Shown: one piece after another, positions 1 through 64,000 of the stretch
Layout: each line of letters opens with the position of its first letter
Position numbering within the stretch: position 1 is the stretch's first letter
Origin: Chryseobacterium sp. RU37D
GTDB lineage: Bacteria > Bacteroidota > Bacteroidia > Flavobacteriales > Weeksellaceae
Direction of reading: 5' to 3'
Assembly (NCBI RefSeq): GCF_900156075.1
Contig: NZ_FTMM01000003.1
Location: forward strand, 124,001 to 188,000
Length of the DNA: 64,000 bases
Translations under genes and position numbers: made by a program
The notes under the pieces: generated by a model
Databases searched by the model: none
The model's input: only the letters and a program-made list of their open reading frames with translations
Told to the model about the DNA's origin: nothing

Positions 1-360
1 CCGGGAATGCTGATTTATTTTAATTTTGATCAATTTATTAAGCATAAAAAAATCCTTTTCATTATTGCAATTCTTACAGTTTGGATTGATTTATTTACTG
101 GAATCATTTTATTTTCACCGGTGATGATTGGTATTATTGTACTTTATATTGCCTACTCATTCAAATTTTTAAATAATTTCGGGAAATACGGGGATTTCAC
201 CTACGGAATTTACATCTTCCACTTTCCTATCATCAGAACATTTACCACATTAGGGCTGTTCGAAGATTACAACCCATTTTTGATGGCATTTATCTGTATG
301 CTGGTTGTAATTGCTGTCGGTGTAAGCTCATGGCATTTTTATGAAAAAAGATTTTTATAA
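1..360 (+). CDS. Acyltransferase-3-like membrane protein, C-terminal part (5' end outside window)
   Basis: The frame is open from the first base, so the gene starts upstream of the window and only about 119 C-terminal residues are seen. They form three to four hydrophobic segments and end in a short basic tail (YEKRFL). A segment reading GDFTYGIYIFHFPII followed by a last helix and SSWHFYEKRF resembles the end of acyltransferase-3 (OafA/YrhL type) membrane enzymes, which O-acetylate sugars of LPS or exopolysaccharide. A GT2 glycosyltransferase gene follows 22 bp downstream, in keeping with an envelope sugar locus. The family call is by pattern; the catalytic N-terminal part is not in the window. 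Confidence 0.6.
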   Translation, partial: PGMLIYFNFDQFIKHKKILFIIAILTVWIDLFTGIILFSPVMIGIIVLYIAYSFKFLNNFGKYGDFTYGIYIFHFPIIRTFTTLGLFEDYNPFLMAFICMLVVIAVGVSSWHFYEKRFL

Positions 361-382
361 TTTTAATTAATTAACCCACAGA

Positions 383-1141
383 ATGAAAGACCTGGTTTCC
401 ATCATTACACCATCTTACAACTCCGCTGAATTTATCGAGGAAACGATACAATCTGTCCTGAACCAAAGCTATGAAAACTGGGAATGGCTTATTTCCGACG
501 ACCGTTCTAAAGATAATACCGTAGAAATTATAAAAAGATACAATGATCCAAGGATAAAGCTTCAGGTTCTCGAACAAAACGGAGGTGCCGGAAATGCCCG
601 CAATAAAAGCCTTGAGAGGGCAGAAGGAAGATACATCGCTTTTCTGGATTCTGATGATTACTGGTATCCTGAATATCTGGAAACAATGATCACTTTTATG
701 CAGGAAAATCATGCGGAACTGGCTTACTGTAACTATTCAAGGTGTGATGAGCATACCATGGAACCCATCCTGAAAGATTTTGAAGCGGATACTGTCGTTA
801 CTTTTTCTAATTTGCTTAAAACCTGCAGACTGGCTCCTGTATCTACTATTTATGATACGAAAAGAGTCGGAAAGTTTTTCTTTCCTGTAAAAAGCAAGCG
901 TGAAGACCATGTCATGTGGCTGAATCTGTTGAAAAAAATCCCGAAAGGCTATCCTTTAAGAAAAACACTTGCCAAATACAGGATGCGTCAAAACAGTGTT
1001 TCGAGAAAGAAGAAAAATATTATCAAAGACCAATATCTGGTGTATAAAGATTTCATGGGGTTTTCCATATTAAAATCCCTGTATTACACGGCAAACTGGG
1101 CTTTAAACGGATTCCTGAAATATTCTAAGATTTTTAATTAG
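383..1141 (+). CDS. Family 2 glycosyltransferase
   Basis: A 252-residue cytoplasmic GT-A enzyme that transfers a sugar from a nucleotide-sugar donor. The N terminus has the GT2 strand VSIITPSYNSAEFIEETIQS, the SDDRS nucleotide-binding motif near residues 38-42, and the metal-binding DSDD at 89-92 (FLDSDDYW). No membrane helix is obvious, so it probably works at the inner face of the membrane on LPS or capsule precursors. It lies 22 bp after the acyltransferase and its stop overlaps the GTG start of the next gene by one base, so the three are probably co-transcribed. The sugar and acceptor cannot be read from the sequence. Confidence 0.88.
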   Translation: MKDLVSIITPSYNSAEFIEETIQSVLNQSYENWEWLISDDRSKDNTVEIIKRYNDPRIKLQVLEQNGGAGNARNKSLERAEGRYIAFLDSDDYWYPEYLETMITFMQENHAELAYCNYSRCDEHTMEPILKDFEADTVVTFSNLLKTCRLAPVSTIYDTKRVGKFFFPVKSKREDHVMWLNLLKKIPKGYPLRKTLAKYRMRQNSVSRKKKNIIKDQYLVYKDFMGFSILKSLYYTANWALNGFLKYSKIFN

Positions 1142-1767
1142 TGGAATATTCAAAAGAGTTTAAAGCTGCACTGAGCGCCTTCTCCAGCGTAGAGAAAGAC
1201 CGCCTTATTTTCAGATTACTGAAAAAAGACAAGCTTCTATCCAAAAAACTGTATTTCGAATTAATCGATCAGGAAACAACTGATGACAAGCGTGATGCAA
1301 TGGAAGAAAATGTTCAGGAAAAAGTGCTGCTGGCTTCAAAATATATCGGAAATCAAAAATATTTCCTAGGAATCATCAGAAAAATCAGTGCTGAAATTAC
1401 GGAGCATGTAAAAATTACAACCGATAAATTCGGAGAGGTTTCACTGAATTTATTGCTGATTGATAAGATTTTAGATTATAACAATGATCTTAGCCGTCAA
1501 CGATTCGATAATGTCTACAAACTTTATCTTTATCTCATTAATAAAATTTTTAAAGCTCTGATTCTTACGAAAAAGCTTGACGAAGATTATTGGATGGAAA
1601 TTGATGAATATTTAAAAACCGTTGAGATTAAGATCAATAAAAACCATTATCTGCAAAAGCTGTGCATCAATAATCATTTAAACCCTGCATGGCTGAGAAG
1701 TGAAAATATTCCTGAAAATATCGAACTTATTGTAAAGGAAATAAAAAGCCAGGGATTTTTACGATAA
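1141..1767 (+). CDS. Hypothetical protein, mostly helical, unrecognised
   Basis: A 208-residue soluble, charged protein that I do not recognise. The GTG start at 1141 overlaps the stop of the glycosyltransferase by one base, which supports translational coupling and this start. The composition (many Lys, Glu, Leu, Ile; no signal peptide or hydrophobic segment) suggests an alpha-helical cytoplasmic protein. Its 3' end overlaps the convergent waaA gene by 9 bp. Coding by this frame is supported by the coupling and by codon use like its neighbours. The function is unknown; any link to polysaccharide synthesis rests on position only. Confidence 0.7.
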   Translation: MEYSKEFKAALSAFSSVEKDRLIFRLLKKDKLLSKKLYFELIDQETTDDKRDAMEENVQEKVLLASKYIGNQKYFLGIIRKISAEITEHVKITTDKFGEVSLNLLLIDKILDYNNDLSRQRFDNVYKLYLYLINKIFKALILTKKLDEDYWMEIDEYLKTVEIKINKNHYLQKLCINNHLNPAWLRSENIPENIELIVKEIKSQGFLR

Positions 1768-2988
1768 AATTTTCTTAATAATTAAATCCGTCGAATTTGG
1801 TTTCCCCGAAACAAATTTTTCTGCATTTTCAGACATATTTTGAAGTGTTTCTTCATTATTGATCAAAAACATTACAAAATCTGCTGCCAAACCTGCATTT
1901 TCAAAAGATCTTCCACCGTCAGAAGAGATCAGCTCATCCGCTTCCGGATTTTTCTTATAATGATTTCCAAAAATCACAGGAACTCCGAAAGTCGCCGCCT
2001 CCAGAATATTATGTAAGCCCGCATCATGAAAACCTCCGCCCACTACGGCAATATCGGCATAAGAATATAATTTTGAAAGCAGGCCAATGTTGTCAATAAT
2101 CAAAATCCTTGACTTAAAATTTTTCATTGAATCATTAATTTCACTATATAAAATTGCATCCAGGAAAATTTGCTTCAAGGCATGAACCCTTTTCAAATCA
2201 TGGGGTGCAATAATCAGCTTTGCATAAAGGCTACCCTGCAAAACCTCATCTGCAATTTTTTCTTCCGCCTGCCAGGAACTGCCAAATACTACAGCCTTTT
2301 CGCCGCCAATAAATTCTTTAATAAAATCTACATGATTATTTCTCGTTCTTAATTGCTTTACCCTGTCAAATCGTGTATCTCCGGTCACGGAAGATTTCGT
2401 AAGACCAACACTCTTTGCCAGCGCAAAAGACATATCTGTCTGATGGAAAAACCAGTCGATGTTTTTTTGTAACTGCTTTACAAACCATTTTCCATAGGAA
2501 GTAAAAAAAGTTTGTCTTTCATAAAACAAGGCTGAAATCACGTAGGTTTTTATGTCTTTATTTTTAAGCTCTCCCAAGAGATTATACCAGTAGTCGTACT
2601 TCACCGTAAAAAATAGTTGAGCATCAAACTGAGAAATAAATTCCTTTATGTAAACCTTTTTATCGAAAGGTAAATAACAAATGACATCTGCAATATTTTT
2701 CTTCTTAATTACATTCTCATACCCCGAGGGAGAAAAGAACGTTACCAGAATCTTATGGTCAGGAAAATTTTCTTTCAACTGCTCCAGAACAGGGAGGCCC
2801 TGCTCATATTCACCGAGACTTGCAGCATGCATCCAGATGACTTTATCTGACGGTGAAAAGGCTGACTTTACTTTTTGCAAAGATCCCTTTCTTCCTTCAA
2901 CGCCTTTTTTAGTTTTATCATTAAACAATGAAAAAACCTTCATCCCGAAGATGAGCAGATTGATAAATATGTTGTAAAGAAAAGCCAT
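1759..2988 (-). CDS. waaA: 3-deoxy-D-manno-octulosonic acid (Kdo) transferase
   Basis: A 409-residue GT-B enzyme that moves Kdo from CMP-Kdo to lipid IVA, the first step of LPS inner-core synthesis at the cytoplasmic face of the inner membrane. The N-terminal hydrophobic anchor (about residues 3-20) is followed by VEGRKG and ASLGEYEQGLPV, typical of the Glycos_transf_N domain of KdtA/WaaA. The C-terminal half holds VVGGGFHDAGLHNILEAATF and PVIFGNHYKK, the donor-binding region. Its length is usual for the family. It is the last gene of a minus-strand run, 9 bp after the cupin gene, and its stop overlaps the convergent hypothetical gene. The call is secure; mono- versus bifunctionality is not visible. 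Confidence 0.93.
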   Translation of the reverse strand: MAFLYNIFINLLIFGMKVFSLFNDKTKKGVEGRKGSLQKVKSAFSPSDKVIWMHAASLGEYEQGLPVLEQLKENFPDHKILVTFFSPSGYENVIKKKNIADVICYLPFDKKVYIKEFISQFDAQLFFTVKYDYWYNLLGELKNKDIKTYVISALFYERQTFFTSYGKWFVKQLQKNIDWFFHQTDMSFALAKSVGLTKSSVTGDTRFDRVKQLRTRNNHVDFIKEFIGGEKAVVFGSSWQAEEKIADEVLQGSLYAKLIIAPHDLKRVHALKQIFLDAILYSEINDSMKNFKSRILIIDNIGLLSKLYSYADIAVVGGGFHDAGLHNILEAATFGVPVIFGNHYKKNPEADELISSDGGRSFENAGLAADFVMFLINNEETLQNMSENAEKFVSGKPNSTDLIIKKILS

Positions 2989-2997
2989 ATTATTAGT

Positions 2998-3336
2998 TTA
3001 AACTTCTATTCTATCATTATTTGTTGACGGACTTGAAATGACCAAAAATTCCAAATTATTTTGACATTCATTAGAAATATAATGTTTTGATTTCGGTAAA
3101 ATAGTAATACTTTCTCCTTTTTTTACTGAATTTTTTTTTTCATTAATATAAAATACCGCCTCTCCTTCTAAAATATAAAAAACCTGTTCTGCAGTTTCAT
3201 GAAAATGAAGTTTTTCCGCTGTTCCGGCAGGCATCATTTCCTGTTTAACGGAAAGGTTTTGAGAATCTTTCAGAACCCAGCTGTCGCAGACGTTTCCCCA
3301 GATATAATGCTCAGAATTATGTTTAGACTTAATCAT
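2998..3336 (-). CDS. Small cupin-domain protein
   Basis: A 112-residue single-domain cupin. The two cupin motifs are visible: HFHETAEQVFYILEGEA around residues 44-60, with metal-ligand His and Glu, and LPKSKHYISN near residues 80-90. Such proteins bind a metal and may be isomerases, dioxygenases or simple binding proteins, so the substrate is open. The start overlaps the stop of the DUF1648 gene by 4 bp (ATGA), and waaA follows after 9 bp, so it belongs to the NlpC/P60 - DUF1648 - cupin - waaA operon. There is no signal peptide, so it is cytoplasmic. Confidence 0.8.
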   Translation of the reverse strand: MIKSKHNSEHYIWGNVCDSWVLKDSQNLSVKQEMMPAGTAEKLHFHETAEQVFYILEGEAVFYINEKKNSVKKGESITILPKSKHYISNECQNNLEFLVISSPSTNNDRIEV

Positions 3337-3800
3337 TTGAAAATGCCTACGAAAATGAATACAACAATTAAACTGGCAAATAACGAAAGGATTGCTGTAG
3401 ACAAGGGAACCCTCGGTTTGGCTGATTCATCTACAGAATATCTGAACATATAATCCTGAATATTTAAAAAGATCCCCATTACTAATATAAGAAGCCACCG
3501 CATGAAAATTTTCATGATCAGAAACTGCGAATCCTCGTTCTTTTCGGTAATTCCTATTGGATAATTCACTGATTCCGGGTGTCTTACGGCAAATACCAGA
3601 AACAAGTAAAGAACTGTTAATATAACAGGCATTAAAAAAGAATATTTTTTACTTCCAAAATTATCAGCCTTCCCTTTAAAATCAAAATAAATAGGAATGG
3701 TTTGGGGTAGAGCATTATAATTTTTCAAAGTAAACCACCACAAAAAAATAAGCAATCCAAAATTAAAAATATCAAATATTGTCAAAAAAACATTTTCCAT
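3333..3800 (-). CDS. DUF1648-type membrane protein
   Basis: A 155-residue protein with about four transmembrane segments. After the first helix comes the DUF1648 signature: ALPQTIPIYFDFKGKADNFG, then SKKYSFLMPVILTVLYLF. This family is an uncharacterised membrane module that in Firmicutes occurs in SdpI-like immunity and signalling proteins; here only the bare module is present. The gene overlaps the cupin start by 4 bp and lies 19 bp after the NlpC/P60 gene. The role is unknown. The family call is by motif recognition. Confidence 0.75.
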   Translation of the reverse strand: MENVFLTIFDIFNFGLLIFLWWFTLKNYNALPQTIPIYFDFKGKADNFGSKKYSFLMPVILTVLYLFLVFAVRHPESVNYPIGITEKNEDSQFLIMKIFMRWLLILVMGIFLNIQDYMFRYSVDESAKPRVPLSTAILSLFASLIVVFIFVGIFK

Positions 3801-3819
3801 TTCAGATCATTTTTAAAAA

Positions 3820-4536
3820 TTAAAGTATATTTTTAATAACCCTCAATTTATGAGTATGCTTATTCATTTCTTTATTAAAAATACCCGTAGAATCCAGTGT
3901 GTCAATTCTTACTTTTCCAGATGCGTGAATGATCCTCTGATTGTCAAGCATAATTCCTACATGAACAATTTTTCCTTCATCATTTTCAAAAAAAGCAAGA
4001 TCACCAGGACGGCTTTCTTCAACAAAAGTGAGCGATTCCCCCACCTCAACCTGCTGGGAAGCATCCCTCGGTAGTTTTATTTCATGAATTTTGTACACCA
4101 GCTGCGTAAATCCGGAGCAATCTACAGCAAAAAAGCTTTTTCCTCCCCATAAATACGGCACATTCAAAAATTCTTTAGCTGTCAGGGCAATACTTTCACG
4201 CACATCATGGCTTCTTCTGGAAGCCACTACAGGAAACTCAACTTCCGATCCCATCGAAAGTAAAGTTTTCCCGTCATTCATTAAAACAGAAGAAAAATCT
4301 TCAGTCACCACCGTAACTTTTCGTTTTGTCAGCTCTTCATCTGTTACAGGTCTTATCTGCTTGGTATCCATCCACCCTTGATAGCCGTCATAGTGCATTT
4401 TTATTTTGGTCCAATTTTTATTTATTTCCAAAATATCTGCACTTTCACCAAACAATATTTCCGTAACGATTTCCGCCCTGTCAGAATTTTCTGCACGTAC
4501 GGGTGCTACTGTAACAATACAAATTCCTTTATTCAT
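3820..4536 (-). CDS. NlpC/P60 peptidoglycan peptidase with N-terminal SH3 domain
   Basis: A 238-residue cell-wall cysteine peptidase. Residues 1-65 look like a bacterial SH3 domain (APVRAE start, NWTKIKMHYDGYQGWMDTKQ). The NlpC/P60 domain spans about 115-235, with catalytic Cys140 in VDCSGFTQLVYK, His192 in GKIVHVGIML and a further His204 in IIHASG; the PYLWGGKS motif precedes the cysteine. The family cleaves the gamma-D-Glu to diamino-acid bond of stem peptides. No clear signal peptide is seen, so it may act on recycled muropeptides in the cytoplasm, like YkfC-type enzymes, or leave by another route. It heads the operon leading to waaA; 80 bp separate it from the O-methyltransferase gene. 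Confidence 0.88.
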   Translation of the reverse strand: MNKGICIVTVAPVRAENSDRAEIVTEILFGESADILEINKNWTKIKMHYDGYQGWMDTKQIRPVTDEELTKRKVTVVTEDFSSVLMNDGKTLLSMGSEVEFPVVASRRSHDVRESIALTAKEFLNVPYLWGGKSFFAVDCSGFTQLVYKIHEIKLPRDASQQVEVGESLTFVEESRPGDLAFFENDEGKIVHVGIMLDNQRIIHASGKVRIDTLDSTGIFNKEMNKHTHKLRVIKNIL

Positions 4537-4616
4537 CGTATTAATTTAGTGATTAAGAGATTTATGAATAAGAAATAGGCTTTTCTAATTTTTCAATCTC
4601 TAAACTCTTTAATATT

Positions 4617-5264
4617 TTACTTTCTGCGAAGAAAGTTGACACCGTCCCGCAAAGGTAAAATAAGATTTTCAAAATCATCATCTTTTGCGATGAAATCATT
4701 AAGCTCTTTAATGATTAAGGTGGATTTCTGCTTTGGATTATCCTCCAAAACCTTTCCGTACCATAATACATTATCAAATAGTACTACCGAACCGGATTTC
4801 GTTCTCGGTTTGATCAACCTGAAATATTCCGCGTAATTTTCCTTATCAGCATCTATAAAAACCAGATCAAAAATCTCATCGGTTTCTCTTAAAAACTCTT
4901 TTGCATCCTGAAGTTTAAAATCAATCTGAGCTGAATATTCACTTTCTGCAAAATATTTTTCAGGCAAATAAGCAAGTTCTTCATTCACATCCAGCGTTGT
5001 TATTTTTCCGTCTTTTGCCATCCCTGCCGTAAGACAAAGTGTAGCATATCCTGTAAAAGTTCCAATTTCAAGAATATTTTTCGGCTGCATAATCTGAGAA
5101 ATTATAGTTAATAATCTCCCCTGCTGATATCCGGAAATCATATGCGGCTGTGTCGTTTTTTGATACGTTTCCCTTCTCAGTCTTTTCAGAATTTCAGGCT
5201 CCGAGGAAGCGTGTGTTTCCAGATACCTGTCCATTTCAGGATTCATTTCTTCAAAAAAGCTCAT
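4617..5264 (-). CDS. Class I SAM-dependent O-methyltransferase
   Basis: A 215-residue cytoplasmic methyltransferase of the caffeoyl-CoA/catechol O-methyltransferase-like family. The SAM-binding motif LEIGTFTGYATLCL is at about 65-78, motif II with acidic end TTLDVNEE follows, and the metal-binding region reads FIDADKENY near 134-142, with FDNVLWYGKV further on. Length and motif order match the family. The substrate is unknown; bacterial members act on catechols, tRNA hydroxyuridine (TrmR-like) or secondary metabolites. A TAAATTTG box lies about 20 bp upstream on the minus strand, so it probably has its own promoter. Confidence 0.85.
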   Translation of the reverse strand: MSFFEEMNPEMDRYLETHASSEPEILKRLRRETYQKTTQPHMISGYQQGRLLTIISQIMQPKNILEIGTFTGYATLCLTAGMAKDGKITTLDVNEELAYLPEKYFAESEYSAQIDFKLQDAKEFLRETDEIFDLVFIDADKENYAEYFRLIKPRTKSGSVVLFDNVLWYGKVLEDNPKQKSTLIIKELNDFIAKDDDFENLILPLRDGVNFLRRK

Positions 5265-5283
5265 TCTCCAATTTTTTGTTATT

Positions 5284-5291
5284 CAAATTTA
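5284..5291 (-). promoter_or_regulatory. Probable -7 box for the O-methyltransferase gene
   Basis: On the minus strand this reads TAAATTTG, the Bacteroidota TAnnTTTG element, about 20 bp before the start codon at 5264. No clear TTG (-33) partner was found at the expected distance, so the call rests on one box and position. Confidence 0.45.
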
Positions 5292-5540
5292 CTTAAAAAG
5301 AATCATTCTGGGAAAAATACGGATAGTTTTCCTGTAAGAGCTCTAGCTTTGCAGAGAAGGTAAAAATACTACGAAATAATGAATGTAAAGGAAAATCAAA
5401 TTAACAACGAAAATCAGAAACCTACAATACCGTAAGATAAGGTAGATTTTCCTTTGAAAAAACTAAGCCGGAAGTATCCAAGTCAATTTTTCAGAAAATT
5501 ATTTCCTTATTGAAAAAAGAAGAATTAATTTGATTAAAAA

Positions 5541-5575
5541 AATAAATCCCGAAATAGCTTCGGGACTTATTTTTA
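5541..5575 (-). terminator. Rho-independent terminator of the OmpA-like gene
   Basis: The stem pairs AATAAATCCCGAA with TTCGGGACTTATT (one mismatch) around a short loop, with A/T runs on both sides. It sits 20 bp after the stop codon at 5596 on the minus strand. Confidence 0.8.
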
Positions 5576-5595
5576 TTGATTGAATATTGCTTTAA

Positions 5596-6429
5596 TTATT
5601 TTTTTGGTGCAATGTCCATCAGCTTCATAAATTCATCAAGCTTAGGCATGATGATTATTTCCGTTCTTCTGTTTTCAGCTCTTCCGGAAACGCTCATGTT
5701 TGTCTCTTTAGGATTGTATTCTGATCGTCCTCCTGCAGTAATTCTAGCTGGATCTACACCAAACTGAGTCTGTAGAACTTTCGCAACAGCCGTACCTCTC
5801 AATGCAGAAAGATCCCAGTTGTCTTTTGGTAAATTCGCAGAATTTAAAGGAGCATTATCTGTATTACCCTCGATCAGTACTGAATATTTATCATAGTCAT
5901 TGATTACTTTAGCTACCTTTCCTAACACTTCCTGAGCAGCAGGCAGAACATTGTAATCTCCGGTTTTGTACAGCATTTTATCTGAAAGTGAAATCATTAC
6001 AACTCCTTTCAATACTTTCACCTGTACATCATCGTCTGCTACATTATCCAGAGATCTTTTAAGCTTGTTTGATAATGCCAGATTCAGACTGTCATTTTTA
6101 GCATTGCTTGAGATCAATTGTTTGATATAAGAATTGGAAGCATTGATCTCTCCTACCAACTTATCAATATTTGCAGAACTTTTCCCCGAATTTGATAAAC
6201 AAGCATCAAGTGAAGATTTTAAAGCATCATGTTGACTTTTTAGTAAATTATTCTCACTCGTTAAAGCAGAATTCTGAGATTTCAGATCCTGTATTTCCCT
6301 TTGTCTTTCACCCACATTTTCAATACATTGTTTGTAATTTGAGCTCAATGCATCATACTGTTTTTTGCTGATGCAAGATGTCATCCCCAACACCATTGCA
6401 GAAACTGCCAAAATTTTAAAAATTTTCAT
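5596..6429 (-). CDS. OmpA-family lipoprotein with coiled-coil stalk
   Basis: A 277-residue outer-membrane-linked protein. The N terminus is a lipoprotein signal with lipobox LGMTSC (Cys19). Residues about 25-125 are Ser/Asn/Leu-rich heptad-like sequence, likely a coiled coil. The OmpA C-terminal peptidoglycan-binding domain covers about 150-265, with VLIEGNTDNAP and ALRGTAVAKVLQ followed by GRAENRRTEIII. Proteins of this form tie the outer membrane to the cell wall. It is monocistronic: its own terminator follows, and the promoter faces that of tilS in an 86-bp divergent gap. The exact name is not assigned because several paralogs usually exist in these genomes. Confidence 0.88.
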   Translation of the reverse strand: MKIFKILAVSAMVLGMTSCISKKQYDALSSNYKQCIENVGERQREIQDLKSQNSALTSENNLLKSQHDALKSSLDACLSNSGKSSANIDKLVGEINASNSYIKQLISSNAKNDSLNLALSNKLKRSLDNVADDDVQVKVLKGVVMISLSDKMLYKTGDYNVLPAAQEVLGKVAKVINDYDKYSVLIEGNTDNAPLNSANLPKDNWDLSALRGTAVAKVLQTQFGVDPARITAGGRSEYNPKETNMSVSGRAENRRTEIIIMPKLDEFMKLMDIAPKK

Positions 6430-6451
6430 AAATAATCATTTTTAGACGACC

Positions 6452-6459
6452 CAAAGGTA
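6452..6459 (-). promoter_or_regulatory. -7 box for the OmpA-like lipoprotein gene
   Basis: The minus strand reads TACCTTTG, a good TAnnTTTG box, 22 bp before the start codon. It lies beside the oppositely directed tilS promoter, so the two promoters share the divergent region. No TTG partner was seen. Confidence 0.55.
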
Positions 6460-6464
6460 GGAAA

Positions 6465-6492
6465 TTGAATTGATTTATATGAATTATCTTTG
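6465..6492 (+). promoter_or_regulatory. Promoter of tilS
   Basis: TTG at 6465-6467 and TATCTTTG at 6485-6492 with a 17-bp spacer match the Bacteroidota -33/-7 promoter. The tilS ATG is 23 bp downstream of the box. Confidence 0.65.
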
Positions 6493-6515
6493 CATAAAAG
6501 AAATTCCGAACATAG

Positions 6516-7850
6516 ATGTTGAAAATAACAACCTTGAAAAATCGATTGGAAAAACTGACACCTCATCCTGAAGTCCACACCTACCTTCTGGCGGTGAGCG
6601 GAGGCGCAGATTCTATGGCTTTAGCACATTGTTTCAATGACTTACAGCTACATTTTCAGATTGCTCATGTTAATCATGGATTAAGGGGTGAAGATTCTGA
6701 TTTGGACCAAAAAACAGTTGAGGATTTCTGCAGCAAAAATACTATCAAGCTTCATTTATATAAAGTTTCTGAGCAGGATCAAAAGCCAGAAAACTCTGTT
6801 CAGCTTTGGGCGAGGGAGTTGAGATATGCTTTTTTTAAGCAAATTCAGAGCAGAGAAAATCTGGAGTTTTTAGTTACGGCTCATCATCTTAATGATCAGC
6901 TGGAAACCTTCATCATCAACCTTTCCAAAGCATCCGGAATTAATGGATTGAGTGGAATTCCGGCTAATGACAATCATATTTTAAGGCCTTTTTTACCTTT
7001 TACTAAGGACGAAATCTATGAATTTGCAAAAGAAAATCAGATTGAATACCGCGAAGATATTTCTAACACCAAAAATGATTATTTAAGAAATAAAATCAGG
7101 CTTGAGGTAGTTCCAAAGCTATTAGAGGTCAACGAAAATTTTTTAGATAATTTCAAAAAAAGCATTTATTATATTAATCAAACTAAAGATTTTACTCAAA
7201 AAAAAATACTTGAAATTGAAAGTAAATTAACAATATTTAACAAGTACCACAAAATTTTATCTAAAGAAAAGCTCAGTCTGGAAAGTGATTTTGTGAAATT
7301 TGAGATTTTAAAAAAGTATGGCTTTAACCGGGAAGAAGAAATTATAAAAATTTTTAAATCTGAAAACGGTAGTTCTTTTTTTTCAAAAGAATATCAATTG
7401 GTCATTAATTATGATGAATTGATTTTGATAAGGAAGATGGAAGATGGAAGATGGTGGTTTAGTAATAATGATACAAAAGCTGAGGAGATTATTTTAATCG
7501 AAAAATTTGACTTTCAAAAAAACCAAATTGCTTTTAATCTCGAAGATTATATTAATGACATTGAAGAAATCAATAATAAGTTTGAATGGGAATTTGATGC
7601 TGAAAAACTTCAGTTTCCTCTGCGCTTGAGAAGACATCAGGATGGAGATGAATTTTATCCTGCCGGGTTTTCAGGGAAAAAGAAAGTGGGGAAGTTTTTT
7701 AGGGACGAAAAATTATCTATTTTAGCGAGGCAAAAAATCTGGATTTTATCAGACCGAAATAATAAAGTGTTGGGAATTATTCCTTACAGGCAAGATAAAA
7801 CACAAATGAAAAATGAAAAAACAAAATTTACACTTAAATTTTTTAACTGA
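6516..7850 (+). CDS. tilS: tRNA(Ile)-lysidine synthetase
   Basis: A 444-residue enzyme that joins lysine to cytidine 34 of the tRNA-Ile (CAU) anticodon with ATP, changing its reading from AUG to AUA. The PP-loop SGGADS is at residues 28-33, followed by AHVNHGLRGEDSD and TAHHLNDQLET, family hallmarks. The C-terminal substrate-binding domain (about 340-444) ends with LRRHQDGDEFYPAGFSGKKK and DRNNKVLGI. Its length matches long-form TilS. The dsbD-like gene begins 7 bp after the stop, suggesting co-transcription. An essential gene with no oddities apart from Lys/Asn-rich AT-biased middle sequence. Confidence 0.95.
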   Translation: MLKITTLKNRLEKLTPHPEVHTYLLAVSGGADSMALAHCFNDLQLHFQIAHVNHGLRGEDSDLDQKTVEDFCSKNTIKLHLYKVSEQDQKPENSVQLWARELRYAFFKQIQSRENLEFLVTAHHLNDQLETFIINLSKASGINGLSGIPANDNHILRPFLPFTKDEIYEFAKENQIEYREDISNTKNDYLRNKIRLEVVPKLLEVNENFLDNFKKSIYYINQTKDFTQKKILEIESKLTIFNKYHKILSKEKLSLESDFVKFEILKKYGFNREEEIIKIFKSENGSSFFSKEYQLVINYDELILIRKMEDGRWWFSNNDTKAEEIILIEKFDFQKNQIAFNLEDYINDIEEINNKFEWEFDAEKLQFPLRLRRHQDGDEFYPAGFSGKKKVGKFFRDEKLSILARQKIWILSDRNNKVLGIIPYRQDKTQMKNEKTKFTLKFFN

Positions 7851-7857
7851 AACTAAA

Positions 7858-9933
7858 ATGAAATTTAGAAACTGGTTTTTGTTAATTCTGCTGTTTTTGG
7901 CAACCGGAATTAATGCACAAATTAAAAACCCTGTAAAATTTAAATTTACAATCAATGAATTAGGAGATAATCAATATGAAGCTGTATTGAACGCCACTAT
8001 GGAAAGCGGATGGCATATTTACTCCAAAGATATCCCTGAAGATACAGGAATCCCGACAGACTATAAAGTTTCAGGAAAAAATATTGAGCTGATCGGAAAA
8101 TTTATGGAAGTCGGAAAAAAACATGAAGAATTCTCTGAAGCTTTCGGAGGAAAGATCATTTATTATTCCAATTCCGCAGGTTTTAAGCAAAAATTTAAGT
8201 TAAAGGACGGAACAAAACCAGGAGATGTAGTTGCCGAAATTACTTATCAGACGTGCGACGACAGAGTTTGTCTCGCTCCAAATACACTGGAATTTAACAA
8301 GCAGGTAACTCCAAAAGGAGCAACTGAAGAAGCAAAAACGGATGAAAAAACAGAACCGGCGAAAGATTCTGCTACCATTCCGGCCACAACCGCATCTGTT
8401 GTAGAAAATCCCGTAAAAAATATAGCGACTCCGGCAACTTCAACACTTGACCCAAAGCAATTAAAAATTTCATCTATAGATTTTCAAAAACCATTGACAG
8501 ACTGTGGAACAGGGTCCACAAAAGTTGAAGAAAACTATTGGACATATTTATTTCTAGGATTCATCGGAGGTTTGATCGCACTGCTTACTCCTTGCGTTTT
8601 TCCAATGATCCCATTGACCGTTTCTTTCTTTACAAAAGGAAATAAAAACAAAGCAAAAGGAAAAAGGGATGCTTTAATCTACGGCTTTTTCATCCTTCTT
8701 ATCTTTGTTTTATTAAGTGTACCTTTCCATTTAATTGACGGGATTGCCGGAAATATTTTCAACAAAATCTCTACCAGCGTCTGGCTGAATATTGGCTTCT
8801 TCATCATATTCATTTTCTTTGCAGGAAGCTTCTTCGGATATTACGATATTACGCTGCCCAGCTCAATTGCAAACAAGTCTTCAAAAGCGGAAGAAGCCGG
8901 AGGAATCATCGGGATTTTCTTCATGGCACTGACTTTGGTGATCGTTTCTTTCTCTTGTACAGGCCCTATTTTAGGAAGTTTGTTGGGAAGTGCAGTAACG
9001 GGCTCCGCAAATGTTCCAATGTTGTTAACTTTTGCTTTAGCTGGTTTTGGATTGGCATGGGCGATTGTTTTCGGATTATTGGCTTTATTCCCGCAGGCTT
9101 TACAAAGTCTTCCGAAATCAGGAGGCTGGATGAATACTGTAAAAGTCGTTCTAGGTTTTGTGGAACTGGCTTTGGCTTTAAAATTCTTATCAAAAGCAGA
9201 CCTAGTTTCTAAGATATTTTTCTTAAAAAGAGAGCTTTTCATCGCGATCTGGATCATTATCGCATTAGGATTAGCATTGTATTTATTTGGATTAATCAGA
9301 TTCCCGCATGATGATAAAAAACCGAAAATTTCAATAACAAGAAAGATTTTAGGAGTTTTAGGAATTGGGTTTGTGATTTATTTAATTCAGGGGTTAATTC
9401 CATCAGACCGTCCGAAGTTGCAGTTGCTGAGTGGTATTTTACCTCCGCTGAATGTAAGCTATTTCCATGACGAAAAAGACGGAATCCTGGGAATGCACCC
9501 CGAGCACGATTTTTTCAAAGCGATTGAACTTGCAAAAAAAGAAGACAGACCGCTTCTGATTGACTTTACCGGCTACGGCTGCGAAAACTGTAGAAAAATG
9601 GAGGAATTCGTTTGGAGCGAACCGGATATTTTACCGATCCTTCAAAATGATGTTGTTCTCGCTTCTCTCTATGTAGATGACAAAGAAGAGCTTCCGGAAG
9701 ATCAGAAAACGAAAATTGACCTTGGCGACGGACAGGTGAAAAAGGTAAAAACCATCGGAGACAGATGGAGCTTGTTCCAGCAGGTGAATTTCAATAACAA
9801 TTCCCAGCCGCATTATGTTTTGGTGACACCTGATGGAAAAGTGATTAACACTCCGGTTTCAGGTTATATGCCGAAGGAGGATTTCAAAAAATTCCTTGAA
9901 TGCGGAGTAGATTTTTATAAAAAGAATAAATAA
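7858..9933 (+). CDS. DsbD-family thiol:disulfide interchange protein
   Basis: A 691-residue inner-membrane electron carrier that passes reducing power from cytoplasmic thioredoxin to periplasmic thiols. The chosen ATG at 7858 gives a proper signal peptide (MKFRNWFLLILLFLATGINA); an upstream in-frame start at 7813 would lie inside tilS and spoil it. The order is: periplasmic N-domain (about 20-150) with Cys133 and Cys138; a Thr/Pro/Ala-rich linker; about eight transmembrane helices (230-530) with Cys246 in TPCVFPMIP and Cys367 in FSCTGPILG; and a C-terminal thioredoxin domain with Cys575-x-x-Cys578 (CENC). All three cysteine pairs are present, so it should be active. It may serve cytochrome maturation or disulfide isomerisation. 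Confidence 0.9.
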   Translation: MKFRNWFLLILLFLATGINAQIKNPVKFKFTINELGDNQYEAVLNATMESGWHIYSKDIPEDTGIPTDYKVSGKNIELIGKFMEVGKKHEEFSEAFGGKIIYYSNSAGFKQKFKLKDGTKPGDVVAEITYQTCDDRVCLAPNTLEFNKQVTPKGATEEAKTDEKTEPAKDSATIPATTASVVENPVKNIATPATSTLDPKQLKISSIDFQKPLTDCGTGSTKVEENYWTYLFLGFIGGLIALLTPCVFPMIPLTVSFFTKGNKNKAKGKRDALIYGFFILLIFVLLSVPFHLIDGIAGNIFNKISTSVWLNIGFFIIFIFFAGSFFGYYDITLPSSIANKSSKAEEAGGIIGIFFMALTLVIVSFSCTGPILGSLLGSAVTGSANVPMLLTFALAGFGLAWAIVFGLLALFPQALQSLPKSGGWMNTVKVVLGFVELALALKFLSKADLVSKIFFLKRELFIAIWIIIALGLALYLFGLIRFPHDDKKPKISITRKILGVLGIGFVIYLIQGLIPSDRPKLQLLSGILPPLNVSYFHDEKDGILGMHPEHDFFKAIELAKKEDRPLLIDFTGYGCENCRKMEEFVWSEPDILPILQNDVVLASLYVDDKEELPEDQKTKIDLGDGQVKKVKTIGDRWSLFQQVNFNNNSQPHYVLVTPDGKVINTPVSGYMPKEDFKKFLECGVDFYKKNK

Positions 9934-9954
9934 TTTTTAACTTAAAAATAAATT

Positions 9955-9986
9955 AAGCCTTATCAATTCCTGGTAAGGCTTTTTTA
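9955..9986 (+). terminator. Rho-independent terminator after the dsbD-like gene
   Basis: AAGCCTTA pairs with TAAGGCTT around an 11-base loop, followed by a T run, 21 bp after the stop codon. Confidence 0.8.
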
Positions 9987-10145
9987 ATTCATTAATTTAA
10001 CATTATTTAAGCCAAAACACTCAATTAAAATGTGAATTTAATATCATTTCTAAACGTTAGGTATAAACTTTGTATCAATTCTATAAAATAAATAGTGAGT
10101 TTTCACATTTCATTAAATACCGTTTAACATTTAAAAAATATTATT

Positions 10146-10670
10146 ATGGCTGAAGTAATTGCACAAGAAAAGCAGGGAGGAAACAAACAAAGAAAAAAAA
10201 TGATCAGGATTGACATGACTCCAATGGTAGATTTGGGATTTCTACTGATCACATTCTTTATGTTCACTACAAATTTCACAAAACCAAATGTGATGGATTT
10301 AGGACTGCCGGAGAAAGATCCGAGTACACATCCGATTGATAATGTAATGAGAGATAAAGACCAGGTTACCTTTATTTTAGGAAAAGACAATCATGTTTTT
10401 TATCATCAAAGTAATTCTGAAGATTTAAATAAAAACAATTTAAAAGAAACTGATTTCAACGGAATAAAAATTACGAAAATTATTTCTGAAGCTTATAACA
10501 ACGCTCCGTCGAAAGATAAATTCACAGTAATTGTGAAACCTACAGACGAAGCCAATTATAAAAACTTCGTAGATATTCTCGACAATATCGCCATCTCCAA
10601 AAAAGAACGTTACGGAATCACCGATATCAAGCCCTGGGAAAAGAAAGTTTACGAAGAATTAACCAAATAA
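10146..10670 (+). CDS. exbD: ExbD/TolR-family biopolymer transport protein
   Basis: A 174-residue single-span membrane protein of the TonB/Tol energy-coupling complex, which uses proton flow to drive outer-membrane transport. A basic N terminus (NKQRKKMIRIDMTPMVD) leads to one helix with the conserved membrane Asp29 (TPMVDLGFLLITFF), then a periplasmic domain. No exbB or tonB gene is next to it, so the partner must be elsewhere; Bacteroidota often carry two exbD-like genes with exbB. The gene stands alone between two terminators. The periplasmic domain has an Asn/Lys-rich insert (about 95-115) which is unusual but not disruptive. Confidence 0.88.
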   Translation: MAEVIAQEKQGGNKQRKKMIRIDMTPMVDLGFLLITFFMFTTNFTKPNVMDLGLPEKDPSTHPIDNVMRDKDQVTFILGKDNHVFYHQSNSEDLNKNNLKETDFNGIKITKIISEAYNNAPSKDKFTVIVKPTDEANYKNFVDILDNIAISKKERYGITDIKPWEKKVYEELTK

Positions 10671-10676
10671 AGAAAG

Positions 10677-10702
10677 AAGAGCATTTTTAAGTGCTCTTTT
10701 TT
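10677..10702 (+). terminator. Rho-independent terminator of exbD
   Basis: AAGAGCA pairs with TGCTCTT and is followed by a T run; it begins 7 bp after the exbD stop. Confidence 0.8.
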
Positions 10703-10731
10703 ATTTATTTTTGAGAAAATAATTTTATTTA

Positions 10732-11223
10732 ATGATTTTTTTTTTTACCGGAATGCCTATTTCAGATTTATTTATTTCATGTTCTAAAAAAGAAACAATG
10801 TTCACCTCAAGACAGACAGACAGACAGCACAAAAATCATTGATTCTATCAATGTTGTAAGAACTAAAATAAATGAAAGCAATAAAAATCATTTTAAAGAT
10901 TTCAGCGGAAAACATAAATTCACCCATAATCTGATCAAAACTCTGGGTTTAGTTACTTTTAAAAAGATTGAAGACGAAGGAGATCATTATGACATTCCAA
11001 GAAGTATAAGACCTAGCATTAAAGGATTTATAGCCGTTGTATCAGAAAAGCATATGAATTTCACAGGAAAATCATTCAAAGTATTTCCCAGAACAACAAC
11101 GGAAAGCCTTACACTAGAAAGAAAACCACAACCTTCATTTCCAAAGACGGCGGAAAAACTTACAGGCTGCAGGATATAATGAATGGTTCGGGATTTGTTG
11201 ATCATATTGATATTCATTTTTAA
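10732..11223 (+). pseudogene. Frameshifted small lipoprotein gene
   Basis: Three reading frames join into one plausible protein. The first frame begins with ATG at 10732 and has a hydrophobic stretch and lipobox-like LFISCSKKE, then runs into four AGAC copies (10810-10825) and stops soon after. Removing one 4-base copy would join it to the second frame (TKIIDSINVVRTKIN...). That frame runs to about 11090, where a one-base slip at an AAC repeat (11091-11100) leads to the third frame, ending GKPYTRKKTTTFISKDGG...VDHIDIHF at 11223. At least two frameshifts are needed, so I call it a pseudogene, but slippage at the AGAC tract or sequence errors are possible. The family was not recognised. Confidence 0.6.
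10810..10827 (+). repeat. AGAC tetranucleotide tract inside a broken gene
   Basis: Four perfect AGAC copies followed by AG. The unit is not a multiple of three, so change by one copy shifts the reading frame of the surrounding lipoprotein gene. Confidence 0.85.
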
Positions 11224-11233
11224 TTGTTGAATT

Positions 11234-12016
11234 ATGTTAAACTTTGAAACAAAAGGAAACGGAAAAAAGACTTTAGTTTTACTGCATGGCTTTATGGAAA
11301 ATATTTCCATCTGGGATGACATGGAACCTCATCTTTCTGAAGATTTCTCACTCCTGAAAATTGACCTTCCGGGTCATGGGCAGTCGGATATTATCGCAGA
11401 AATTCAGACGATGGAACTGATGGCAGAAGAAGTAAAAAAAGTGCTTGATGACCAAAACCTTAAAAAGGTACATTTGCTGGGCCATTCCATGGGAGGATAC
11501 ATTTCTTTAAGCTTCGCTGAAAAACACCCTGAATATCTTAAAAGTTTAACATTATTTTTCTCCACTTATTTACCTGATGATGATGAAAAAAAACAGCAGC
11601 GAATCAAAAGTTACAGAATTATCCAGGACGCTTTTGCTCATTACGCAAGAGCAGGAATCCCCAATTTATTCAATCCGAATGAAAGAGATATTCTGGAAGG
11701 AAAAATCGAAACAGCATTAAAAATTGCCCTTTCCACCAATAATCTCGGCGCGTTGGCGTCAGTAAAAGGCATGGTAGAAAGAACCGATAAAACACACATT
11801 CTGGAAAATCTTGATGCAAAAATCCTGATTCTTGCCGGAAAACACGACAATGCAGTAAAAACCGGAATGATGATTAAAAATCTTCCCGACAGAACCAATA
11901 TAAAATCCTATGTTTTAGACTGCGGGCATAACGGCCATTGGGAAAAACCAAGCATCTGTGCAGAGATCATCAACACTGAGCTTCTTCACAACTTACCGAA
12001 ACATTTAGTTTTCTGA
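11234..12016 (+). CDS. Alpha/beta-fold hydrolase
   Basis: A 260-residue cytoplasmic hydrolase. The oxyanion-hole region reads VLLHGFMENISIWDD (about residues 15-29), the nucleophile elbow is GHSMGGY with Ser85, the likely acid is in GKHDNAV (about 203-209), and the His is in DCGHNGHWEKP (about 233-243). The layout fits the MhpC/BioH-like group. The substrate is unknown. It starts 10 bp after the broken lipoprotein gene and ends 1 bp before the patatin gene, so hydrolase and phospholipase are probably co-translated, which may point to a lipid ester substrate (inference). Confidence 0.85.
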   Translation: MLNFETKGNGKKTLVLLHGFMENISIWDDMEPHLSEDFSLLKIDLPGHGQSDIIAEIQTMELMAEEVKKVLDDQNLKKVHLLGHSMGGYISLSFAEKHPEYLKSLTLFFSTYLPDDDEKKQQRIKSYRIIQDAFAHYARAGIPNLFNPNERDILEGKIETALKIALSTNNLGALASVKGMVERTDKTHILENLDAKILILAGKHDNAVKTGMMIKNLPDRTNIKSYVLDCGHNGHWEKPSICAEIINTELLHNLPKHLVF

Positions 12017-12017
12017 T

Positions 12018-12812
12018 ATGCTGGATATGCTCTTCAAAAAAAAGAAACCGATCATCGGCCTTACCCTTTCCGGGGGAGGAATGCGCGGGATTGCCCACAT
12101 TGCCGTACTGAAAGCCCTGGAAGAATATAATCTTAAACCTGATATTATCTCCGGAACCAGCGCGGGATCAATTGTCGGGGCATTTTATTCATTCGGGAAG
12201 TCGCCGGATGAAATGATGGACATTGTAAAGCAGACCACCTTTTTCTCAAGATCCTATTTAAAACTTTCTAAGAACGGAATTTTTAGTTCAAAATTTATTT
12301 TAAAATTATTCATAGATTATTTTCCCGAAGATAATTTTAATATATTAAAGATTCCTGTTTATGTAGCCGCAACAGAAATGACACACGGGATTGTCGATTT
12401 CTTCTCGGAAGGAGAGCTTTTCGGACCTTTGCTAGCCTCTTCAAGCGTTCCCTTTATTTTGCCACCAGTAAAAATTGGGGAAAAAGTTTATGTCGATGGC
12501 GGAGTTTTAGATAATTTACCCATTGAACCTATTGCAAATAAATGCGATTTTCTAATTGCTTCCCACGTGAATTCCATTAGCTACGACAGCCTGGAAAAAA
12601 TGAGCTTAATGAAAGAATTCGACAGGATCTTACACTTAGCCATAGCAAAATCGGTTTATTCCAAAGCCAAAAGCTGCGATATTTTTTTAGATCCCCCAAA
12701 GATGACCAAGTTCAGCTTATTCAATAAAAAATCCCTTGATGTAATGTTTCAAGAAGTATATGAATATACCTGCAAAGAGCTTGAGAGTAAGGGTTATTCG
12801 CGTGGGGATTGA
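12018..12812 (+). CDS. Patatin-like phospholipase
   Basis: A 264-residue RssA/YchK-like patatin. The glycine-rich oxyanion motif is SGGGMRG (about 18-24), the nucleophile is Ser48 in GTSAG, and the catalytic Asp160 is in VDGGVLDNLP. There is no signal peptide and no outer-membrane barrel, unlike the longer secreted patatins of this phylum, so it should act in the cytoplasm on lipids or lysophospholipids. It follows the alpha/beta hydrolase by one base. All catalytic residues are present. Confidence 0.9.
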   Translation: MLDMLFKKKKPIIGLTLSGGGMRGIAHIAVLKALEEYNLKPDIISGTSAGSIVGAFYSFGKSPDEMMDIVKQTTFFSRSYLKLSKNGIFSSKFILKLFIDYFPEDNFNILKIPVYVAATEMTHGIVDFFSEGELFGPLLASSSVPFILPPVKIGEKVYVDGGVLDNLPIEPIANKCDFLIASHVNSISYDSLEKMSLMKEFDRILHLAIAKSVYSKAKSCDIFLDPPKMTKFSLFNKKSLDVMFQEVYEYTCKELESKGYSRGD

Positions 12813-12917
12813 ATTGGAGGATTTGAGTGTTTTAGACTTTGCGTGTAAAAATTTTTATGTGCCTTTGCGAGGAGCGAAGCATTCTCTTTTCTTTTAAATA
12901 AAGCTTAAAACATATAG

Positions 12918-13004
12918 TTTGTCATTCTAGGAATCTCAGCTTTGAGATTAAAATAAAACTTTATGAGATTCTTCACTACAATTCGTTTCGTTCTGAATGA
13001 CAAA
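12918..13004. repeat. 87-bp imperfect inverted repeat (REP/MITE-like)
   Basis: The outer arms are TTTGTCATTC and GAATGACAAA (perfect complement). Inside, GAATCTCA (12931-12938) faces TGAGATTC (12964-12971). It lies between two unrelated genes and does not look like a simple terminator because it lacks a T run. From memory, elements with GTCATTC...GAATGAC ends are scattered in flavobacterial genomes; this was not tested here. Confidence 0.65.
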
Positions 13005-13049
13005 GAAATACTACTCTATCTCAAACTAATCTCAGCCTCAACCTAAAAA

Positions 13050-14060
13050 TTACAAACAATCCTCCCCTTCTATTTTAGTCTTAAAAGTCTCAATTGTTCC
13101 CTGCAACGTTTCATAAGATTTTCCGCCTGCAGCGTTGATGTGCCCGCCTCCATTGAAATACTTTCTTGAAAACTGGTTCACATCCATATCATCTTTACTT
13201 CTGAAAGAAATTTTAATAAAATCTTCATATAAATCTTCCATGAAAAATGCAGCCATTTTTACACCGAGAATACTCAGTCCGTAATTCACAAAGCCTTCTG
13301 TATCCCCTTTCTGGAAGCCGTATTCCTTGAGTTCTTCTCTTGTAAGATACAGAACAGCAACCTTTCCATCTTTTACCACTTCTATCCTTCCTAAAATCAA
13401 AGCCAGCAAATGAAGCCGGGAAACGGTATTGGTATCCCAGGTATTGGAAGTGATCATAGCAGGATCTGCTCCTTTTTCAATTAGATTAGCAATAATCCTG
13501 TGCGTGGTTGCACTTGTAGAACGGAAACGGAAACCTCCCGTATCAGTCATGATGCCTGTGTAAAGGCATTCTGCAATATCTTTATTCACTAAACCCTCAT
13601 CATCCAATGCCTCAATAAAATGATAGATCATCTGGCAGGTCGCAGGAATTATCGTATCAGAATATACGAAATCAAATTGCTCCGGCTGCTGGTGGTGGTC
13701 AATAAGGATTTTTTTTCCTTTCGCATTCGTAAGCCAGTCTCCCAGCAGACCGATTCTTGAGGGAGAATTAAAATCAAGGCAAAAAATAACATCGGCTTCG
13801 CTGATCAGATCAAAGGCTACTTTTCTCTTGTACTCTGCAATGAGCGCTTTTTTAGCTTCGGCCATCCATTTCAGGAATTTCGGAAAATCGTTCGGGACAA
13901 CTACCTCTGCGAAGATCCCTTTTGCTTTTAAATAATGTTTTAAACCAAGGCTGGAACCAATCGCATCACCATCCGGATTGTAATGGGTAAGAATTACGAT
14001 TTTGTTTTCAGGGGTTAGTAATGAGTTAATTTCTAAAAGTTCTGCCGGTGTAAACATCAT
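13050..14060 (-). CDS. DHH-family phosphoesterase, NrnA-type (nanoRNase / pAp phosphatase)
   Basis: A 336-residue cytoplasmic enzyme. DHH motifs are in order: THYNPDGDAIGSSL (about 25-38), CLDFNSPSRIG (about 94-104), the namesake IDHHQQPE (about 122-129), and MTDTGGFRF (about 171-179). The DHHA1 domain at the C terminus holds GGGHINAAGG. NrnA-type enzymes degrade 2-5 nt RNAs and dephosphorylate 3'-phosphoadenosine 5'-phosphate. The gene stands alone on the minus strand. The start has two successive ATGs, so the true N terminus may be one residue shorter. Confidence 0.88.
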   Translation of the reverse strand: MMFTPAELLEINSLLTPENKIVILTHYNPDGDAIGSSLGLKHYLKAKGIFAEVVVPNDFPKFLKWMAEAKKALIAEYKRKVAFDLISEADVIFCLDFNSPSRIGLLGDWLTNAKGKKILIDHHQQPEQFDFVYSDTIIPATCQMIYHFIEALDDEGLVNKDIAECLYTGIMTDTGGFRFRSTSATTHRIIANLIEKGADPAMITSNTWDTNTVSRLHLLALILGRIEVVKDGKVAVLYLTREELKEYGFQKGDTEGFVNYGLSILGVKMAAFFMEDLYEDFIKISFRSKDDMDVNQFSRKYFNGGGHINAAGGKSYETLQGTIETFKTKIEGEDCL

Positions 14061-14225
14061 ATTATGTTTATGTTTATTTTTTCTTTAATTTTGACTTTTC
14101 AAAGATAGAGCTTTTAAATAAATCCCTGTCATTATTTTATTATTAAAAATTTCGTTTATCAATCAATCTTTATAAATAACTGAATAAAAAGAGGGCAAAA
14201 ATTTTTAAAAAAAGATTGGTAAAAT

Positions 14226-14255
14226 TTGTAACATTTAAAAAAATCCATATCTTTG
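14226..14255 (+). promoter_or_regulatory. Promoter of rpmH
   Basis: TTG (14226-14228), 19-bp spacer and TATCTTTG (14248-14255): one of the cleanest matches to the Bacteroidota promoter in the window, 43 bp before the rpmH start. Confidence 0.75.
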
Positions 14256-14298
14256 CAACCTGAAAATTAATAGATAATTACGATTTAAACATATAGTA

Positions 14299-14457
14299 AT
14301 GAGTAAAAGAACATTCCAGCCATCAGAAAGAAAGAGAAGAAACAAACACGGTTTCAGAGAAAGAATGTCTACGCCAAATGGAAGAAGAGTTTTGGCTGCA
14401 AGAAGAGCTAAAGGCAGAAAGAGATTAACTGTAAGTGCATCACGCGCTAAGAGATAA
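14299..14457 (+). CDS. rpmH: 50S ribosomal protein L34
   Basis: A 52-residue, very basic ribosomal protein. The start [19 protein letters not shown], then [19 protein letters not shown], is the L34 consensus. It is short enough to escape usual ORF cut-offs. The gene has its own promoter and terminator. The usual companion rnpA and the dnaA/oriC region are not next to it here; an ABC ATPase gene follows instead. Confidence 0.97.
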
Positions 14458-14481
14458 TTTCTTAATTATCATATACAAATC

Positions 14482-14514
14482 ATGCTTGAAAAGAATTTTT
14501 TCAGGCATTTTTTG
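14482..14514 (+). terminator. Terminator of rpmH
   Basis: ATGC-TTGAAAA pairs with TTTTCA-GGCAT (one bulge) and ends in a T run, 25 bp after the rpmH stop. Confidence 0.7.
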
Positions 14515-14611
14515 TTGTTAAAATTTACTAAAATTTAGGTCTTTTAAGCTTCTTTTTCCTATTTTTAAATTCTGAAAAAATATTTTAGAACAGCACTATT
14601 AAAACTAAATT

Positions 14612-15322
14612 ATGCCACATACAAATATCGCCGGAGATAATATTATAAGCTTGCAACATGCTAAGATCGCACAAAAAAACTTCACCGTTCTTTCTGATGT
14701 GAATCTGAACATTAAAAAAGGAAGATTCTGTTATCTTATCGGGAAAACAGGTTCCGGTAAAAGCTCATTACTAAAGACATTGTACGGGCATATCCCTTTG
14801 GCTGCAGGGCATGGCGCGGTAGTAGGCTTTGATCTTGAAAAAATGAAGACTTCCGACATCCCAAACCTTAGACGAAAGCTTGGGATAGTTTTCCAGGATT
14901 TTCAATTGCTGCCTGACAGAACAGTTGAAAAAAATTTAAGATTCGTTCTGGAAGCAACAGGATGGAGCGACAAGGTAAAAATGGAAGACCGTATCAATGA
15001 GGTGCTGGGAAGCGTAAATATGAAGAGTAAAAAGCATAAAATGCCACATGAGCTTTCGGGCGGAGAGCAGCAGCGTGTGGCTATTGCAAGAGCTTTACTA
15101 AACCATCCGGATTTAATTCTTGCCGATGAGCCGACAGGAAATCTTGACCCTGAAACATCCAATGAAATCATGACCTTATTAAAGCAGGTAGCCTTGGAAA
15201 ACGGAGCAGCTGTTGTAATGGCAACACACGATTACCACATGATCCAAAATTTCCCAGGGGAGGCAATCAGATGTGAGGATGGAAAGGTTTCTGTTTTAGA
15301 TACTGCAGAGCTATTTGAATAA
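14612..15322 (+). CDS. ftsE: FtsE-like ABC transporter ATP-binding protein
   Basis: A 236-residue ATPase. Walker [10 protein letters not shown] is at about 44-52, the Q-loop is in [13 protein letters not shown], the signature is LSGGEQQRV (about 149-157), Walker B is [12 protein letters not shown], and the switch His is in ATHDYHM. The QLLPDRTV stretch and single-domain form fit FtsE, which with FtsX controls peptidoglycan hydrolases during division. No FtsX gene is adjacent, so LolD/MacB-type ATPases remain possible. Confidence 0.78.
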
Positions 15323-15391
15323 AATTAAAAGATTCAGGGATTCAGGGATTAAGAAATTTAGATATTATAGGCGTAAGCTAACTTCTAAGAT

Positions 15392-16093
15392 CTAATTTCT
15401 ACCTTTAAAAATATGAAACTCCTTTGTGAGCTCAAGATATTGGTCCGAGTATTGTCTCGGGCTTTTTTCTATAACAAATTCTGACTCTTCAAGCTTTTTT
15501 TCAATTAAAGAAAATTCAAGAATCAGTCTTTTTATATTGGCCGTTTCAATTCCTTTAATATTTATTTTTCGAATTAAAAAAAATTGATTTTCACTGGCAA
15601 TTCTGATAAAGTCAGTTCCGGCTTCCATGGGAATTATCACAGAAAATATTCCTTCCTGGGAAAGCAGCTCTGCTGATTTTGAAATTAACTGCTTAAAATT
15701 CAACTCAATAGTTTGACGTGCAATCTTGTCTTTTCCTGAATTCGATTCTTCAAAATAGGGAGGATTTGAGATAATCAAATCAAATTTTTCTTTCGATTCA
15801 AACTTTTTAAAATCCTGATGAACATTTTTTAACCTTGACTTGAATGGAGAATTTTCAAAATTAAGCTTTGTAAGATTTGCAGCCTCTTCATTAATATCAA
15901 TTCCTAGAAATTTTGCTTTTGAATTCCTTTGGGCAAGCATTAATGAAATCAAACCCGTTCCTGTTCCTACTTCCAGAACTTTGGAAGCAGCATTTACATA
16001 AGTTAAAGCACCCAACAAAACCCCGTCAGTTCCTACGCGGAAGACATCTTTAGATTGCTGTATTTCAAATTGTTTAAATGTAAACGGCTTCAC
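15392..16093 (-). CDS. trmN6: tRNA1(Val) (adenine(37)-N6)-methyltransferase
   Basis: A 233-residue SAM-dependent enzyme. It opens with FTFKQFEIQQSKDVFRVGTD, has motif I LEVGTGTGLISLMLAQ (about 40-55) and the N6-adenine catalytic motif NPPYFEES (about 110). This is the YfiC/TrmN6 pattern: methylation of A37 in tRNA-Val. It abuts the sensor kinase gene: its start base is the last base of the kinase stop, so the two are co-transcribed on the minus strand from ribE onward. Confidence 0.87.
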   Translation of the reverse strand: MKPFTFKQFEIQQSKDVFRVGTDGVLLGALTYVNAASKVLEVGTGTGLISLMLAQRNSKAKFLGIDINEEAANLTKLNFENSPFKSRLKNVHQDFKKFESKEKFDLIISNPPYFEESNSGKDKIARQTIELNFKQLISKSAELLSQEGIFSVIIPMEAGTDFIRIASENQFFLIRKINIKGIETANIKRLILEFSLIEKKLEESEFVIEKSPRQYSDQYLELTKEFHIFKGRN

Positions 16094-17547
16094 TATAAAT
16101 TCGTCGGTAAAGTAATTGTGAAGGTAGAACCTTTACCAACCTCAGATTTTACGGTGATTTCTCCTTTGTAATCTTCCACCATTTTCCTTACCATTGATAA
16201 GCCCAGCCCCATACCACTATTTTTTGAAGTAAAATTAGGCTCAAAAATCCTTTCATAAATACTTTCAGGGATCCCAATACCGTTATCCTGAACGGAAATC
16301 ATCACCCTTCTCTGGTGTTGTTCCACATCTACATTAATGATTAACTTCCTTTCTTCACTTTCCGCCTGTTTTGCATTGGTCACAAGATTGGTAATGATTC
16401 TAGATAGGTAAATTCTATCCATATTAATCATGATATTATTTTTGTTAGAATGCATAAAAATACTATCATCATTGAAGACACGCAGAATATCTTCGACCTC
16501 AGTATTGAGATTAATGACTTCATTGTTTTTCTCAGGAAGCTTGGCAAATTCTGAAAACGCAGATGCTACAGTAGCAATTAAATCGATCTGATCAACCATC
16601 GTTTTGCTCATCTGCTTTACCCTTTCCCTGATATTCGGATCTTCGGGATCAAATTTTCTTTCAAAATTCTGAATGGTCAGTTTCATCGGAGTCAATGGAT
16701 TTTTTACTTCATGAGCCACCTGTTTTGCCATTTCTCTCCAAGCCTCTTCGGAAGCTTTGAAACGAAGCCTTTCTTTCTGATCCTGAATCTGAAGAATCAT
16801 CCTATTATAAGCCCTGGCCAAAGCATTTAGCTCATCATTCTTATAATATCTGATAGGACGCATCTCATTCTCAAACAATGTGATACGGGTGATCATATCG
16901 GAAAACTTAGTAATATTTTTAGCTAAACTGTTCGACATGATCCAGCTTATCCAGATACTGAACAAAATCAATAAAATATCAACTAAAACAATATATTTTA
17001 TATAACTGTGAAGAACATCAAAGTATGCAGATTCATTATGATAAAGAGGAATATAAACAATGGCAATCGGCTCCAGATCATTATTTTTAAGAAGCAAATA
17101 GGAGGAAGTAAGCACCGCACCTTTGGAAGCATCATATCCTTTGATATCATACCTTGCGTTAGTCGCCAAAATTCTGTTGACAATATTAATAGGAATTCTT
17201 TTCTGGCTTACAAGGCTTTCCTCCTTATTAGAAAGTAGGTAATTTCCTTTAAGATCATATAAGATAATATCATGCTGGTTGATATCCGCAATCTCGAAAA
17301 TTTTATTTTCCAAAAGCTCGGGAAGATCCTTGGTTTCGGTACGGATCATACTTACCGCATAATCCAGATAACGGACCACAGCACCTGTTTTGGCCTGCAT
17401 ATCAATTTCGCTTTGTTTAACAGAATTTTCCTTTAAAACAAAATAAGGAATCAAAGAAGAAGCGACTACACTTAAAAGACATACCAACAAGAACCCGAAA
17501 AAAACTCGGTTTCTCAAGCTATATCCCTTATACATATTAATTGACAT
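16093..17547 (-). CDS. NtrY-like membrane sensor histidine kinase
   Basis: A 484-residue kinase. Helix 1 is at about 12-32, a periplasmic sensor region spans about 33-180, and helix 2 at about 185-207 is followed by a HAMP-like linker. The phosphoacceptor is His279 in VAHEVKNPLTPMKL, and the ATPase domain has N, G1 and G2 boxes (NLVTNAKQA, DNGIGIPE, GMGLGLSM) and ends with GSTFTITLP. The H-box sequence is like NtrY/HPK4 kinases. No response regulator is adjacent, so it is an orphan and its signal is unknown. The start overlaps ribE by 11 bp; an ATG four codons on would remove the overlap. Confidence 0.88.
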   Translation of the reverse strand: MSINMYKGYSLRNRVFFGFLLVCLLSVVASSLIPYFVLKENSVKQSEIDMQAKTGAVVRYLDYAVSMIRTETKDLPELLENKIFEIADINQHDIILYDLKGNYLLSNKEESLVSQKRIPINIVNRILATNARYDIKGYDASKGAVLTSSYLLLKNNDLEPIAIVYIPLYHNESAYFDVLHSYIKYIVLVDILLILFSIWISWIMSNSLAKNITKFSDMITRITLFENEMRPIRYYKNDELNALARAYNRMILQIQDQKERLRFKASEEAWREMAKQVAHEVKNPLTPMKLTIQNFERKFDPEDPNIRERVKQMSKTMVDQIDLIATVASAFSEFAKLPEKNNEVINLNTEVEDILRVFNDDSIFMHSNKNNIMINMDRIYLSRIITNLVTNAKQAESEERKLIINVDVEQHQRRVMISVQDNGIGIPESIYERIFEPNFTSKNSGMGLGLSMVRKMVEDYKGEITVKSEVGKGSTFTITLPTNL

Positions 17548-18133
17548 TCTGTTTATTAATTAATCTAGCAATATACTTACCAATTATATCAAATTCTAAA
17601 TTAACTTTATCTCCTGCCTTTAAATATTTCATATTCGTAAATTCCCATGTGTAAGGGATGATCGCTACGGAAAACTGGGAATCTTCACTTTTTGCAACCG
17701 TTAAGCTGATTCCGTTTACTGTAATAGAACCCTGCGCAACAGTTACAAAACTTCCACTATCCTCATATTTCATTGTTATATAATAGCTTCCGTCCTTATT
17801 TTCAATGCTTATTACCTCACCGGTCTTATCAACGTGACCTTGCACGATATGTCCATCCAGTCTTCCATCCATTTTCATGCAGCGTTCAAGATTAACTACA
17901 GTTCCCACCTTCCATTTTCCAAGGTTTGTTTTTTCTAGAGTTTCATTGATCGCTGTTACGATATATTGATCTCCGTCTATCTTCACCACTGTAAGGCAAC
18001 AGCCGTTATGAGCAAGACTTTGATCTATCTTTAATTCGTTTGTGAATGGGCATGTTAAAGTAAAATCAATATTGCTTCCGTTTTCTTCTATCTTCTCAAT
18101 TACTCCAACTGCTTCAATTATTCCTGTGAACAT
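17537..18133 (-). CDS. ribE: Riboflavin synthase, alpha subunit
   Basis: A 198-residue enzyme that converts two 6,7-dimethyl-8-ribityllumazine molecules into riboflavin and a pyrimidine. The start MFTGIIEAVG is the family N terminus; an in-frame upstream extension would run into pdxA and is rejected. Two lumazine-binding repeats are seen (about 1-90 and 97-190), with LAHNGCCLTVV, GRLDGHIVQGHVD in the first half and GSITVNGISLTV in the second. No other riboflavin gene is nearby. It is divergent from pdxA with 49 bp between, and overlaps the kinase gene at its 3' end. Confidence 0.95.
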   Translation of the reverse strand: MFTGIIEAVGVIEKIEENGSNIDFTLTCPFTNELKIDQSLAHNGCCLTVVKIDGDQYIVTAINETLEKTNLGKWKVGTVVNLERCMKMDGRLDGHIVQGHVDKTGEVISIENKDGSYYITMKYEDSGSFVTVAQGSITVNGISLTVAKSEDSQFSVAIIPYTWEFTNMKYLKAGDKVNLEFDIIGKYIARLINKQNVN

Positions 18134-18182
18134 ATTATTTTTTGCTAAATTTGTAAAATTATAATCTTCAAAGATAATCAAA

Positions 18183-19274
18183 ATGAGCCCAAAAAACCAT
18201 AAAGTACGAGTAGGAATTTCAATCGGAGATTTCAATGGCATCGGTCCCGAAATCATAATGAAATCCCTTGCAGACAAAACCATTACGGATTTTTTCACGC
18301 CAGTGATTTTTGGTTCGGGGAAATTATTTACTTATCAGAAAAATATTTTTAAATTAAACTTAAATTTCAACTACATCAACGAGGCTTTACAGGCACAGGC
18401 CGGGAAGATCAATATGGTCAATCTTGTAAAAGAAAATTCCACGGTAGAACTTGGTATTCCCACGGAAGAATCGACAAAAATGGCAATTGATTCTCTGGAA
18501 GCAGCCACGGAAGCTCTCATGAAAGAGGAAATTGACGTTCTGGTTACCGCCCCCATCAATAAAGACGAAATGATGAAGATGGGCTTTAAGCATGCCGGTC
18601 ATACAGGCTATTTTGAAGAAAAATTTAATAAAAAAGGGTTAATGTTCCTGGTAACGGAAGACTTAAAAGTTGCCGTTTCCACCCATCACATCCCGATTGC
18701 TCAGGTTGCCGAAAATATTTCTAAGGAAAAAATTAAAAAGCAGATCAGAGTTTTAAATCAAACTTTAATTGAAGATTTTAATATTCAGAAACCGAAAATT
18801 GCCGTTTTAGGACTGAACCCGCACTCCGGGGACGGTGGCGTGATCGGGAATGAAGAAATTGAAATCATAGCTCCGGCCATCAAAGAACTTTCAGACAACG
18901 GGATTCTGGCATTTGGTCCCTTCCCTGCCGATAGCTTTTTCCAACCTAACAAATACAGAAGCTTTGATGCGGTCTTAGCTATGTATCATGATCAGGGACT
19001 GGCCCCATTTAAAACTCTGGTATATGAAGAGGGCGTAAATTATACAGCAGGACTTCCTTTCATTAGAACTTCTCCCGATCATGGAACAGCTTATGATATT
19101 GCAGGAAAAAATGTTGCCAATGAACAAAGTTTTATGGAGGCGATTTTCACTGCGATTAAAGTTTACAAAAACAGAAACGAGTACAACGATTTGATGAGCA
19201 CTCGTCTTCAACCAAGAAAAATAGTAATAGACAATGGAATCGACGAAGATCTGCCTGAGGAAAGTGAGGATTAA
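18183..19274 (+). CDS. pdxA: 4-hydroxythreonine-4-phosphate dehydrogenase
   Basis: A 363-residue metal- and NAD-dependent dehydrogenase of the DXP-dependent vitamin B6 pathway; its product condenses with DXP to give pyridoxine 5'-phosphate. Motifs include VGISIGDFNGIGPEII at the N terminus, TAPINKDEMM, the metal-site AGHTGYFEE, GLNPHSGDGGVIG, MYHDQGLAPFK and TSPDHGTAYDIAG. The length is slightly above the E. coli protein because of a short acidic tail (EDLPEESED). pdxJ is not in the window. Confidence 0.95.
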   Translation: MSPKNHKVRVGISIGDFNGIGPEIIMKSLADKTITDFFTPVIFGSGKLFTYQKNIFKLNLNFNYINEALQAQAGKINMVNLVKENSTVELGIPTEESTKMAIDSLEAATEALMKEEIDVLVTAPINKDEMMKMGFKHAGHTGYFEEKFNKKGLMFLVTEDLKVAVSTHHIPIAQVAENISKEKIKKQIRVLNQTLIEDFNIQKPKIAVLGLNPHSGDGGVIGNEEIEIIAPAIKELSDNGILAFGPFPADSFFQPNKYRSFDAVLAMYHDQGLAPFKTLVYEEGVNYTAGLPFIRTSPDHGTAYDIAGKNVANEQSFMEAIFTAIKVYKNRNEYNDLMSTRLQPRKIVIDNGIDEDLPEESED

Positions 19275-19316
19275 TTTTTTAAAAAAAAATTTAAATTAAT
19301 TTGTTAGAGAATTTAT

Positions 19317-19346
19317 TTGTTATTATAAAAAAATTGCATATTTTTG
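19317..19346 (+). promoter_or_regulatory. Promoter of the YceD-rpmF unit
   Basis: TTG (19317-19319), 19-bp spacer, TATTTTTG (19339-19346). The DUF177 start codon is only 13 bp past the box, so the mRNA would be nearly leaderless. Confidence 0.65.
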
Positions 19347-19358
19347 CACACTCATTTT

Positions 19359-19880
19359 ATGGACAAGTTAAGAAACTATGATATTAGCTTTTCCGGACTG
19401 AAAACCGGGAAACACGAGTTCAGGTTTGAGATAGATAAAGAGTTCTTTCAATTATTTGACACTGAACAGGAATTTACAAATCCTAAAATTGCAGTATATG
19501 TTTTACTTGATAAACACACTACTTTTTTAGAATTTGAGATCAAAGTAAGCGGGACAGTAGAATTGGTTTGTGATATTACAAACGAAAATTTCGATCATCC
19601 TATTGAAAATGAAATCAAAGTATTGGTAAAGTTTGGCGAAGAATACGATGACAGCGAAGAAGATGTAATCACCATTCCTACCAGCGACCATGCTTTTAAT
19701 ATTTCACAATTAATTTACGAAAATGTGGCTCTTTCCATTCCGATGAAAAAGATTTCACCCAACGTAAGCGAAGAAGATCTGGCAATTCTGGATAAATTCA
19801 GTCCGAAAGATCATGAAGAGGAAGAACATGAAAGCGATCCTAGATGGGACGCATTAAAAAATTTAAAAAATAAAAATTAA
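19359..19880 (+). CDS. yceD: YceD/DUF177 family protein
   Basis: A 173-residue acidic cytoplasmic protein. I take the ATG at 19359 (MDKLRNYDISFSGL); an upstream in-frame TTG lies inside the promoter box. The DUF177 core is seen in the middle (LEFEIKVSGTVELVCDITNE), though only one Cys of the usual metal-binding pairs is present. The family sits just before rpmF in many bacteria and is thought to help 23S rRNA or L32 assembly. rpmF follows after 59 bp. The C terminus is Glu/Asp-rich. Confidence 0.85.
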   Translation: MDKLRNYDISFSGLKTGKHEFRFEIDKEFFQLFDTEQEFTNPKIAVYVLLDKHTTFLEFEIKVSGTVELVCDITNENFDHPIENEIKVLVKFGEEYDDSEEDVITIPTSDHAFNISQLIYENVALSIPMKKISPNVSEEDLAILDKFSPKDHEEEEHESDPRWDALKNLKNKN

Positions 19881-19939
19881 ATAGTTTAATGATGGGATGA
19901 TGAATCTCATCGCTCATCAATTAAAAAAGTTATTACAAA

Positions 19940-20143
19940 ATGGCACATCCAAAGAGAAGACAGTCGTCTACAAGAAGAGATAAGAGAAGAACTCACTACA
20001 AAGCTGTAGTTCCTCAATTAGCTAAAGATGCAACAACAGGAGAGCTTCACTTATACCACAGAGCTCACTGGCATGAAGGAAAATTATACTACAGAGGAAA
20101 AGTAGTATTGGAAAAAGAAGTAACAACTACAGAAGAAAACTAA
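19940..20143 (+). CDS. rpmF: 50S ribosomal protein L32
   Basis: A 67-residue basic protein starting [20 protein letters not shown], the L32 consensus, then [17 protein letters not shown]. The four zinc cysteines present in some L32 proteins are absent, so this is the zinc-free form. It is followed by a terminator and then accB with its own promoter. Confidence 0.97.
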
Positions 20144-20181
20144 GAGTCGCTTTTTTCACTGAAAAACACTCGTTTTAATAC

Positions 20182-20220
20182 AAAAACCGTCCAATTTTTA
20201 TAAAATTTGGCGGTTTTTTG
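20182..20220 (+). terminator. Terminator of rpmF
   Basis: AAAACCGTCCAATTTT pairs imperfectly with AAAATTTGGCGGTTTT and ends in a T run; it lies 40 bp past the rpmF stop. Confidence 0.7.
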
Positions 20221-20249
20221 TTGTTTTTTATGTTTTTTTGGTATCTTTG
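20221..20249 (+). promoter_or_regulatory. Promoter of accB-accC
   Basis: TTG (20221-20223), 18-bp spacer, TATCTTTG (20242-20249); the accB ATG is 24 bp further on. It directly follows the rpmF terminator, so the acc genes can be transcribed independently. Confidence 0.65.
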
Positions 20250-20272
20250 GCTCAAAATCAAATATCAAATTT

Positions 20273-20755
20273 ATGGACATTAAAGACATACAAAATCTTA
20301 TTAAGTTTGTATCTAAAGCAGAGGTTTCTGAAGTGAAGTACAAGACTAAAGATTTCGAAATCACTATTAAAACTCCATTAGCTGGAAGCGAAGTTGCTTA
20401 TGCTCAACCTGCAGTTTACCACACTGCTCCACAACAAGTAGCTGCTCCTGTACAAGTAGCAACTCCTGCTGCTGCACCTGCTGAAAAAGCTGAGGCTGCT
20501 TCTGACGACAGCAAGTATGTTACTATTAAATCTCCAATGATCGGAACTTTCTACAGAAAGCCATCTCCAGATAAAGACGTATTTGTAAACGTAGGTGACG
20601 AAGTTTCTATCGGTAAAACGGTTTGTGTAATCGAAGCAATGAAGTTATTCAACCAGATCGAGTCTGAGGTAAGCGGAAAAATCGTTAAGATTTTAGTTGA
20701 TGATGCTACACCTGTAGAATACGACCAACCTTTATTCTTAGTAGATCCATCTTAA
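20273..20755 (+). CDS. accB: Biotin carboxyl carrier protein of acetyl-CoA carboxylase
   Basis: A 160-residue carrier. [20 protein letters not shown] at the N terminus is typical; the longer in-frame start at 20207 would cross the promoter and is rejected. A Pro/Ala/Gln-rich hinge (about 50-80) leads to the biotinyl domain, with the biotin-accepting Lys124 in [10 protein letters not shown]. The protein carries CO2 from AccC to the AccA/AccD transferase in the first step of fatty acid synthesis. accC follows 97 bp downstream. Confidence 0.97.
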
Positions 20756-20852
20756 TTAGAAGTTAGATGTTAGACATTAGATGTTAGATTAAATTCTACA
20801 TTAAAATAACATTATCTAATTTTCAAATTATCTAATTTTCAAATTGAAGAAG

Positions 20853-22208
20853 ATGTTCAAAAAAATATTAATTGCCAATCGTGGCGAAATTGCAATGCGT
20901 ATCTTACGTACTTGTAAAGAAATGGGGATCAAAACCGTTGCGGTTTATTCAACTGCTGATAAAGACAGTCTTCATGTAAGATTTGCTGATGAAGCAGTTT
21001 GCATTGGTCCGGCAATGAGTAAAGACTCATATCTTAAAATTCCTAACATTATTGCTGCTGCAGAAATTACCAATGCAGATGCCATTCACCCGGGTTATGG
21101 ATTCTTATCTGAAAATGCCAATTTCTCAAGAATCTGCCAGAAAAATGGTATCAAATTCATAGGTGCTTCTCCCGAGCAAATTGAAAAAATGGGAGATAAA
21201 GCAAACGCTAAAGCTACGATGAAGGCTGCTGGGGTACCTTGTGTACCTGGTTCTGACGGTTTAATTGAATCTTACGAGCACGCAGTAAAAGTTGCTAAAG
21301 AAACAGGATATCCTGTAATGATCAAGGCAACTGCCGGTGGTGGTGGAAAAGGAATGAGAGCTGTTTGGAAAGCTGAAGACCTTAAAGACCACTGGGAATC
21401 TGCAATTCAGGAAGCTGTAGCTGCATTCGGAAACGGAGGTATGTACATGGAAAAACTGATTGAGGAGCCTAGACACATCGAAATTCAGGTTGCAGGAGAT
21501 CAATTTGGTAAAGCTTGTCACCTTTCCGAAAGAGACTGTTCAGTTCAGAGAAGAAATCAGAAACTGACAGAGGAAACACCTTCGCCTTTCATGACCGACG
21601 AGCTTCGTGAGAAAATGGGTGAAGCAGCCGTAAAAGCCGCAGAATTCATAGGATATGAAGGTGTAGGAACTATCGAATTCCTGGTAGACAAGCACAGAAA
21701 TTTCTATTTCATGGAAATGAACACGAGAATTCAGGTAGAGCACCCGATCACTGAGCAGGTTATTGATTATGACTTGATCAGAGAGCAAATTCTTTTAGCT
21801 GCAGGAACTCCTATTTCAGGAATCAATTATTATCCAAAATTACATTCAATCGAATGTAGAATCAATGCGGAAGATCCTTACATGGATTTCAGGCCATCTC
21901 CGGGAAAAATTACCGGACTAAATATTCCTGGCGGACACGGGGTAAGAGTGGATACACATGTTTATGCCGGATATACCATCCCTTCAAACTATGACTCAAT
22001 GATTGCAAAATTGATCACGACGGCTCAAACCCGTGAAGAAGCCATTGCGAAAATGAGAAGAGCTTTGGAAGAATTCTATATCGAAGGTGTAAAAACTACG
22101 ATTCCCTTCCACAGACAATTGATGGATAATGAAGATTATCTTGCAGGAAACTACACAACAAAATTCATGGAGGATTTTGTAATGGATAGAAAATACGATA
22201 ATCACTAA
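20853..22208 (+). CDS. accC: Biotin carboxylase subunit of acetyl-CoA carboxylase
   Basis: A 451-residue ATP-grasp enzyme that carboxylates biotin on AccB. The start [19 protein letters not shown] is canonical; an upstream TTG would add three residues. The glycine-rich ATP loop is [11 protein letters not shown], and the biotin/bicarbonate region includes [13 protein letters not shown] and [11 protein letters not shown]. The end [14 protein letters not shown] is normal. Between accB and accC is a short spacer of repeated TTAGATGTTAGA-like words. A strong terminator follows. Confidence 0.97.
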
Positions 22209-22228
22209 GATTATTTTATATACAATCT

Positions 22229-22260
22229 AAAACCGTCTCATTTTGAGGCGGTTTTTGTTT
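22229..22260 (+). terminator. Terminator of accBC
   Basis: AAACCGTCTCA pairs with TGAGGCGGTTT around TTT, with one mismatch, followed by a T run. Confidence 0.85.
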
Positions 22261-22275
22261 TAAAGAAACAAGTGC

Positions 22276-22307
22276 ATCCTTGTCAAGGTTTAAACCTTGA
22301 CAAGGAT
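22276..22307. repeat. 32-bp perfect palindrome
   Basis: ATCCTTGTCAAGGTTT is followed at once by its exact reverse complement, giving a loop-free 32-bp palindrome in the gap between accC and the aminotransferase gene. No T run follows. A related but imperfect sequence (CAAGGTTTTATCAAG) is at 61218-61232. It may be a dispersed palindromic unit. Confidence 0.85.
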
Positions 22308-22514
22308 ATTACAATTTCCCTCAAAAAAATTTGGCTTAAAGAAAAGTTATTTTTTAAAGATAGAATAACTGCAACATAGAATCCGCAACAGCAATATTTT
22401 CTAATTCATTTTTCGTTGAGCATTAAAAGCACTTAAAACATGTTGTTTTTCAGTATCATATTTCTGTTTATCATTTTCATTTATAATGTTTAATTTTGTG
22501 CAAAACCTAAATTT
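22308..22514. other. Upstream region of the ornithine aminotransferase gene
   Basis: AT-rich non-coding sequence. A TAATTTTG (-7 type) box at 22491-22498 precedes the ATG at 22515 by 16 bp. No good TTG partner or other element was found. Confidence 0.5.
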
Positions 22515-23759
22515 ATGTCAACAGTAGAAACAGTAAAAAACTCTCAGTATTTCATTGACCTTGAAGACAAATACGGTGCTCACAACTACCACCCTCTTCC
22601 CGTCGTTTTAGACAAAGGAGAAGGAGTTTTCGTTTGGGATGTGGAAGGAAAGAAATATTATGATTTTCTTTCTGCCTATTCTGCTGTTAATCAAGGACAT
22701 TCGCATCCTAAAATTGTCGGAGCTTTGATTGAGCAGGCTAAAAAATTAGCTTTAACATCAAGAGCTTTCTACAATTCGAAATTAGGTGAATACGAGCAGA
22801 AAATCACTTCTCTTTTTGGTTTTGATAAGGTTTTACCAATGAATTCCGGTGCTGAAGCAGTGGAAACAGCTGTAAAATTAGCCAGAAAATGGAGCTATGA
22901 AGTAAAAGGAATTTCAGAAAACGCAGCAAAAATTATCGTTTGTGAAAATAATTTCCATGGAAGAACCACAACCATTGTTTCTTTTTCAAACGATCCCGAT
23001 GCCAATCAAAATTATGGCCCTTTTACTCCTGGATTTATTAAAATTCCTTACAACGATATTGCCGCTTTAGAAGAAGTTTTAAACAGAGAAGCGGGAAATA
23101 TTGCCGCATTTTTGGTCGAGCCCATTCAAGGGGAAGCTGGGGTTTATGTTCCAAATGAAGGATTTTTGAAAAACGCTTCTGAATTATGTAAAAAACATAA
23201 TGTTCTTTTTATTGCCGATGAAGTTCAGACAGGTATTGCAAGGACAGGAAAATTAATTGCCTGTCATCATGAAGGTGTTCAACCCGATATTTTGATTCTG
23301 GGAAAAGCACTTTCCGGCGGAATGTATCCTGTTTCAGCAGTTTTGGCTAATAACGAAATCATGAATGTGATCAACCCCGGACAACACGGTTCTACTTTCG
23401 GAGGAAACCCGATTGCTTGTGCGGTTGCCGTTGCCGCCCTGGATGTAGTGGAAGGAGAAAAACTTTCTGAAAGAGCAGAAGAATTGGGAAAATTATTCCG
23501 TTCCGAAATTGAAAAAATCATAGAAAAGACTGATCTCATCACAAAAGTAAGAGGTAAAGGATTATTAAATGCAATTTTAATAAATGATACTCCTGAAAGC
23601 TCTACAGCATGGAATATTTGCTTAAAATTAAAAGAAAACGGCCTTCTAGCAAAACCAACTCACGGAAATATTATCAGACTGGCACCTCCTTTGATTATAA
23701 CTAAAGAGCAATTGCTTGATTGCGTTCAAATTATAGAAAAAACACTAAATGAATTTTAA
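22515..23759 (+). CDS. rocD: Ornithine--oxo-acid aminotransferase
   Basis: A 414-residue class III PLP enzyme that turns ornithine plus 2-oxoglutarate into glutamate semialdehyde plus glutamate. Visible family features are the start [62 protein letters not shown], the cofactor Asp in FIADEVQTG, and the PLP Lys264 in [15 protein letters not shown]. The [12 protein letters not shown] terminus separates it from acetylornithine and GABA aminotransferases. It ends 3 bp before the first glycosyltransferase, so it may share a transcript with the sugar cluster, though its role is arginine/proline metabolism. Confidence 0.93.
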
Positions 23760-23762
23760 AAC

Positions 23763-24548
23763 ATGCCAATCTCCCTTGCGGTCATAACCTATAATGAAGA
23801 AGATAATATTGTAAGGCTATTAGATGCACTAAAAGATATAGTTGATGAAATTGTAATCGTTGATAGCTATTCAACCGATAATACCAAGGAAATCTGCACT
23901 CAAAAATATCCTCAGGTAAAATTGTTTGAGAAAGCTTTTAATGGGTATGGTGAACAAAAAAATCATGCCATTAATTTGTGCTCCAATGAATGGGTCTTAT
24001 TTCTGGACGCGGATGAAGTTCCTGATGAAAATTTAAAAAAATCAATCAAAAAAATCACATCTTCAGTCCAGCCTGAATTCAAAGTGTATAATGTGAAGTT
24101 TAATAATCATCTAGGGATCCACCTCATAAAATTTGGTGGCTGGGGCAATGTTTACCGTGAGAGACTTTTCAGAAAAGACTGCGCAAAATATTCTGACGAT
24201 AAAGTTCATGAATATCTGATCTTCAATGAAAAATGCGGAATTTTAGAGGGCAGACTCAATCACTACACATATAAAAGTATCCAACATCATATTACAAAAA
24301 TCAACAAATATTCTGATATGATGGCAGAAAAAATGTTTGAGAAAGGTAAAAAGATTAACCGTTTCAAGATCATCGTAAGTCCGTCTTTTGAATTTTTAAA
24401 AGTTTTTATCTTTAAACTGGGCTTTCTTGACGGATTTCCTGGCTTTTACATTGCAAGAACAATGGCATACTATACTTTCTTGAAATATATTAAGCTCTAC
24501 GAAAAAATCAGGTTGATAGAAATTGAAAAAAAGCACGGTAAATTATGA
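23763..24548 (+). CDS. Family 2 glycosyltransferase, WaaE/KdtX-like
   Basis: A 261-residue GT-A enzyme. The N terminus ISLAVITYNEEDNIVRLLDA, then IVIVDSYSTDNT, and the metal site LFLDADEVPDE (about 78-88) are GT2 features; KVHEYL and HYTYKS in the middle plus a hydrophobic amphipathic C-terminal region match the LPS core beta-glucosyltransferase WaaE/KdtX group. It has a close relative at 25340-26089 with the same layout. It overlaps the polysaccharide deacetylase start by 4 bp. Donor and acceptor cannot be told. Confidence 0.87.
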   Translation: MPISLAVITYNEEDNIVRLLDALKDIVDEIVIVDSYSTDNTKEICTQKYPQVKLFEKAFNGYGEQKNHAINLCSNEWVLFLDADEVPDENLKKSIKKITSSVQPEFKVYNVKFNNHLGIHLIKFGGWGNVYRERLFRKDCAKYSDDKVHEYLIFNEKCGILEGRLNHYTYKSIQHHITKINKYSDMMAEKMFEKGKKINRFKIIVSPSFEFLKVFIFKLGFLDGFPGFYIARTMAYYTFLKYIKLYEKIRLIEIEKKHGKL

Positions 24549-25309
24549 TTTTATACATCGCCTTACTCATTTTAATCGTATTTTTAATTATAGAATTCCG
24601 GCTATATCTTTTTCTTTTTCCAAAAAACAGGCTGATCATTCTTATGTATCATCAGGTAGAAGAAAAGACTAATGATAATCTCACTGTAAGCCTCAAAAAT
24701 CTCGAACTTCAATTAAAATATTTAATTCAAAATAAATATAAAACGAAATTCTTCTCCGAAATTAATCCCAAGGAAAAAAACACTATTATACTGACTTTTG
24801 ACGACGGCTATAAAAATAATTTTAAATATCTGCCGCCGTTACTGGAAAAATATAATCTGAAAGCCACTATTTTCATTCCGACAAAATTTATTCAGGAAGG
24901 ATATAAAAACTATGAAATGATGAGCTTTGAAGATATCAGAAATCTCAATGAAAATCATTTTGAAATTGCACTCCACAGCCACGAGCATCACAACTTCAGA
25001 AACTTATCTACAGATTACATCAAGCATGATCTGGAAAATAATATGCAGATTCTTGATGAAGAAAAAATAAAATATTCTAAGGTACTTGCTTATCCATACG
25101 GGAAATATCCAAAGATAAACACAAGAAAAAAGGAAATTTTTTCAATTTTATGCGACTTAGGAATTAATTTTGCTGTAAGAATTGGAAATAAAGTGAATTA
25201 TTTTCCGACACAAAAGCCTTATGAGCTATGTAGAATAGACATAAAAGGTAAAGATACGTTAGTAAAATTCAAATTAAAACTTATCTTTGGAAAATTAAAA
25301 CTGTTTTAG
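24545..25309 (+). CDS. Polysaccharide deacetylase (NodB/CE4 domain)
   Basis: A 254-residue membrane-anchored enzyme. An N-terminal hydrophobic helix (about 2-25) is followed by LIILMYHQVEE, the CE4 motif LTFDDGYKNN (metal Asp; about 87-96), the metal-binding HSHEHHNF (about 148-155), and a C-terminal LAYPYGKYP motif. CE4 enzymes remove N-acetyl groups from glycans. Placed between two paralogous GT2 genes, it probably tailors an amino sugar in the LPS core or O-chain (inference). Overlap with the upstream gene by 4 bp shows tight coupling. Confidence 0.88.
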   Translation: MILYIALLILIVFLIIEFRLYLFLFPKNRLIILMYHQVEEKTNDNLTVSLKNLELQLKYLIQNKYKTKFFSEINPKEKNTIILTFDDGYKNNFKYLPPLLEKYNLKATIFIPTKFIQEGYKNYEMMSFEDIRNLNENHFEIALHSHEHHNFRNLSTDYIKHDLENNMQILDEEKIKYSKVLAYPYGKYPKINTRKKEIFSILCDLGINFAVRIGNKVNYFPTQKPYELCRIDIKGKDTLVKFKLKLIFGKLKLF

Positions 25310-25339
25310 AAAATATTTTCCGTATCAAACTAAGAAGTT

Positions 25340-26089
25340 ATGATGAATATAAGCGGGCTGATCATAACACATAATGAAGAAAAAAATATACGCGGAGTCC
25401 TTACATGTTTTGACTTTTGCGATGAAATAATTGTTGTAGACTCATTCAGTACAGATAAAACTGTGGAAATTGCCAAAAGCTTTCCTAATGTTAAGGTAAT
25501 TCAGAATACATTTGAAGACTTCACCAAACAAAGGAATCTGGCACTGGACACAGCAAAAAATGACTGGGTTCTATTCCTTGACGGCGACGAGAGAATAACC
25601 CCGGAATTAAAAAAAGAAATTGTAGATGAACTAAATAAGCCTGAGCAGAAAGACGCCTATTATTTTTACAGGAAGTTCTTTTTTGCCCAAAAACCGATTA
25701 ATTTTTCCGGTACACAGTCTGATAAAAATTTCAGGCTTTTCAAAAAATCGAAAGCCAGATATATCGCCGGGAAGAAAGTCCATGAAAAACTTGAAGTAAA
25801 CGGTACAGTAGGTGCTTTAAAAAACAAGCTGCTCCATTATTCCGTTTCAGACTATGATTCTTACCGGAAAAAGATGGTTCATTACGGTATTTTAAAAGGA
25901 AAAGAATTAGCCGCAAAAGGGAAAAAGTTTAATCGTTTAATTCAATATCTTAAAACAGCTTTTAAATTTTTTAAAGCATATGTCATGAGACTTGGCATTC
26001 TGGACGGGAAAGAAGGCTACCAAATTTCTTACCTGCAGTCGCTGAGTGTTTTTGAAACATATGAATCATTAAAAAAAGAGCAAAATTAG
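25340..26089 (+). CDS. Family 2 glycosyltransferase, WaaE/KdtX-like (second copy)
   Basis: A 249-residue GT2 enzyme with ISGLIITHNEEKNIRGVL, IVVDSFSTDKT and metal site LFLDGDERITPE (about 75-86). The later KKVHEKLEV, LLHYSVSDYDSYRKKM and LGILDGKEGYQIS blocks parallel KVHEYL, HYTYKS and LGFLDGFPGFYIA in the 23763-24548 protein, so the two are paralogs. Two adjacent ATGs exist at the start; the second would shorten it by one residue. It is 4 bp upstream of the next gene in the same run. Confidence 0.88.
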   Translation: MMNISGLIITHNEEKNIRGVLTCFDFCDEIIVVDSFSTDKTVEIAKSFPNVKVIQNTFEDFTKQRNLALDTAKNDWVLFLDGDERITPELKKEIVDELNKPEQKDAYYFYRKFFFAQKPINFSGTQSDKNFRLFKKSKARYIAGKKVHEKLEVNGTVGALKNKLLHYSVSDYDSYRKKMVHYGILKGKELAAKGKKFNRLIQYLKTAFKFFKAYVMRLGILDGKEGYQISYLQSLSVFETYESLKKEQN

Positions 26090-26093
26090 TTGG

Positions 26094-27080
26094 ATGAAGA
26101 TTTGTATCATTAGTTATGATTTTTGGGATTATGATAAGTATATTGTTCAGACATTATGCAAACGCGGTATTGAAGCACACCATATAAAGATCAGTTCCGT
26201 TACTCATTCTAATTTTAACGAAAGGGCTGTAAATGCTTTAAGTAAAACATTTTTAAATAAAAATTTAAAAAAAGAAAAAAGACAGAGATACGTTCTGGAG
26301 TCTCTGGAAAAACTGGGGCATCAGGATCAGATTCTGGTTTTAAACCCGGATACTTTTGATATTGCAACGCTTGAAAAAATCAGGAAATATACCGACAGGC
26401 TTATTACCTACCTCTATGACAATTTGGAGAGGGTTCCTGTAGAAGGCAGGCTTCATTTTTTTGATAAAATTTTCTCTTTTGATATTAGCGATGTAGAAAA
26501 GCACAGTTTTGAAAAGATCACTAATTATATTTACCTCCCTTACCTACCCAAAGAGAAGCAAAATCCGCAGATGGATCTTTTCTACATTACCTCTTACGAT
26601 AATCGAAGAGTTTCGCTGATAAAGCAACTGGCAAAAAAACTGATCAATATTGGAATGAAATTCCAGATTATGGTAATCGGAAAAAAATCCTGGAAGCATC
26701 AGCTTAGAAATCTCTTCATTAAAGTTCCTGAAAATCTGTTCCTGATTTTCAGCATCAAAAAAATTCCTCACGATGATCTTCCCAAATATTATAAAAATTC
26801 AAAAGTATTGCTAGATCTGATGCGTGAAGGTCAATATGGACTGAGCTTCAGGATCTTTGAGGCAATGTCTCTCGAAAAGAAAATCATTACTGATAATGAA
26901 GCAATTAGAAGCTACGATTTTTACAATCCCAATAATATTTTGATTTTAAACGAAAATATTAGTAATCTTGACAAAACTTTCTTTGAAACACCATACCAAA
27001 CAGTTCCGAAAGAAATCTATTACAGATACACGCTGGATTGCTGGGTAAATAAAGTTTTTGAACTGGATCATAACAACTAG
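26094..27080 (+). CDS. Putative GT-B fold glycosyltransferase (family not recognised)
   Basis: A 328-residue soluble protein starting MKICIISYDFWDYDKYIVQT. The second half has GT-B-like features: a donor-site pattern KIPHDDLPKYYKNSKVLLDL, then GLSFRIFEAMSLEKKIITDN (about 250-270), similar to the E-x7-E region of GT4 or CgeB-like proteins. The first half is divergent (YLYDNLERVPVEGRLHFFDKIFSFD), again CgeB-like in style. It lies inside the tightly packed sugar operon, 4 bp after one gene and 3 bp before the next, so a glycosyltransferase role is likely. The specificity is unknown. Confidence 0.62.
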   Translation: MKICIISYDFWDYDKYIVQTLCKRGIEAHHIKISSVTHSNFNERAVNALSKTFLNKNLKKEKRQRYVLESLEKLGHQDQILVLNPDTFDIATLEKIRKYTDRLITYLYDNLERVPVEGRLHFFDKIFSFDISDVEKHSFEKITNYIYLPYLPKEKQNPQMDLFYITSYDNRRVSLIKQLAKKLINIGMKFQIMVIGKKSWKHQLRNLFIKVPENLFLIFSIKKIPHDDLPKYYKNSKVLLDLMREGQYGLSFRIFEAMSLEKKIITDNEAIRSYDFYNPNNILILNENISNLDKTFFETPYQTVPKEIYYRYTLDCWVNKVFELDHNN

Positions 27081-27083
27081 CAA

Positions 27084-28271
27084 ATGGGAATCTTAAAAAA
27101 AATAAAAAAACATTTTAAAAGGAAAGAAAAGCTTAAAACCCTCAATACGCAGGACATAGTAAACATCAGCCTGTACGACGCTTCAAAAAAAACGATCCTT
27201 TTTGCTTCAAGAGACTTTCCTACACACGATAAAGATTCCGGTTCCAACAGGCTCAAAGAAATTATTTTAATCTATAAAGAATTAGGATACAACTGCATTG
27301 TGTTTGCTCCTCATATTTTTGAAGATGATTCTTATGTGGAATTTTACCAGCAGCATGGTGTGATCGTTTTTGTAGAAAATAATAAGTTCAAAAATATTTA
27401 CGCCTTTCTATCAGGCCTAAAAAAAGTAGATTATATTTGGTTTAACGGTCCTCTTGCCTTGAATTTATTCTATAAAAAAATGAAAAATACCTTACCTGAT
27501 ACAAAATATATTTATGATATGGTGGATATTCATTTTTTAAGGTATAAAAGAGCTATTGAAATCGAGCCGAACCGTATTTCTTTAAAGAAAAATTACAAGC
27601 ATTATTTCCGTCTGGAAACGGTTGTAGCGCCTCAGCTTGATTACATTATCGCCATTTCTGACAAGGAAAAGGAAGTCATGAGCCAATATGCAGACAAAAA
27701 TAAGATTATCACAATATCTAACATACATTATCCTAAAATTGACATTTCTGAAAGAAAAAAATTTACTGACAGTAAAGGAATTATTTTCATAGGATCTATT
27801 CATGAGCCCAATATTGATGCGGTAAAGTTTTTATATGAAAAAATAATGCCTCTCGTATGGAAGGAAAATCTCGATCTGGAAGTGAGTGTAATTGGTAATG
27901 TAGCAGATAAACTGGATATCAAACAGTATCCAAAATTTAAGTTTTTAGGCTTTGTAGAAAGCATTGAAGAGCATTTTATGAATTCCAGAATAATGGTTGC
28001 CCCGTTGAGATTCGGAGCCGGTGTGAAAGGAAAAATTGGCCAGGCTTTTGAATATTTTTTCCCCGTTGTTACTACAGATATTGGGGCAGAAGGCATGAAA
28101 TTAACAGATAAAAAAAATGTATTGATCGCAAACGACGAAAAATCTTTCGCAAAAGCTATTCTTCAATTGAATAATAATGAAGAACTTTGGAATACATTAA
28201 GTAAAAATTCGGTGGACAGCCTGAGTGCATTTTCGCCGGAAGAAGTAAAAGAAAAACTTAAAACATTATAA
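27084..28271 (+). CDS. Family 4 glycosyltransferase
   Basis: A 395-residue GT-B enzyme. The N domain contains KTILFASRDFPTHDKDSGSN and a conserved YIYDMVDIHFLRYKR segment; the C domain has GIIFIGSIHEPNID, FLGFVESIEEHFM, and the donor-binding APLRFGAGVKGKIGQAFEYF then PVVTTDIGAEGM (about 310-345). This Glyco_trans_1_4 pattern is common in O-antigen and capsule clusters of Bacteroidota. It lies 3 bp from both neighbours. The residues 1-40 are lysine-rich and may bind the membrane surface. Confidence 0.87.
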   Translation: MGILKKIKKHFKRKEKLKTLNTQDIVNISLYDASKKTILFASRDFPTHDKDSGSNRLKEIILIYKELGYNCIVFAPHIFEDDSYVEFYQQHGVIVFVENNKFKNIYAFLSGLKKVDYIWFNGPLALNLFYKKMKNTLPDTKYIYDMVDIHFLRYKRAIEIEPNRISLKKNYKHYFRLETVVAPQLDYIIAISDKEKEVMSQYADKNKIITISNIHYPKIDISERKKFTDSKGIIFIGSIHEPNIDAVKFLYEKIMPLVWKENLDLEVSVIGNVADKLDIKQYPKFKFLGFVESIEEHFMNSRIMVAPLRFGAGVKGKIGQAFEYFFPVVTTDIGAEGMKLTDKKNVLIANDEKSFAKAILQLNNNEELWNTLSKNSVDSLSAFSPEEVKEKLKTL

Positions 28272-28274
28272 TTC

Positions 28275-29513
28275 ATGTCATTAAGTGTAAATTATCATGG
28301 TTTTTTTGATGGAAATTTCGGGATCGCAGAAGCAACTCGGCTGAATGCCATTGCCATGGAAAATGCCGGCATCAAGGTAAACCGGATCAATTATTCAAGT
28401 GATACGCTTGAAAAAATACAAAGTGAAACCAAAGCGGAATCTTCAATTAATATTTTTCACATCAACAGCAATGTTACCCATGAGTTTTTCTCAAAAAATC
28501 AGGATATTAAGCTTGCCGGGCATTACAATATTGTTTATTGGGCATGGGAATTCCCCGAGGTATCGGATAAAACAGTTGAGTTTTTAAATATTTTTGATGA
28601 ATTATGGGTTCCCAGTGACTTCTGTGTTAATATTTTCACCAAATATACAGGAATTCCAGTGATGAGATTTTCTCATCCGATTCAGAAACTCGCTCCTTCC
28701 GATGAATTTGATTTGAATGAATATAATATTAAGTCCAATTCAAAAATTTACGTGACGATTTTTGATTCATTGAGTACAACCATCCGAAAAAATCCCGAAG
28801 CGACAATTGAATCTTTTATCAAGGTTTTCAATAATGATCCTAAAAGTATTTTAATTGTAAAAACCCATAATCTTGAGCGAAGCAGGGATGCCCAAAAAGC
28901 ACTCGAAAAGTATTCTGCTATTCCGAATATTATTCTTATTAATGAACATTTTTCTAAAGAAAAGCTTCATTCTTTTATTCAGAAATCTGATGTTCTTATT
29001 TCGCTTCACGGCTCTGAAGGTTTTGGGCTGACGATGGCGGAAGCTATGTCTTACGGAAAAATTGTAGTCGGAACAGGCTATTCGGGAAACCTGGATTTTA
29101 TGAATGTAAATAATAGCTTTCTTATTCAGTATGATTTTATCAAAACATCCAATACAAAAGGATTAATTGCGGAAGGACTGACTTTGGCAAGGCCCGATAT
29201 TGAAGATGCCGTTGAAAAACTTCAATACATTAAAAGTAATTTTGGAGATTTAGATAAAATTAAAAGTAATGCTGAAGCTCAAATCCGAGATAATTTTTCG
29301 GTTGAATCGATTGGAAATCTGTTTAAGATAAGATTAGGTTTTATTGATCAGTTTGATAAAAAAGAAAGCTCGGGAAATAGTGTTGGTAATGTTTTTTACT
29401 TGGCAGAAATTGACAGACTTACCGGAAGAGTTAATTATCTTGAAAAAACGTTATACAATAAAATAAGAAAAAAAGTAAATATTTTTCTAAAAAAAATGAA
29501 AGGTAAAAAATAG
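28275..29513 (+). CDS. Family 4 glycosyltransferase with C-terminal basic tail
   Basis: A 412-residue GT-B enzyme. VNYHGFFDGNFGIAEATRLN at the start resembles mannosyltransferase-like GT4 proteins that begin with a G-x-A-E-A acceptor loop; the middle has NIVYWAWEFPEVSDKT and ELWVPSDFCVNIF, and the donor site is SLHGSEGFGLTMAEAMSYGK (about 235-255). The last 30 residues, after LTGRVNYLEKTLYNKI, are very basic and may form a coiled coil or membrane contact. It follows the previous gene by 3 bp; 54 bp separate it from the next gene, the largest gap in the run. Confidence 0.87.
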   Translation: MSLSVNYHGFFDGNFGIAEATRLNAIAMENAGIKVNRINYSSDTLEKIQSETKAESSINIFHINSNVTHEFFSKNQDIKLAGHYNIVYWAWEFPEVSDKTVEFLNIFDELWVPSDFCVNIFTKYTGIPVMRFSHPIQKLAPSDEFDLNEYNIKSNSKIYVTIFDSLSTTIRKNPEATIESFIKVFNNDPKSILIVKTHNLERSRDAQKALEKYSAIPNIILINEHFSKEKLHSFIQKSDVLISLHGSEGFGLTMAEAMSYGKIVVGTGYSGNLDFMNVNNSFLIQYDFIKTSNTKGLIAEGLTLARPDIEDAVEKLQYIKSNFGDLDKIKSNAEAQIRDNFSVESIGNLFKIRLGFIDQFDKKESSGNSVGNVFYLAEIDRLTGRVNYLEKTLYNKIRKKVNIFLKKMKGKK

Positions 29514-29567
29514 CTTACACAATACCACTACATGTAAAAGCTAATAAATGAATTAATCAATATTCAT

Positions 29568-30812
29568 ATGAATGACAAGATTGCTATAGTTGTCCAAAGA
29601 TATGGTTTGGAAATAAATGGGGGTGCAGAACTTCATGCCCGGTTATTAGCTGAAAAACTGTCAAACACCTATGATGTGGAAATTATTACGACCAGTGCAA
29701 TAGAATTTAAATTCTGGGACAATTATTATCCTGAAGGAGTTGAAATTATTCATGATATTAGAGTCAGAAGATTTAAAACCTTAAAAAAAGACGTACCGAG
29801 ATTTAGAAAGCTCAGTAAAGCAGTCTGTAATATTTATAAATATAATACCCGGAAATTAAACCTTTTAAATTTTCCTTATTTATTTTTTAAGAGGCAATAC
29901 AGCAAAAAAGCATTCAATTTTAATGAATGGCTGGAAGTGCAGGGCCCTTTTTCCACTGATTTAATTGATTTTATAAAAGAAAAAAAAGCAGATTACAAGA
30001 CTTTTATTTTCTTTACCTATTTATACCATCCTACCAATATTGGCATCCGGGAAGTTTCTGAAAAAAGCATTCTTATTCCAACAGCACATGATGAGCCCCA
30101 ATTTTATCTTGACGGATATGCACAGGTGTTTTCTTCTGCAAAATACATCATGTATAATACTCAGACTGAAAAAGATCTGGTTGAAAAAGTTTATCCTCAG
30201 ACCAAAAAAACAGAGTCAGAAATTGCAGGAATTGGTTTTGATGATTATGACCTTACGATAAGCAAGCTGCCGGAAAATCTTCATCCAAAACAATATTTTG
30301 TTTATATAGGAAGAATAGTTAAAGATAAAGGCTGCGTAATGATGATTGAATATTTTAATAATTTTAAAAAAACATATCCTGAATATAAAGATCTAAAATT
30401 GGTATTGGTAGGTAAAAACTCTCTTGATGAACAAATAACTCAGGGAGAAGATATTATTCTTACCGGATTCATCGATGACGACCTTAAAAACACCCTGCTA
30501 GCGAATGCCTGTGCGCTAATAATGCCATCATTCTATGAAAGCCTCTCACTGGTAACGTTAGAAGCAATGTTGCTGAAAACACCTGTAATTGTAAATAAAA
30601 ATTGTGACGTTTTGTATTCTCATATCAAAAAAAGTGAAACCGGAAAAAGTTTTACAGACAATGATGAGTTTTCTCAAGCCCTTATTTTTTATATTCAGCA
30701 AAAACAGAGCGATCTCGTTTTGGAAGGTAATAAAGCAAGAAACTATGTTCTGAAAAATTATTCATGGGATGTTATAATCAAAAAGTTTAATTCAGCTATT
30801 AGATCTTTGTAA
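29568..30812 (+). CDS. Family 4 glycosyltransferase
   Basis: A 414-residue GT-B enzyme. The acceptor loop INGGAELHARLLAEKLS (about 16-32) is typical of GT4, as are YIGRIVKDKGCVMMIEYF (start of the donor domain, about 245-262) and MPSFYESLSLVTLEAMLLKT (the E-x7-E donor site, about 320-340). PTAHDEPQFYLDGYAQVF in the linker is seen in several flavobacterial GT4 proteins. Its stop and the start of the next gene overlap by one base. The sugar and linkage are unknown. Confidence 0.88.
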   Translation: MNDKIAIVVQRYGLEINGGAELHARLLAEKLSNTYDVEIITTSAIEFKFWDNYYPEGVEIIHDIRVRRFKTLKKDVPRFRKLSKAVCNIYKYNTRKLNLLNFPYLFFKRQYSKKAFNFNEWLEVQGPFSTDLIDFIKEKKADYKTFIFFTYLYHPTNIGIREVSEKSILIPTAHDEPQFYLDGYAQVFSSAKYIMYNTQTEKDLVEKVYPQTKKTESEIAGIGFDDYDLTISKLPENLHPKQYFVYIGRIVKDKGCVMMIEYFNNFKKTYPEYKDLKLVLVGKNSLDEQITQGEDIILTGFIDDDLKNTLLANACALIMPSFYESLSLVTLEAMLLKTPVIVNKNCDVLYSHIKKSETGKSFTDNDEFSQALIFYIQQKQSDLVLEGNKARNYVLKNYSWDVIIKKFNSAIRSL

Positions 30813-31951
30813 TGATAAAAAAAATTCTCTTTTTTTTTCCTGAAAATCCGTTTTCAAACAGAGCAGGAAATACAACCAGAGCAAAAACTACACTTACCGT
30901 TTTAAAAAAACTGGGATACAGCATTGATTTGGCAGGTGTTGATGAAATTTATAAATATCTTAATGACACCACAAATATTGATAAAAATATTGTTGACAAT
31001 CTATTTTTACTAAAGCAAAAGCCACCGAAAATAAAAACTACGGCAGACTATTGGAAATATAAAATTTCAAAATTCTACAAAAAACCCAATCCCAATAATA
31101 ATTCTTTGACCGATTTTATAAAGAAAGAGTTCAGGGGCATTTTTACATCAGAACATTACGATATTATTATTATTAATTATGAATTCTGGACAGGATTAAT
31201 TGATAATTATTCTATGAAAGATACGTTGAAAATCATAGATACTCATGACTGGATCACCCTTAATGAATTTTACAAAAATAAATCATTAGATATTGGCAAA
31301 CGTTTCAATGAAGAAATAAGCAACCTCGCAAAATTTGATAATGTAATAACCATCTCAGAAGATGAGCATTCGGTTTTCAAAAAATTTTTGGGAGAAAAAG
31401 TAATCAATATACCTCCTTCTTTCCCATCACATTTTGAAAAAAATAACCCGGATAAAAAATATGATTTAATATTTGTAGGATCCGAGAATATTTTCAATAT
31501 AAAATCTATTCAATGGTTTTTTGCCAACGTATATCCCTTACTTCCGGAAAATATTAATATTATAATAATCGGAAGAGTTTGCAGACATATTGAAAAAAGA
31601 GAAAATGTAGAAATGGTAGAGTTTTCAGAAAGTCTGGAAGAGTATTATCATCAGTCAAAAATTGCAATCTGCCCAATGCTTGAAGGCACAGGTATTAAAA
31701 TAAAAGTAATTGAAGCATTATCCTATGGACTTCCTGTAGTGGGTACTGAGCGTGCGGTGGACGGCTTTTCGTCAAAAACATCAAACGGCTGCCTAGTCAC
31801 TGACGATCCTGAAATTTTTAAAAATAAAGTAATATCTTTATTACAGGACGAAGTATATTATCAAGATATGAAACACCAGGCCGAAGACTATTTTAAAAAT
31901 AATTTTTCAGAAGAAAAAGCTATAGAAAAATGGAAAAACCTTTTACAGTGA
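30812..31951 (+). CDS. Family 4-type glycosyltransferase
   Basis: A 379-residue GT-B enzyme. The N terminus KKILFFFPENPFSNRAGNTT holds a possible acceptor loop, with IIDTHDWITLNEFYKNK in the linker. The donor domain begins YDLIFVGSENIFNIKSIQWF and its donor site is APMLEGTGIKIKVIEALSYG in the variant form CPMLEGTG (about 288-307), followed by LPVVGTERAVDGF. It overlaps its upstream neighbour by one base and the downstream GT2 by 22 bp, so the order is translationally coupled. Confidence 0.84.
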   Translation: MIKKILFFFPENPFSNRAGNTTRAKTTLTVLKKLGYSIDLAGVDEIYKYLNDTTNIDKNIVDNLFLLKQKPPKIKTTADYWKYKISKFYKKPNPNNNSLTDFIKKEFRGIFTSEHYDIIIINYEFWTGLIDNYSMKDTLKIIDTHDWITLNEFYKNKSLDIGKRFNEEISNLAKFDNVITISEDEHSVFKKFLGEKVINIPPSFPSHFEKNNPDKKYDLIFVGSENIFNIKSIQWFFANVYPLLPENINIIIIGRVCRHIEKRENVEMVEFSESLEEYYHQSKIAICPMLEGTGIKIKVIEALSYGLPVVGTERAVDGFSSKTSNGCLVTDDPEIFKNKVISLLQDEVYYQDMKHQAEDYFKNNFSEEKAIEKWKNLLQ

Positions 31952-32814
31952 TCGATGACTTAGCCATTATTATTCTAAATTACAACTCTTTCGATGATAC
32001 CAGTCGGGAAGTAGATTCCCTATTAGCTGAAGGTGTTCCGCAGCAATGTATTTATATTGTAGATAATAATTCAGGAGACAAAAAAGGAATTGAGAAGTTT
32101 GGAGCTCAGAGGCAGATTAATTATATTTTAAGTGATTATAACGGTGGCTACGCCTATGGTAATAATCTGGCCATTAAAAAAGCTATACAGGACGGAAAAA
32201 ATTATTTTTTATTGTTAAATCCGGATATCGAAATCTCTTTAGCTTCCATAGAGCAATTATATAAAGACTTAAAGAAATTTTCAGACATCGGAATCATCGG
32301 TCCGCGGATTTGCTACAGAAACAACCGGAGCAGAATATTCTCGGACGGTGGATTATTATTTTCAGAGAAAGGCTTTATGGGAGCCCATGCCAACGGCGAG
32401 CAGGACAAAAATAATGTAGAAGCACCCCATTACCATTACCATATAAATTATGTAGACGGGAGCGCTTTACTATTCAGAAAAGAAATTTTAAATGAAACAG
32501 GCCCGATGAACGAACATTTTTTCATGTATTATGAAGAATCTGAATGGTGTCTGCGCCTTCTGGAAAAAACAAACTGGAAGATCGCTGTGAACACACAATG
32601 TGAGGCATATAATCTGGCCAGCAATAAGGGAAGTTTCTATGAATATTATATGACTAGAAACCGAATCTGGGTATGCAGATTATACAATGGAAACATAAAA
32701 TACGTAACCAAAGAGCGGTGGAAGCTCGCACGAAAAGCAATTAAGAAAGGAAAATTTTCTATGGCGAAAGCTTACATAAAAGGAATATTGCACGGGATTT
32801 ATTCAAAAATATAA
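31930..32814 (+). CDS. Family 2 glycosyltransferase, rhamnosyltransferase-like
   Basis: A 294-residue GT-A enzyme. IIILNYNSFDDTSREVDSLL, YIVDNNSGD, and LLLNPDIEIS (the metal site, about 96-105, with NPD in place of DxD) followed by IGIIGPRICY and VDGSALLFRKEIL are features of the WbbL/rhamnosyltransferase-like branch of GT2. The acceptor-side motif FFMYYEESEWCLRLLEKTNW matches the same group. The start codon lies 22 bp inside the previous gene. The WbbL-like form suggests deoxyhexose transfer, but this is an inference. Confidence 0.88.
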   Translation: MEKPFTVIDDLAIIILNYNSFDDTSREVDSLLAEGVPQQCIYIVDNNSGDKKGIEKFGAQRQINYILSDYNGGYAYGNNLAIKKAIQDGKNYFLLLNPDIEISLASIEQLYKDLKKFSDIGIIGPRICYRNNRSRIFSDGGLLFSEKGFMGAHANGEQDKNNVEAPHYHYHINYVDGSALLFRKEILNETGPMNEHFFMYYEESEWCLRLLEKTNWKIAVNTQCEAYNLASNKGSFYEYYMTRNRIWVCRLYNGNIKYVTKERWKLARKAIKKGKFSMAKAYIKGILHGIYSKI

Positions 32815-32816
32815 TT

Positions 32817-33698
32817 ATGGCTCAACAAAAAATCATCAAAGTCGGATATCTCTTATCTTATGACTATAAATTTATTTTTAATTCTCTTAAACAGGTCTAT
32901 GATTATGCAGACGAGATATTTATCTGCTATGATAAGGACGGCAAAACGTGGGCCGGTAATGATTTTGAAATTCCCGAAACTATATTTTCGGAAATCCGCA
33001 AATTGGATCATCAGAAAAAGATCACGTTCTATGCAGACGCGTTTTATGTAAAAGGAATCAGCGCGATAGACCTTGATACAAGGCAGAGAAACATGCTTGC
33101 CGAAAAAATGGGCAATGGCGGATGGCACATTCAGATAGACAGTGATGAGTATCCTATAAATTTTGAAAAGCTTACTTCATTCCTGAAAAAACATAGCTTT
33201 CTCTTAAGAAACACAAACAAAACACCTGTTAATTTCTTTGTCAACTTTGTTACTCTTTTCAAGCAGACCGATGAAGGCTTCTTTGTGGTTTCTCCCTATA
33301 CAGAATCTTGCTTCCTGGTAACCAATGTTCCTCATTACATCAGTGCAAGATACCCTCAGAATACCTATTCCTTGAAATTAAATTTTAATAATATCCACCA
33401 GTCTTGGGCGAGAGATAGCAGCGAAATTCTCCAAAAAATTAACAATTGGGGCCACAATAATGATTTTGACACTTCCGAATTTTACAAAAAATGGGAAAAT
33501 CTGAATATGGAAAATTATACTAAGTTTAAAAACTTCCATCCTGTTTATCCAAAAGACTGGCAGGAGCTACAGTTCATTCCGGCAAAGAATATAGAAGAAT
33601 TTATAGTAAACTTTGAGAAAAATCACCCTCAAAAAGAGATTAAACTGCCTCTTAAACTTAAAAAGAGATTAAAGCTTTACCTCAAATCTCTTTTTTAA
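32817..33698 (+). CDS. Putative GT-A-like glycosyltransferase (divergent)
   Basis: A 293-residue protein not clearly placed in a family. The start KIIKVGYLLSYDYKFIFNSL and ADEIFICYDKDGKTW resemble a GT-A nucleotide-binding half, and WHIQIDSDEYPINFEKL (about 102-118) offers a DSDE metal site in the right place. The C-terminal half has conserved aromatics (HQSWARDSSEILQKINNWGHN). It follows the GT2 gene by 2 bp and closes the plus-strand run. The glycosyltransferase role rests on these weak motifs and on position. Confidence 0.6.
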   Translation: MAQQKIIKVGYLLSYDYKFIFNSLKQVYDYADEIFICYDKDGKTWAGNDFEIPETIFSEIRKLDHQKKITFYADAFYVKGISAIDLDTRQRNMLAEKMGNGGWHIQIDSDEYPINFEKLTSFLKKHSFLLRNTNKTPVNFFVNFVTLFKQTDEGFFVVSPYTESCFLVTNVPHYISARYPQNTYSLKLNFNNIHQSWARDSSEILQKINNWGHNNDFDTSEFYKKWENLNMENYTKFKNFHPVYPKDWQELQFIPAKNIEEFIVNFEKNHPQKEIKLPLKLKKRLKLYLKSLF

Positions 33699-33699
33699 A

Positions 33700-34665
33700 T
33701 TATTTAATAAAAACATCCTCAAACTTTTTCATAACTGTAGAAGGATTAAACAGTTTAGAATAGCAGTCCCAGTCTTTACCGAGATCAGGCCTGAAATTAT
33801 TTAAAATATATATCAGATCTTGCTTATCGCTATACAAAACTGCCTTATCGCCTAAAATATCCAGGTGTGATTTTTCATCGGAGCCGGACCATGTTATGAT
33901 GGGTTTATTCTTTAGTGAAAACTCACCTACTGCAATACCAAAACTCTCCCCTTGCCATCTGGCATGTAGAAAAGCGTCTGATGTATTGATGAATTTTACT
34001 TTTCTTTCAATATCAGTAGTTGGAGGTAAAAAAATTATATTCTTGTAGGATCTAAAGAAATTCCTTTTCACAAATTCATTAGTCCCCATAAAAATGAAAT
34101 AAATATTCTTATTCTTAAGCGCTGTTTTCTTCACTACATCCATCACAAAGTCAATATCAAAAGTATCCGCACCTCCGTATCTTGCAAATACAACTGCATC
34201 TTTAGGAATATTTAATTCTTCGCGAAGATCTCCTTTTATTTCAGGAAGATCAACAATATGAGGAACGAAGGGCAGCTTTCCGCCACTCATTGTTTTTGCC
34301 AGCCATTCCGAAACGTATGCATAAACGTTGCCGTACGGTTCATTATATTTAAAAACAGCATGAATAACAGTTTTAAGCAAATCTACGGGCGCATTAGTTT
34401 CTTTTTCTCCAGATTTTATGGCATAAAAAAGGTCTGCTTTCAGGCTGGTGATAATCGCATCCCGTTCCATGATGTCTTTATATCCTATAACATTAAATCT
34501 TTTTTGAAACCGTTGAATTGATTCTACTGTATTACCCGGGCTGTTTTGGGCATAAAGAATTACAGATTCATTATTCAGAATCGTTTCATTATAATTTGCA
34601 TAATCAAAAAGTGCATTAGAAGTACCTCTGTAGCATAATTGATTTTCATGGAAAATAATTTTCAC
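33700..34665 (-). CDS. GT-B fold glycosyltransferase
   Basis: A 321-residue protein on the opposite strand, ending one base after the convergent gene. The start KIIFHENQLCYRGTSNALFD has an N-terminal acceptor loop, and the C half carries VFARYGGADTFDIDFVMDVV, the FLPPTTDIERKVKFINTSD block and a donor site ARWQGESFGIAVGEFSLKNK (about 250-270) followed by PIITWSG. It reads like a reduced GT4 family enzyme. It is 15 bp downstream of the sugar cupin gene in the same operon. Confidence 0.75.
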   Translation of the reverse strand: MKIIFHENQLCYRGTSNALFDYANYNETILNNESVILYAQNSPGNTVESIQRFQKRFNVIGYKDIMERDAIITSLKADLFYAIKSGEKETNAPVDLLKTVIHAVFKYNEPYGNVYAYVSEWLAKTMSGGKLPFVPHIVDLPEIKGDLREELNIPKDAVVFARYGGADTFDIDFVMDVVKKTALKNKNIYFIFMGTNEFVKRNFFRSYKNIIFLPPTTDIERKVKFINTSDAFLHARWQGESFGIAVGEFSLKNKPIITWSGSDEKSHLDILGDKAVLYSDKQDLIYILNNFRPDLGKDWDCYSKLFNPSTVMKKFEDVFIK

Positions 34666-34680
34666 TAAAATTATATCTTA

Positions 34681-35025
34681 TTAATTTCTATCATAATCAT
34701 CTTCAATCCTCACAATATCATCCTCTCCGAAATAGGTTCCCGTCTGTACTTCAATGAAAACAACAGGCCTATCTGAAAGGTTCATCATTCTATGCTTCGC
34801 TCCAAGCGGAATGAAAATGCTTTCACCATACTTCAGATTGATTTCTTTATCATCCAGAACCACAGTAGCATCTCCTTCAATGATGGTCCACTGCTCCTGT
34901 CTTTTGTGATGGTATTGGTAAGACAACTTTTGTCCTGGATTTACTTCAATTCTTTTTAATTTGTAATTCAGCTCATCGGCCAAAACAAAATATTTTCCCC
35001 ACGGTCTTTCGCCTATTTCTAGCAT
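34681..35025 (-). CDS. Cupin of the mannose-6-phosphate isomerase type II family
   Basis: A 114-residue cupin. It reads like the C-terminal half of bifunctional ManC/AlgA: ERPWGKYFVL at the start, KLSYQYHHKRQEQWTIIEG (metal His and Glu), then IFIPLGAKHRMMNLSDRPVV. Stand-alone proteins of this kind may interconvert mannose-6-phosphate and fructose-6-phosphate, feeding GDP-mannose synthesis. It has its own promoter and leads into the glycosyltransferase gene 33700-34665, so the pair probably makes or uses a mannose-derived sugar. Confidence 0.82.
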   Translation of the reverse strand: MLEIGERPWGKYFVLADELNYKLKRIEVNPGQKLSYQYHHKRQEQWTIIEGDATVVLDDKEINLKYGESIFIPLGAKHRMMNLSDRPVVFIEVQTGTYFGEDDIVRIEDDYDRN

Positions 35026-35046
35026 AATACTTCTTATTTATTAATA

Positions 35047-35077
35047 CAAATGTAAATATTCAAAACAAAAAAGCCAA
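35047..35077 (-). promoter_or_regulatory. Promoter of the sugar cupin operon
   Basis: On the minus strand TTG (35077-35075), a 20-bp spacer and TACATTTG (35054-35047) fit the Bacteroidota promoter, 22 bp before the cupin start. Confidence 0.6.
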
Positions 35078-35118
35078 TAACTGGAACATTAAACCTCCCT
35101 AAAAAACATAATTTTAAG

Positions 35119-35126
35119 TAAATTTG
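35119..35126 (+). promoter_or_regulatory. -7 box of gltX
   Basis: TAAATTTG lies 20 bp before the gltX ATG. A TTG partner was not seen. Confidence 0.45.
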
Positions 35127-35145
35127 CATCAAAATTTTAATTGAA

Positions 35146-36660
35146 ATGGAGAAAGTAAGAGTACGTTTTGCTCCAAGTCCCACCGGACCTTTACATTTAG
35201 GAGGCGTAAGAACCGCATTATATGATTATCTTTTTGCTAAAAGCCAGGGAGGTGAATTTGTATTGAGAATAGAAGATACAGACACTGCAAGATACGTAGA
35301 GGGAGCAGAAGAATACATCGAAGAAGCCTTAGAATGGTGCGGAATCACTGCTGATGAAAGTCCTAAAAAGGGAGGAAAATTCGCTCCATACAGACAATCT
35401 GAAAGAAGACATATTTACGACGGTTACACAGAGCAGATCCTGAAAACAGATTATGCCTATATTGCTTTCGACACATCTGAGGAATTAGATGCCATCCGTG
35501 CAGAATATGAAGCAAGAGGTGATGTTTTTTCTTACGATAATAAAACAAGAAACCGTTTAAGAAACAGCCTTGCCCTTTCTGAAGAAGAAGTTGAAACGCT
35601 TTTGCTTAATAAAACACCATATGTGGTAAGATTCAAAATGCCGGTTGACAGAACATTGAACCTTGAAGACATCATCCGCGGAAAATTTTCTGTAAATACC
35701 AATACTTTGGATGATAAAGTTTTGGTAAAAAACGATGGGATGCCAACGTATCATTTCGCCAACATTATCGACGATCACGAAATGAAAATTTCTCACGTCA
35801 TCCGTGGTGAAGAATGGCTGCCTTCTTTGGGTCTGCATACTTTACTGTATGAAGCAATGGACTGGGAAGCACCTCAGTTTGCACACCTTTCTTTGATTTT
35901 AAAACCAGAAGGAAAAGGTAAATTAAGTAAAAGAGACGGTGATAAATTCGGGTTTCCTGTTTTCCCCTTAAACTTTACAGATCCTGTAACAGGAAACGTT
36001 TCCAAAGGGTACAGAGAGAGCGGATATCTTCCGGAAGCATTCATTAATATGGTTGCATTATTGGGTTGGTCGCCTGCAGATGATAAAGAAATTTTATCGT
36101 TGGATGAAATGACAAAAGAATTTGATTTAAATAAAGTTCATAAAGCCGGAGCAAGATTCAGCAAAGAAAAAGCGGAATGGTTCAATCATCAGTATATTCA
36201 AATGAAATCTGATGAAGAATTGCTTGAGATTTTAAAAGGATCAGATTTGAATTTAGCTCTTCCTGACGAAAAGCTGTTGAAGATTATTCATTTAATGAAA
36301 GAAAGAGCAACTTTCCCTAAAGACATTTACGAAAACGGAAAATTTTTCTTCGAAGCACCAACTTCTTACGATGAAAAGGCATCGAAAAAGGCTTGGAATG
36401 ATGAAACTTCCGATATTTTAAAAGAATTAGCATTAAGTATTTTGAATATAGAAGGAAAAGAAGACAATGCAGAAACTCTTAAACAAAAGATCCACGATTT
36501 TGCGGAGAAAAAAGCCTTGGGAATGGGGAAAGTGATGATGCCGCTGCGTTTAGCCTTAGTCGGAGAATTGAAAGGCCCGGATGTTCCGGACATCATGGAA
36601 CTTCTTGGAAATGCAGAAGTTAGCACCAGAATCAACAATGCAATCAATAATTTTAAATAG
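35146..36660 (+). CDS. gltX: Glutamyl-tRNA synthetase
   Basis: A 504-residue class I synthetase that charges tRNA-Glu. The HIGH-like motif is in VRFAPSPTGPLHLGGVRTA, the second motif is KLSKRDGDKFGF (KMSKS variant, about 262-273), and RIEDTDTARYVEGAEEYI is also diagnostic. The C-terminal anticodon-binding domain ends with ALGMGKVMMPLRLALVG. The length is normal for a discriminating or non-discriminating GluRS; which one cannot be told. accA follows after 48 bp. Confidence 0.97.
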   Translation: MEKVRVRFAPSPTGPLHLGGVRTALYDYLFAKSQGGEFVLRIEDTDTARYVEGAEEYIEEALEWCGITADESPKKGGKFAPYRQSERRHIYDGYTEQILKTDYAYIAFDTSEELDAIRAEYEARGDVFSYDNKTRNRLRNSLALSEEEVETLLLNKTPYVVRFKMPVDRTLNLEDIIRGKFSVNTNTLDDKVLVKNDGMPTYHFANIIDDHEMKISHVIRGEEWLPSLGLHTLLYEAMDWEAPQFAHLSLILKPEGKGKLSKRDGDKFGFPVFPLNFTDPVTGNVSKGYRESGYLPEAFINMVALLGWSPADDKEILSLDEMTKEFDLNKVHKAGARFSKEKAEWFNHQYIQMKSDEELLEILKGSDLNLALPDEKLLKIIHLMKERATFPKDIYENGKFFFEAPTSYDEKASKKAWNDETSDILKELALSILNIEGKEDNAETLKQKIHDFAEKKALGMGKVMMPLRLALVGELKGPDVPDIMELLGNAEVSTRINNAINNFK

Positions 36661-36677
36661 GTTCACATAATTTTTCA

Positions 36678-36685
36678 TAAATTTG
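36678..36685 (+). promoter_or_regulatory. -7 box of accA
   Basis: TAAATTTG lies 23 bp before the accA start codon, in the gap after gltX. No TTG partner was seen. Confidence 0.45.
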
Positions 36686-36708
36686 AAAGATTTAATTTAC
36701 TTCAAGAA

Positions 36709-37665
36709 ATGGAATATTTAAGTTTCGAACTCCCTGTTAAAGAACTTGTAGATCAACTTCAGGCTTGTTCTTTAGTAGGAGAAGAAAGTGGTGTTGATGT
36801 AAAATTAGCATGCAGCCAGATTGAGGACAAGATCATCGAAAAGAAAAAAGAGATCTATGGAAACCTTACTCCATGGCAGAGAGTACAGCTATCTCGTCAC
36901 CCTGATCGTCCTTATACACTAGACTATATCAACGGAATGGTGGATAAAGACAGTTTCCTGGAGCTTCACGGAGACAGAAATTTTGCTGATGACCCTGCAA
37001 TGATCGGTGGTTTAGCCACATTAGACGGTCAGAAAGTAATGATCATAGGAACCCAAAAAGGAAGAACGACCAAAGAAAGACAGCATAGAAGATTCGGAAT
37101 GCCGAATCCTGAAGGATACAGAAAGGCTTTAAGACTGATGAAGCTTGCAGAAAAATTCAATATCCCTGTGGTGACTTTAGTAGATACACCGGGAGCTTAT
37201 CCGGGATTGGAGGCCGAAGAAAGAGGTCAGGGTGAAGCCATTGCAAGAAATATTTTTGAGATGGTTCAGCTTAAAACCCCGATATTTACATATATCATCG
37301 GTGAAGGTGCCAGCGGAGGAGCATTAGGAATAGGTGTCGGAAACAAAGTATACATGCTGGAAAACACCTGGTATACCGTAATTGCACCGGAAAGCTGTTC
37401 ATCCATCCTTTGGAGGAACTGGGATCACAAGGAAGATGCAGCCAATGCACTGAACCTTACTCCAAAAGATGCTTTAAGAGAAAAATTCATTGACGGGATC
37501 ATTGAAGAACCGCTTGGTGGAGCACATTATGATCCAGAGGTGGCTTATTTAAATTTGAAGAATTCAATTTTACAGAATATTAAGGCATTCTCAAAATTCA
37601 CAGGACAGGAACTGGAAACCCAAAGACAGGAGAAATTCATTGAGATGGGGCAGTTTAAAGGATAA
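36709..37665 (+). CDS. accA: Acetyl-CoA carboxylase carboxyltransferase subunit alpha
   Basis: A 318-residue subunit that, with AccD, moves CO2 from biotin on AccB to acetyl-CoA, giving malonyl-CoA. The start [19 protein letters not shown] is typical of AccA; the core has [28 protein letters not shown], and the oxyanion regions [20 protein letters not shown] and [12 protein letters not shown]. The length fits. accD is not in the window and accB-accC lie about 15 kb upstream, the usual split arrangement in this group. Confidence 0.97.
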
Positions 37666-37675
37666 AACAAGAAAG

Positions 37676-37698
37676 ACCGGCTAAGTTAGCCGGTTTTT
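37676..37698 (+). terminator. Terminator of accA
   Basis: CCGGCTAA pairs perfectly with TTAGCCGG across a GT loop region, with a T run, 12 bp past the stop. Confidence 0.9.
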
Positions 37699-37722
37699 AA
37701 ATTATAATCAATTACCGTTATT

Positions 37723-37916
37723 TTAATAAACCTTCAAACTTTTAACTATTTTCTTAAATTCATCTTCCTCAAAACTAATAGAATTATTCATTATTTTATC
37801 TATTGTATAATTCCTTGAAATACAATATTTTGTAAAAAGACATATGTAGATCTGTTTTCATCAGGATAATAGATAATGTGAAAAAATTTCTTGGTTTTGA
37901 ATCCTTTTATTTCACT
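37723..37916 (-). pseudogene. Possible decayed gene fragment
   Basis: On the minus strand one frame (37916 down to 37800) reads GFKTKKFFHIIYYPDENRST and on to a stop, and a second frame continues NYTIDKIMNNSISFEEDEF to a stop at 37723. Joined by one frameshift near 37830-37850 they give a protein-like sequence of about 60 residues. The FFHIIYYPDENRSTYVFLQN part faintly recalls the beta-rich end of RelE/ParE toxins, but I cannot support that. It may be noise. Confidence 0.3.
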
Positions 37917-38328
37917 TTAAGAATACCTCTTCCACTTACTTATAAAAAAAATTATTTTTTTTTATAGTTTTCTCAGGCTTCTTTTCAATTTTTAGCATTG
38001 GAAAAAAATGTCTTTTACATTCTCAATATAGATTATGAGAATTAAAAAATATTTTCTCAAAAAAAATCTAATATTTTCCTTAAAATATAGGTTATGTGGC
38101 ATCTATTTTTTTCTCTTATTTGGGAAAAATTATATTTATTAAAAAATATTTTGAGAATTCGTAAAATTGCCTAATTTTGCAAATTCTAATAATTCAAACA
38201 ATTTGATAAATTTTTATGCAAATTTTGGAATAGAAGAAAATTGCTGAAAATATTTTAAACAGGTGAAATTGAAGAAATCTGAGCCCATTTGGATAATAAA
38301 TTCAAAAACGGAGAAAAGTATAGGGAAA

Positions 38329-38386
38329 CCGAGACGTAAAGTGGATTCTTATTTCCACTAATAATGTCAAAAGAAATTTGCCTCGG
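38329..38386 (+). ncRNA. Candidate structured leader RNA (nested hairpins)
   Basis: CCGAG (38329-38333) can pair with CTCGG (38382-38386) and encloses a second hairpin AGTGGA (38340-38345)/TCCACT (38354-38359). Sequence just upstream (AGGTGAAATTG, GAGCCC, TATAGGGAAACC at 38261-38330) is unlike the very AT-rich surroundings. It lies about 180 bp before the DUF3472 gene, on the same strand. No known riboswitch class fits cleanly; the call is a folding observation only. Confidence 0.35.
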
Positions 38387-38566
38387 AATTATATATGTAT
38401 TTCCAATTACAACTCAATGAGTTTATTTACCATAATAGTAGATATTTTAGAGAAAGCTGATCGAAAGGTTTGTTATTGCTAATAGTACAAACTAAGTAAA
38501 TAAATTGATATTCAATAAATAATTAAACAACTATAGGATAAAACAATATCTAAAAAATGAAAAAAA

Positions 38567-39988
38567 ATGCAAACAAAAACAATTAACTTTTTAATTCTCA
38601 TCTTTAGCACCTTTTTTATGATAATTAAAACTGATGCACAAGAAAACGCAGCTCCTTCAATACATTTAACTTCCTATTTTCCTTCTAATGATGCTATCTT
38701 GAAAATGCAAAAGATAAAGATCGTTCAATCGGCTAATAATTCATACTTTGAAATTAATAACTTCACAAAGGGATATGCAGGATTACAACAAACTTCATCT
38801 ACCCCTTCTGGTAATACAAATATTTTAATTTCTTCATTATGGGATGTCAATACACTTGCCGGTATTTATTCATCTGTAGATTATCATGACGCATTAACTT
38901 CTACAAGCCGTTTTGGTGGAGAAGGCGATGGTTGGAAGACGATCAACCCTTACGCGTGGGAAATTAATACCTGGTACAACTTGGTGCAAAGATCCTGGAA
39001 ATTAAATGGTAAATTATATATCTCTACTTTTATAAATAATATTTCAACCGGAAAGTGGTTTCATACTGCTACACTTTCAATCCCAGATCCAAATGTAAAT
39101 TTAGGCGCAAATAATGATGCCTTTTTAGAAAACTGGTATGGATATGATCCTTCTTGGAATGGCAGTAAAATAAGAAAAGCATTCTTAAAAGACACGTGGA
39201 ACTTGAACACCAATGGAAATTGGGAAAAAAATACCAGCGCATTTTTTAGTGCTAATAACAGTGCTGCAGATATACAAAGAAATGGAATATATCATAATAG
39301 TTTTAATGCTTATTATGACAATACCGAAAATGCTTACTGCATTCAACATGGAGGAAATTCTACCCCTTCTGCTGCCTTCAATAATGGAAGAACTTTATCT
39401 CTTCCTCCTCAAGCTAACCAAGGAACATCACCAATTTTGACTATAGGAACTATTAGTTCTGTAAATGCTAATTATAATAATGGTATCATCAATGTAAACT
39501 GGGCGATTGATCAATACAAATCCCCTCAATTAATTGCAAAAATTGATATAATTGACAATCTTAATAATATTGTGAAAACTGAACAATATACACTTCCAGA
39601 AAAAAGAAGTACTGCCATAAATTATAATTTAAGCAATGGTAATTATATAGCAAAAGTTACTATTATAGATATTTTTAATCAAACTTCAACACCAAAAACA
39701 TTTAGTTTTACAGTTGGTAATGGCAATCTTTCAACTGATGAACTTAATTCTTCAAAAGTATTGATTAAAGTCACTCCAAACCCTGCTAAAGAGTATTTAA
39801 CAGTTGTAGGACAAAACCTTAAACAAGCAATACTTTTTGATGAATCAGGTAAAGCAATCTTGACTGCATCATTAAAAAATTCCAACACACATATTAATGT
39901 TAGCTCATTGATAAAAGGATTATATTTTATAGCCATTAAAGACGAAAACAATAAAATTATTCATAAAGAAAAAATTATCATTGAATAA
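38567..39988 (+). CDS. Secreted DUF3472 protein with T9SS type A sorting domain
   Basis: A 473-residue exported protein. A Sec signal peptide (about 1-24, ends IIKTDAQE) leads to a DUF3472-like region (about 90-210: SLWDVNTLAG, RFGGEGDGWKTINPYAWEIN, WYNLVQRSWKLNGKLYIST), a beta-rich middle (about 290-385), and a type A T9SS C-terminal domain (about 395-473: VKVTPNPAKEYLTV in form IKVTPNPAKEYLTV, ending in IIHKEKIIIE). T9SS type A domains are cleaved after passage through the outer membrane, so the product is released or attached to LPS. DUF3472 proteins are thought to bind or act on glycans; the function is unproven. The gene is a single unit. Confidence 0.88.
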   Translation: MQTKTINFLILIFSTFFMIIKTDAQENAAPSIHLTSYFPSNDAILKMQKIKIVQSANNSYFEINNFTKGYAGLQQTSSTPSGNTNILISSLWDVNTLAGIYSSVDYHDALTSTSRFGGEGDGWKTINPYAWEINTWYNLVQRSWKLNGKLYISTFINNISTGKWFHTATLSIPDPNVNLGANNDAFLENWYGYDPSWNGSKIRKAFLKDTWNLNTNGNWEKNTSAFFSANNSAADIQRNGIYHNSFNAYYDNTENAYCIQHGGNSTPSAAFNNGRTLSLPPQANQGTSPILTIGTISSVNANYNNGIINVNWAIDQYKSPQLIAKIDIIDNLNNIVKTEQYTLPEKRSTAINYNLSNGNYIAKVTIIDIFNQTSTPKTFSFTVGNGNLSTDELNSSKVLIKVTPNPAKEYLTVVGQNLKQAILFDESGKAILTASLKNSNTHINVSSLIKGLYFIAIKDENNKIIHKEKIIIE

Positions 39989-40071
39989 CCTCATTGCTTA
40001 ACCTTATTTATAGAACGTACTCAACAACATCTAAATAATTATTAGGTTTAGCAAGGATGTAAAGAATATTA

Positions 40072-40105
40072 AACGAGGCTGTCTCAAAAGACAGTCTCGT
40101 TTTAT
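40072..40105 (+). terminator. Strong hairpin terminator after the DUF3472 gene
   Basis: AACGAGGCTGTCT pairs with AGACAGTCTCGTT (one G-T) around CAAA, followed by T residues. Similar GAGGCTGTCTCAAAA sequence also occurs at ends of some insertion sequences, so an origin from one is possible. Confidence 0.8.
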
Positions 40106-40442
40106 TTTCCGCCCATTAGTTTTTATTTAAATAAGGTCTTAATTTTTAATTGGGTCTAAAAATATTGTTATAGGAATAGCTTTTTATGCTACTTTATTCT
40201 TTTTAGAGTATGATAACAAGAAGCAGTGTTTCAATTTCCACGAAGCAAAATAACAATCTGGGCAAAGTATCCCCGATCTGATGCTTATTTTCACATCCCC
40301 ATAAAATCCAATAAATTGACGGAAAAAGAAAATTTTGTTTGGGATTGTAATCTTAAAAAAATACCTTCGAAATATTACACATAAAGCAATTTATAAAAAT
40401 TGCTGAAAAAGGAAAATCTTTGAGCTTTTCTTTTTTCATAAT

Positions 40443-40476
40443 AAAGATGCTGGCTCAAAAATGAGCCAGCATCTTT
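40443..40476 (-). terminator. Perfect hairpin terminator of the 1043-aa T9SS gene
   Basis: AAAGATGCTGGCTCA and TGAGCCAGCATCTTT are exact complements around four A residues. It lies 20 bp beyond the stop at 40496 on the minus strand and would work in both directions. Confidence 0.88.
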
Positions 40477-40495
40477 AAAGTTTACTTAGAAAATT

Positions 40496-43400
40496 TTAGT
40501 CTATGTTTTTCACTAGGATCCACCCGGTGTATTTAATTGGAGTTTTGTCTTTGTTTGGCTCATTCCAATTGATATGATACCAGTAAGTTCCTGTTATCAA
40601 TTTCTTATCAAAATGTCTGCCGTCCCACTTATAATTGTTGAACTTATCTCCCGTGAAGATTTTATTGCCATATCTGTCATAGATCGTAAACGAAAGATTG
40701 TCTTTATAAGCCAGCTCGCTGTAATCGATGACGTCGTTTTTATTATCCCCGTTCGGTGTGATTGCGTTAATAAGATTTGGTACGGTAACTTCTACAGAGA
40801 TTGGTGTACAGTTGTAAGCATCTTTTACATAGAATATATGCTGGCCTCTGGAAAGCCCTGTGAATACATTAGAATCCTGCCAGTTTGTAGGAGTATCTGC
40901 TGCATACTGGTAAGGCGCTTTTCCGCCAGTTACGTGTACCGTTACTGTGTTATTAGAAATTTCAATTTCTTTAATTACCGGATCTTCTGCTTTTTTAACT
41001 TTTACAAATTGCTTCACGAAGCACCCACTATCTTCAAGAATTACCCAGTAATCTCCCACTGAAATGTTTTGTATTGACTGAGTAGTTGCTCCTGTATTCC
41101 ATTCATAAGAAGCATATCCTGGTCCTGCGTCAAGGCTTGTTCTTGCATCAATACAGATTGTTTTATCTACCAAGACTGATGATCTTTTTGGAGGAATTAC
41201 TTTTAAATTAACTTTCGCGATAGCATAGCATCCATTGCTGTTATAAACCCTTACATAAGCAGTCCCGTTTCCTGAAATATAAGCATTTGCATTCAGGATC
41301 TCATTTGTTCCATTGCTTGCATCAACAAAAGTAGGATAGTATTTTTTAGTAATTGGAGCTTCGGAAGAAAATACTGCAATAGTAAGATCAAAAGAAGCCT
41401 TTGTTTCATCCATTTCAAGGAAACATTCGCTTAAGGTAGCTTCATTCACTACCGGTGTAGGAAGGAATTCTAGTATGATTTTTGCATTTCCTACACAACC
41501 TTCATTAGTTGTTACTTTTACATATACTACACCTGCTGCAGAAAGATAGTTCGTAGGATTGTTGATCATATTTGTTCCTGCATTAAGGTCTGCTAAAGTA
41601 GGATAGAAATTCTTTACTACAGGATTATATGACGTAACGACAGCTGTTGTAAGATCAAAGAATCCTTTTCCATCATATTGACAAGTTTTGATTGTAGCAT
41701 CATTTAAAACAAATGGAACAACATTTAAGTTTAATGTTACATGTTCACAATCAATAAACTCAGAAGCGTTTCCGCAGAACTGATAAACAATCTGGTCAGC
41801 ACCTAAATACCCAGGATTTGGAATATAAGTGATCTGCCCTGTTGATGGGTTCAGGGTAGCTGTTCCGTGTGTTGGGTAAGTAAGAATTGCTACTGTACTT
41901 GCTACCGGAGTCTGTGATGTATTGAATGAGAAAGTAGGTGTAATTACTTTAGTAGCACATGCATTTAATGAAGCAGTTGTATTTTTAACACAAGAGAATA
42001 CCTTATAAATTGGAGTTGTAACAGGAGGACAAGTTCCCATAGTTACTTTTACGGTGTAGTTACCTGCTTGTGTAGGTGTATAAACAGCTTGTGTAGCCCC
42101 TGAAATAGCAACTCCGTTCAGATACCATTGGTAGGTTTCAAAACTGTCATCCACTTCCAGTACGATTCCCGGTACACAATCTCCTGATTGTTTTGCAATA
42201 ACAGGGATTGACGAGAATCCTGCAAAATATCCACCATATCCTACAGCACCACTACCTCCGGCAATACCTGCAGTAACGGCTTTTGTAGAGTTTACAGTCA
42301 CATTCCCGGCTAACCCTGGGATGGAATAAGATACCCAGGCCGTAGTTCCTGTCACAGGATAAGGTCCCTGTGCAGTAGTAGGTGTGGTTGCCGGACCGCC
42401 ATTGGTGCTATAAGTCACTGTAGCACCCGCTTCTGTTAAGATATTTAATTTAATATCAGGGCTGGGGTTTCCGTTAAGGTCATTAATAAATGCGATTTCT
42501 TCAATTTTCCTTGGCAGGAAGCAGTTCAAAGGCGGGATATAGTTGTATCCCAATGTTGCAATACTTGTTGCAATACCGGCAAGAAGCTGGTAAACATAAA
42601 CATTTTTACTTGTTTTGATGTACATATTATAATGTCCGTTACCCTGATCTATGTAGTTAACGTTATTAGCCGGTGTTGCATTATTAGGGCCGTTTACTCT
42701 GTAGAACTGCCCTTCGTTAAGAGTTGCTACTACCGGGCCGCCGTTGATCTGTATTTCTGTATTATTTTCAGTGGCAATGATTAAGGCATCTTCCATCTGG
42801 GCTGTAACGTTACCATTTCCTTTTACAAGAACAAACTCGCTGCCTAATCTGTCCACAGGAACAGACTGGTCCATGATAATATCAGAGTTTCCGCCAACCG
42901 ATCCCCAGGAAAACTGTCCGTTGAAGTTCCCGTTTGTTAAAGAAATAGGTTTGTCAGATTCAATCTTTGCTCCGATGAATCCTGATGAGTTTCCGGATTG
43001 ATTTCCACGTCCTTCAATGATATAAGATTGTCCTTTGTTCAGCGTAAAAGACATAGAAGGTGTTGTAGCACCTGTTGTCCCGTTTGAAAATATGACTCCT
43101 GCAGAGTATCCTGAAACCGTAATTACGGTATTGTCTTCAGTTGCCAAGATCCCTGCCATAAAGTTATAGATACTTCCTCCGCCTACATCGGTGATAGGAG
43201 CAGCAGCGGCATAGAATTTTTTACCGATACCCGCTTTTCCTTTAGAAGTCAGGATTTCACCGTGGCTGGGAATTGAAAATCTAAGATTAGCATAATAAGG
43301 TTTTTGCCCTTTCGTATAAAGTCCTTTGGTAATAGGGGTGAAAAGGTCTGCCTGCGACGTGGTGATAATATTTTCTACAGGAACCACGAAGACTTTTGGA

Positions 43401-43627
43401 TCTCCTTTACTGATGGTAACAGTACCAATTGGAGCATTATTGTTGTAAATAGTTACTTCAAATGGAGTGGTAGAATCGGTAGAGAAATAAATAGACTGGC
43501 TGTTTGTTCCTCCGGACAAACCTGTTCTGTTCATCATCGGTGCAAACCAATGTTCTGTATCTCTTTGTGCAAAGAGGGTGTTAATCGTCAAAAAAACTAA
43601 TATTAAGCTGAGTAGAAATCTTTTCAT
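40496..43627 (-). CDS. Giant secreted adhesin-like protein: IgGFc-binding-type N domain, T9SS type B C-terminal domain
   Basis: A 1043-residue exported protein. Signal peptide 1-20 (ends LFAQ); N region about 21-470 starting TEHWFAPMMNRTG, like the IgGFc_binding_N family found in surface proteins; an Ig-like part (about 490-560, ETYQWYLNGVAISGATQAVY); a cadherin/big-domain-like part (HGTATLNPSTGQITYIPNPG); two similar repeats about 85 residues long (each with a Cys, then FDLTTAV/FDLTIAV); and a gliding-motility type B domain (about 945-1043: NAITPNGDNKNDVIDYSEL, FTIYDRYGNKIF, GTYWYHINW). Type B proteins stay surface-anchored. Adhesion or matrix binding is inferred. It has a paralog at 46203-49610. 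Confidence 0.9.
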   Translation of the reverse strand: MKRFLLSLILVFLTINTLFAQRDTEHWFAPMMNRTGLSGGTNSQSIYFSTDSTTPFEVTIYNNNAPIGTVTISKGDPKVFVVPVENIITTSQADLFTPITKGLYTKGQKPYYANLRFSIPSHGEILTSKGKAGIGKKFYAAAAPITDVGGGSIYNFMAGILATEDNTVITVSGYSAGVIFSNGTTGATTPSMSFTLNKGQSYIIEGRGNQSGNSSGFIGAKIESDKPISLTNGNFNGQFSWGSVGGNSDIIMDQSVPVDRLGSEFVLVKGNGNVTAQMEDALIIATENNTEIQINGGPVVATLNEGQFYRVNGPNNATPANNVNYIDQGNGHYNMYIKTSKNVYVYQLLAGIATSIATLGYNYIPPLNCFLPRKIEEIAFINDLNGNPSPDIKLNILTEAGATVTYSTNGGPATTPTTAQGPYPVTGTTAWVSYSIPGLAGNVTVNSTKAVTAGIAGGSGAVGYGGYFAGFSSIPVIAKQSGDCVPGIVLEVDDSFETYQWYLNGVAISGATQAVYTPTQAGNYTVKVTMGTCPPVTTPIYKVFSCVKNTTASLNACATKVITPTFSFNTSQTPVASTVAILTYPTHGTATLNPSTGQITYIPNPGYLGADQIVYQFCGNASEFIDCEHVTLNLNVVPFVLNDATIKTCQYDGKGFFDLTTAVVTSYNPVVKNFYPTLADLNAGTNMINNPTNYLSAAGVVYVKVTTNEGCVGNAKIILEFLPTPVVNEATLSECFLEMDETKASFDLTIAVFSSEAPITKKYYPTFVDASNGTNEILNANAYISGNGTAYVRVYNSNGCYAIAKVNLKVIPPKRSSVLVDKTICIDARTSLDAGPGYASYEWNTGATTQSIQNISVGDYWVILEDSGCFVKQFVKVKKAEDPVIKEIEISNNTVTVHVTGGKAPYQYAADTPTNWQDSNVFTGLSRGQHIFYVKDAYNCTPISVEVTVPNLINAITPNGDNKNDVIDYSELAYKDNLSFTIYDRYGNKIFTGDKFNNYKWDGRHFDKKLITGTYWYHINWNEPNKDKTPIKYTGWILVKNID

Positions 43628-43705
43628 ATATTAGGAATTAGGATTTCTACAAATTTAGTACAAAATTCTAAATACTGTTAATAGGTTATAAATAAAGTTA
43701 AAATT

Positions 43706-44345
43706 TTATTCGCGATTTTTTATTAATATCCAACCTGAATAAGAAACCGAAAGTTTGGTATCTGGTTCGATCCATCTCAATAAATACCAGTAAGTTCCGG
43801 TAGCCTTCCATTTAGCTTTCCGTCCCAGATATAATTTTTGTCCGCTGACCTGTAAACGAGCGCTCCGTAACGGTCGACAACTTCTATCGAAACATCCTGC
43901 TTTATCCTCAGATCAGAATAGTTTAAAACGCCATTAATTCCGTCATTATTCGGGGTGATGGCATTAATAAGATTTAGCACTAAAAATTCTTTGATCACAG
44001 GAGTACATCCGTCTGCTCCCAGAACATAAACGATGTGCATTCCTCTTGATAAGCCTGTAAAGACGTTCGAAGCCTGATAATCAATTCCATTTAAAGAATA
44101 CTGATAAGGCGGAGTTCCTCCTGAAGCAAAAACAGTAGCATTATATCCTAACACTTCAATTCTGTTAATTGTTGGAGCCTGAGTTGTCGTCACATTTACA
44201 TACTGACGATAAATACAGCCGTTAAATCCTAAATCCACATAATAGCTTCCCGCACCTACGCTCATTAACTCCTGTATTTGCGGATACCCTTGCTAATAAC
44301 TGATAAACATAAATATTCTTATTGGAAGAAATTCCCATATTGTAA
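43706..44345 (-). pseudogene. Remnant of a third IgGFc/T9SS type B protein with internal deletion
   Basis: On the minus strand the remnant begins near 44345 with NYNMGISSNKNIYVYQLLA, which matches HYNMYIKTSKNVYVYQLLA in the neighbour. After a few codons it jumps straight to the type B end region: an open frame 44265-43777 reads SVGAGSYYVDLGFNGC, then NAITPNNDGINGVLNYSDL. Near 43797 a frameshift separates KLNGRLP from the normal end GTYWYLLRWIEPDTK...LIKNRE (stop at 43706-43708). So the part between the IgGFc domain and the tail is deleted, with two frame breaks. The gene cannot make the full protein. Confidence 0.85.
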
Positions 44346-44366
44346 TTAATCCGGTGAAATAAAAAA

Positions 44367-44390
44367 ATCCCGGTGAAAAATCACCGGGAT
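44367..44390 (-). terminator. Terminator of tsf
   Basis: AATCCCGGTGA pairs perfectly with TCACCGGGATT around four A residues, 24 bp past the tsf stop on the minus strand, with A/T runs on both sides. Confidence 0.88.
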
Positions 44391-44413
44391 TGATATTTTT
44401 AATCTGGAAAAGA

Positions 44414-45238
44414 TTATAAGCTTACTCTTACAAATCCTGTTACTTTCAAATCTCCGTTTGCAGACTTTACATAGTCAGCAACTGACATGCTTGCATCTTT
44501 AATGAAATCTTGGTGTACCAAAGTGTTGTCTTTGTAGAATCTCTGCATTTTACCTTTAAGGATATTATCAATAATGTTTGCAGGCTTACCTTCTTCAGTA
44601 AGTTTGTGTCTTTCGATTTCTAATTCTCTGTCGATAGTTTCCTGAGAAACAGCAGTTTCGTCAAGAGCGATTGGGTTCATCGCAGCAACCTGCATAGAAA
44701 CAGACTTAGCAGCTTCATCGGCTCCGTCTACTTTAGCAGAAAGAGATGTGATAGCAGCGATTTTGTTTCCTGCGTGGATGTAAGCTCCTAAGAAAGGCCC
44801 TGTAATTCTTTCGAATGCGCCGATTTCAATTTTTTCACCGATAACACCTGTCTGCTCAACTAATTTCTCAGCAACAGTAATACCGTGGAAATCTGTAGCT
44901 AAAAGCTCTTCTTTAGTAGCCGCGAAGATTGCCATTTCTGCCAGTTCATAAGCCAGTTCAATGAAAGCTTCGTTTTTCGCAACGAAGTCAGTCTCGCAAT
45001 TTAAAGAAATAACAGCACCTAGTGTGTTATCTTCGTTTACTCTTGCGATTACTGCCCCTTCAGTGGATTCTCTGTCAGCTCTGTTAGCTGCTACTTTTTG
45101 TCCTTTTTTTCTAAGGATATCTACTGCTTTTTCGAAATCTCCTTCAGCTTCTACTAAAGCTTTTTTGCAGTCCATCATACCTGCACCTGTCTGGTTTCTC
45201 AATTTTGCTACGTCTGCAGCAGCTGGTGTATAAGACAT
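44414..45238 (-). CDS. tsf: Translation elongation factor Ts
   Basis: A 274-residue exchange factor that frees EF-Tu from GDP. The UBA-like N domain has AKLRNQTGAGMMDCKKALVEAEGDFEKAV (in positions 10-40), and the EF-Tu contact motif TDFVAKNEAF is near residue 82. The C-terminal core and coiled coil are complete. It is essential. Normally it follows rpsB directly; here rpsB lies 8.7 kb away on the same strand and accessory genes fill the gap. A TATCTTTG box upstream (45301-45308) shows that it has an independent promoter. Confidence 0.96.
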   Translation of the reverse strand: MSYTPAAADVAKLRNQTGAGMMDCKKALVEAEGDFEKAVDILRKKGQKVAANRADRESTEGAVIARVNEDNTLGAVISLNCETDFVAKNEAFIELAYELAEMAIFAATKEELLATDFHGITVAEKLVEQTGVIGEKIEIGAFERITGPFLGAYIHAGNKIAAITSLSAKVDGADEAAKSVSMQVAAMNPIALDETAVSQETIDRELEIERHKLTEEGKPANIIDNILKGKMQRFYKDNTLVHQDFIKDASMSVADYVKSANGDLKVTGFVRVSL

Positions 45239-45300
45239 AATATCTATTTATTTTTTTATTTAAGATTAGTAATAATTTTTAGCTTAATTTTAAAGCAGTG

Positions 45301-45308
45301 CAAAGATA
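45301..45308 (-). promoter_or_regulatory. -7 box of tsf
   Basis: The minus strand reads TATCTTTG, 63 bp before the tsf start. It would let tsf be expressed apart from rpsB. No TTG partner was found. Confidence 0.55.
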
Positions 45309-45381
45309 ATGATTTTAATGATAAACTAAAAAAGGACTTTTTGCGTTATTGGTATATTTAATAATTTTAAATGATTAATTA

Positions 45382-46089
45382 ATGAAAAAAATATTTCTCC
45401 TTATATTTTTATGCATTTTTACTCTAGGCTTTTCGCAAAAAAAGAAAAAAGCGAAATCTAAAGCTATTGTCGAAAAGGAAACTGTTATCATTTATACCGA
45501 AAGCGATGCAGAAGCCACTACGGAAGCAAGAGTGATTGCAGGCTTCCTAAAACAAAATCCCGGGCATGCCAAAACAGAGTATTTCAAAAAGAAGCTGATT
45601 CAGATGATCATGGCGAATAATTCTCCAGAGGCCAAACCTACAATAAAGCCTTTAAACGAAGAGAAAGTAAAGCAAATGGTTCTGGAAAGCAACAGCCTGA
45701 ACAATGCTAAAACTATTGCAGCTAATACAGGCTCCGCAGTTCCAGAAAGAACAGTAAACTATGCAAGCGTTGCAGGAACAAGCAAAAAAGGATCTGGGCC
45801 GAGCGAGCAAAACAAAAGGACTGCAGCAATGCTTACCCACATGTTCAACAACGACCCGATGGATAAAGAAGCTTACATTAATATCAAAAACAGATCAAAA
45901 TGTAACCTAATTGTAAAGATTACAGGAAAAAAATATTACAATCTGGATGTTCCTGCCAACGGGCAAAACTTCCTTTTGGTGGAAAAAGGAGAATATGTTT
46001 TAACAACAATGGTTTGTGATGCTAAATATTCTTCTATAAAAAAAATCAATAAGGATATTGAGCTTGAGCTGAATTTGAGGGATGAGTAA
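45382..46089 (+). CDS. Secreted two-cysteine-domain protein, family member A
   Basis: A 235-residue exported protein. Signal peptide about 1-19 (MKKIFLLIFLCIFTLGFSQ), then a lysine-rich segment. Residues about 50-75 (VIAGFLKQNPGHAKTEYFKK) recall the FL..AHPDDP block of members B and C. The C-terminal domain (about 150-235) has NRSKCNLIVKITGKKYY, VPANGQNFLLVEKGEY and the second Cys in TMVCDAKYSS. These two cysteines and their surrounding residues recur in the proteins at 51028, 52755 and 53433. I do not know the function; it may correspond to a family listed as a domain of unknown function in Chryseobacterium (DUF6759 is my best guess, unverified). A strong terminator follows. Confidence 0.82.
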   Translation: MKKIFLLIFLCIFTLGFSQKKKKAKSKAIVEKETVIIYTESDAEATTEARVIAGFLKQNPGHAKTEYFKKKLIQMIMANNSPEAKPTIKPLNEEKVKQMVLESNSLNNAKTIAANTGSAVPERTVNYASVAGTSKKGSGPSEQNKRTAAMLTHMFNNDPMDKEAYINIKNRSKCNLIVKITGKKYYNLDVPANGQNFLLVEKGEYVLTTMVCDAKYSSIKKINKDIELELNLRDE

Positions 46090-46112
46090 TAATTATAAAT
46101 AAAATAATACTT

Positions 46113-46152
46113 AAAAAAACGGTTAAGAAAAATTTCTTAACCGTTTTTTTTT
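46113..46152 (+). terminator. Strong terminator after member A
   Basis: AAAAAAACGGTTAAGAAA pairs exactly with TTTCTTAACCGTTTTTTT around two A residues, 23 bp past the stop. Confidence 0.9.
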
Positions 46153-46175
46153 AAGTTACTAAGATTTTTTATTAT

Positions 46176-46183
46176 TAAATTTG
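46176..46183 (+). promoter_or_regulatory. -7 box of the 1135-aa T9SS gene
   Basis: TAAATTTG lies 19 bp before the start codon at 46203 and 23 bp beyond the preceding terminator, so the giant gene has its own start of transcription. Confidence 0.5.
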
Positions 46184-46202
46184 TAATAAAAGCGATAACC
46201 GA

Positions 46203-49200
46203 ATGAAAAAAATCCTATCTTTTTTATTTGTATTCTATTTTTCCGTCTCTACATTTGCCCAATTGGATAGGGAACATTGGTTTGCACCCATGGTAGACCG
46301 TACCGGAAACCCAAACCCCAATCAGAAACTATATCTTTCAACCAACCGTACGACACCGTTTCCGGTAAGTATTTATAATAATAATGTTTTAATTGCAACC
46401 GTTAATATAAGCAAAGGGAATCCTCAAAAAATTGATATCCCAAGAAACTTCATCATTACTACCCTACAAACAGACCTCTTTACGCCAGGTACTAAGGGTC
46501 TTTATGTAAAAGCAGAATTCCCTTTTTATGCTAACCTAAGATTCTCGGTATACAATCACGCAGAGATTATTACATCAAAAGGGATCTCTTCCACAGGGAA
46601 ATTATTTTATGTTGCCCACGCACCTATTACGGTGATCAACCCTATTCTGAACTTCATGACGAGTATTCTTGCGACAGAAGACAATACCGTGGTTACTGTA
46701 TCAGGATATAAGCCTACCGTACAGTTTTCTAACGGGACAAACGGGACAACAACTCCATCTATGACTTTTACCTTAAATAAAGGACAATCCTACATCATCG
46801 ACGGAAGCGGAAGCATCAGCGGGAATGCCGATGGTTTTATCGGATCCAAAATTACAGCCACAAAACCAGTGAATGTCACCAACGGGAATTTTAACGGACA
46901 ATATGCCGGAAATTTTCCTTCCAGCTCGGATATTCTAATGGATCAGGCTGTTCCTGTGGACAGATTAGGAAACGAATTTGCCCTTGTAAAAGGGAACGGA
47001 AGCCTTACTTCAAACATGGAAGGCGCCCTTGTAATAGCCACAGAAAACAATACGGAAGTCCTAGTAAATGATGAAATCACGCCTGTAGCAGTTTTAAATA
47101 CAGGAGAGTATTTCAAGATACCATCTTCTAAATATCAGCTTCAGGGAAATAATCATTATAATTTATATATAAAAACAACTAAAAACGCATATATTTACCA
47201 GCTTCTCGCAGGAAATGCCGACTCTACGGGCAATGAGATAGCAACAGGTGGGTTTAATTTTATTCCGGCCCTTAACTGCTATTTGCCAAAACAAATTAAT
47301 GAGCTTGGGCTTATTGATGAAAATTATGTGTTTTCCAATGGTAACCCTGCCGGAATTCTGAATATTCCTACAAAATTAAATTTAATAACTGAAAAAGGTG
47401 CCGCCGTTACCGTAAATGGAGTTACTCCTCCTGCTTCCACCGGACCTTTCAACGTGACCGGGACCAACAACTGGGTAACCTATGGCATTCCGAATACTAC
47501 AGGAACCATTACCGTGGTTTCTTCCAAAGCAATTACAGCCGGGATTAATGCAGGAAGTGATGCTATAGGCTATGGAGGATTCTTTGCGGGATTCTCGACT
47601 CAGCCCGCGATCCTGAAATCTGGAGGTGATTGTATCCCGGGAATTGTACTTACTGTAGATCCTATTATTTATGATACTTATCAATGGTATGTTAACGGCA
47701 CGCTTATTCCGGGCGCTACTTCTTCCTCAATAACACCAACGCAGTCGGGATACTACACTTGCTCTATAACGATGGGAAGCTGCGCACCTTTGGTAACGGA
47801 ACAATTTAAGGTACTAAACTGTACAAAGTTGTCTACAGCAAGCTACGATGCCTGTACCTCAAAAATCATTATACCTGCTTTTTCAAGCTCTGCACAGACA
47901 CCTGTTCCTTCAACGGTTTCTATTGTTACAGCCCCTACTCTGGGTACTGCCGTGGTCAACCCTACAACCGGTGTGATTACCTATACCGTCACCACTCCGG
48001 GGACTACAGGAACTGATACTTTCACATATACTTTCTGCGGAAATGACGTCAATTTCCCAGATTGTGAAACAGTGACCGTAACCATGAACATCCAGGCGTT
48101 AATCGTGAATAATGCTACATTAACTACATGTAATAATAACGGAACAGGGCAGGGTACTTTTAATTTAACGACAGCAAACGTAACAAGTAATTCTCCGGTA
48201 ACGATCACTTATTATCCGAGCTTAATTGATGCCCAGAACGAAAACCCTGCAGCTTTAATTACCAATCCTTCAGCTTATAATGCTGCCAACGGAACCCTAG
48301 TTTATGCCGTGGTTGCCAATGCGATCGGGTGTAAAAGCATTGTAAATATTACGCTTAACTTATTCCCTTTTGCAGAAGTCTCTTCCAATTATACGACAAC
48401 ACTTTGTGATGAAAATGTAGACGGCTCCGTGAATGTGATTTTATCAGATATCACGCCGCTTGTTTTAGCAAATTCAACTTACTTTACCGGAGTAAGATAT
48501 TATGCCAATTTAACAGATGCTAATGCCGGAAATACAAATGTACTTCCTAACAACTGGTCATACAGCACCACAACGACTATTTACATCAGAGTAGATTCCC
48601 CGGACAGCTGCCCTCCCGTGATCAAACCGCTTATTTTTAACGTTTCTCCAAAGCTGCCTTTGATAAGAACGACCTATCCTGTAACAGTCTGTGACGATGA
48701 TCTGGATGGTATAAAATCAATGAATCTACTATCTTATATCAATTTATATACTACAGATCCTCTGGTGACAGTGAGTTTCCATGGAACTTTGACCGATGCG
48801 CAAAATGACCAGGCTCCGATAGGAAACCCGATGAATATTACGGGGACTCAAACCGTTTACATTAGATTTGAAAAAGCCGGGGCATGTCCGAATATTGCTT
48901 CAATTACAATAACGATTAAAGTTCCGAAACATTCAGCGGTTTTATTTGATAAAGTAATTTGCAGTAAGGCATTGACCACACTGAATGCAGGTCCTGGATT
49001 TGACAGCTATCTTTGGAGCACCGGAGCCACTACACCTTCTATTTCCAACGTACCGGCAGGAAGCTATTGGGTAGATCTTACCTCAGTCGGATGTACATAC
49101 AGGCAACATGTAAACGTTACAGAATCAACACTTCCTGTGATCACCCTGATCGAGATCAACGGAAATACAGTGACTGTAGGTGCCAGCGGTGGAACCCCTC

Positions 49201-49610
49201 CTTATCAGTATTCGCTAGATGGAATAAACTGGCAGGATTCTAATGTTTTCACCAATGTTCCAAGAGGAAATCATACTCTTTATCTACGTGATTCTAACCA
49301 GTGTGAGGATATTACAAGAACTTTCGTGATTATAAATCTGATCAATACCATTACCCCAAATTTTGACGGGTATAATGACGCCATCGATTATTCTGCTTTA
49401 ATGAATAATGATAATATACAGTTCAGAATTTTCGACAGATATGGAGCCGAAGTTTTCAAGGGAAGCCCTACCAACCGATTTATCTGGGACGGAAAAATCA
49501 TCGGAAGACCCATCAATACAGCAACTTACTGGTATTTTTTAAGTTGGACAGAATTTGGAGGAACCACTACCGTGAAATATACGAGCTGGCTTCTGGTAAA
49601 AAACTATTGA
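46203..49610 (+). CDS. Giant secreted adhesin-like protein, second paralog (IgGFc-type N domain, T9SS type B)
   Basis: A 1135-residue exported protein, the plus-strand relative of 40496-43627. Signal peptide about 1-19 (ends TFAQ); N domain begins DREHWFAPMVDRTG; YNLYIKTTKNAYIYQLLAG matches the equivalent block of its paralog; an Ig-like part YDTYQWYVNGTLIPGATSSS; a cadherin/big-domain-like part (LGTAVVNPTTGVITYTV); several Cys-containing beta repeats (NNATLTTCNNNGTGQGTFNL and later ones, one repeat more than the paralog); and the type B C domain (about 1035-1135: NTITPNFDGYNDAIDYSAL, FRIFDRYGAEVF, TYWYFLSWTEFGG). It should be anchored on the cell surface. Ligands are unknown. Confidence 0.9.
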   Translation: MKKILSFLFVFYFSVSTFAQLDREHWFAPMVDRTGNPNPNQKLYLSTNRTTPFPVSIYNNNVLIATVNISKGNPQKIDIPRNFIITTLQTDLFTPGTKGLYVKAEFPFYANLRFSVYNHAEIITSKGISSTGKLFYVAHAPITVINPILNFMTSILATEDNTVVTVSGYKPTVQFSNGTNGTTTPSMTFTLNKGQSYIIDGSGSISGNADGFIGSKITATKPVNVTNGNFNGQYAGNFPSSSDILMDQAVPVDRLGNEFALVKGNGSLTSNMEGALVIATENNTEVLVNDEITPVAVLNTGEYFKIPSSKYQLQGNNHYNLYIKTTKNAYIYQLLAGNADSTGNEIATGGFNFIPALNCYLPKQINELGLIDENYVFSNGNPAGILNIPTKLNLITEKGAAVTVNGVTPPASTGPFNVTGTNNWVTYGIPNTTGTITVVSSKAITAGINAGSDAIGYGGFFAGFSTQPAILKSGGDCIPGIVLTVDPIIYDTYQWYVNGTLIPGATSSSITPTQSGYYTCSITMGSCAPLVTEQFKVLNCTKLSTASYDACTSKIIIPAFSSSAQTPVPSTVSIVTAPTLGTAVVNPTTGVITYTVTTPGTTGTDTFTYTFCGNDVNFPDCETVTVTMNIQALIVNNATLTTCNNNGTGQGTFNLTTANVTSNSPVTITYYPSLIDAQNENPAALITNPSAYNAANGTLVYAVVANAIGCKSIVNITLNLFPFAEVSSNYTTTLCDENVDGSVNVILSDITPLVLANSTYFTGVRYYANLTDANAGNTNVLPNNWSYSTTTTIYIRVDSPDSCPPVIKPLIFNVSPKLPLIRTTYPVTVCDDDLDGIKSMNLLSYINLYTTDPLVTVSFHGTLTDAQNDQAPIGNPMNITGTQTVYIRFEKAGACPNIASITITIKVPKHSAVLFDKVICSKALTTLNAGPGFDSYLWSTGATTPSISNVPAGSYWVDLTSVGCTYRQHVNVTESTLPVITLIEINGNTVTVGASGGTPPYQYSLDGINWQDSNVFTNVPRGNHTLYLRDSNQCEDITRTFVIINLINTITPNFDGYNDAIDYSALMNNDNIQFRIFDRYGAEVFKGSPTNRFIWDGKIIGRPINTATYWYFLSWTEFGGTTTVKYTSWLLVKNY

Positions 49611-50031
49611 TCTTCCTAGGCTAAAAGAGACACAAAAGTTTTCCAATATTAAATGAATTTATTTAAGTATCCCAAAATATTGGTAAAAACCTTATATCTT
49701 TTGTAATAAAAGATAATCTTATCCTATTGTGCATTTAGAGCAAAGACTCATAAGATGGAAATTTCAAATAATTCTAAAAGGATTTTACTCCCAGAATATA
49801 GGTTTAAAAATGCAAAAATATTGTATAATTATCTCTTTTTACGAAAAATCCATTTTTATATTTTTATAATCAACTGATTATCAATTCACATGAGTAGAAC
49901 CCCTGATACAAAACAAGTAATCTTATAACATTCCTTAACAATTTTATAGTAAAGTTTAATATAACTTTAACCGTTTTCGCTACCAAATCAGGTATAAACT
50001 GATGCTTTTCTGCGTAATTTTGTCACATTAT
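49611..50031. other. 421-bp gap after the giant T9SS gene
   Basis: AT-rich. No gene, repeat or hairpin terminator could be supported. A TAATTTTG box at 50015-50022 is the likely -7 element of the next gene, 10 bp before its ATG. Confidence 0.55.
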
Positions 50032-50820
50032 ATGAAGAAGCTATTCACCTTATTGCTGTTGGTTTTTCTGGCAAAAATTAACGCTCAAATATATTCTGGA
50101 GAAGTTTTTTTGAGAGATAACTCAGTATTATATCTCAACCAGGTATATGTCACCAATCTTACTACTCAAAAAACGGTACTCACCGATTACAATGGTGATT
50201 TTAATCTGCCCTCAAATCCGGGAGATATTATTCGTTTTACCTCTATTGTTACAGAAAGGAAGGATATTAAACTTACTTCTCAAATGCTCGGACCAAAAAA
50301 TTTAATAGAATTAAAAATAGCTTACCGTGAAATTCAGGAAGTGGTTCTTAGCAGATTCAAGCCTACTGGAAATCTGAGGTATGATGTGAACGCCTTGAAA
50401 AAAGAAGATAAAGGTCTGGCCATCAAAAAAGTAATCGGCCTGCCGGAACCAAAAGGGGACGGAACACCTCCACAACTTCCTGTCGCAGGATTGAGAGATG
50501 GTGGGCTTACCTTCAGCCTGGAAAGCATTTACGATATCCTGTCCGGCGAGAGAAAGAAAAAGCAACGATATATGGCTTATGAAAGAATGAATAATTCTAT
50601 TACCCAGATAAAAAATTATTTAGGAAAAGACTATTTTACAAAATTTAAAATTCCTGAGAATTTAATTGATAATTTCCTGCAATTCGTCTATACTTCTGAA
50701 AATATTGAATCCTATGTCATGATTGGAAATTTTGAAGCTATAAAGCTTCCTATTGAGAAGTATCTCCCTATTTATCAGCGGAGACTAAGGAATTCTCACC
50801 TGCAGGAGGTTCTAAAATAG
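50032..50820 (+). CDS. Secreted carboxypeptidase-like regulatory-domain protein
   Basis: A 262-residue exported protein. I take the ATG at 50032, which gives a clean signal peptide (MKKLFTLLLLVFLAKINAQ); an upstream in-frame start would place ten residues before it. The first 100 residues (YSGEVFLRDNSVLYLNQVYV, TVLTDYNGDFNLPSNPGD) form a carboxypeptidase D regulatory-like beta-sandwich, often found at the N terminus of TonB-dependent receptors, here without the receptor. The remaining part (GLPEPKGDGTPPQLPVAGLR, then helices) is not recognised. It should be periplasmic or outer-membrane-associated. It stands alone: a terminator follows. Confidence 0.75.
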   Translation: MKKLFTLLLLVFLAKINAQIYSGEVFLRDNSVLYLNQVYVTNLTTQKTVLTDYNGDFNLPSNPGDIIRFTSIVTERKDIKLTSQMLGPKNLIELKIAYREIQEVVLSRFKPTGNLRYDVNALKKEDKGLAIKKVIGLPEPKGDGTPPQLPVAGLRDGGLTFSLESIYDILSGERKKKQRYMAYERMNNSITQIKNYLGKDYFTKFKIPENLIDNFLQFVYTSENIESYVMIGNFEAIKLPIEKYLPIYQRRLRNSHLQEVLK

Positions 50821-50841
50821 GAAAACAATCTAAACAAATAA

Positions 50842-50876
50842 AAATGTATCTGTAATTTTCTACAGGTACATTTTTT
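50842..50876 (+). terminator. Terminator after the regulatory-domain protein gene
   Basis: AAATGTATCTGTA pairs with TACAGGTACATTT (one G-T) around a short loop, with a T run; 22 bp after the stop. Confidence 0.8.
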
Positions 50877-51027
50877 ATTAATAATTGTTTAATTTTAAAG
50901 AAAATTCAGTGTTTAAAATAAAAAAAACGTATTTTCGTTATCATCTTAGACACTAAAAAACAATAACCAGACACCAAACACAATAAAAGGAAAAAAATAT
51001 TTATATTTTTAAACTTAATATTAGTGA

Positions 51028-51816
51028 ATGAAAAAGATACTTCGACTCTTTAGTGCCTTATTATTTATAAATTTTTCTGCCCAGAAAAAAGGGAAGGACT
51101 ATAGTGACATCTTAAAAAGTAAAAATATTTATGAGATTAATGCTTTTTTGAGAGATGCACACCCTGATGATCCCCGAAGATCTGTTCTGAAACCTCGCGT
51201 CATGGATATGATGAAGGAATATATCAAAAACGCGCAGCCCGGGGACACTAAAGTAAAGCAAATGCAAGACTGGCTTGCCATGCTAAAAAGAAGACCTTCT
51301 ACAAAGATATCTTTCGAAGAAATGAATGCTATCATCAAGCAGAAACAGATAGCAAAATACCAAAAAGAGCTTCAGATGGGGCAAGCTGCTGTCGTATACA
51401 CCCCAAGTACATCAAAAAACGTATATGTAGCTCCCAGCACTCCTGAGGTGGCAATACCTTCTGCCGCAATTCCTGATTCGGAATCTTCTGAGTTCAATAT
51501 GCTGATGGCAGAGAATCCGGTAGAGCATAAAAATAAAACAGTAAAAATTCTTAATTCTCTTTTTGATAATGATCCTTATGCAAAGGAATGTATCGTTATG
51601 ATTGAAAACAAATCCGATTGCAATATCATTGTAAGGATAGAAGGAGTTGGAACTACAAAATACAGGCTTCCTGTTCCTGCTCACGGCGATAATTCTATTG
51701 TGGTCCAAAAAGGAGATTACCTTTTCACTAGCATTGTATGTGGAGCGCAATATGCTTCTCAAAAAACCATTCAGAAACCCATAATGGTAGCATTAGGAAG
51801 TTCCGGAAAGAAATAA
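51028..51816 (+). CDS. Secreted two-cysteine-domain protein, family member B
   Basis: A 262-residue exported protein. The signal peptide is about 1-18 (ends NFSAQ). Residues about 32-60 contain KNIYEINAFLRDAHPDDPRR, matching KSITEIENFLKTAHPDDPKR of member C. A Gln/Lys-rich helical middle and a Pro/Ser linker lead to the C-terminal domain (about 170-262): VKILNSLFDNDPYAKE, NKSDCNIIVRIEG, VPAHGDNSIVVQKGDYLFTS and the second Cys in IVCGAQYAS. The two cysteines could form a periplasmic disulfide. The function is unknown. It lies between a terminator and trmB, on the plus strand. Confidence 0.82.
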   Translation: MKKILRLFSALLFINFSAQKKGKDYSDILKSKNIYEINAFLRDAHPDDPRRSVLKPRVMDMMKEYIKNAQPGDTKVKQMQDWLAMLKRRPSTKISFEEMNAIIKQKQIAKYQKELQMGQAAVVYTPSTSKNVYVAPSTPEVAIPSAAIPDSESSEFNMLMAENPVEHKNKTVKILNSLFDNDPYAKECIVMIENKSDCNIIVRIEGVGTTKYRLPVPAHGDNSIVVQKGDYLFTSIVCGAQYASQKTIQKPIMVALGSSGKK

Positions 51817-51872
51817 ACTTCATATATAGATTTTTTTCATTATTAAAAATGAGATATTTGTATAAATTTTGC

Positions 51873-51880
51873 TAATTTTG
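51873..51880 (+). promoter_or_regulatory. -7 box of trmB
   Basis: TAATTTTG lies 13 bp before the trmB ATG; a short or leaderless transcript would result. No good TTG partner at 17-20 bp. Confidence 0.4.
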
Positions 51881-51893
51881 CTGGATTTAAATC

Positions 51894-52571
51894 ATGGGTA
51901 AAAATAAATTAGCAAGATTCGCAGAAAACAAAATATTACCAAACGTTATACAGCCTACAAGAGAGGAAGCTTTAAATGGCTTTGAACTTAAAGGAAAATG
52001 GCGCTCAGCCTTTTTTAAGAATGAATATCCCATCGTTCTGGAACTTGGCTGTGGAAAAGGTGAATATTCCGTAGGCCTTGCCAAAACCTTCCGTGAGAAA
52101 AATTTTATCGGTATTGATATCAAAGGAGCAAGATTCTGGTTTGGAGCTAAAGAAGCGGTGGAAAGCGGAATAAATAATGTTGCTTTTTTAAGAAGCCAGA
52201 TAGAGCTTGTAGATTCTTTTTTTGGAGATAACGAAGTAGATGAAATCTGGATTACGTTCCCGGATCCGCAGATCAAATACAAACGTACAAAACACAGGCT
52301 GACACATCCGGATTTCCTGAACAGGTATAAAAAATTCCTGAAACCTGGTGGTATCGTACATCTAAAGACAGATTCCGAATTCCTTCACGGATACACTTTA
52401 GGGTTACTGCAAGGGCTTGGTTACGAAATACTTACAGCACATCATGATATTTATGGTGCTTTAGAATATGATCCAAAAACCGAACATTTACGAGATATCA
52501 AAACCTATTATGAGGAATTATTTTCTGCAAAAGGGAAAACCATTACCTACATTAAATTTAAAATTAATTAA
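51894..52571 (+). CDS. trmB: tRNA (guanine-N7-)-methyltransferase
   Basis: A 225-residue SAM enzyme that makes 7-methylguanosine at position 46 of many tRNAs. VLELGCGKGEYSVGLAKTF is motif I (about 46-64), followed by FIGIDIKGARFWFGAKEA, then the family signature IWITFPDPQIKYKRTKHRLT (about 123-142) and LKTDSEFLHGYT. The length is normal. A housekeeping gene inside the accessory block, between members B and C of the two-cysteine family. Confidence 0.95.
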   Translation: MGKNKLARFAENKILPNVIQPTREEALNGFELKGKWRSAFFKNEYPIVLELGCGKGEYSVGLAKTFREKNFIGIDIKGARFWFGAKEAVESGINNVAFLRSQIELVDSFFGDNEVDEIWITFPDPQIKYKRTKHRLTHPDFLNRYKKFLKPGGIVHLKTDSEFLHGYTLGLLQGLGYEILTAHHDIYGALEYDPKTEHLRDIKTYYEELFSAKGKTITYIKFKIN

Positions 52572-52754
52572 ACCATAACAACAAGATGATCAAAAATTTA
52601 AACTCCCAAAAACTCTATTTTAAGCTTTAACGTTAAAGCATTCTCACCAGTAGATACTGATTTGTTACTATACTCTACTAATACGTATCCCTACTTGTCA
52701 AAACACACACTCTAAAAAGAATAAGATTTAATTTATTAACAAATTCCCACTTGT

Positions 52755-53402
52755 ATGAAAAAAAAATTTTTGTTTAGTTTAATATTAATAACACTTATTT
52801 CTTGCAGCACAAGTAAAAATGCCCAAAAGAATGAAAATATTCTTGAAAGTAAGAGCATAACTGAAATCGAAAACTTTCTAAAGACGGCCCATCCTGATGA
52901 TCCAAAAAGAAGAATATTAAAATCTAAACTTATCGCTTTAAAAAATTCTGAATGGATAAAAGGAAGAAAAGATGCTAAACCGATGGAAGCAAGACCAATT
53001 ATTTCCGAAATCCCAAGTAGCGTACTGAAAAATTCGAATTCAGCTGAAGCTGAAGAGTTTAAGCGACTTATTGCATCCACCTCAAAAGAACACCAGCAAA
53101 AAACAGTAAACCTGCTGAATGCAATGTTTAATGAAGACATTAGCAGCAAGGAGGTAATTCTTCTATTTAAAAACCATTCTGACTGTAATCTTGTTCTAAG
53201 AATTCAAGGAAAAGATTTCTATAATATGGCAGTCCCTGCAAAGGGCGAAAATTTTATAGTCATTAATAAAGGTACTTATATATTAACCAGCAATGTCTGT
53301 GATGTGATATATTCTTCTAAGAAAGAAATTAATAAAAGTATTTTTGTGACAATTAGCAACCCTGAACAAGTGGATCATAAAAATGCTTTAGAAAAAAAGT
53401 AA
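52755..53402 (+). CDS. Two-cysteine-domain lipoprotein, family member C
   Basis: A 215-residue lipoprotein. The signal ends in the lipobox ITLISC (Cys17), so it should be lipid-anchored. The block KSITEIENFLKTAHPDDPKR follows (about 35-55), and after a linker the shared C domain (about 110-205): VNLLNAMFNEDISSKE, NHSDCNLVLRIQGKDFY, VPAKGENFIVINKGTYILTS and the second Cys in NVCDVIYSS. It reads as the closest relative of member A in the C-terminal part and of member B in the N part. It is 31 bp upstream of member D. No function known. Confidence 0.82.
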   Translation: MKKKFLFSLILITLISCSTSKNAQKNENILESKSITEIENFLKTAHPDDPKRRILKSKLIALKNSEWIKGRKDAKPMEARPIISEIPSSVLKNSNSAEAEEFKRLIASTSKEHQQKTVNLLNAMFNEDISSKEVILLFKNHSDCNLVLRIQGKDFYNMAVPAKGENFIVINKGTYILTSNVCDVIYSSKKEINKSIFVTISNPEQVDHKNALEKK

Positions 53403-53432
53403 AAAGTTTAAATTTACGGGAAGAAATTTTAT

Positions 53433-53900
53433 ATGAGAAAAAAATTGCTCTTATACGTAAGTTTTGTTATTGCATTTTTGGAAAACTGCGAGACGACCCA
53501 CTACAGAACAACAGCAGACAGCCCTGTTAGAAGGTCTTATCCTATTTCAAATACAGGAAACAGGGCAACAACCTCAGCCTCACAGACTGAATTAGAATAT
53601 CAGGCTTTGGTAAAAACTTATAAATCAGAAACAGCAGAGGTTTTAACAGACCTTTTGAATAATCCGTCACCGGATGATCCTAAAACATCTATTACTGTAG
53701 AAAATAAATCCAGATGTAATATGGTATTGACTATAAGTGGTAATAATTATTTTAAGAAAATCCCGATTGGGACAAACAAAATAGCTGGTGTAATGGTTCC
53801 CAAAAACCAAAATTATAATTTTTCCGGAATGCTCTGCAACTCGATTTATCAGAAAACAAAATTCATTACAAGCACCTATAACATAACCCTTTCAAATTAA
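53433..53900 (+). CDS. Two-cysteine-domain lipoprotein-like protein, divergent member D
   Basis: A 155-residue protein. The N terminus MRKKLLLYVSFVIAFLENCE is a likely lipoprotein signal, although the residues before Cys19 (LEN) are a poor lipobox. The AHPDDP block is replaced by a Ser/Thr-rich linker, with SPDDPKTS just before the C domain (about 85-155): ENKSRCNMVLTISGNNYF, and the second Cys in GMLCNSIYQK. It is the shortest and most divergent member of the four and follows member C closely, so both are probably co-expressed. A bidirectional terminator separates it from rpsB. Confidence 0.75.
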   Translation: MRKKLLLYVSFVIAFLENCETTHYRTTADSPVRRSYPISNTGNRATTSASQTELEYQALVKTYKSETAEVLTDLLNNPSPDDPKTSITVENKSRCNMVLTISGNNYFKKIPIGTNKIAGVMVPKNQNYNFSGMLCNSIYQKTKFITSTYNITLSN

Positions 53901-53948
53901 TAACATAAAAAACTCTGAACTAATAAAAGTTCAGAGTTTTTTATGTTA
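53901..53948. terminator. Bidirectional terminator between member D and rpsB
   Basis: TAACATAAAAAACTCTGAACT is the exact complement of AGTTCAGAGTTTTTTATGTTA across a short AT loop. It ends transcription from both convergent genes; the stops lie at 53900 (plus) and 53963 (minus). Confidence 0.9.
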
Positions 53949-53962
53949 TTGAAAATCCTTAA

Positions 53963-54724
53963 TTATTCAGCATCGAAATCTGCATCTTTATCAGCAGAGA
54001 CCACTTCTCCTTCTTCTTTAGATTTTTCTTTATCTGCTTTTCTTTGAGATTGCCCTTCTTTGATAGCCTCAGAAACTACATTAAGGATCATATCAATAGA
54101 TTTAGAAGCATCATCGTTTCCTGGGATAACGAAGTCTACTTTTCTTGGGTCAGAGTTTGTATCAACAATACCGAAAACTGGAATACCTAATTTCTTAGCT
54201 TCAGTTACAGCGATGTGTTCTCTTAAAATATCAACTACGAATACAGCAGACGGAAGTCTCACCATGTCAGCGATAGAACCTAAGTTCTTCTCAAGATTAG
54301 CTCTTTGTCTGTCTACCTGTAATCTTTCTTTTTTAGATAAAGTTTCGAAAGTTCCATCTTTTTTCATTTTGTCGATGGAGTTCATTTTCTTTACTGCCTT
54401 TCTGATAGTAACGAAATTCGTTAACATACCCCCAGGCCATCTTTCTGTAATATAAGGCATATTAAGTTCAGCAGCATGCTTAGCAACTACCTCTTTCGCT
54501 TGCTTTTTTGTAGCTACGAAAAGAACTTTTTTACCTGCAGAAGTTAATTTTTCTAAAGCGTTACAAGCTTCATCCAATTTAACAGCTGTTTTATGTAAGT
54601 CTACAATGTGAATACCATTTTTCTCCATAAAAATGTATGGAGCCATATTTGGGTTCCACTTTCTAGTCATGTGACCGAAGTGTACGCCAGCCTCTAGAAG
54701 GTCTTTTACATTTGCTTTTGCCAT
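53963..54724 (-). CDS. rpsB: 30S ribosomal protein S2
   Basis: A 253-residue ribosomal protein. The start MAKANVKDLLEAGVHFGHMTRKWNPNM (positions 1-27) is canonical, as are ERWPGGMLTNFVTIRKAVK and IPVFGIVDTNSDPRKVDFVIPGNDDA. The C-terminal tail is Lys/Glu/Asp-rich (EEGEVVSADKDADFDAE), as in other Bacteroidota. It follows rpsI with a 183-bp gap of degenerate repeats (54725-54907). tsf, its usual 3' neighbour, is not adjacent. Confidence 0.97.
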   Translation of the reverse strand: MAKANVKDLLEAGVHFGHMTRKWNPNMAPYIFMEKNGIHIVDLHKTAVKLDEACNALEKLTSAGKKVLFVATKKQAKEVVAKHAAELNMPYITERWPGGMLTNFVTIRKAVKKMNSIDKMKKDGTFETLSKKERLQVDRQRANLEKNLGSIADMVRLPSAVFVVDILREHIAVTEAKKLGIPVFGIVDTNSDPRKVDFVIPGNDDASKSIDMILNVVSEAIKEGQSQRKADKEKSKEEGEVVSADKDADFDAE

Positions 54725-54907
54725 GTTTTTTGTTTTTGTTAGTTTACTTTCCGTCTTTTAAACAATCAACAACTTCTTTAGATGGGAGAAGTGTTTGGAT
54801 GCTAAACGTAACGGGCAATTTTTTTGTTTAGATAAATAGATTTTAGATATAAGACAACAGACTGAAAAAATTCTGAAATCTGAAATCCTGTATCTGAAGT
54901 CTGAAAA

Positions 54908-55294
54908 TTAACGTTTTGAGAATTGGAATCTCTTTCTTGCTTTTTTCTGACCTGGTTTCTTTCTTTCCACCATTCTTGCGTCTCTTGTAAGTAAACCAGC
55001 TGGTTTCAAAGCTAATCTGAATTCAGCATTGATTTCGCATAAAGCTCTTGAAATACCTAATCTGATCGCTTCTGCCTGACCAGTATTTCCTCCACCGAAT
55101 ACATTTACGGTAACGTCATACTGACCAACAGTTTCAGAAAGGATGAACGGTTGGTTTAGTTTGTAAACCATCACATCTGTAGAGAAATATTCTTTAGCAT
55201 CTTTACCGTTTACTGTAATGTTACCAGTTCCCGGCTTTACATAAACCCTAGCTACAGAAGTTTTTCTTCTTCCGATTTTGTGAACTATAGACAT
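54908..55294 (-). CDS. rpsI: 30S ribosomal protein S9
   Basis: A 128-residue ribosomal protein. [20 protein letters not shown] at the start and the basic end [15 protein letters not shown], with its last Arg near the P-site tRNA, are typical. It begins 5 bp after rplM stops, forming the usual rplM-rpsI pair. Confidence 0.97.
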
Positions 55295-55299
55295 ATTAA

Positions 55300-55755
55300 T
55301 TATTTAAATTCGTTAACATTAATTGTTTTAGGCTGTTGAGCTTCATGTTTGTGCTCAGTTCCTTCATATAAGTAAAGATTCTTAAGAATAGCAGCTCCAA
55401 GTCTGTTTTTAGGCAACATTCCTTTTACTGATTTTTCCAATACTTTTAAAGAATCTTTCTTCTGAAGTTCAGCCGCAGTCATAGACTTTTGACCTCCAGG
55501 GTATCCTGTATGCCAGATATAAGTCTTATCGTTCCACTTGTTTCCGGAAAGAGTTACTTTCCCAGCATTCAAAACGATTACGTTATCACCACAATCTACG
55601 TGAGGTGTGTAATTCGTCTTGTGCTTACCTCTCAAAATCTTTGCAACCGTAGAAGCTAATCTACCTAACGGCTGTCCTTCAGCGTCTACCACAACCCATT
55701 CTTTATTTGCAGTAGCTTTGTTCGCTGAAACAGTTTTGTAACTTAATGTATTCAC
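55300..55755 (-). CDS. rplM: 50S ribosomal protein L13
   Basis: A 151-residue ribosomal protein. [40 protein letters not shown] and [20 protein letters not shown] are L13 signatures. It heads the rplM-rpsI-rpsB run and has a good promoter at 55802-55830. Confidence 0.97.
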
Positions 55756-56165
55756 ACGTTTTAGTTAAAGATTAAACATAATTTCCCCTTAATAGGGTGC
55801 GCAAAGGTACAAATATTTTTTATAATGCAAAAACTTATTTTTAAATTGTATCCCTGACGTAAGTTTTGCTTAAACGATTCGACAAATTTTATCTATTCAG
55901 ATTATTTTTGGCATAAATATTGTGAAAGTGTTTCCGATGAAAAAATATTTTAGAAGATTCTAAAAACACTGGTGATAAAGTTAAGAGTTAATTACATATT
56001 AGCTCTTGCTTTATTATCTTTTCCAAAAGCTTTATAGAAAGACTTATCAAAACAATTTATAATACTTCCATATAATCCGCAAAGAAAACTGATATTAATT
56101 TTAAATTTAGAAAATAATATAGTCTTCTCTGAAATAATTATATTTGATCAAAATCTTATAAAACT
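55756..56165. other. 410-bp divergent gap between rplM and the DUF3667 gene
   Basis: It contains the rplM promoter near one end and, near the other, a TATATTTG box (56139-56146) 19 bp before the DUF3667 ATG. The middle (about 55850-56120) has no gene or repeat I could support. Confidence 0.55.
55802..55830 (-). promoter_or_regulatory. Promoter of the rplM-rpsI-rpsB run
   Basis: On the minus strand TTG (55830-55828), 18-bp spacer and TACCTTTG (55809-55802). The start codon is 46 bp downstream. Confidence 0.75.
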
Positions 56166-57278
56166 ATGAGCCACGGGAAACTAAGAGACGAAAAAAAATG
56201 TTTGAATTGCGGACATTCGGTAGAAGAAAGATTTTGCTCCCATTGCGGGCAGGAAAATATCGAGCCTAAACAACCTTTCCATTATCTTTTTACTCATTTT
56301 ATTGAGGATTTTACACATTACGACGGACAGTTCTGGAAAACAATGAAATATTTATTATTTCGTCCCGGAAAACTGACCAAAGAATATCTCGCAGGAAAAA
56401 GACAAGTCTATGTAGCTCCTGTAAAGCTTTATATTTTTGTAAGTTTTATAACGTTTCTGCTTCCTTCTTTATTTTCAAGCTCAGAAGAAGAACAGGAGCA
56501 AAATAAAAAGACTTATGCAGCCAAAAAAACTGAAGAAAAAGCACAAGAAGAAAAGATTACAAGACTTACTGACAGCTTAAAACACGAGTTTACAAAGAAT
56601 CAATTAATAAAAGACAGGCAAGCGCCGAAAGATAAAGACATAAAAATAACGGAAGTCAACGGCAATGATATCGAGACAGACGCTTTAGGAGAAACCAGAG
56701 ATGGAAAAATAAGTGTTCTCGGGGCTACAAATATGAAACAATTTGATTCTCTGGACGCTAAAAATATACGGAATCAAAGTATTTTTGATTTCATGAGACC
56801 TTTCGCAAAAAAGGTGTTTTACTTACAGGAAGAGGGCCTGAGCAGAGATCAGATTTTTGATAAATTTACGGATACTATTGTGCATACGCTTCCAAAGGCA
56901 TTGTTTGTTTATCTTCCGATATTCGCTTTCTTTCTTTGGATTTTCCATAACAAAAAGAAATGGTGGTTTTTTGATCATGGAATATTCACCCTGCATTATT
57001 TTTCATTTTTGCTATTAGGAACTCTTATTTTAATATTTTTCTCGAGATTGATGAATCTTTTTCCAAATTATGGAATCTTAGCATTATTAAATGTACTTGT
57101 TAATACGGTCGCCGTTTTATATATGTCATTTTACTTTTTCGTGGCCCATCATAGAGTCTATGAAAGCTCCAGAACGATGAGTGTTTTTAAGGGAATATTC
57201 TTATTCCTTGTTAATTTCGTCGGAATTATCTGTATGTTTTTAATCCTAATGTATATAAGCTTTATTATGATGCACTAA
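56166..57278 (+). CDS. DUF3667 membrane protein with N-terminal zinc ribbon
   Basis: A 370-residue protein. Residues 10-35 hold two CxxC pairs (KCLNCGH, RFCSHCGQ), a zinc-ribbon-like motif, followed by the DUF3667 signature HYLFTHFIEDFTHYDGQFWK and LFRPGKLTKEYLAGKRQVYV. One helix lies near 78-95, then a long charged middle (about 100-225), then about four more helices to the end. The function of the family is unknown. The gene is monocistronic, convergent with the small membrane protein next to it (overlap 4 bp at the 3' ends). Confidence 0.85.
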   Translation: MSHGKLRDEKKCLNCGHSVEERFCSHCGQENIEPKQPFHYLFTHFIEDFTHYDGQFWKTMKYLLFRPGKLTKEYLAGKRQVYVAPVKLYIFVSFITFLLPSLFSSSEEEQEQNKKTYAAKKTEEKAQEEKITRLTDSLKHEFTKNQLIKDRQAPKDKDIKITEVNGNDIETDALGETRDGKISVLGATNMKQFDSLDAKNIRNQSIFDFMRPFAKKVFYLQEEGLSRDQIFDKFTDTIVHTLPKALFVYLPIFAFFLWIFHNKKKWWFFDHGIFTLHYFSFLLLGTLILIFFSRLMNLFPNYGILALLNVLVNTVAVLYMSFYFFVAHHRVYESSRTMSVFKGIFLFLVNFVGIICMFLILMYISFIMMH

Positions 57279-57607
57279 TTACGGAGGGTTTTATTGGCCC
57301 TGAAACTTGCAATTAAATAATAGGCCACAAAAACCGTAGAAAACTTCAGTATAGAAGGAATTGCCAGCTCAAGATTGAACACCAAAATACCGACAAGCAC
57401 TAAAATACCCATCGCCACAAAAGACAACCCCAGTTTTTGAGGTAATGTAAAATTGGGAGTATCCAGATAATATGCTATTCCCCAGGCAAAACCGAAAGCT
57501 ACTGCATAATAAATATCAAGACCTAAATTTTCCGAATTATAAAAAAAATAATTGATCAAAAAACTTATAACCGTTCCCAATGCAAAATATAGCAGAGCCT
57601 TTTTCAT
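57275..57607 (-). CDS. Small four-helix membrane protein, unrecognised
   Basis: A 110-residue hydrophobic protein with about four transmembrane helices (MKKALLYFALGTVISFLINY at the start) and short connecting loops. I do not recognise the family. Its 3' end overlaps that of the DUF3667 gene by 4 bp. The upstream 242 bp before the mutase gene probably contains both promoters. Confidence 0.65.
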   Translation of the reverse strand: MKKALLYFALGTVISFLINYFFYNSENLGLDIYYAVAFGFAWGIAYYLDTPNFTLPQKLGLSFVAMGILVLVGILVFNLELAIPSILKFSTVFVAYYLIASFRANKTLRN

Positions 57608-57849
57608 AATAAATAATTATGATACAAAAGTAGAGATTTTAAATTGAGCATTTTAAGTATTTTATATTAAATAACTCAATTGCTTATCCCAGACTTATTT
57701 ACAGAAAAATCTAACAAATGTTTGTTACGTAGGGAAACACTTAATTCTTAAAAGCAAATTAATCCATTGAAAATCATTAAATTAAAAACAATTAAACGGT
57801 TGTTATATTATTATTATATTTGGAAACTCAGAAATTTTCTAGATTTTTT

Positions 57850-60800
57850 ATGGAAACCCAAAAATATACTCCAAAAAATAAAGTCAGAATCGTAACAGCC
57901 GCTTCGTTATTCGACGGTCACGATGCTGCAATCAACATCATGCGTCGTGTGATTCAGGGAACAGGATGCGAAGTTATCCACCTTGGACACGACAAATCTG
58001 CAGAGGAAGTTGTCAATACAGCCATCCAGGAAGATGCCAACGCGATTGCCCTTACTTCTTATCAGGGTGGTCACAACGAATATTTTAAATATATCTACGA
58101 TCTTTTAAGAGAGAAAAACTCTCCGCAAATTAAAATTTTCGGTGGCGGTGGCGGTGTAATCCTTCCAGAAGAAATTAAAGATCTCATGTCTTACGGAATC
58201 GACAGAATTTATTCTCCGGACGACGGCCGTGAACTTGGTTTGCAGGGAATGATCGACGATTTGGTTCAGAGATCAGACTTTGCAACAGGTAAGGATGCTA
58301 CTGCAAACGATTTGGATTCAATTCAATTTGAAAATCCGACAAGCATTGCAAAAATTATTTCAGCAGTTGAAAACTTTTCAGAAGAAAAACCAGAATTGGT
58401 TGCAGCTATCGATGAAAAATCAAAAGATTTAAATATTCCAATCATCGGTATCACAGGTACTGGTGGAGCTGGAAAATCTTCATTAACAGACGAATTAGTG
58501 AGACGTTTCTTACGTTCAAATACAGATAAAAAAATTGCTATCATCTCCATTGATCCTTCGAAAAAGAAAACGGGAGGAGCGCTTTTGGGTGACAGAATTC
58601 GTATGAATGCGATCAATGATCCGCGAGTTTATATGCGTTCTATGGCGACGAGAGAAAACAACGTTTCCGTTTCTCCGTTCATCCATTCTGCGTTGAATGT
58701 GTTGAAATTAGCTCATCCAGATGTAATTATTTTGGAAACTTCGGGTATCGGACAATCAGGTTCGGAAGTTTCAGATTTTGCTGATGTTTCAATGTACGTA
58801 ATGACTCCTGAATACGGAGCTTCTACACAATTGGAAAAAATCGACATGCTAGATTATGCGGATTTAGTAGCTTTAAATAAATCTGACAAAAGAGGAGCTC
58901 TTGATGCTCTTCAAGCAGTAAGAAAGCAGTTCCAGAGAAACCATTTATTATGGGAACAGCCATTGGATAAAATGCCGGTTTACGCAACAAAAGCATCTCA
59001 GTTCAACGATCACGGAACGACTGAATTATACAACAGATTGGTTTCTAAAGTCAACGATAAATTTGCTGGTTTAAATTTACAAGGTTTTGTTGAACAGGAA
59101 ATAACTGATGAAGTAACGATCATTCCTCCGAAAAGAGTTCGTTACCTTTCTGAAATCGTTGAAAACAATAGACAATATGATGCCAACATTGAAAAGCAAG
59201 CTGAATTAGCAAGAACAATGTATCATATTGATGGCGTTAAAAAAATCATTTCCAATGAAGTTTTGGACGCTGAATATCAAAAAGCAGAAAAAGAACTTCA
59301 ACAGGAAAATATCGACTTCCTGAAAACCTGGGACGATACGAAAAAAGCTTTCCATGAGGAATTTTACTCCTATTTTGTAAGAGGAAAAGAAATTAAGGTT
59401 GAAACCTCAACAGAATCTTTGTCTCATTTAAGAATTCCGAAAATTGCACTACCAAAATATAACGACTGGGGCGATCTGATCAAATGGAAAGGCCAGGAAA
59501 ATCTTCCGGGAAGCTTCCCTTACACTGCAGGAATTTATCCTTTCAAAAGAACAGGTGAAGATCCAACAAGAATGTTCGCAGGAGAAGGAGGACCTGAAAG
59601 AACCAACAGAAGATTTCACTACGTTTCTGCGGAAATGCCTGCAAAACGTTTATCTACAGCTTTTGACTCAGTAACATTATACGGACAGGACCCTGCTTTA
59701 CCTCCGGATATTTATGGTAAAATCGGAAATGCAGGAGTTTCAATTGCAACACTGGATGATGCTAAAAAACTATATTCAGGTTTTGATTTGGTAAATGCAT
59801 TGACTTCGGTTTCAATGACAATTAACGGACCAGCGCCGATGTTGTTGGCTTTCTTTATGAATGCAGCCATTGACCAAAATGTTGAAAAATATATTGCTGA
59901 AAATAAGCTTGAGGCTAAGGTTGAGGAAGTTTTAAAAGCAAAATTTGACGATAAAGGTTTAGCAAGACCAAAATATAATGGAGAATTGCCACCTTCGAAT
60001 AATGGTTTAGGTTTAAAACTATTAGGAATCACAGGAGATGAAGTCATTCCTGCTAATATTTATGCTGAAATTAAAGCTAAAACCATCGCAACCGTTCGTG
60101 GAACTGTTCAGGCAGATATTTTAAAAGAAGACCAAGCTCAAAACACTTGTATTTTCTCTACTGAATTTGCATTGAGACTGATGGGTGATGTTCAGGAATA
60201 TTTCATTAAAGAAAAAGTAAGAAACTTCTATTCTGTTTCAATCTCAGGTTATCATATTGCAGAAGCGGGAGCCAATCCGGTTTCTCAGTTGGCATTTACA
60301 TTGGCAAATGGTTTCACCTATGTGGAGTATTATTTGTCTAGAGGAATGGACATCAACGATTTTGCACCAAACTTATCTTTCTTCTTCTCAAACGGTATCG
60401 ACCCTGAATATTCGGTAATCGGACGTGTAGCAAGAAGAATCTGGGCAAAAGCAATGAAACTGAAATACGGAGCCGACGAAAGAAGCCAGATGTTAAAATA
60501 CCACATTCAGACTTCTGGACGTTCACTTCATGCTCAAGAGATTGATTTTAATGACATTAGAACGACTTTACAAGCACTTTACGCCATCTATGACAACTGT
60601 AATTCATTGCATACGAATGCTTATGACGAGGCAATTACAACTCCGACTGAGCAATCTGTAAGAAGAGCGATGGCAATTCAGTTGATTATTAATAAAGAAT
60701 TAGGTCTAGCGAAAAACGAAAATCCGCTTCAAGGCTCATTTATTATTGAAGAGCTGACAGATTTAGTAGAAGAAGCAGTTTATTCAGAATTCGATAGAAT

Positions 60801-61197
60801 CACAGAAAGAGGCGGGGTTCTTGGTGCAATGGAAACAATGTATCAACGTTCAAAAATTCAGGAAGAATCGATGCACTATGAATGGCTGAAACATACCGGA
60901 GAATATCCTATCATAGGGGTAAATACTTTCTTAGGAAAAGACGGTTCGCCAACGGTGCTTCCAGGAGAAGTCATCCGTTCAACCGAAGAGGAAAAACAGG
61001 CTCAAATCGAGTTTCTTCACAATTTCCAGAAAGCCAATGAAGGAAAATCTGAAGAAGCCTTAAAGCAATTACAGCACGCAGCAATCAATCAGCAGAACTT
61101 ATTCGAAGTCATGATGGATGCTGTGAAGTATTGTTCGCTAGGGCAGATTACCAATGCGCTTTTTGAAGTGGGCGGTAAATACAGACGTAATATGTAA
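57850..61197 (+). CDS. icmF: Fused B12-dependent acyl-CoA mutase with G-protein chaperone (IcmF type)
   Basis: A 1115-residue fusion. I take the ATG at 57850; the upstream TTG is less likely. Order: B12-binding domain (about 10-150) with [14 protein letters not shown] and [10 protein letters not shown]; MeaI-type GTPase (about 190-400) with P-loop [12 protein letters not shown] and ALNKSDKRG; a linker; and the mutase TIM-barrel domain (about 540-1115) with [36 protein letters not shown] and [15 protein letters not shown]. Family members interconvert isobutyryl-CoA and butyryl-CoA and related branched acyl-CoAs. The G-protein domain loads and protects adenosylcobalamin. The gene is single. Substrate choice (isobutyryl, pivalyl, methylmalonyl) cannot be read. 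Confidence 0.9.
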
Positions 61198-61210
61198 TTT
61201 TAGACATACC

Positions 61211-61236
61211 AAAACTTCAAGGTTTTATCAAGTTTT
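61211..61236. repeat. Imperfect palindrome after icmF
   Basis: AAAACTT (61211-61217) faces AAGTTTT (61230-61236), with CAAGGTTTTATC between. It shares the TCAAGGTTT word with the palindrome at 22276-22307 and may end the icmF transcript. Confidence 0.45.
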
Positions 61237-61349
61237 GTAATCTAATTTCAATATAATAAAAACTAACAATCTGACCTTTTATGAAATTAAGAGGTTTTTT
61301 CTTATTTTCGATAGATAACAAATGCTAAACATTTATTTTTTTACATCAA

Positions 61350-62462
61350 ATGATTAAAAAAGCACTTCATATTTTACTATTATTCATTATTTTTATTGAT
61401 TTTATTTCCTGCCAGAAAGAAATTAAGGTAAAAAAAATAAACAAATCAGCCATCGTAGACAGTACGATTACAGCATTCGAAAAAAACCTTTTAAAAAATC
61501 AAATTGATTCAGTATTTAAAAAATATAATTTTAATGGAAGTGTTGCTGTTTTTAAAGATTCTGTTGAGCTCTATAGAAAAAGCCAGGGCTATTCAGATTT
61601 TAAAAACAAAATAAAAATTGACAACAATACCATTTTTGCCATAGGTTCCGTAAGCAAACAATTTACAGCAACCCTAATTTTACTTCAAATGGAACAAGGA
61701 AAGTTATCTGTTAATGATAAGGTTTCCAAATACTTACACGAATTTCAGAATAAAGATTATGAAAACATCACTATTCATCAGCTTCTTAATCATACTTCCG
61801 GGCTGAATACGTTAGGCGGAAAGCTTATGTTTAAAAGTGGTTCTGATTTTTTCTATTCAAATGATGGTTTTAATTCATTAGGAAGAATTGTAGAAAAAGT
61901 TTCAGGTAAATCTTATGATGAAAATATTCTTGAGCTTTTCAGAAAAATTGGGATGAAGCACTCTTCTACGGGAACGTCTTTTAAAGGAAAAAATTTCGCA
62001 GGAGCCTATTTAGGTAATAAAAATGTTTACGAAAAAATCCAAAATATGCCGGAAAGATTGGGAAATAAGGAAATCGGAGTTCCCGCTGGAGGAATTCTTT
62101 CAACCATTGACGACATCCATACCTGGAACACAGCCTTATATGGAGGTAAGATTTTAAACCCTGAAACCTTATGGAAATTTGAATCCAAAAGCGCGGAAAG
62201 ACATCATCCCGTGTTTGGGAAAATGGGTTATGGTTATGGAATTATGACTAATATCGGAAAACCGAATCTTTATTTCCACAGCGGTTATATCAAAGGTTCA
62301 CCCTCGCTCAACATTTATTATCCCTATACAAAAACATCCGTTATTATTTTATCCAATATTGCTGATGAAGAAAAAGAGAAAAACTTAATATTTAAACCTC
62401 ATATGGAAATAAAGGAAATTGCGGATGCTATAGAAAATTCAATGGTTCAAATGAAAAACTGA
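61350..62462 (+). CDS. Serine hydrolase of the beta-lactamase/class C family, lipoprotein
   Basis: A 370-residue exported protein. The signal peptide ends in a lipobox-like FISC (Cys about 24), so it may be lipid-anchored. The SxxK nucleophile motif is SVSK (Ser100-Lys103); YSNDG (about 172-176) is the tyrosine motif, and the third motif position is HSG (about 312-314) in place of KTG. This pattern is common in esterases and D-aminopeptidases of the class C fold; true beta-lactamase activity is not implied. It stands alone. Substrate unknown. Confidence 0.83.
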   Translation: MIKKALHILLLFIIFIDFISCQKEIKVKKINKSAIVDSTITAFEKNLLKNQIDSVFKKYNFNGSVAVFKDSVELYRKSQGYSDFKNKIKIDNNTIFAIGSVSKQFTATLILLQMEQGKLSVNDKVSKYLHEFQNKDYENITIHQLLNHTSGLNTLGGKLMFKSGSDFFYSNDGFNSLGRIVEKVSGKSYDENILELFRKIGMKHSSTGTSFKGKNFAGAYLGNKNVYEKIQNMPERLGNKEIGVPAGGILSTIDDIHTWNTALYGGKILNPETLWKFESKSAERHHPVFGKMGYGYGIMTNIGKPNLYFHSGYIKGSPSLNIYYPYTKTSVIILSNIADEEKEKNLIFKPHMEIKEIADAIENSMVQMKN

Positions 62463-62549
62463 ATAAATAAGCATACAGTAAAAGATTAGTTTATTATCTT
62501 TAAATCATAACAAAATTTATGAAAACCAGTATTTCACAACTATACATCC

Positions 62550-62702
62550 ATGAAGCTTTTCAAAGAATTGATGCTTATAGTCTGTCACAGAGATCTTATT
62601 TGTGAAGATTATATAAAAGTATGGGAAATTTATAAAGGTAAGGAATATAAAACTAAATTTTTAGTTGATAAAATTTCCCTTCTACGTCATGACGGAAAAT
62701 GA
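62550..62702 (+). CDS. Possible small hypothetical ORF (50 residues), or remnant
   Basis: The frame MKLFKELMLIVCHRDLICED runs for 50 codons to a TGA. An overlapping frame beginning at 62520 (MKTSISQLYIHEAF...) stops after 28 codons and could be an original N terminus joined by a frameshift. No start signal or family is recognised. It may be a decayed gene or chance. Confidence 0.3.
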   Translation: MKLFKELMLIVCHRDLICEDYIKVWEIYKGKEYKTKFLVDKISLLRHDGK

Positions 62703-63018
62703 ACTTCCAAGTTAAATACTAATTAATCAAAAAGCGAAAAAATAGATTCTATAGTCGATTTTTAATCTATAAGGTTAAAATTTATTCTTTAACGATTTTC
62801 TTTTCTTCCCGGAACTGCTTTTCCACAAAAAAGGAAAACAATTTGAGAATTTTTACTCATTGCGCTGGATTTTAGCACTATCAGTTTTCATTAAAATCTT
62901 TCAATTGCTATAAATTTAGAAATATATAAAAAGAAAATGCAAAAGTAATTAATTTTTTCAGAGATGTTTTGATCCAAACTAATAATATTTTTAATCATTA
63001 AAGAATTTCAGAATGTTA

Positions 63019-63026
63019 TATCTTTG
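63019..63026 (+). promoter_or_regulatory. -7 box of ruvC
   Basis: TATCTTTG ends 5 bp before the ruvC ATG, so the transcript would be leaderless or almost so. Confidence 0.5.
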
Positions 63027-63031
63027 ACGCA

Positions 63032-63586
63032 ATGATCGCAGAGAAAATTATTTTAGGTATTGACCCCGGAACAACGGTAATGGGTTTTGGAATTATTTCC
63101 GTAAAAAATGACAAGATGGAAATGATTTCCATCCATGAATTATTGCTGAAAAAGTATCCCAATCACGAAACTAAACTTAAATATATCTTTGATAGAACCT
63201 TAGCCCTGATTGATGAATTTCACCCTGATGAAGTGGCACTGGAAGCACCTTTCTATGGAAAGAATGTGCAAAGTATGCTAAAGCTGGGTCGGGCTCAGGG
63301 AGTCGCTATGGCAGCAAGCCTTTACAGAAATATCCCCATCACCGAATATTCTCCGAAAAAAATAAAAATGGCCATCACTGGAAACGGAAATGCCAGCAAA
63401 GAACAGGTTGCCGGAATGCTCCAAAATCTTTTAAAACTGAAAGAATTCCCTACCAAATATCTTGATGCTTCCGACGGTCTTGCGGTTGCTGTCTGCCATC
63501 ATTTCAATTCCGGGACAATTGCTGATACGAAACCCTATACCGGCTGGGCAAGTTTTTTAAAACAAAACCCTGATCGTTTGAAATAA
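63032..63586 (+). CDS. ruvC: Holliday junction resolvase RuvC
   Basis: A 184-residue nuclease that cuts Holliday junctions with RuvAB. The acidic active site is visible: the first Asp in LGIDPGTTVMGFGII (about 10), Glu in VALEAPFYGKNVQSMLKLG (about 71), and the last Asp in YLDASDGLAVAVCHH (about 146-149). The length is usual. ruvA and ruvB are not adjacent, which is common in Bacteroidota. The gene is preceded by a leaderless-type promoter. Confidence 0.96.
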   Translation: MIAEKIILGIDPGTTVMGFGIISVKNDKMEMISIHELLLKKYPNHETKLKYIFDRTLALIDEFHPDEVALEAPFYGKNVQSMLKLGRAQGVAMAASLYRNIPITEYSPKKIKMAITGNGNASKEQVAGMLQNLLKLKEFPTKYLDASDGLAVAVCHHFNSGTIADTKPYTGWASFLKQNPDRLK

Positions 63587-63608
63587 CCCAAAGGCATAAT
63601 TTCAAAGA

Positions 63609-63800
63609 CTATTTTGCTTTATATTCTGCAGGAATAATGGCAAAATCTGCTGTTGCCTTTCCGTTTTTATCATATTAAGAATATTGCAACATTATATATC
63701 ATTATTCCGGAACTCTTACATATCTACAGATGTTTTTACAAGTCTTAAGGCTTCTTCTTTTGCCTGAATCTTGAATGTTTCAATCTGTTCAGATGGTATT
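63609..63800 (-). pseudogene. Decayed minus-strand gene fragments
   Basis: Two short minus-strand frames look like C-terminal ends: one ends YDKNGKATADFAIIPAEYKAK (stop at 63609-63611), the other reads GIPSEQIETFKIQAKEEALR and ends VDM at 63716. Both have protein-like composition but are cut by stops within 30 codons. They may be one broken gene with frameshifts, or two. No family recognised. Confidence 0.35.
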
Positions 63801-63880
63801 CCTCAAAAGATATAATGAAAAGCGGGAAATTGCTCCTAAAAAAGTTTAAACAAGTTTGATAAAATTATTTTTATAATTAT

Positions 63881-64000
63881 TTACTTTACTACTTTTTCAT
63901 AAACGTCTTCTATCTGTCTCACCTTTCCATCCAAAATTTCGTTATAATTGACATAAAGCTTCCTGTCGTTTATCTTATAATACTCGGTACGCTTCAGGTC
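63881..64000 (-). CDS. C-terminal end of a minus-strand gene (partial)
   Basis: The frame is open from the window end for 39 codons to a TAA at 63883-63881. It reads DLKRTEYYKINDRKLYVNYN and ends YEKVVK. The start lies outside the window. The product cannot be named from this tail. Confidence 0.5.
   Translation of the reverse strand, partial: DLKRTEYYKINDRKLYVNYNEILDGKVRQIEDVYEKVVK

Follow-up and report, generated by a model that had tools for sequence, protein, structure and literature searches.

DUF6759 proteins of Chryseobacterium: predicted envelope modules nearly restricted to Weeksellaceae, with a possible T9SS link for one member

Judging from sequence comparisons, the four exported proteins that we call A, B, C and D, encoded between tsf and rpsB in Chryseobacterium sp. 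RU37D, are paralogues within the Pfam family DUF6759 (PF20545). The distribution of this family indicates that it is nearly restricted to Weeksellaceae, with a single origin there. A link to the T9SS may survive for A alone, in a weaker form than initially thought; A is a reasonable candidate of moderate strength, which rests on two co-losses with the translocon protein SprA. The window, i.e. the whole stretch of 64,000 nucleotides analysed, contains the only four DUF6759 copies of this genome. The relevant genes are as follows.

40496..43627, minus strand: second protein with IgGFc_binding and T9SS type B sorting domains, in an inverted segment (PF17517, 128.1 bits; TIGR04131, 51.7 bits)
44414..45238, minus strand: tsf, divergent neighbour of A (TIGR00116, 230.5 bits)
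45382..46089, plus strand: A, soluble Sec-exported DUF6759 protein, 235 aa (PF20545, 134.6 bits; tsf-adjacent A class, 20 genera)
46203..49610, plus strand: protein with IgGFc_binding and T9SS type B sorting domains (PF17517, 124.3 bits; TIGR04131, 52.5 bits)
50002..50820, plus strand: BamP-superfamily protein, conserved partner gene of the island (NCBIfam BamP, 31.9 bits; family HMM; synteny)
51028..51816, plus strand: B, soluble Sec-exported DUF6759 protein, 262 aa (PF20545, 124.7 bits)
51894..52571, plus strand: trmB, tRNA (guanosine(46)-N7)-methyltransferase, between B and C (NF001080, 299.8 bits)
52755..53402, plus strand: C, DUF6759 lipoprotein in the species of the window (lipobox LISC), 215 aa (PF20545, 121.4 bits; AlphaFold2 model)
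53433..53900, plus strand: D, short DUF6759 lipoprotein without N block, 155 aa (PF20545, 62.4 bits; AlphaFold2 sandwich)
53963..54724, minus strand: rpsB, right edge of the island (TIGR01011, 304.7 bits)

The matches to NF001080, CarbopepD_reg-like, PF17517 and TIGR04131 confirmed that the four genes are interleaved with trmB, a gene for a regulatory-domain protein and two genes for giant T9SS proteins, as described in the first-pass annotation. The spacing between tsf and A is 143 bp, and that between C and D, which are probably co-transcribed, is 30 bp. The gene at 50002 likely starts at 50032, and its product is composed of a CarbopepD_reg-like N domain (a Pfam match), an inter-domain loop and a C domain. 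A Bacteroidota-type promoter motif was sought upstream of A, B and C, with no convincing site found.

The open reading frames of A to D are all present as listed, and their products are mutually homologous. Their matches span nearly the whole 94-position PF20545 model, with scores of 62-135 bits against a curated gathering threshold of 27 bits (E-values of 1.4e-39 for A, 1.6e-36 for B, 1.8e-35 for C and 4.6e-17 for D). By that threshold, 4/4 proteins are members of the family, from which they do not differ, and on these scores their homology is far above chance. The four proteins had been spotted correctly but labelled as unrecognised; this label fails, as DUF6759 is an ordinary, already catalogued Pfam family whose function is undescribed. 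The PF20545 entry gives no function, and the N-terminal hairpin and the paralogue classes are not captured by its model. A search of NCBIfam with A to D gave no matching model, and a literature search on DUF6759/PF20545 found no paper.

The MAFFT alignment of the four proteins bore out the shared C-terminal pattern: an invariant N-x-S-x-C-N motif is followed by I-x-G, by K(-G)-x-Y, which reads K-N-Q-N-Y in D, and then by C, Y, K and I. The AHPDDP-like N block attributed to three of the proteins is clear in B (FLRDAHPDDP) and C (FLKTAHPDDP), diverged in A (FLKQNPGHAK) and absent from D. A comprises this diverged helical-hairpin N block and a C-terminal DUF6759 domain (residues 141-231), and B an AHPDDP helical hairpin, a long linker and the DUF6759 domain (165-258). 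The closest named relative by protein identity is C. daeguense, with up to 92%, and B has 80 Chryseobacterium orthologues at 72-92% identity. Since dN is far below dS in the pairs with C. daeguense (about 0.04 and about 1.4, respectively, for B; about 0.15 and about 2.7 for C, the latter dS being near saturation), B and C are, by this measure, under purifying selection; dS was not computable for D in the same comparison.

AlphaFold2 models were obtained for C, using 72 homologues, and for D, the most divergent member; A and B are nearer to C in sequence. In the model of C, a hairpin formed by residues 35-44 and 50-68 (core pLDDT over 90) precedes a disordered linker, a pair of helices and, at positions 133-200, seven strands (pLDDT 84-92). 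The seven strands recur in the model of D (84-153; pLDDT 83-96, mostly over 90), together with two helices. Both domains are thus predicted to be one seven-stranded transthyretin-like beta-sandwich, and the unrelated folds that the first-pass annotation had named as a refutation are not seen in this modelled pair, where they would be most expected.

Both cysteines are invariant in 278/278 distinct DUF6759 proteins, and 209 domains have exactly two cysteines. N140, S142, Y175 and Y186 (numbering of C) are also invariant over the 278 proteins, and the family is characterized by its two invariant cysteines together with N-x-S-x-C-N and K-x-x-Y. In the models of C and D, the first cysteine occupies the loop joining strands 1 and 2, and the second the turn that leads from strand 5 to strand 6. 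As the same end of the up-and-down sandwich holds both of these loops, the two cysteines (Cys144 and Cys182 in C) likely form a disulfide that would staple them together. The conserved residues include no polar catalytic set, and the invariant ones are N, S, C, Y, C and Y. An enzymatic role was rejected because there are no conserved catalytic residues and the fold matches mostly binding or structural sandwiches.

Several structures resemble the models of C and D. The extracellular domain of PepT2 is a sandwich of like size (best Z of 7.9 for C and 8.0 for D), and the luminal domain of HGSNAT is likewise a transthyretin-like sandwich; the best domain of AlgF gave Z of 7.2 (C) and 6.4 (D), and TssJ1, a TssJ lipoprotein of the T6SS, gave 5.5 (C) and 5.4 (D). 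Several of the matched sandwiches belong to envelope proteins, several being periplasmic binding or scaffold modules, and Z of 8 or less is common among unrelated beta-sandwiches. Values of 5.4-8.0 are near noise for such common folds and, for predicted models, assign neither function nor common ancestry. No sequence similarity was found between DUF6759 and PepT2, HGSNAT, AlgF or TssJ. Many chains of the VHL beta-domain were returned by Foldseek for both models (E about 1e-3 to 1e-2, probability near 1.00), but with TM-scores of 0.2-0.4 and identities of 8-15%, and VHL was not among the best VIA-align rows. We rejected a relationship with VHL as a generic sandwich match, given these low TM-scores and a sequence-profile search of the PDB that yielded nothing credible, only chance matches to ribosomal protein eS6.

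DUF6759 was detected in 162 of 197 sampled Weeksellaceae genomes, in 154 of them above the cutoff. Most sampled species of the family carry it, with up to five copies per genome and typically three to four in Chryseobacterium. Across the phylum, a match was obtained in 10 of 395 sampled genomes, nine of which belong to Weeksellaceae. In a tree of tsf and trmB from 28 genera, all DUF6759 genera group into a single clade (support 1.0), within which genus g16 has lost the family. Genus g33 has no DUF6759 match, including around its trmB; the 80% identity of that trmB suggests that g33 lies inside the DUF6759 clade. Candidate diverged homologues in two other genera were discarded: the matches in g21 are to an unrelated protein encoded between rnc and pyk, and those in g29 are chance matches in frames of about 1000 codons (E 0.003-0.03).

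The order of the locus is retained through Chryseobacterium. In nearly all of 80 named loci, the genes for IgGFc T9SS proteins are followed by the 50002-like gene, B, trmB, C and D, with C or D sometimes absent or swapped, and then by rpsB and rpsI on the opposite strand. Where the flanks are long enough, A is found divergent beside tsf, upstream of the IgGFc array. Compared with the other Chryseobacterium loci, the window has the stretch that runs from the 40496 IgGFc gene through A in reverse orientation, and it is because of this local inversion that A points at an IgGFc gene. A DUF6759 gene is present divergent beside tsf in 21 of the 22 DUF6759 genera; it is of type A in 20 (including g12, counted as A by position and N block, although the tree places its domain elsewhere, with weak support) and codes for a D-like lipoprotein in g23. 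The tsf, rpsB and rpsI genes are contiguous in 6/6 tested outgroup genera, whereas no DUF6759 genus shows this arrangement (Fisher p = 3e-6). Because this contiguity is confined to outgroups, the island appears to sit in a split rpsB-tsf operon and to date from the clade ancestor. The operon split and the family are on one branch; they therefore amount to one event, which is no statistical proof of function.

All members carry export signals, as had been noted. A and B have Sec signals, with no lipobox in any Chryseobacterium A (n=8) or B (n=81). A lipobox is present in 73 of 79 Chryseobacterium D sequences, and the rest have near-lipobox strings that keep the cysteine. This cysteine is invariant in 23 orthologues of D, nearly all D orthologues reading L-x-S-C; the D of the window reads LENC, a poor lipobox. 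For C, we found 24 Chryseobacterium sequences with a lipobox and 42 without, a few of the latter being borderline (e.g. LVCC). C is thus a predicted lipoprotein in the window and in roughly one in three species of Chryseobacterium, whereas most of the remaining species have it as a predicted soluble Sec protein. With the lipobox present in some species only, C is not tied to one location. The proposal that the members reside in different places holds in that the mix of soluble and lipid-anchored proteins in one envelope family appears real, but the lipoprotein status of C is not constant, its anchoring apparently switching between species.

SprA is the T9SS translocon. We found it in 28 of 30 genera; the two exceptions are g22, represented by two genomes, and g23, represented by one complete contig of 4.4 Mb. 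DUF6759 persists in both SprA-less genera, and therefore the family as such is independent of the T9SS. In contrast, A is absent from both, in which only lipoprotein members are left. The tsf regions of the g22 genomes G022 and G045 have no DUF6759 neighbour; the only copy of G022, located by reading about 1.1 Mb of the genome until the one expected copy was found, codes for a 143-aa D-like lipoprotein beside guaB. Two lipoproteins, one of the C type and one of the D type, are left in g23. As g22 and g23 are not adjacent in the tree (the position of g22 being weakly supported, 0.13), A looks to have been lost twice independently, each time along with SprA. Genome reduction is no explanation for the loss in g23, since its genome is 4.4 Mb. 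Among 24 clade genera, 20 have both A and SprA, two have SprA only and two have neither (Fisher p = 0.022). A also looks like the core member of the family, being the sole remaining copy, beside tsf, in g14, g15 and g25.

The converse association is not observed: SprA is present without any DUF6759 in g10, g16, g17, g19, g21, g28, g29 and g33, i.e. in the clade genera g16 and g33 and in all outgroup genera tested. The family is thus not distributed as a T9SS core component, and the SprA-bearing genera g16 and g33 indicate that A is not required for the T9SS as such. A to D were also rejected as T9SS cargo, as they have no C-terminal sorting domain (CHU_C/TIGR04131 or Por_Secre_tail/TIGR04183); the neighbouring proteins 40496, 46203 and 38567 do match such domains.

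Taken as a whole, a plausible but tentative account, to which we give a little less than an even chance, is that DUF6759 proteins are small, apparently non-catalytic envelope modules specific to Weeksellaceae. In A, B and C, the N block, modelled for C as a helical hairpin, precedes a flexible linker and the C-terminal domain, which may work as a binding or adaptor module in the periplasm or on the outer-membrane side. Soluble A would be an accessory linked to T9SS export; it would not belong to the T9SS core, nor would it serve the adjacent IgGFc cargo exclusively, and the lipoprotein members would have a separate, T9SS-independent job at the outer membrane, near the BamP-like protein encoded beside B. 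The narrower proposal that A is a Weeksellaceae-specific T9SS accessory, gained once in the clade ancestor and lost on two occasions along with SprA, its lipoprotein paralogues having another task at the outer membrane, is in itself rather unlikely to hold in full.

The proteins might instead be general envelope proteins without any T9SS link, such as lineage-specific structural or stress proteins of the periplasm and outer membrane; A would then have disappeared from g22 and g23 by coincidence. We consider this a serious possibility, if one that we doubt: the lipoproteins persist without SprA, T9SS-positive outgroups lack the whole family and synteny may last merely through absence of rearrangement, but A is gone in both SprA-less lineages, kept in 20 of the 22 SprA-bearing clade genera and retained even where every other copy is lost. 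Much less probable is that A to D are dedicated helpers (chaperones or surface partners) of the adjoining IgGFc-type adhesins, in line with the idea in the first-pass annotation of assembly with the giant T9SS proteins. IgGFc genes do adjoin tsf/A or the BamP-like gene in many genera, and A is present in 16/16 genera that have both an IgGFc gene and DUF6759. However, PF17517 proteins occur in 18 of 33 genera, and A is found without any of them in g2, g3, g14 (a genome only 80% complete) and g18, as is DUF6759 in eight genera; g17 shows the reverse. IgGFc cargo is therefore not an obligate partner. Together with the presence of the family in two genera that have no SprA, this contradicts obligate joint assembly. 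The head-to-tail adjacency of the window results from an inversion, and the link between DUF6759 and these giant proteins is loose.

A role of A to D as accessory proteins of outer-membrane protein assembly, together with the BamP-like protein encoded beside B, also seems improbable to us. The BamP-like gene is a stable neighbour, adjacent to trmB or B in 14 genera. Strong orthologues are found in most DUF6759 genera and in none outside; the gene and DUF6759 lipoproteins both persist in the SprA-less genera g22 and g23, and both are missing in g16 and g33. This co-occurrence is nevertheless weakened as functional proof, as both follow mostly one clade of the tsf and trmB tree, and g27 has DUF6759 with no strong BamP-like orthologue. 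The family HMM of the 50002 protein aligns over its full length with BamP-superfamily paralogues, and this protein has a signal, a CarbopepD_reg domain, a loop and a C domain in the same order as BamP of Flavobacterium johnsoniae. In contrast, it scores 31.9 bits against NCBIfam BamP (NF053692), whose curated cutoff is 230, and no protein of the genome exceeds that cutoff; binding to BamA is thus putative only. BamP of F. johnsoniae binds the BamA barrel, and the loop positioned at the BamA seam differs among its homologues (PMC12611786); the BamP function is for that reason not transferable to the 50002 protein.

The reading that we tentatively prefer, with A as a T9SS-linked accessory and the lipoproteins in a separate outer-membrane role, concerns proteins that are widespread in a large Bacteroidota family yet functionally undescribed. 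Our analysis now splits them into classes, places their single origin alongside a broken rpsB-tsf operon and argues against IgGFc adhesins as their partner. The loss of one member, A, tracks the loss of the T9SS, and this may provide a first testable hint of their role.

The DUF6759 (PF20545) island, 8.7 kb long, separates rpsB from tsf (window 44414-54724), a pair that is normally contiguous and that is unbroken in the outgroup genera g10, g17, g19, g21, g28 and g29. The features concerned are as follows.

38567-39988, +, protein carrying DUF3472 and a type A T9SS sorting domain
40496-46089, inverted relative to other Chryseobacterium loci, segment with an IgGFc T9SS gene, a gene remnant, tsf and the soluble DUF6759 paralogue A
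43777-44265, -, IgGFc/T9SS type B gene remnant, reduced to the C-terminal part
50002-50820, BamP-superfamily protein with a CarbopepD_reg domain, a loop and a C domain
L268:3984-4415, 143-aa DUF6759 lipoprotein (GTG start, LAVSC lipobox), the only copy in genome G022

Locus comparison showed that the orientation of 40496-46089 is opposite to that of all other Chryseobacterium loci seen, in which A is antisense and tsf sense to the paralogue B. This inversion is apparently confined to the RU37D genome, and an assembly error is a possible explanation. The remnant within it retains a shortened CHU_C sorting domain (positions 2-66 of 86). The DUF3472 gene is flanked by accA and the inverted segment.

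The T9SS was apparently lost independently in two Weeksellaceae genera, g22 and g23. We found no match to the translocon protein SprA in G022 and G045 (g22) or G062 (g23), genomes at least 93% complete, and IgGFc proteins are also absent from all three. The DUF6759 gene of G022 lies immediately 3' of guaB, distant from tsf and trmB. The 50002-50820 protein is retained in these SprA-less genera and well conserved across the DUF6759 clade; it is a candidate BAM-associated protein of Weeksellaceae.
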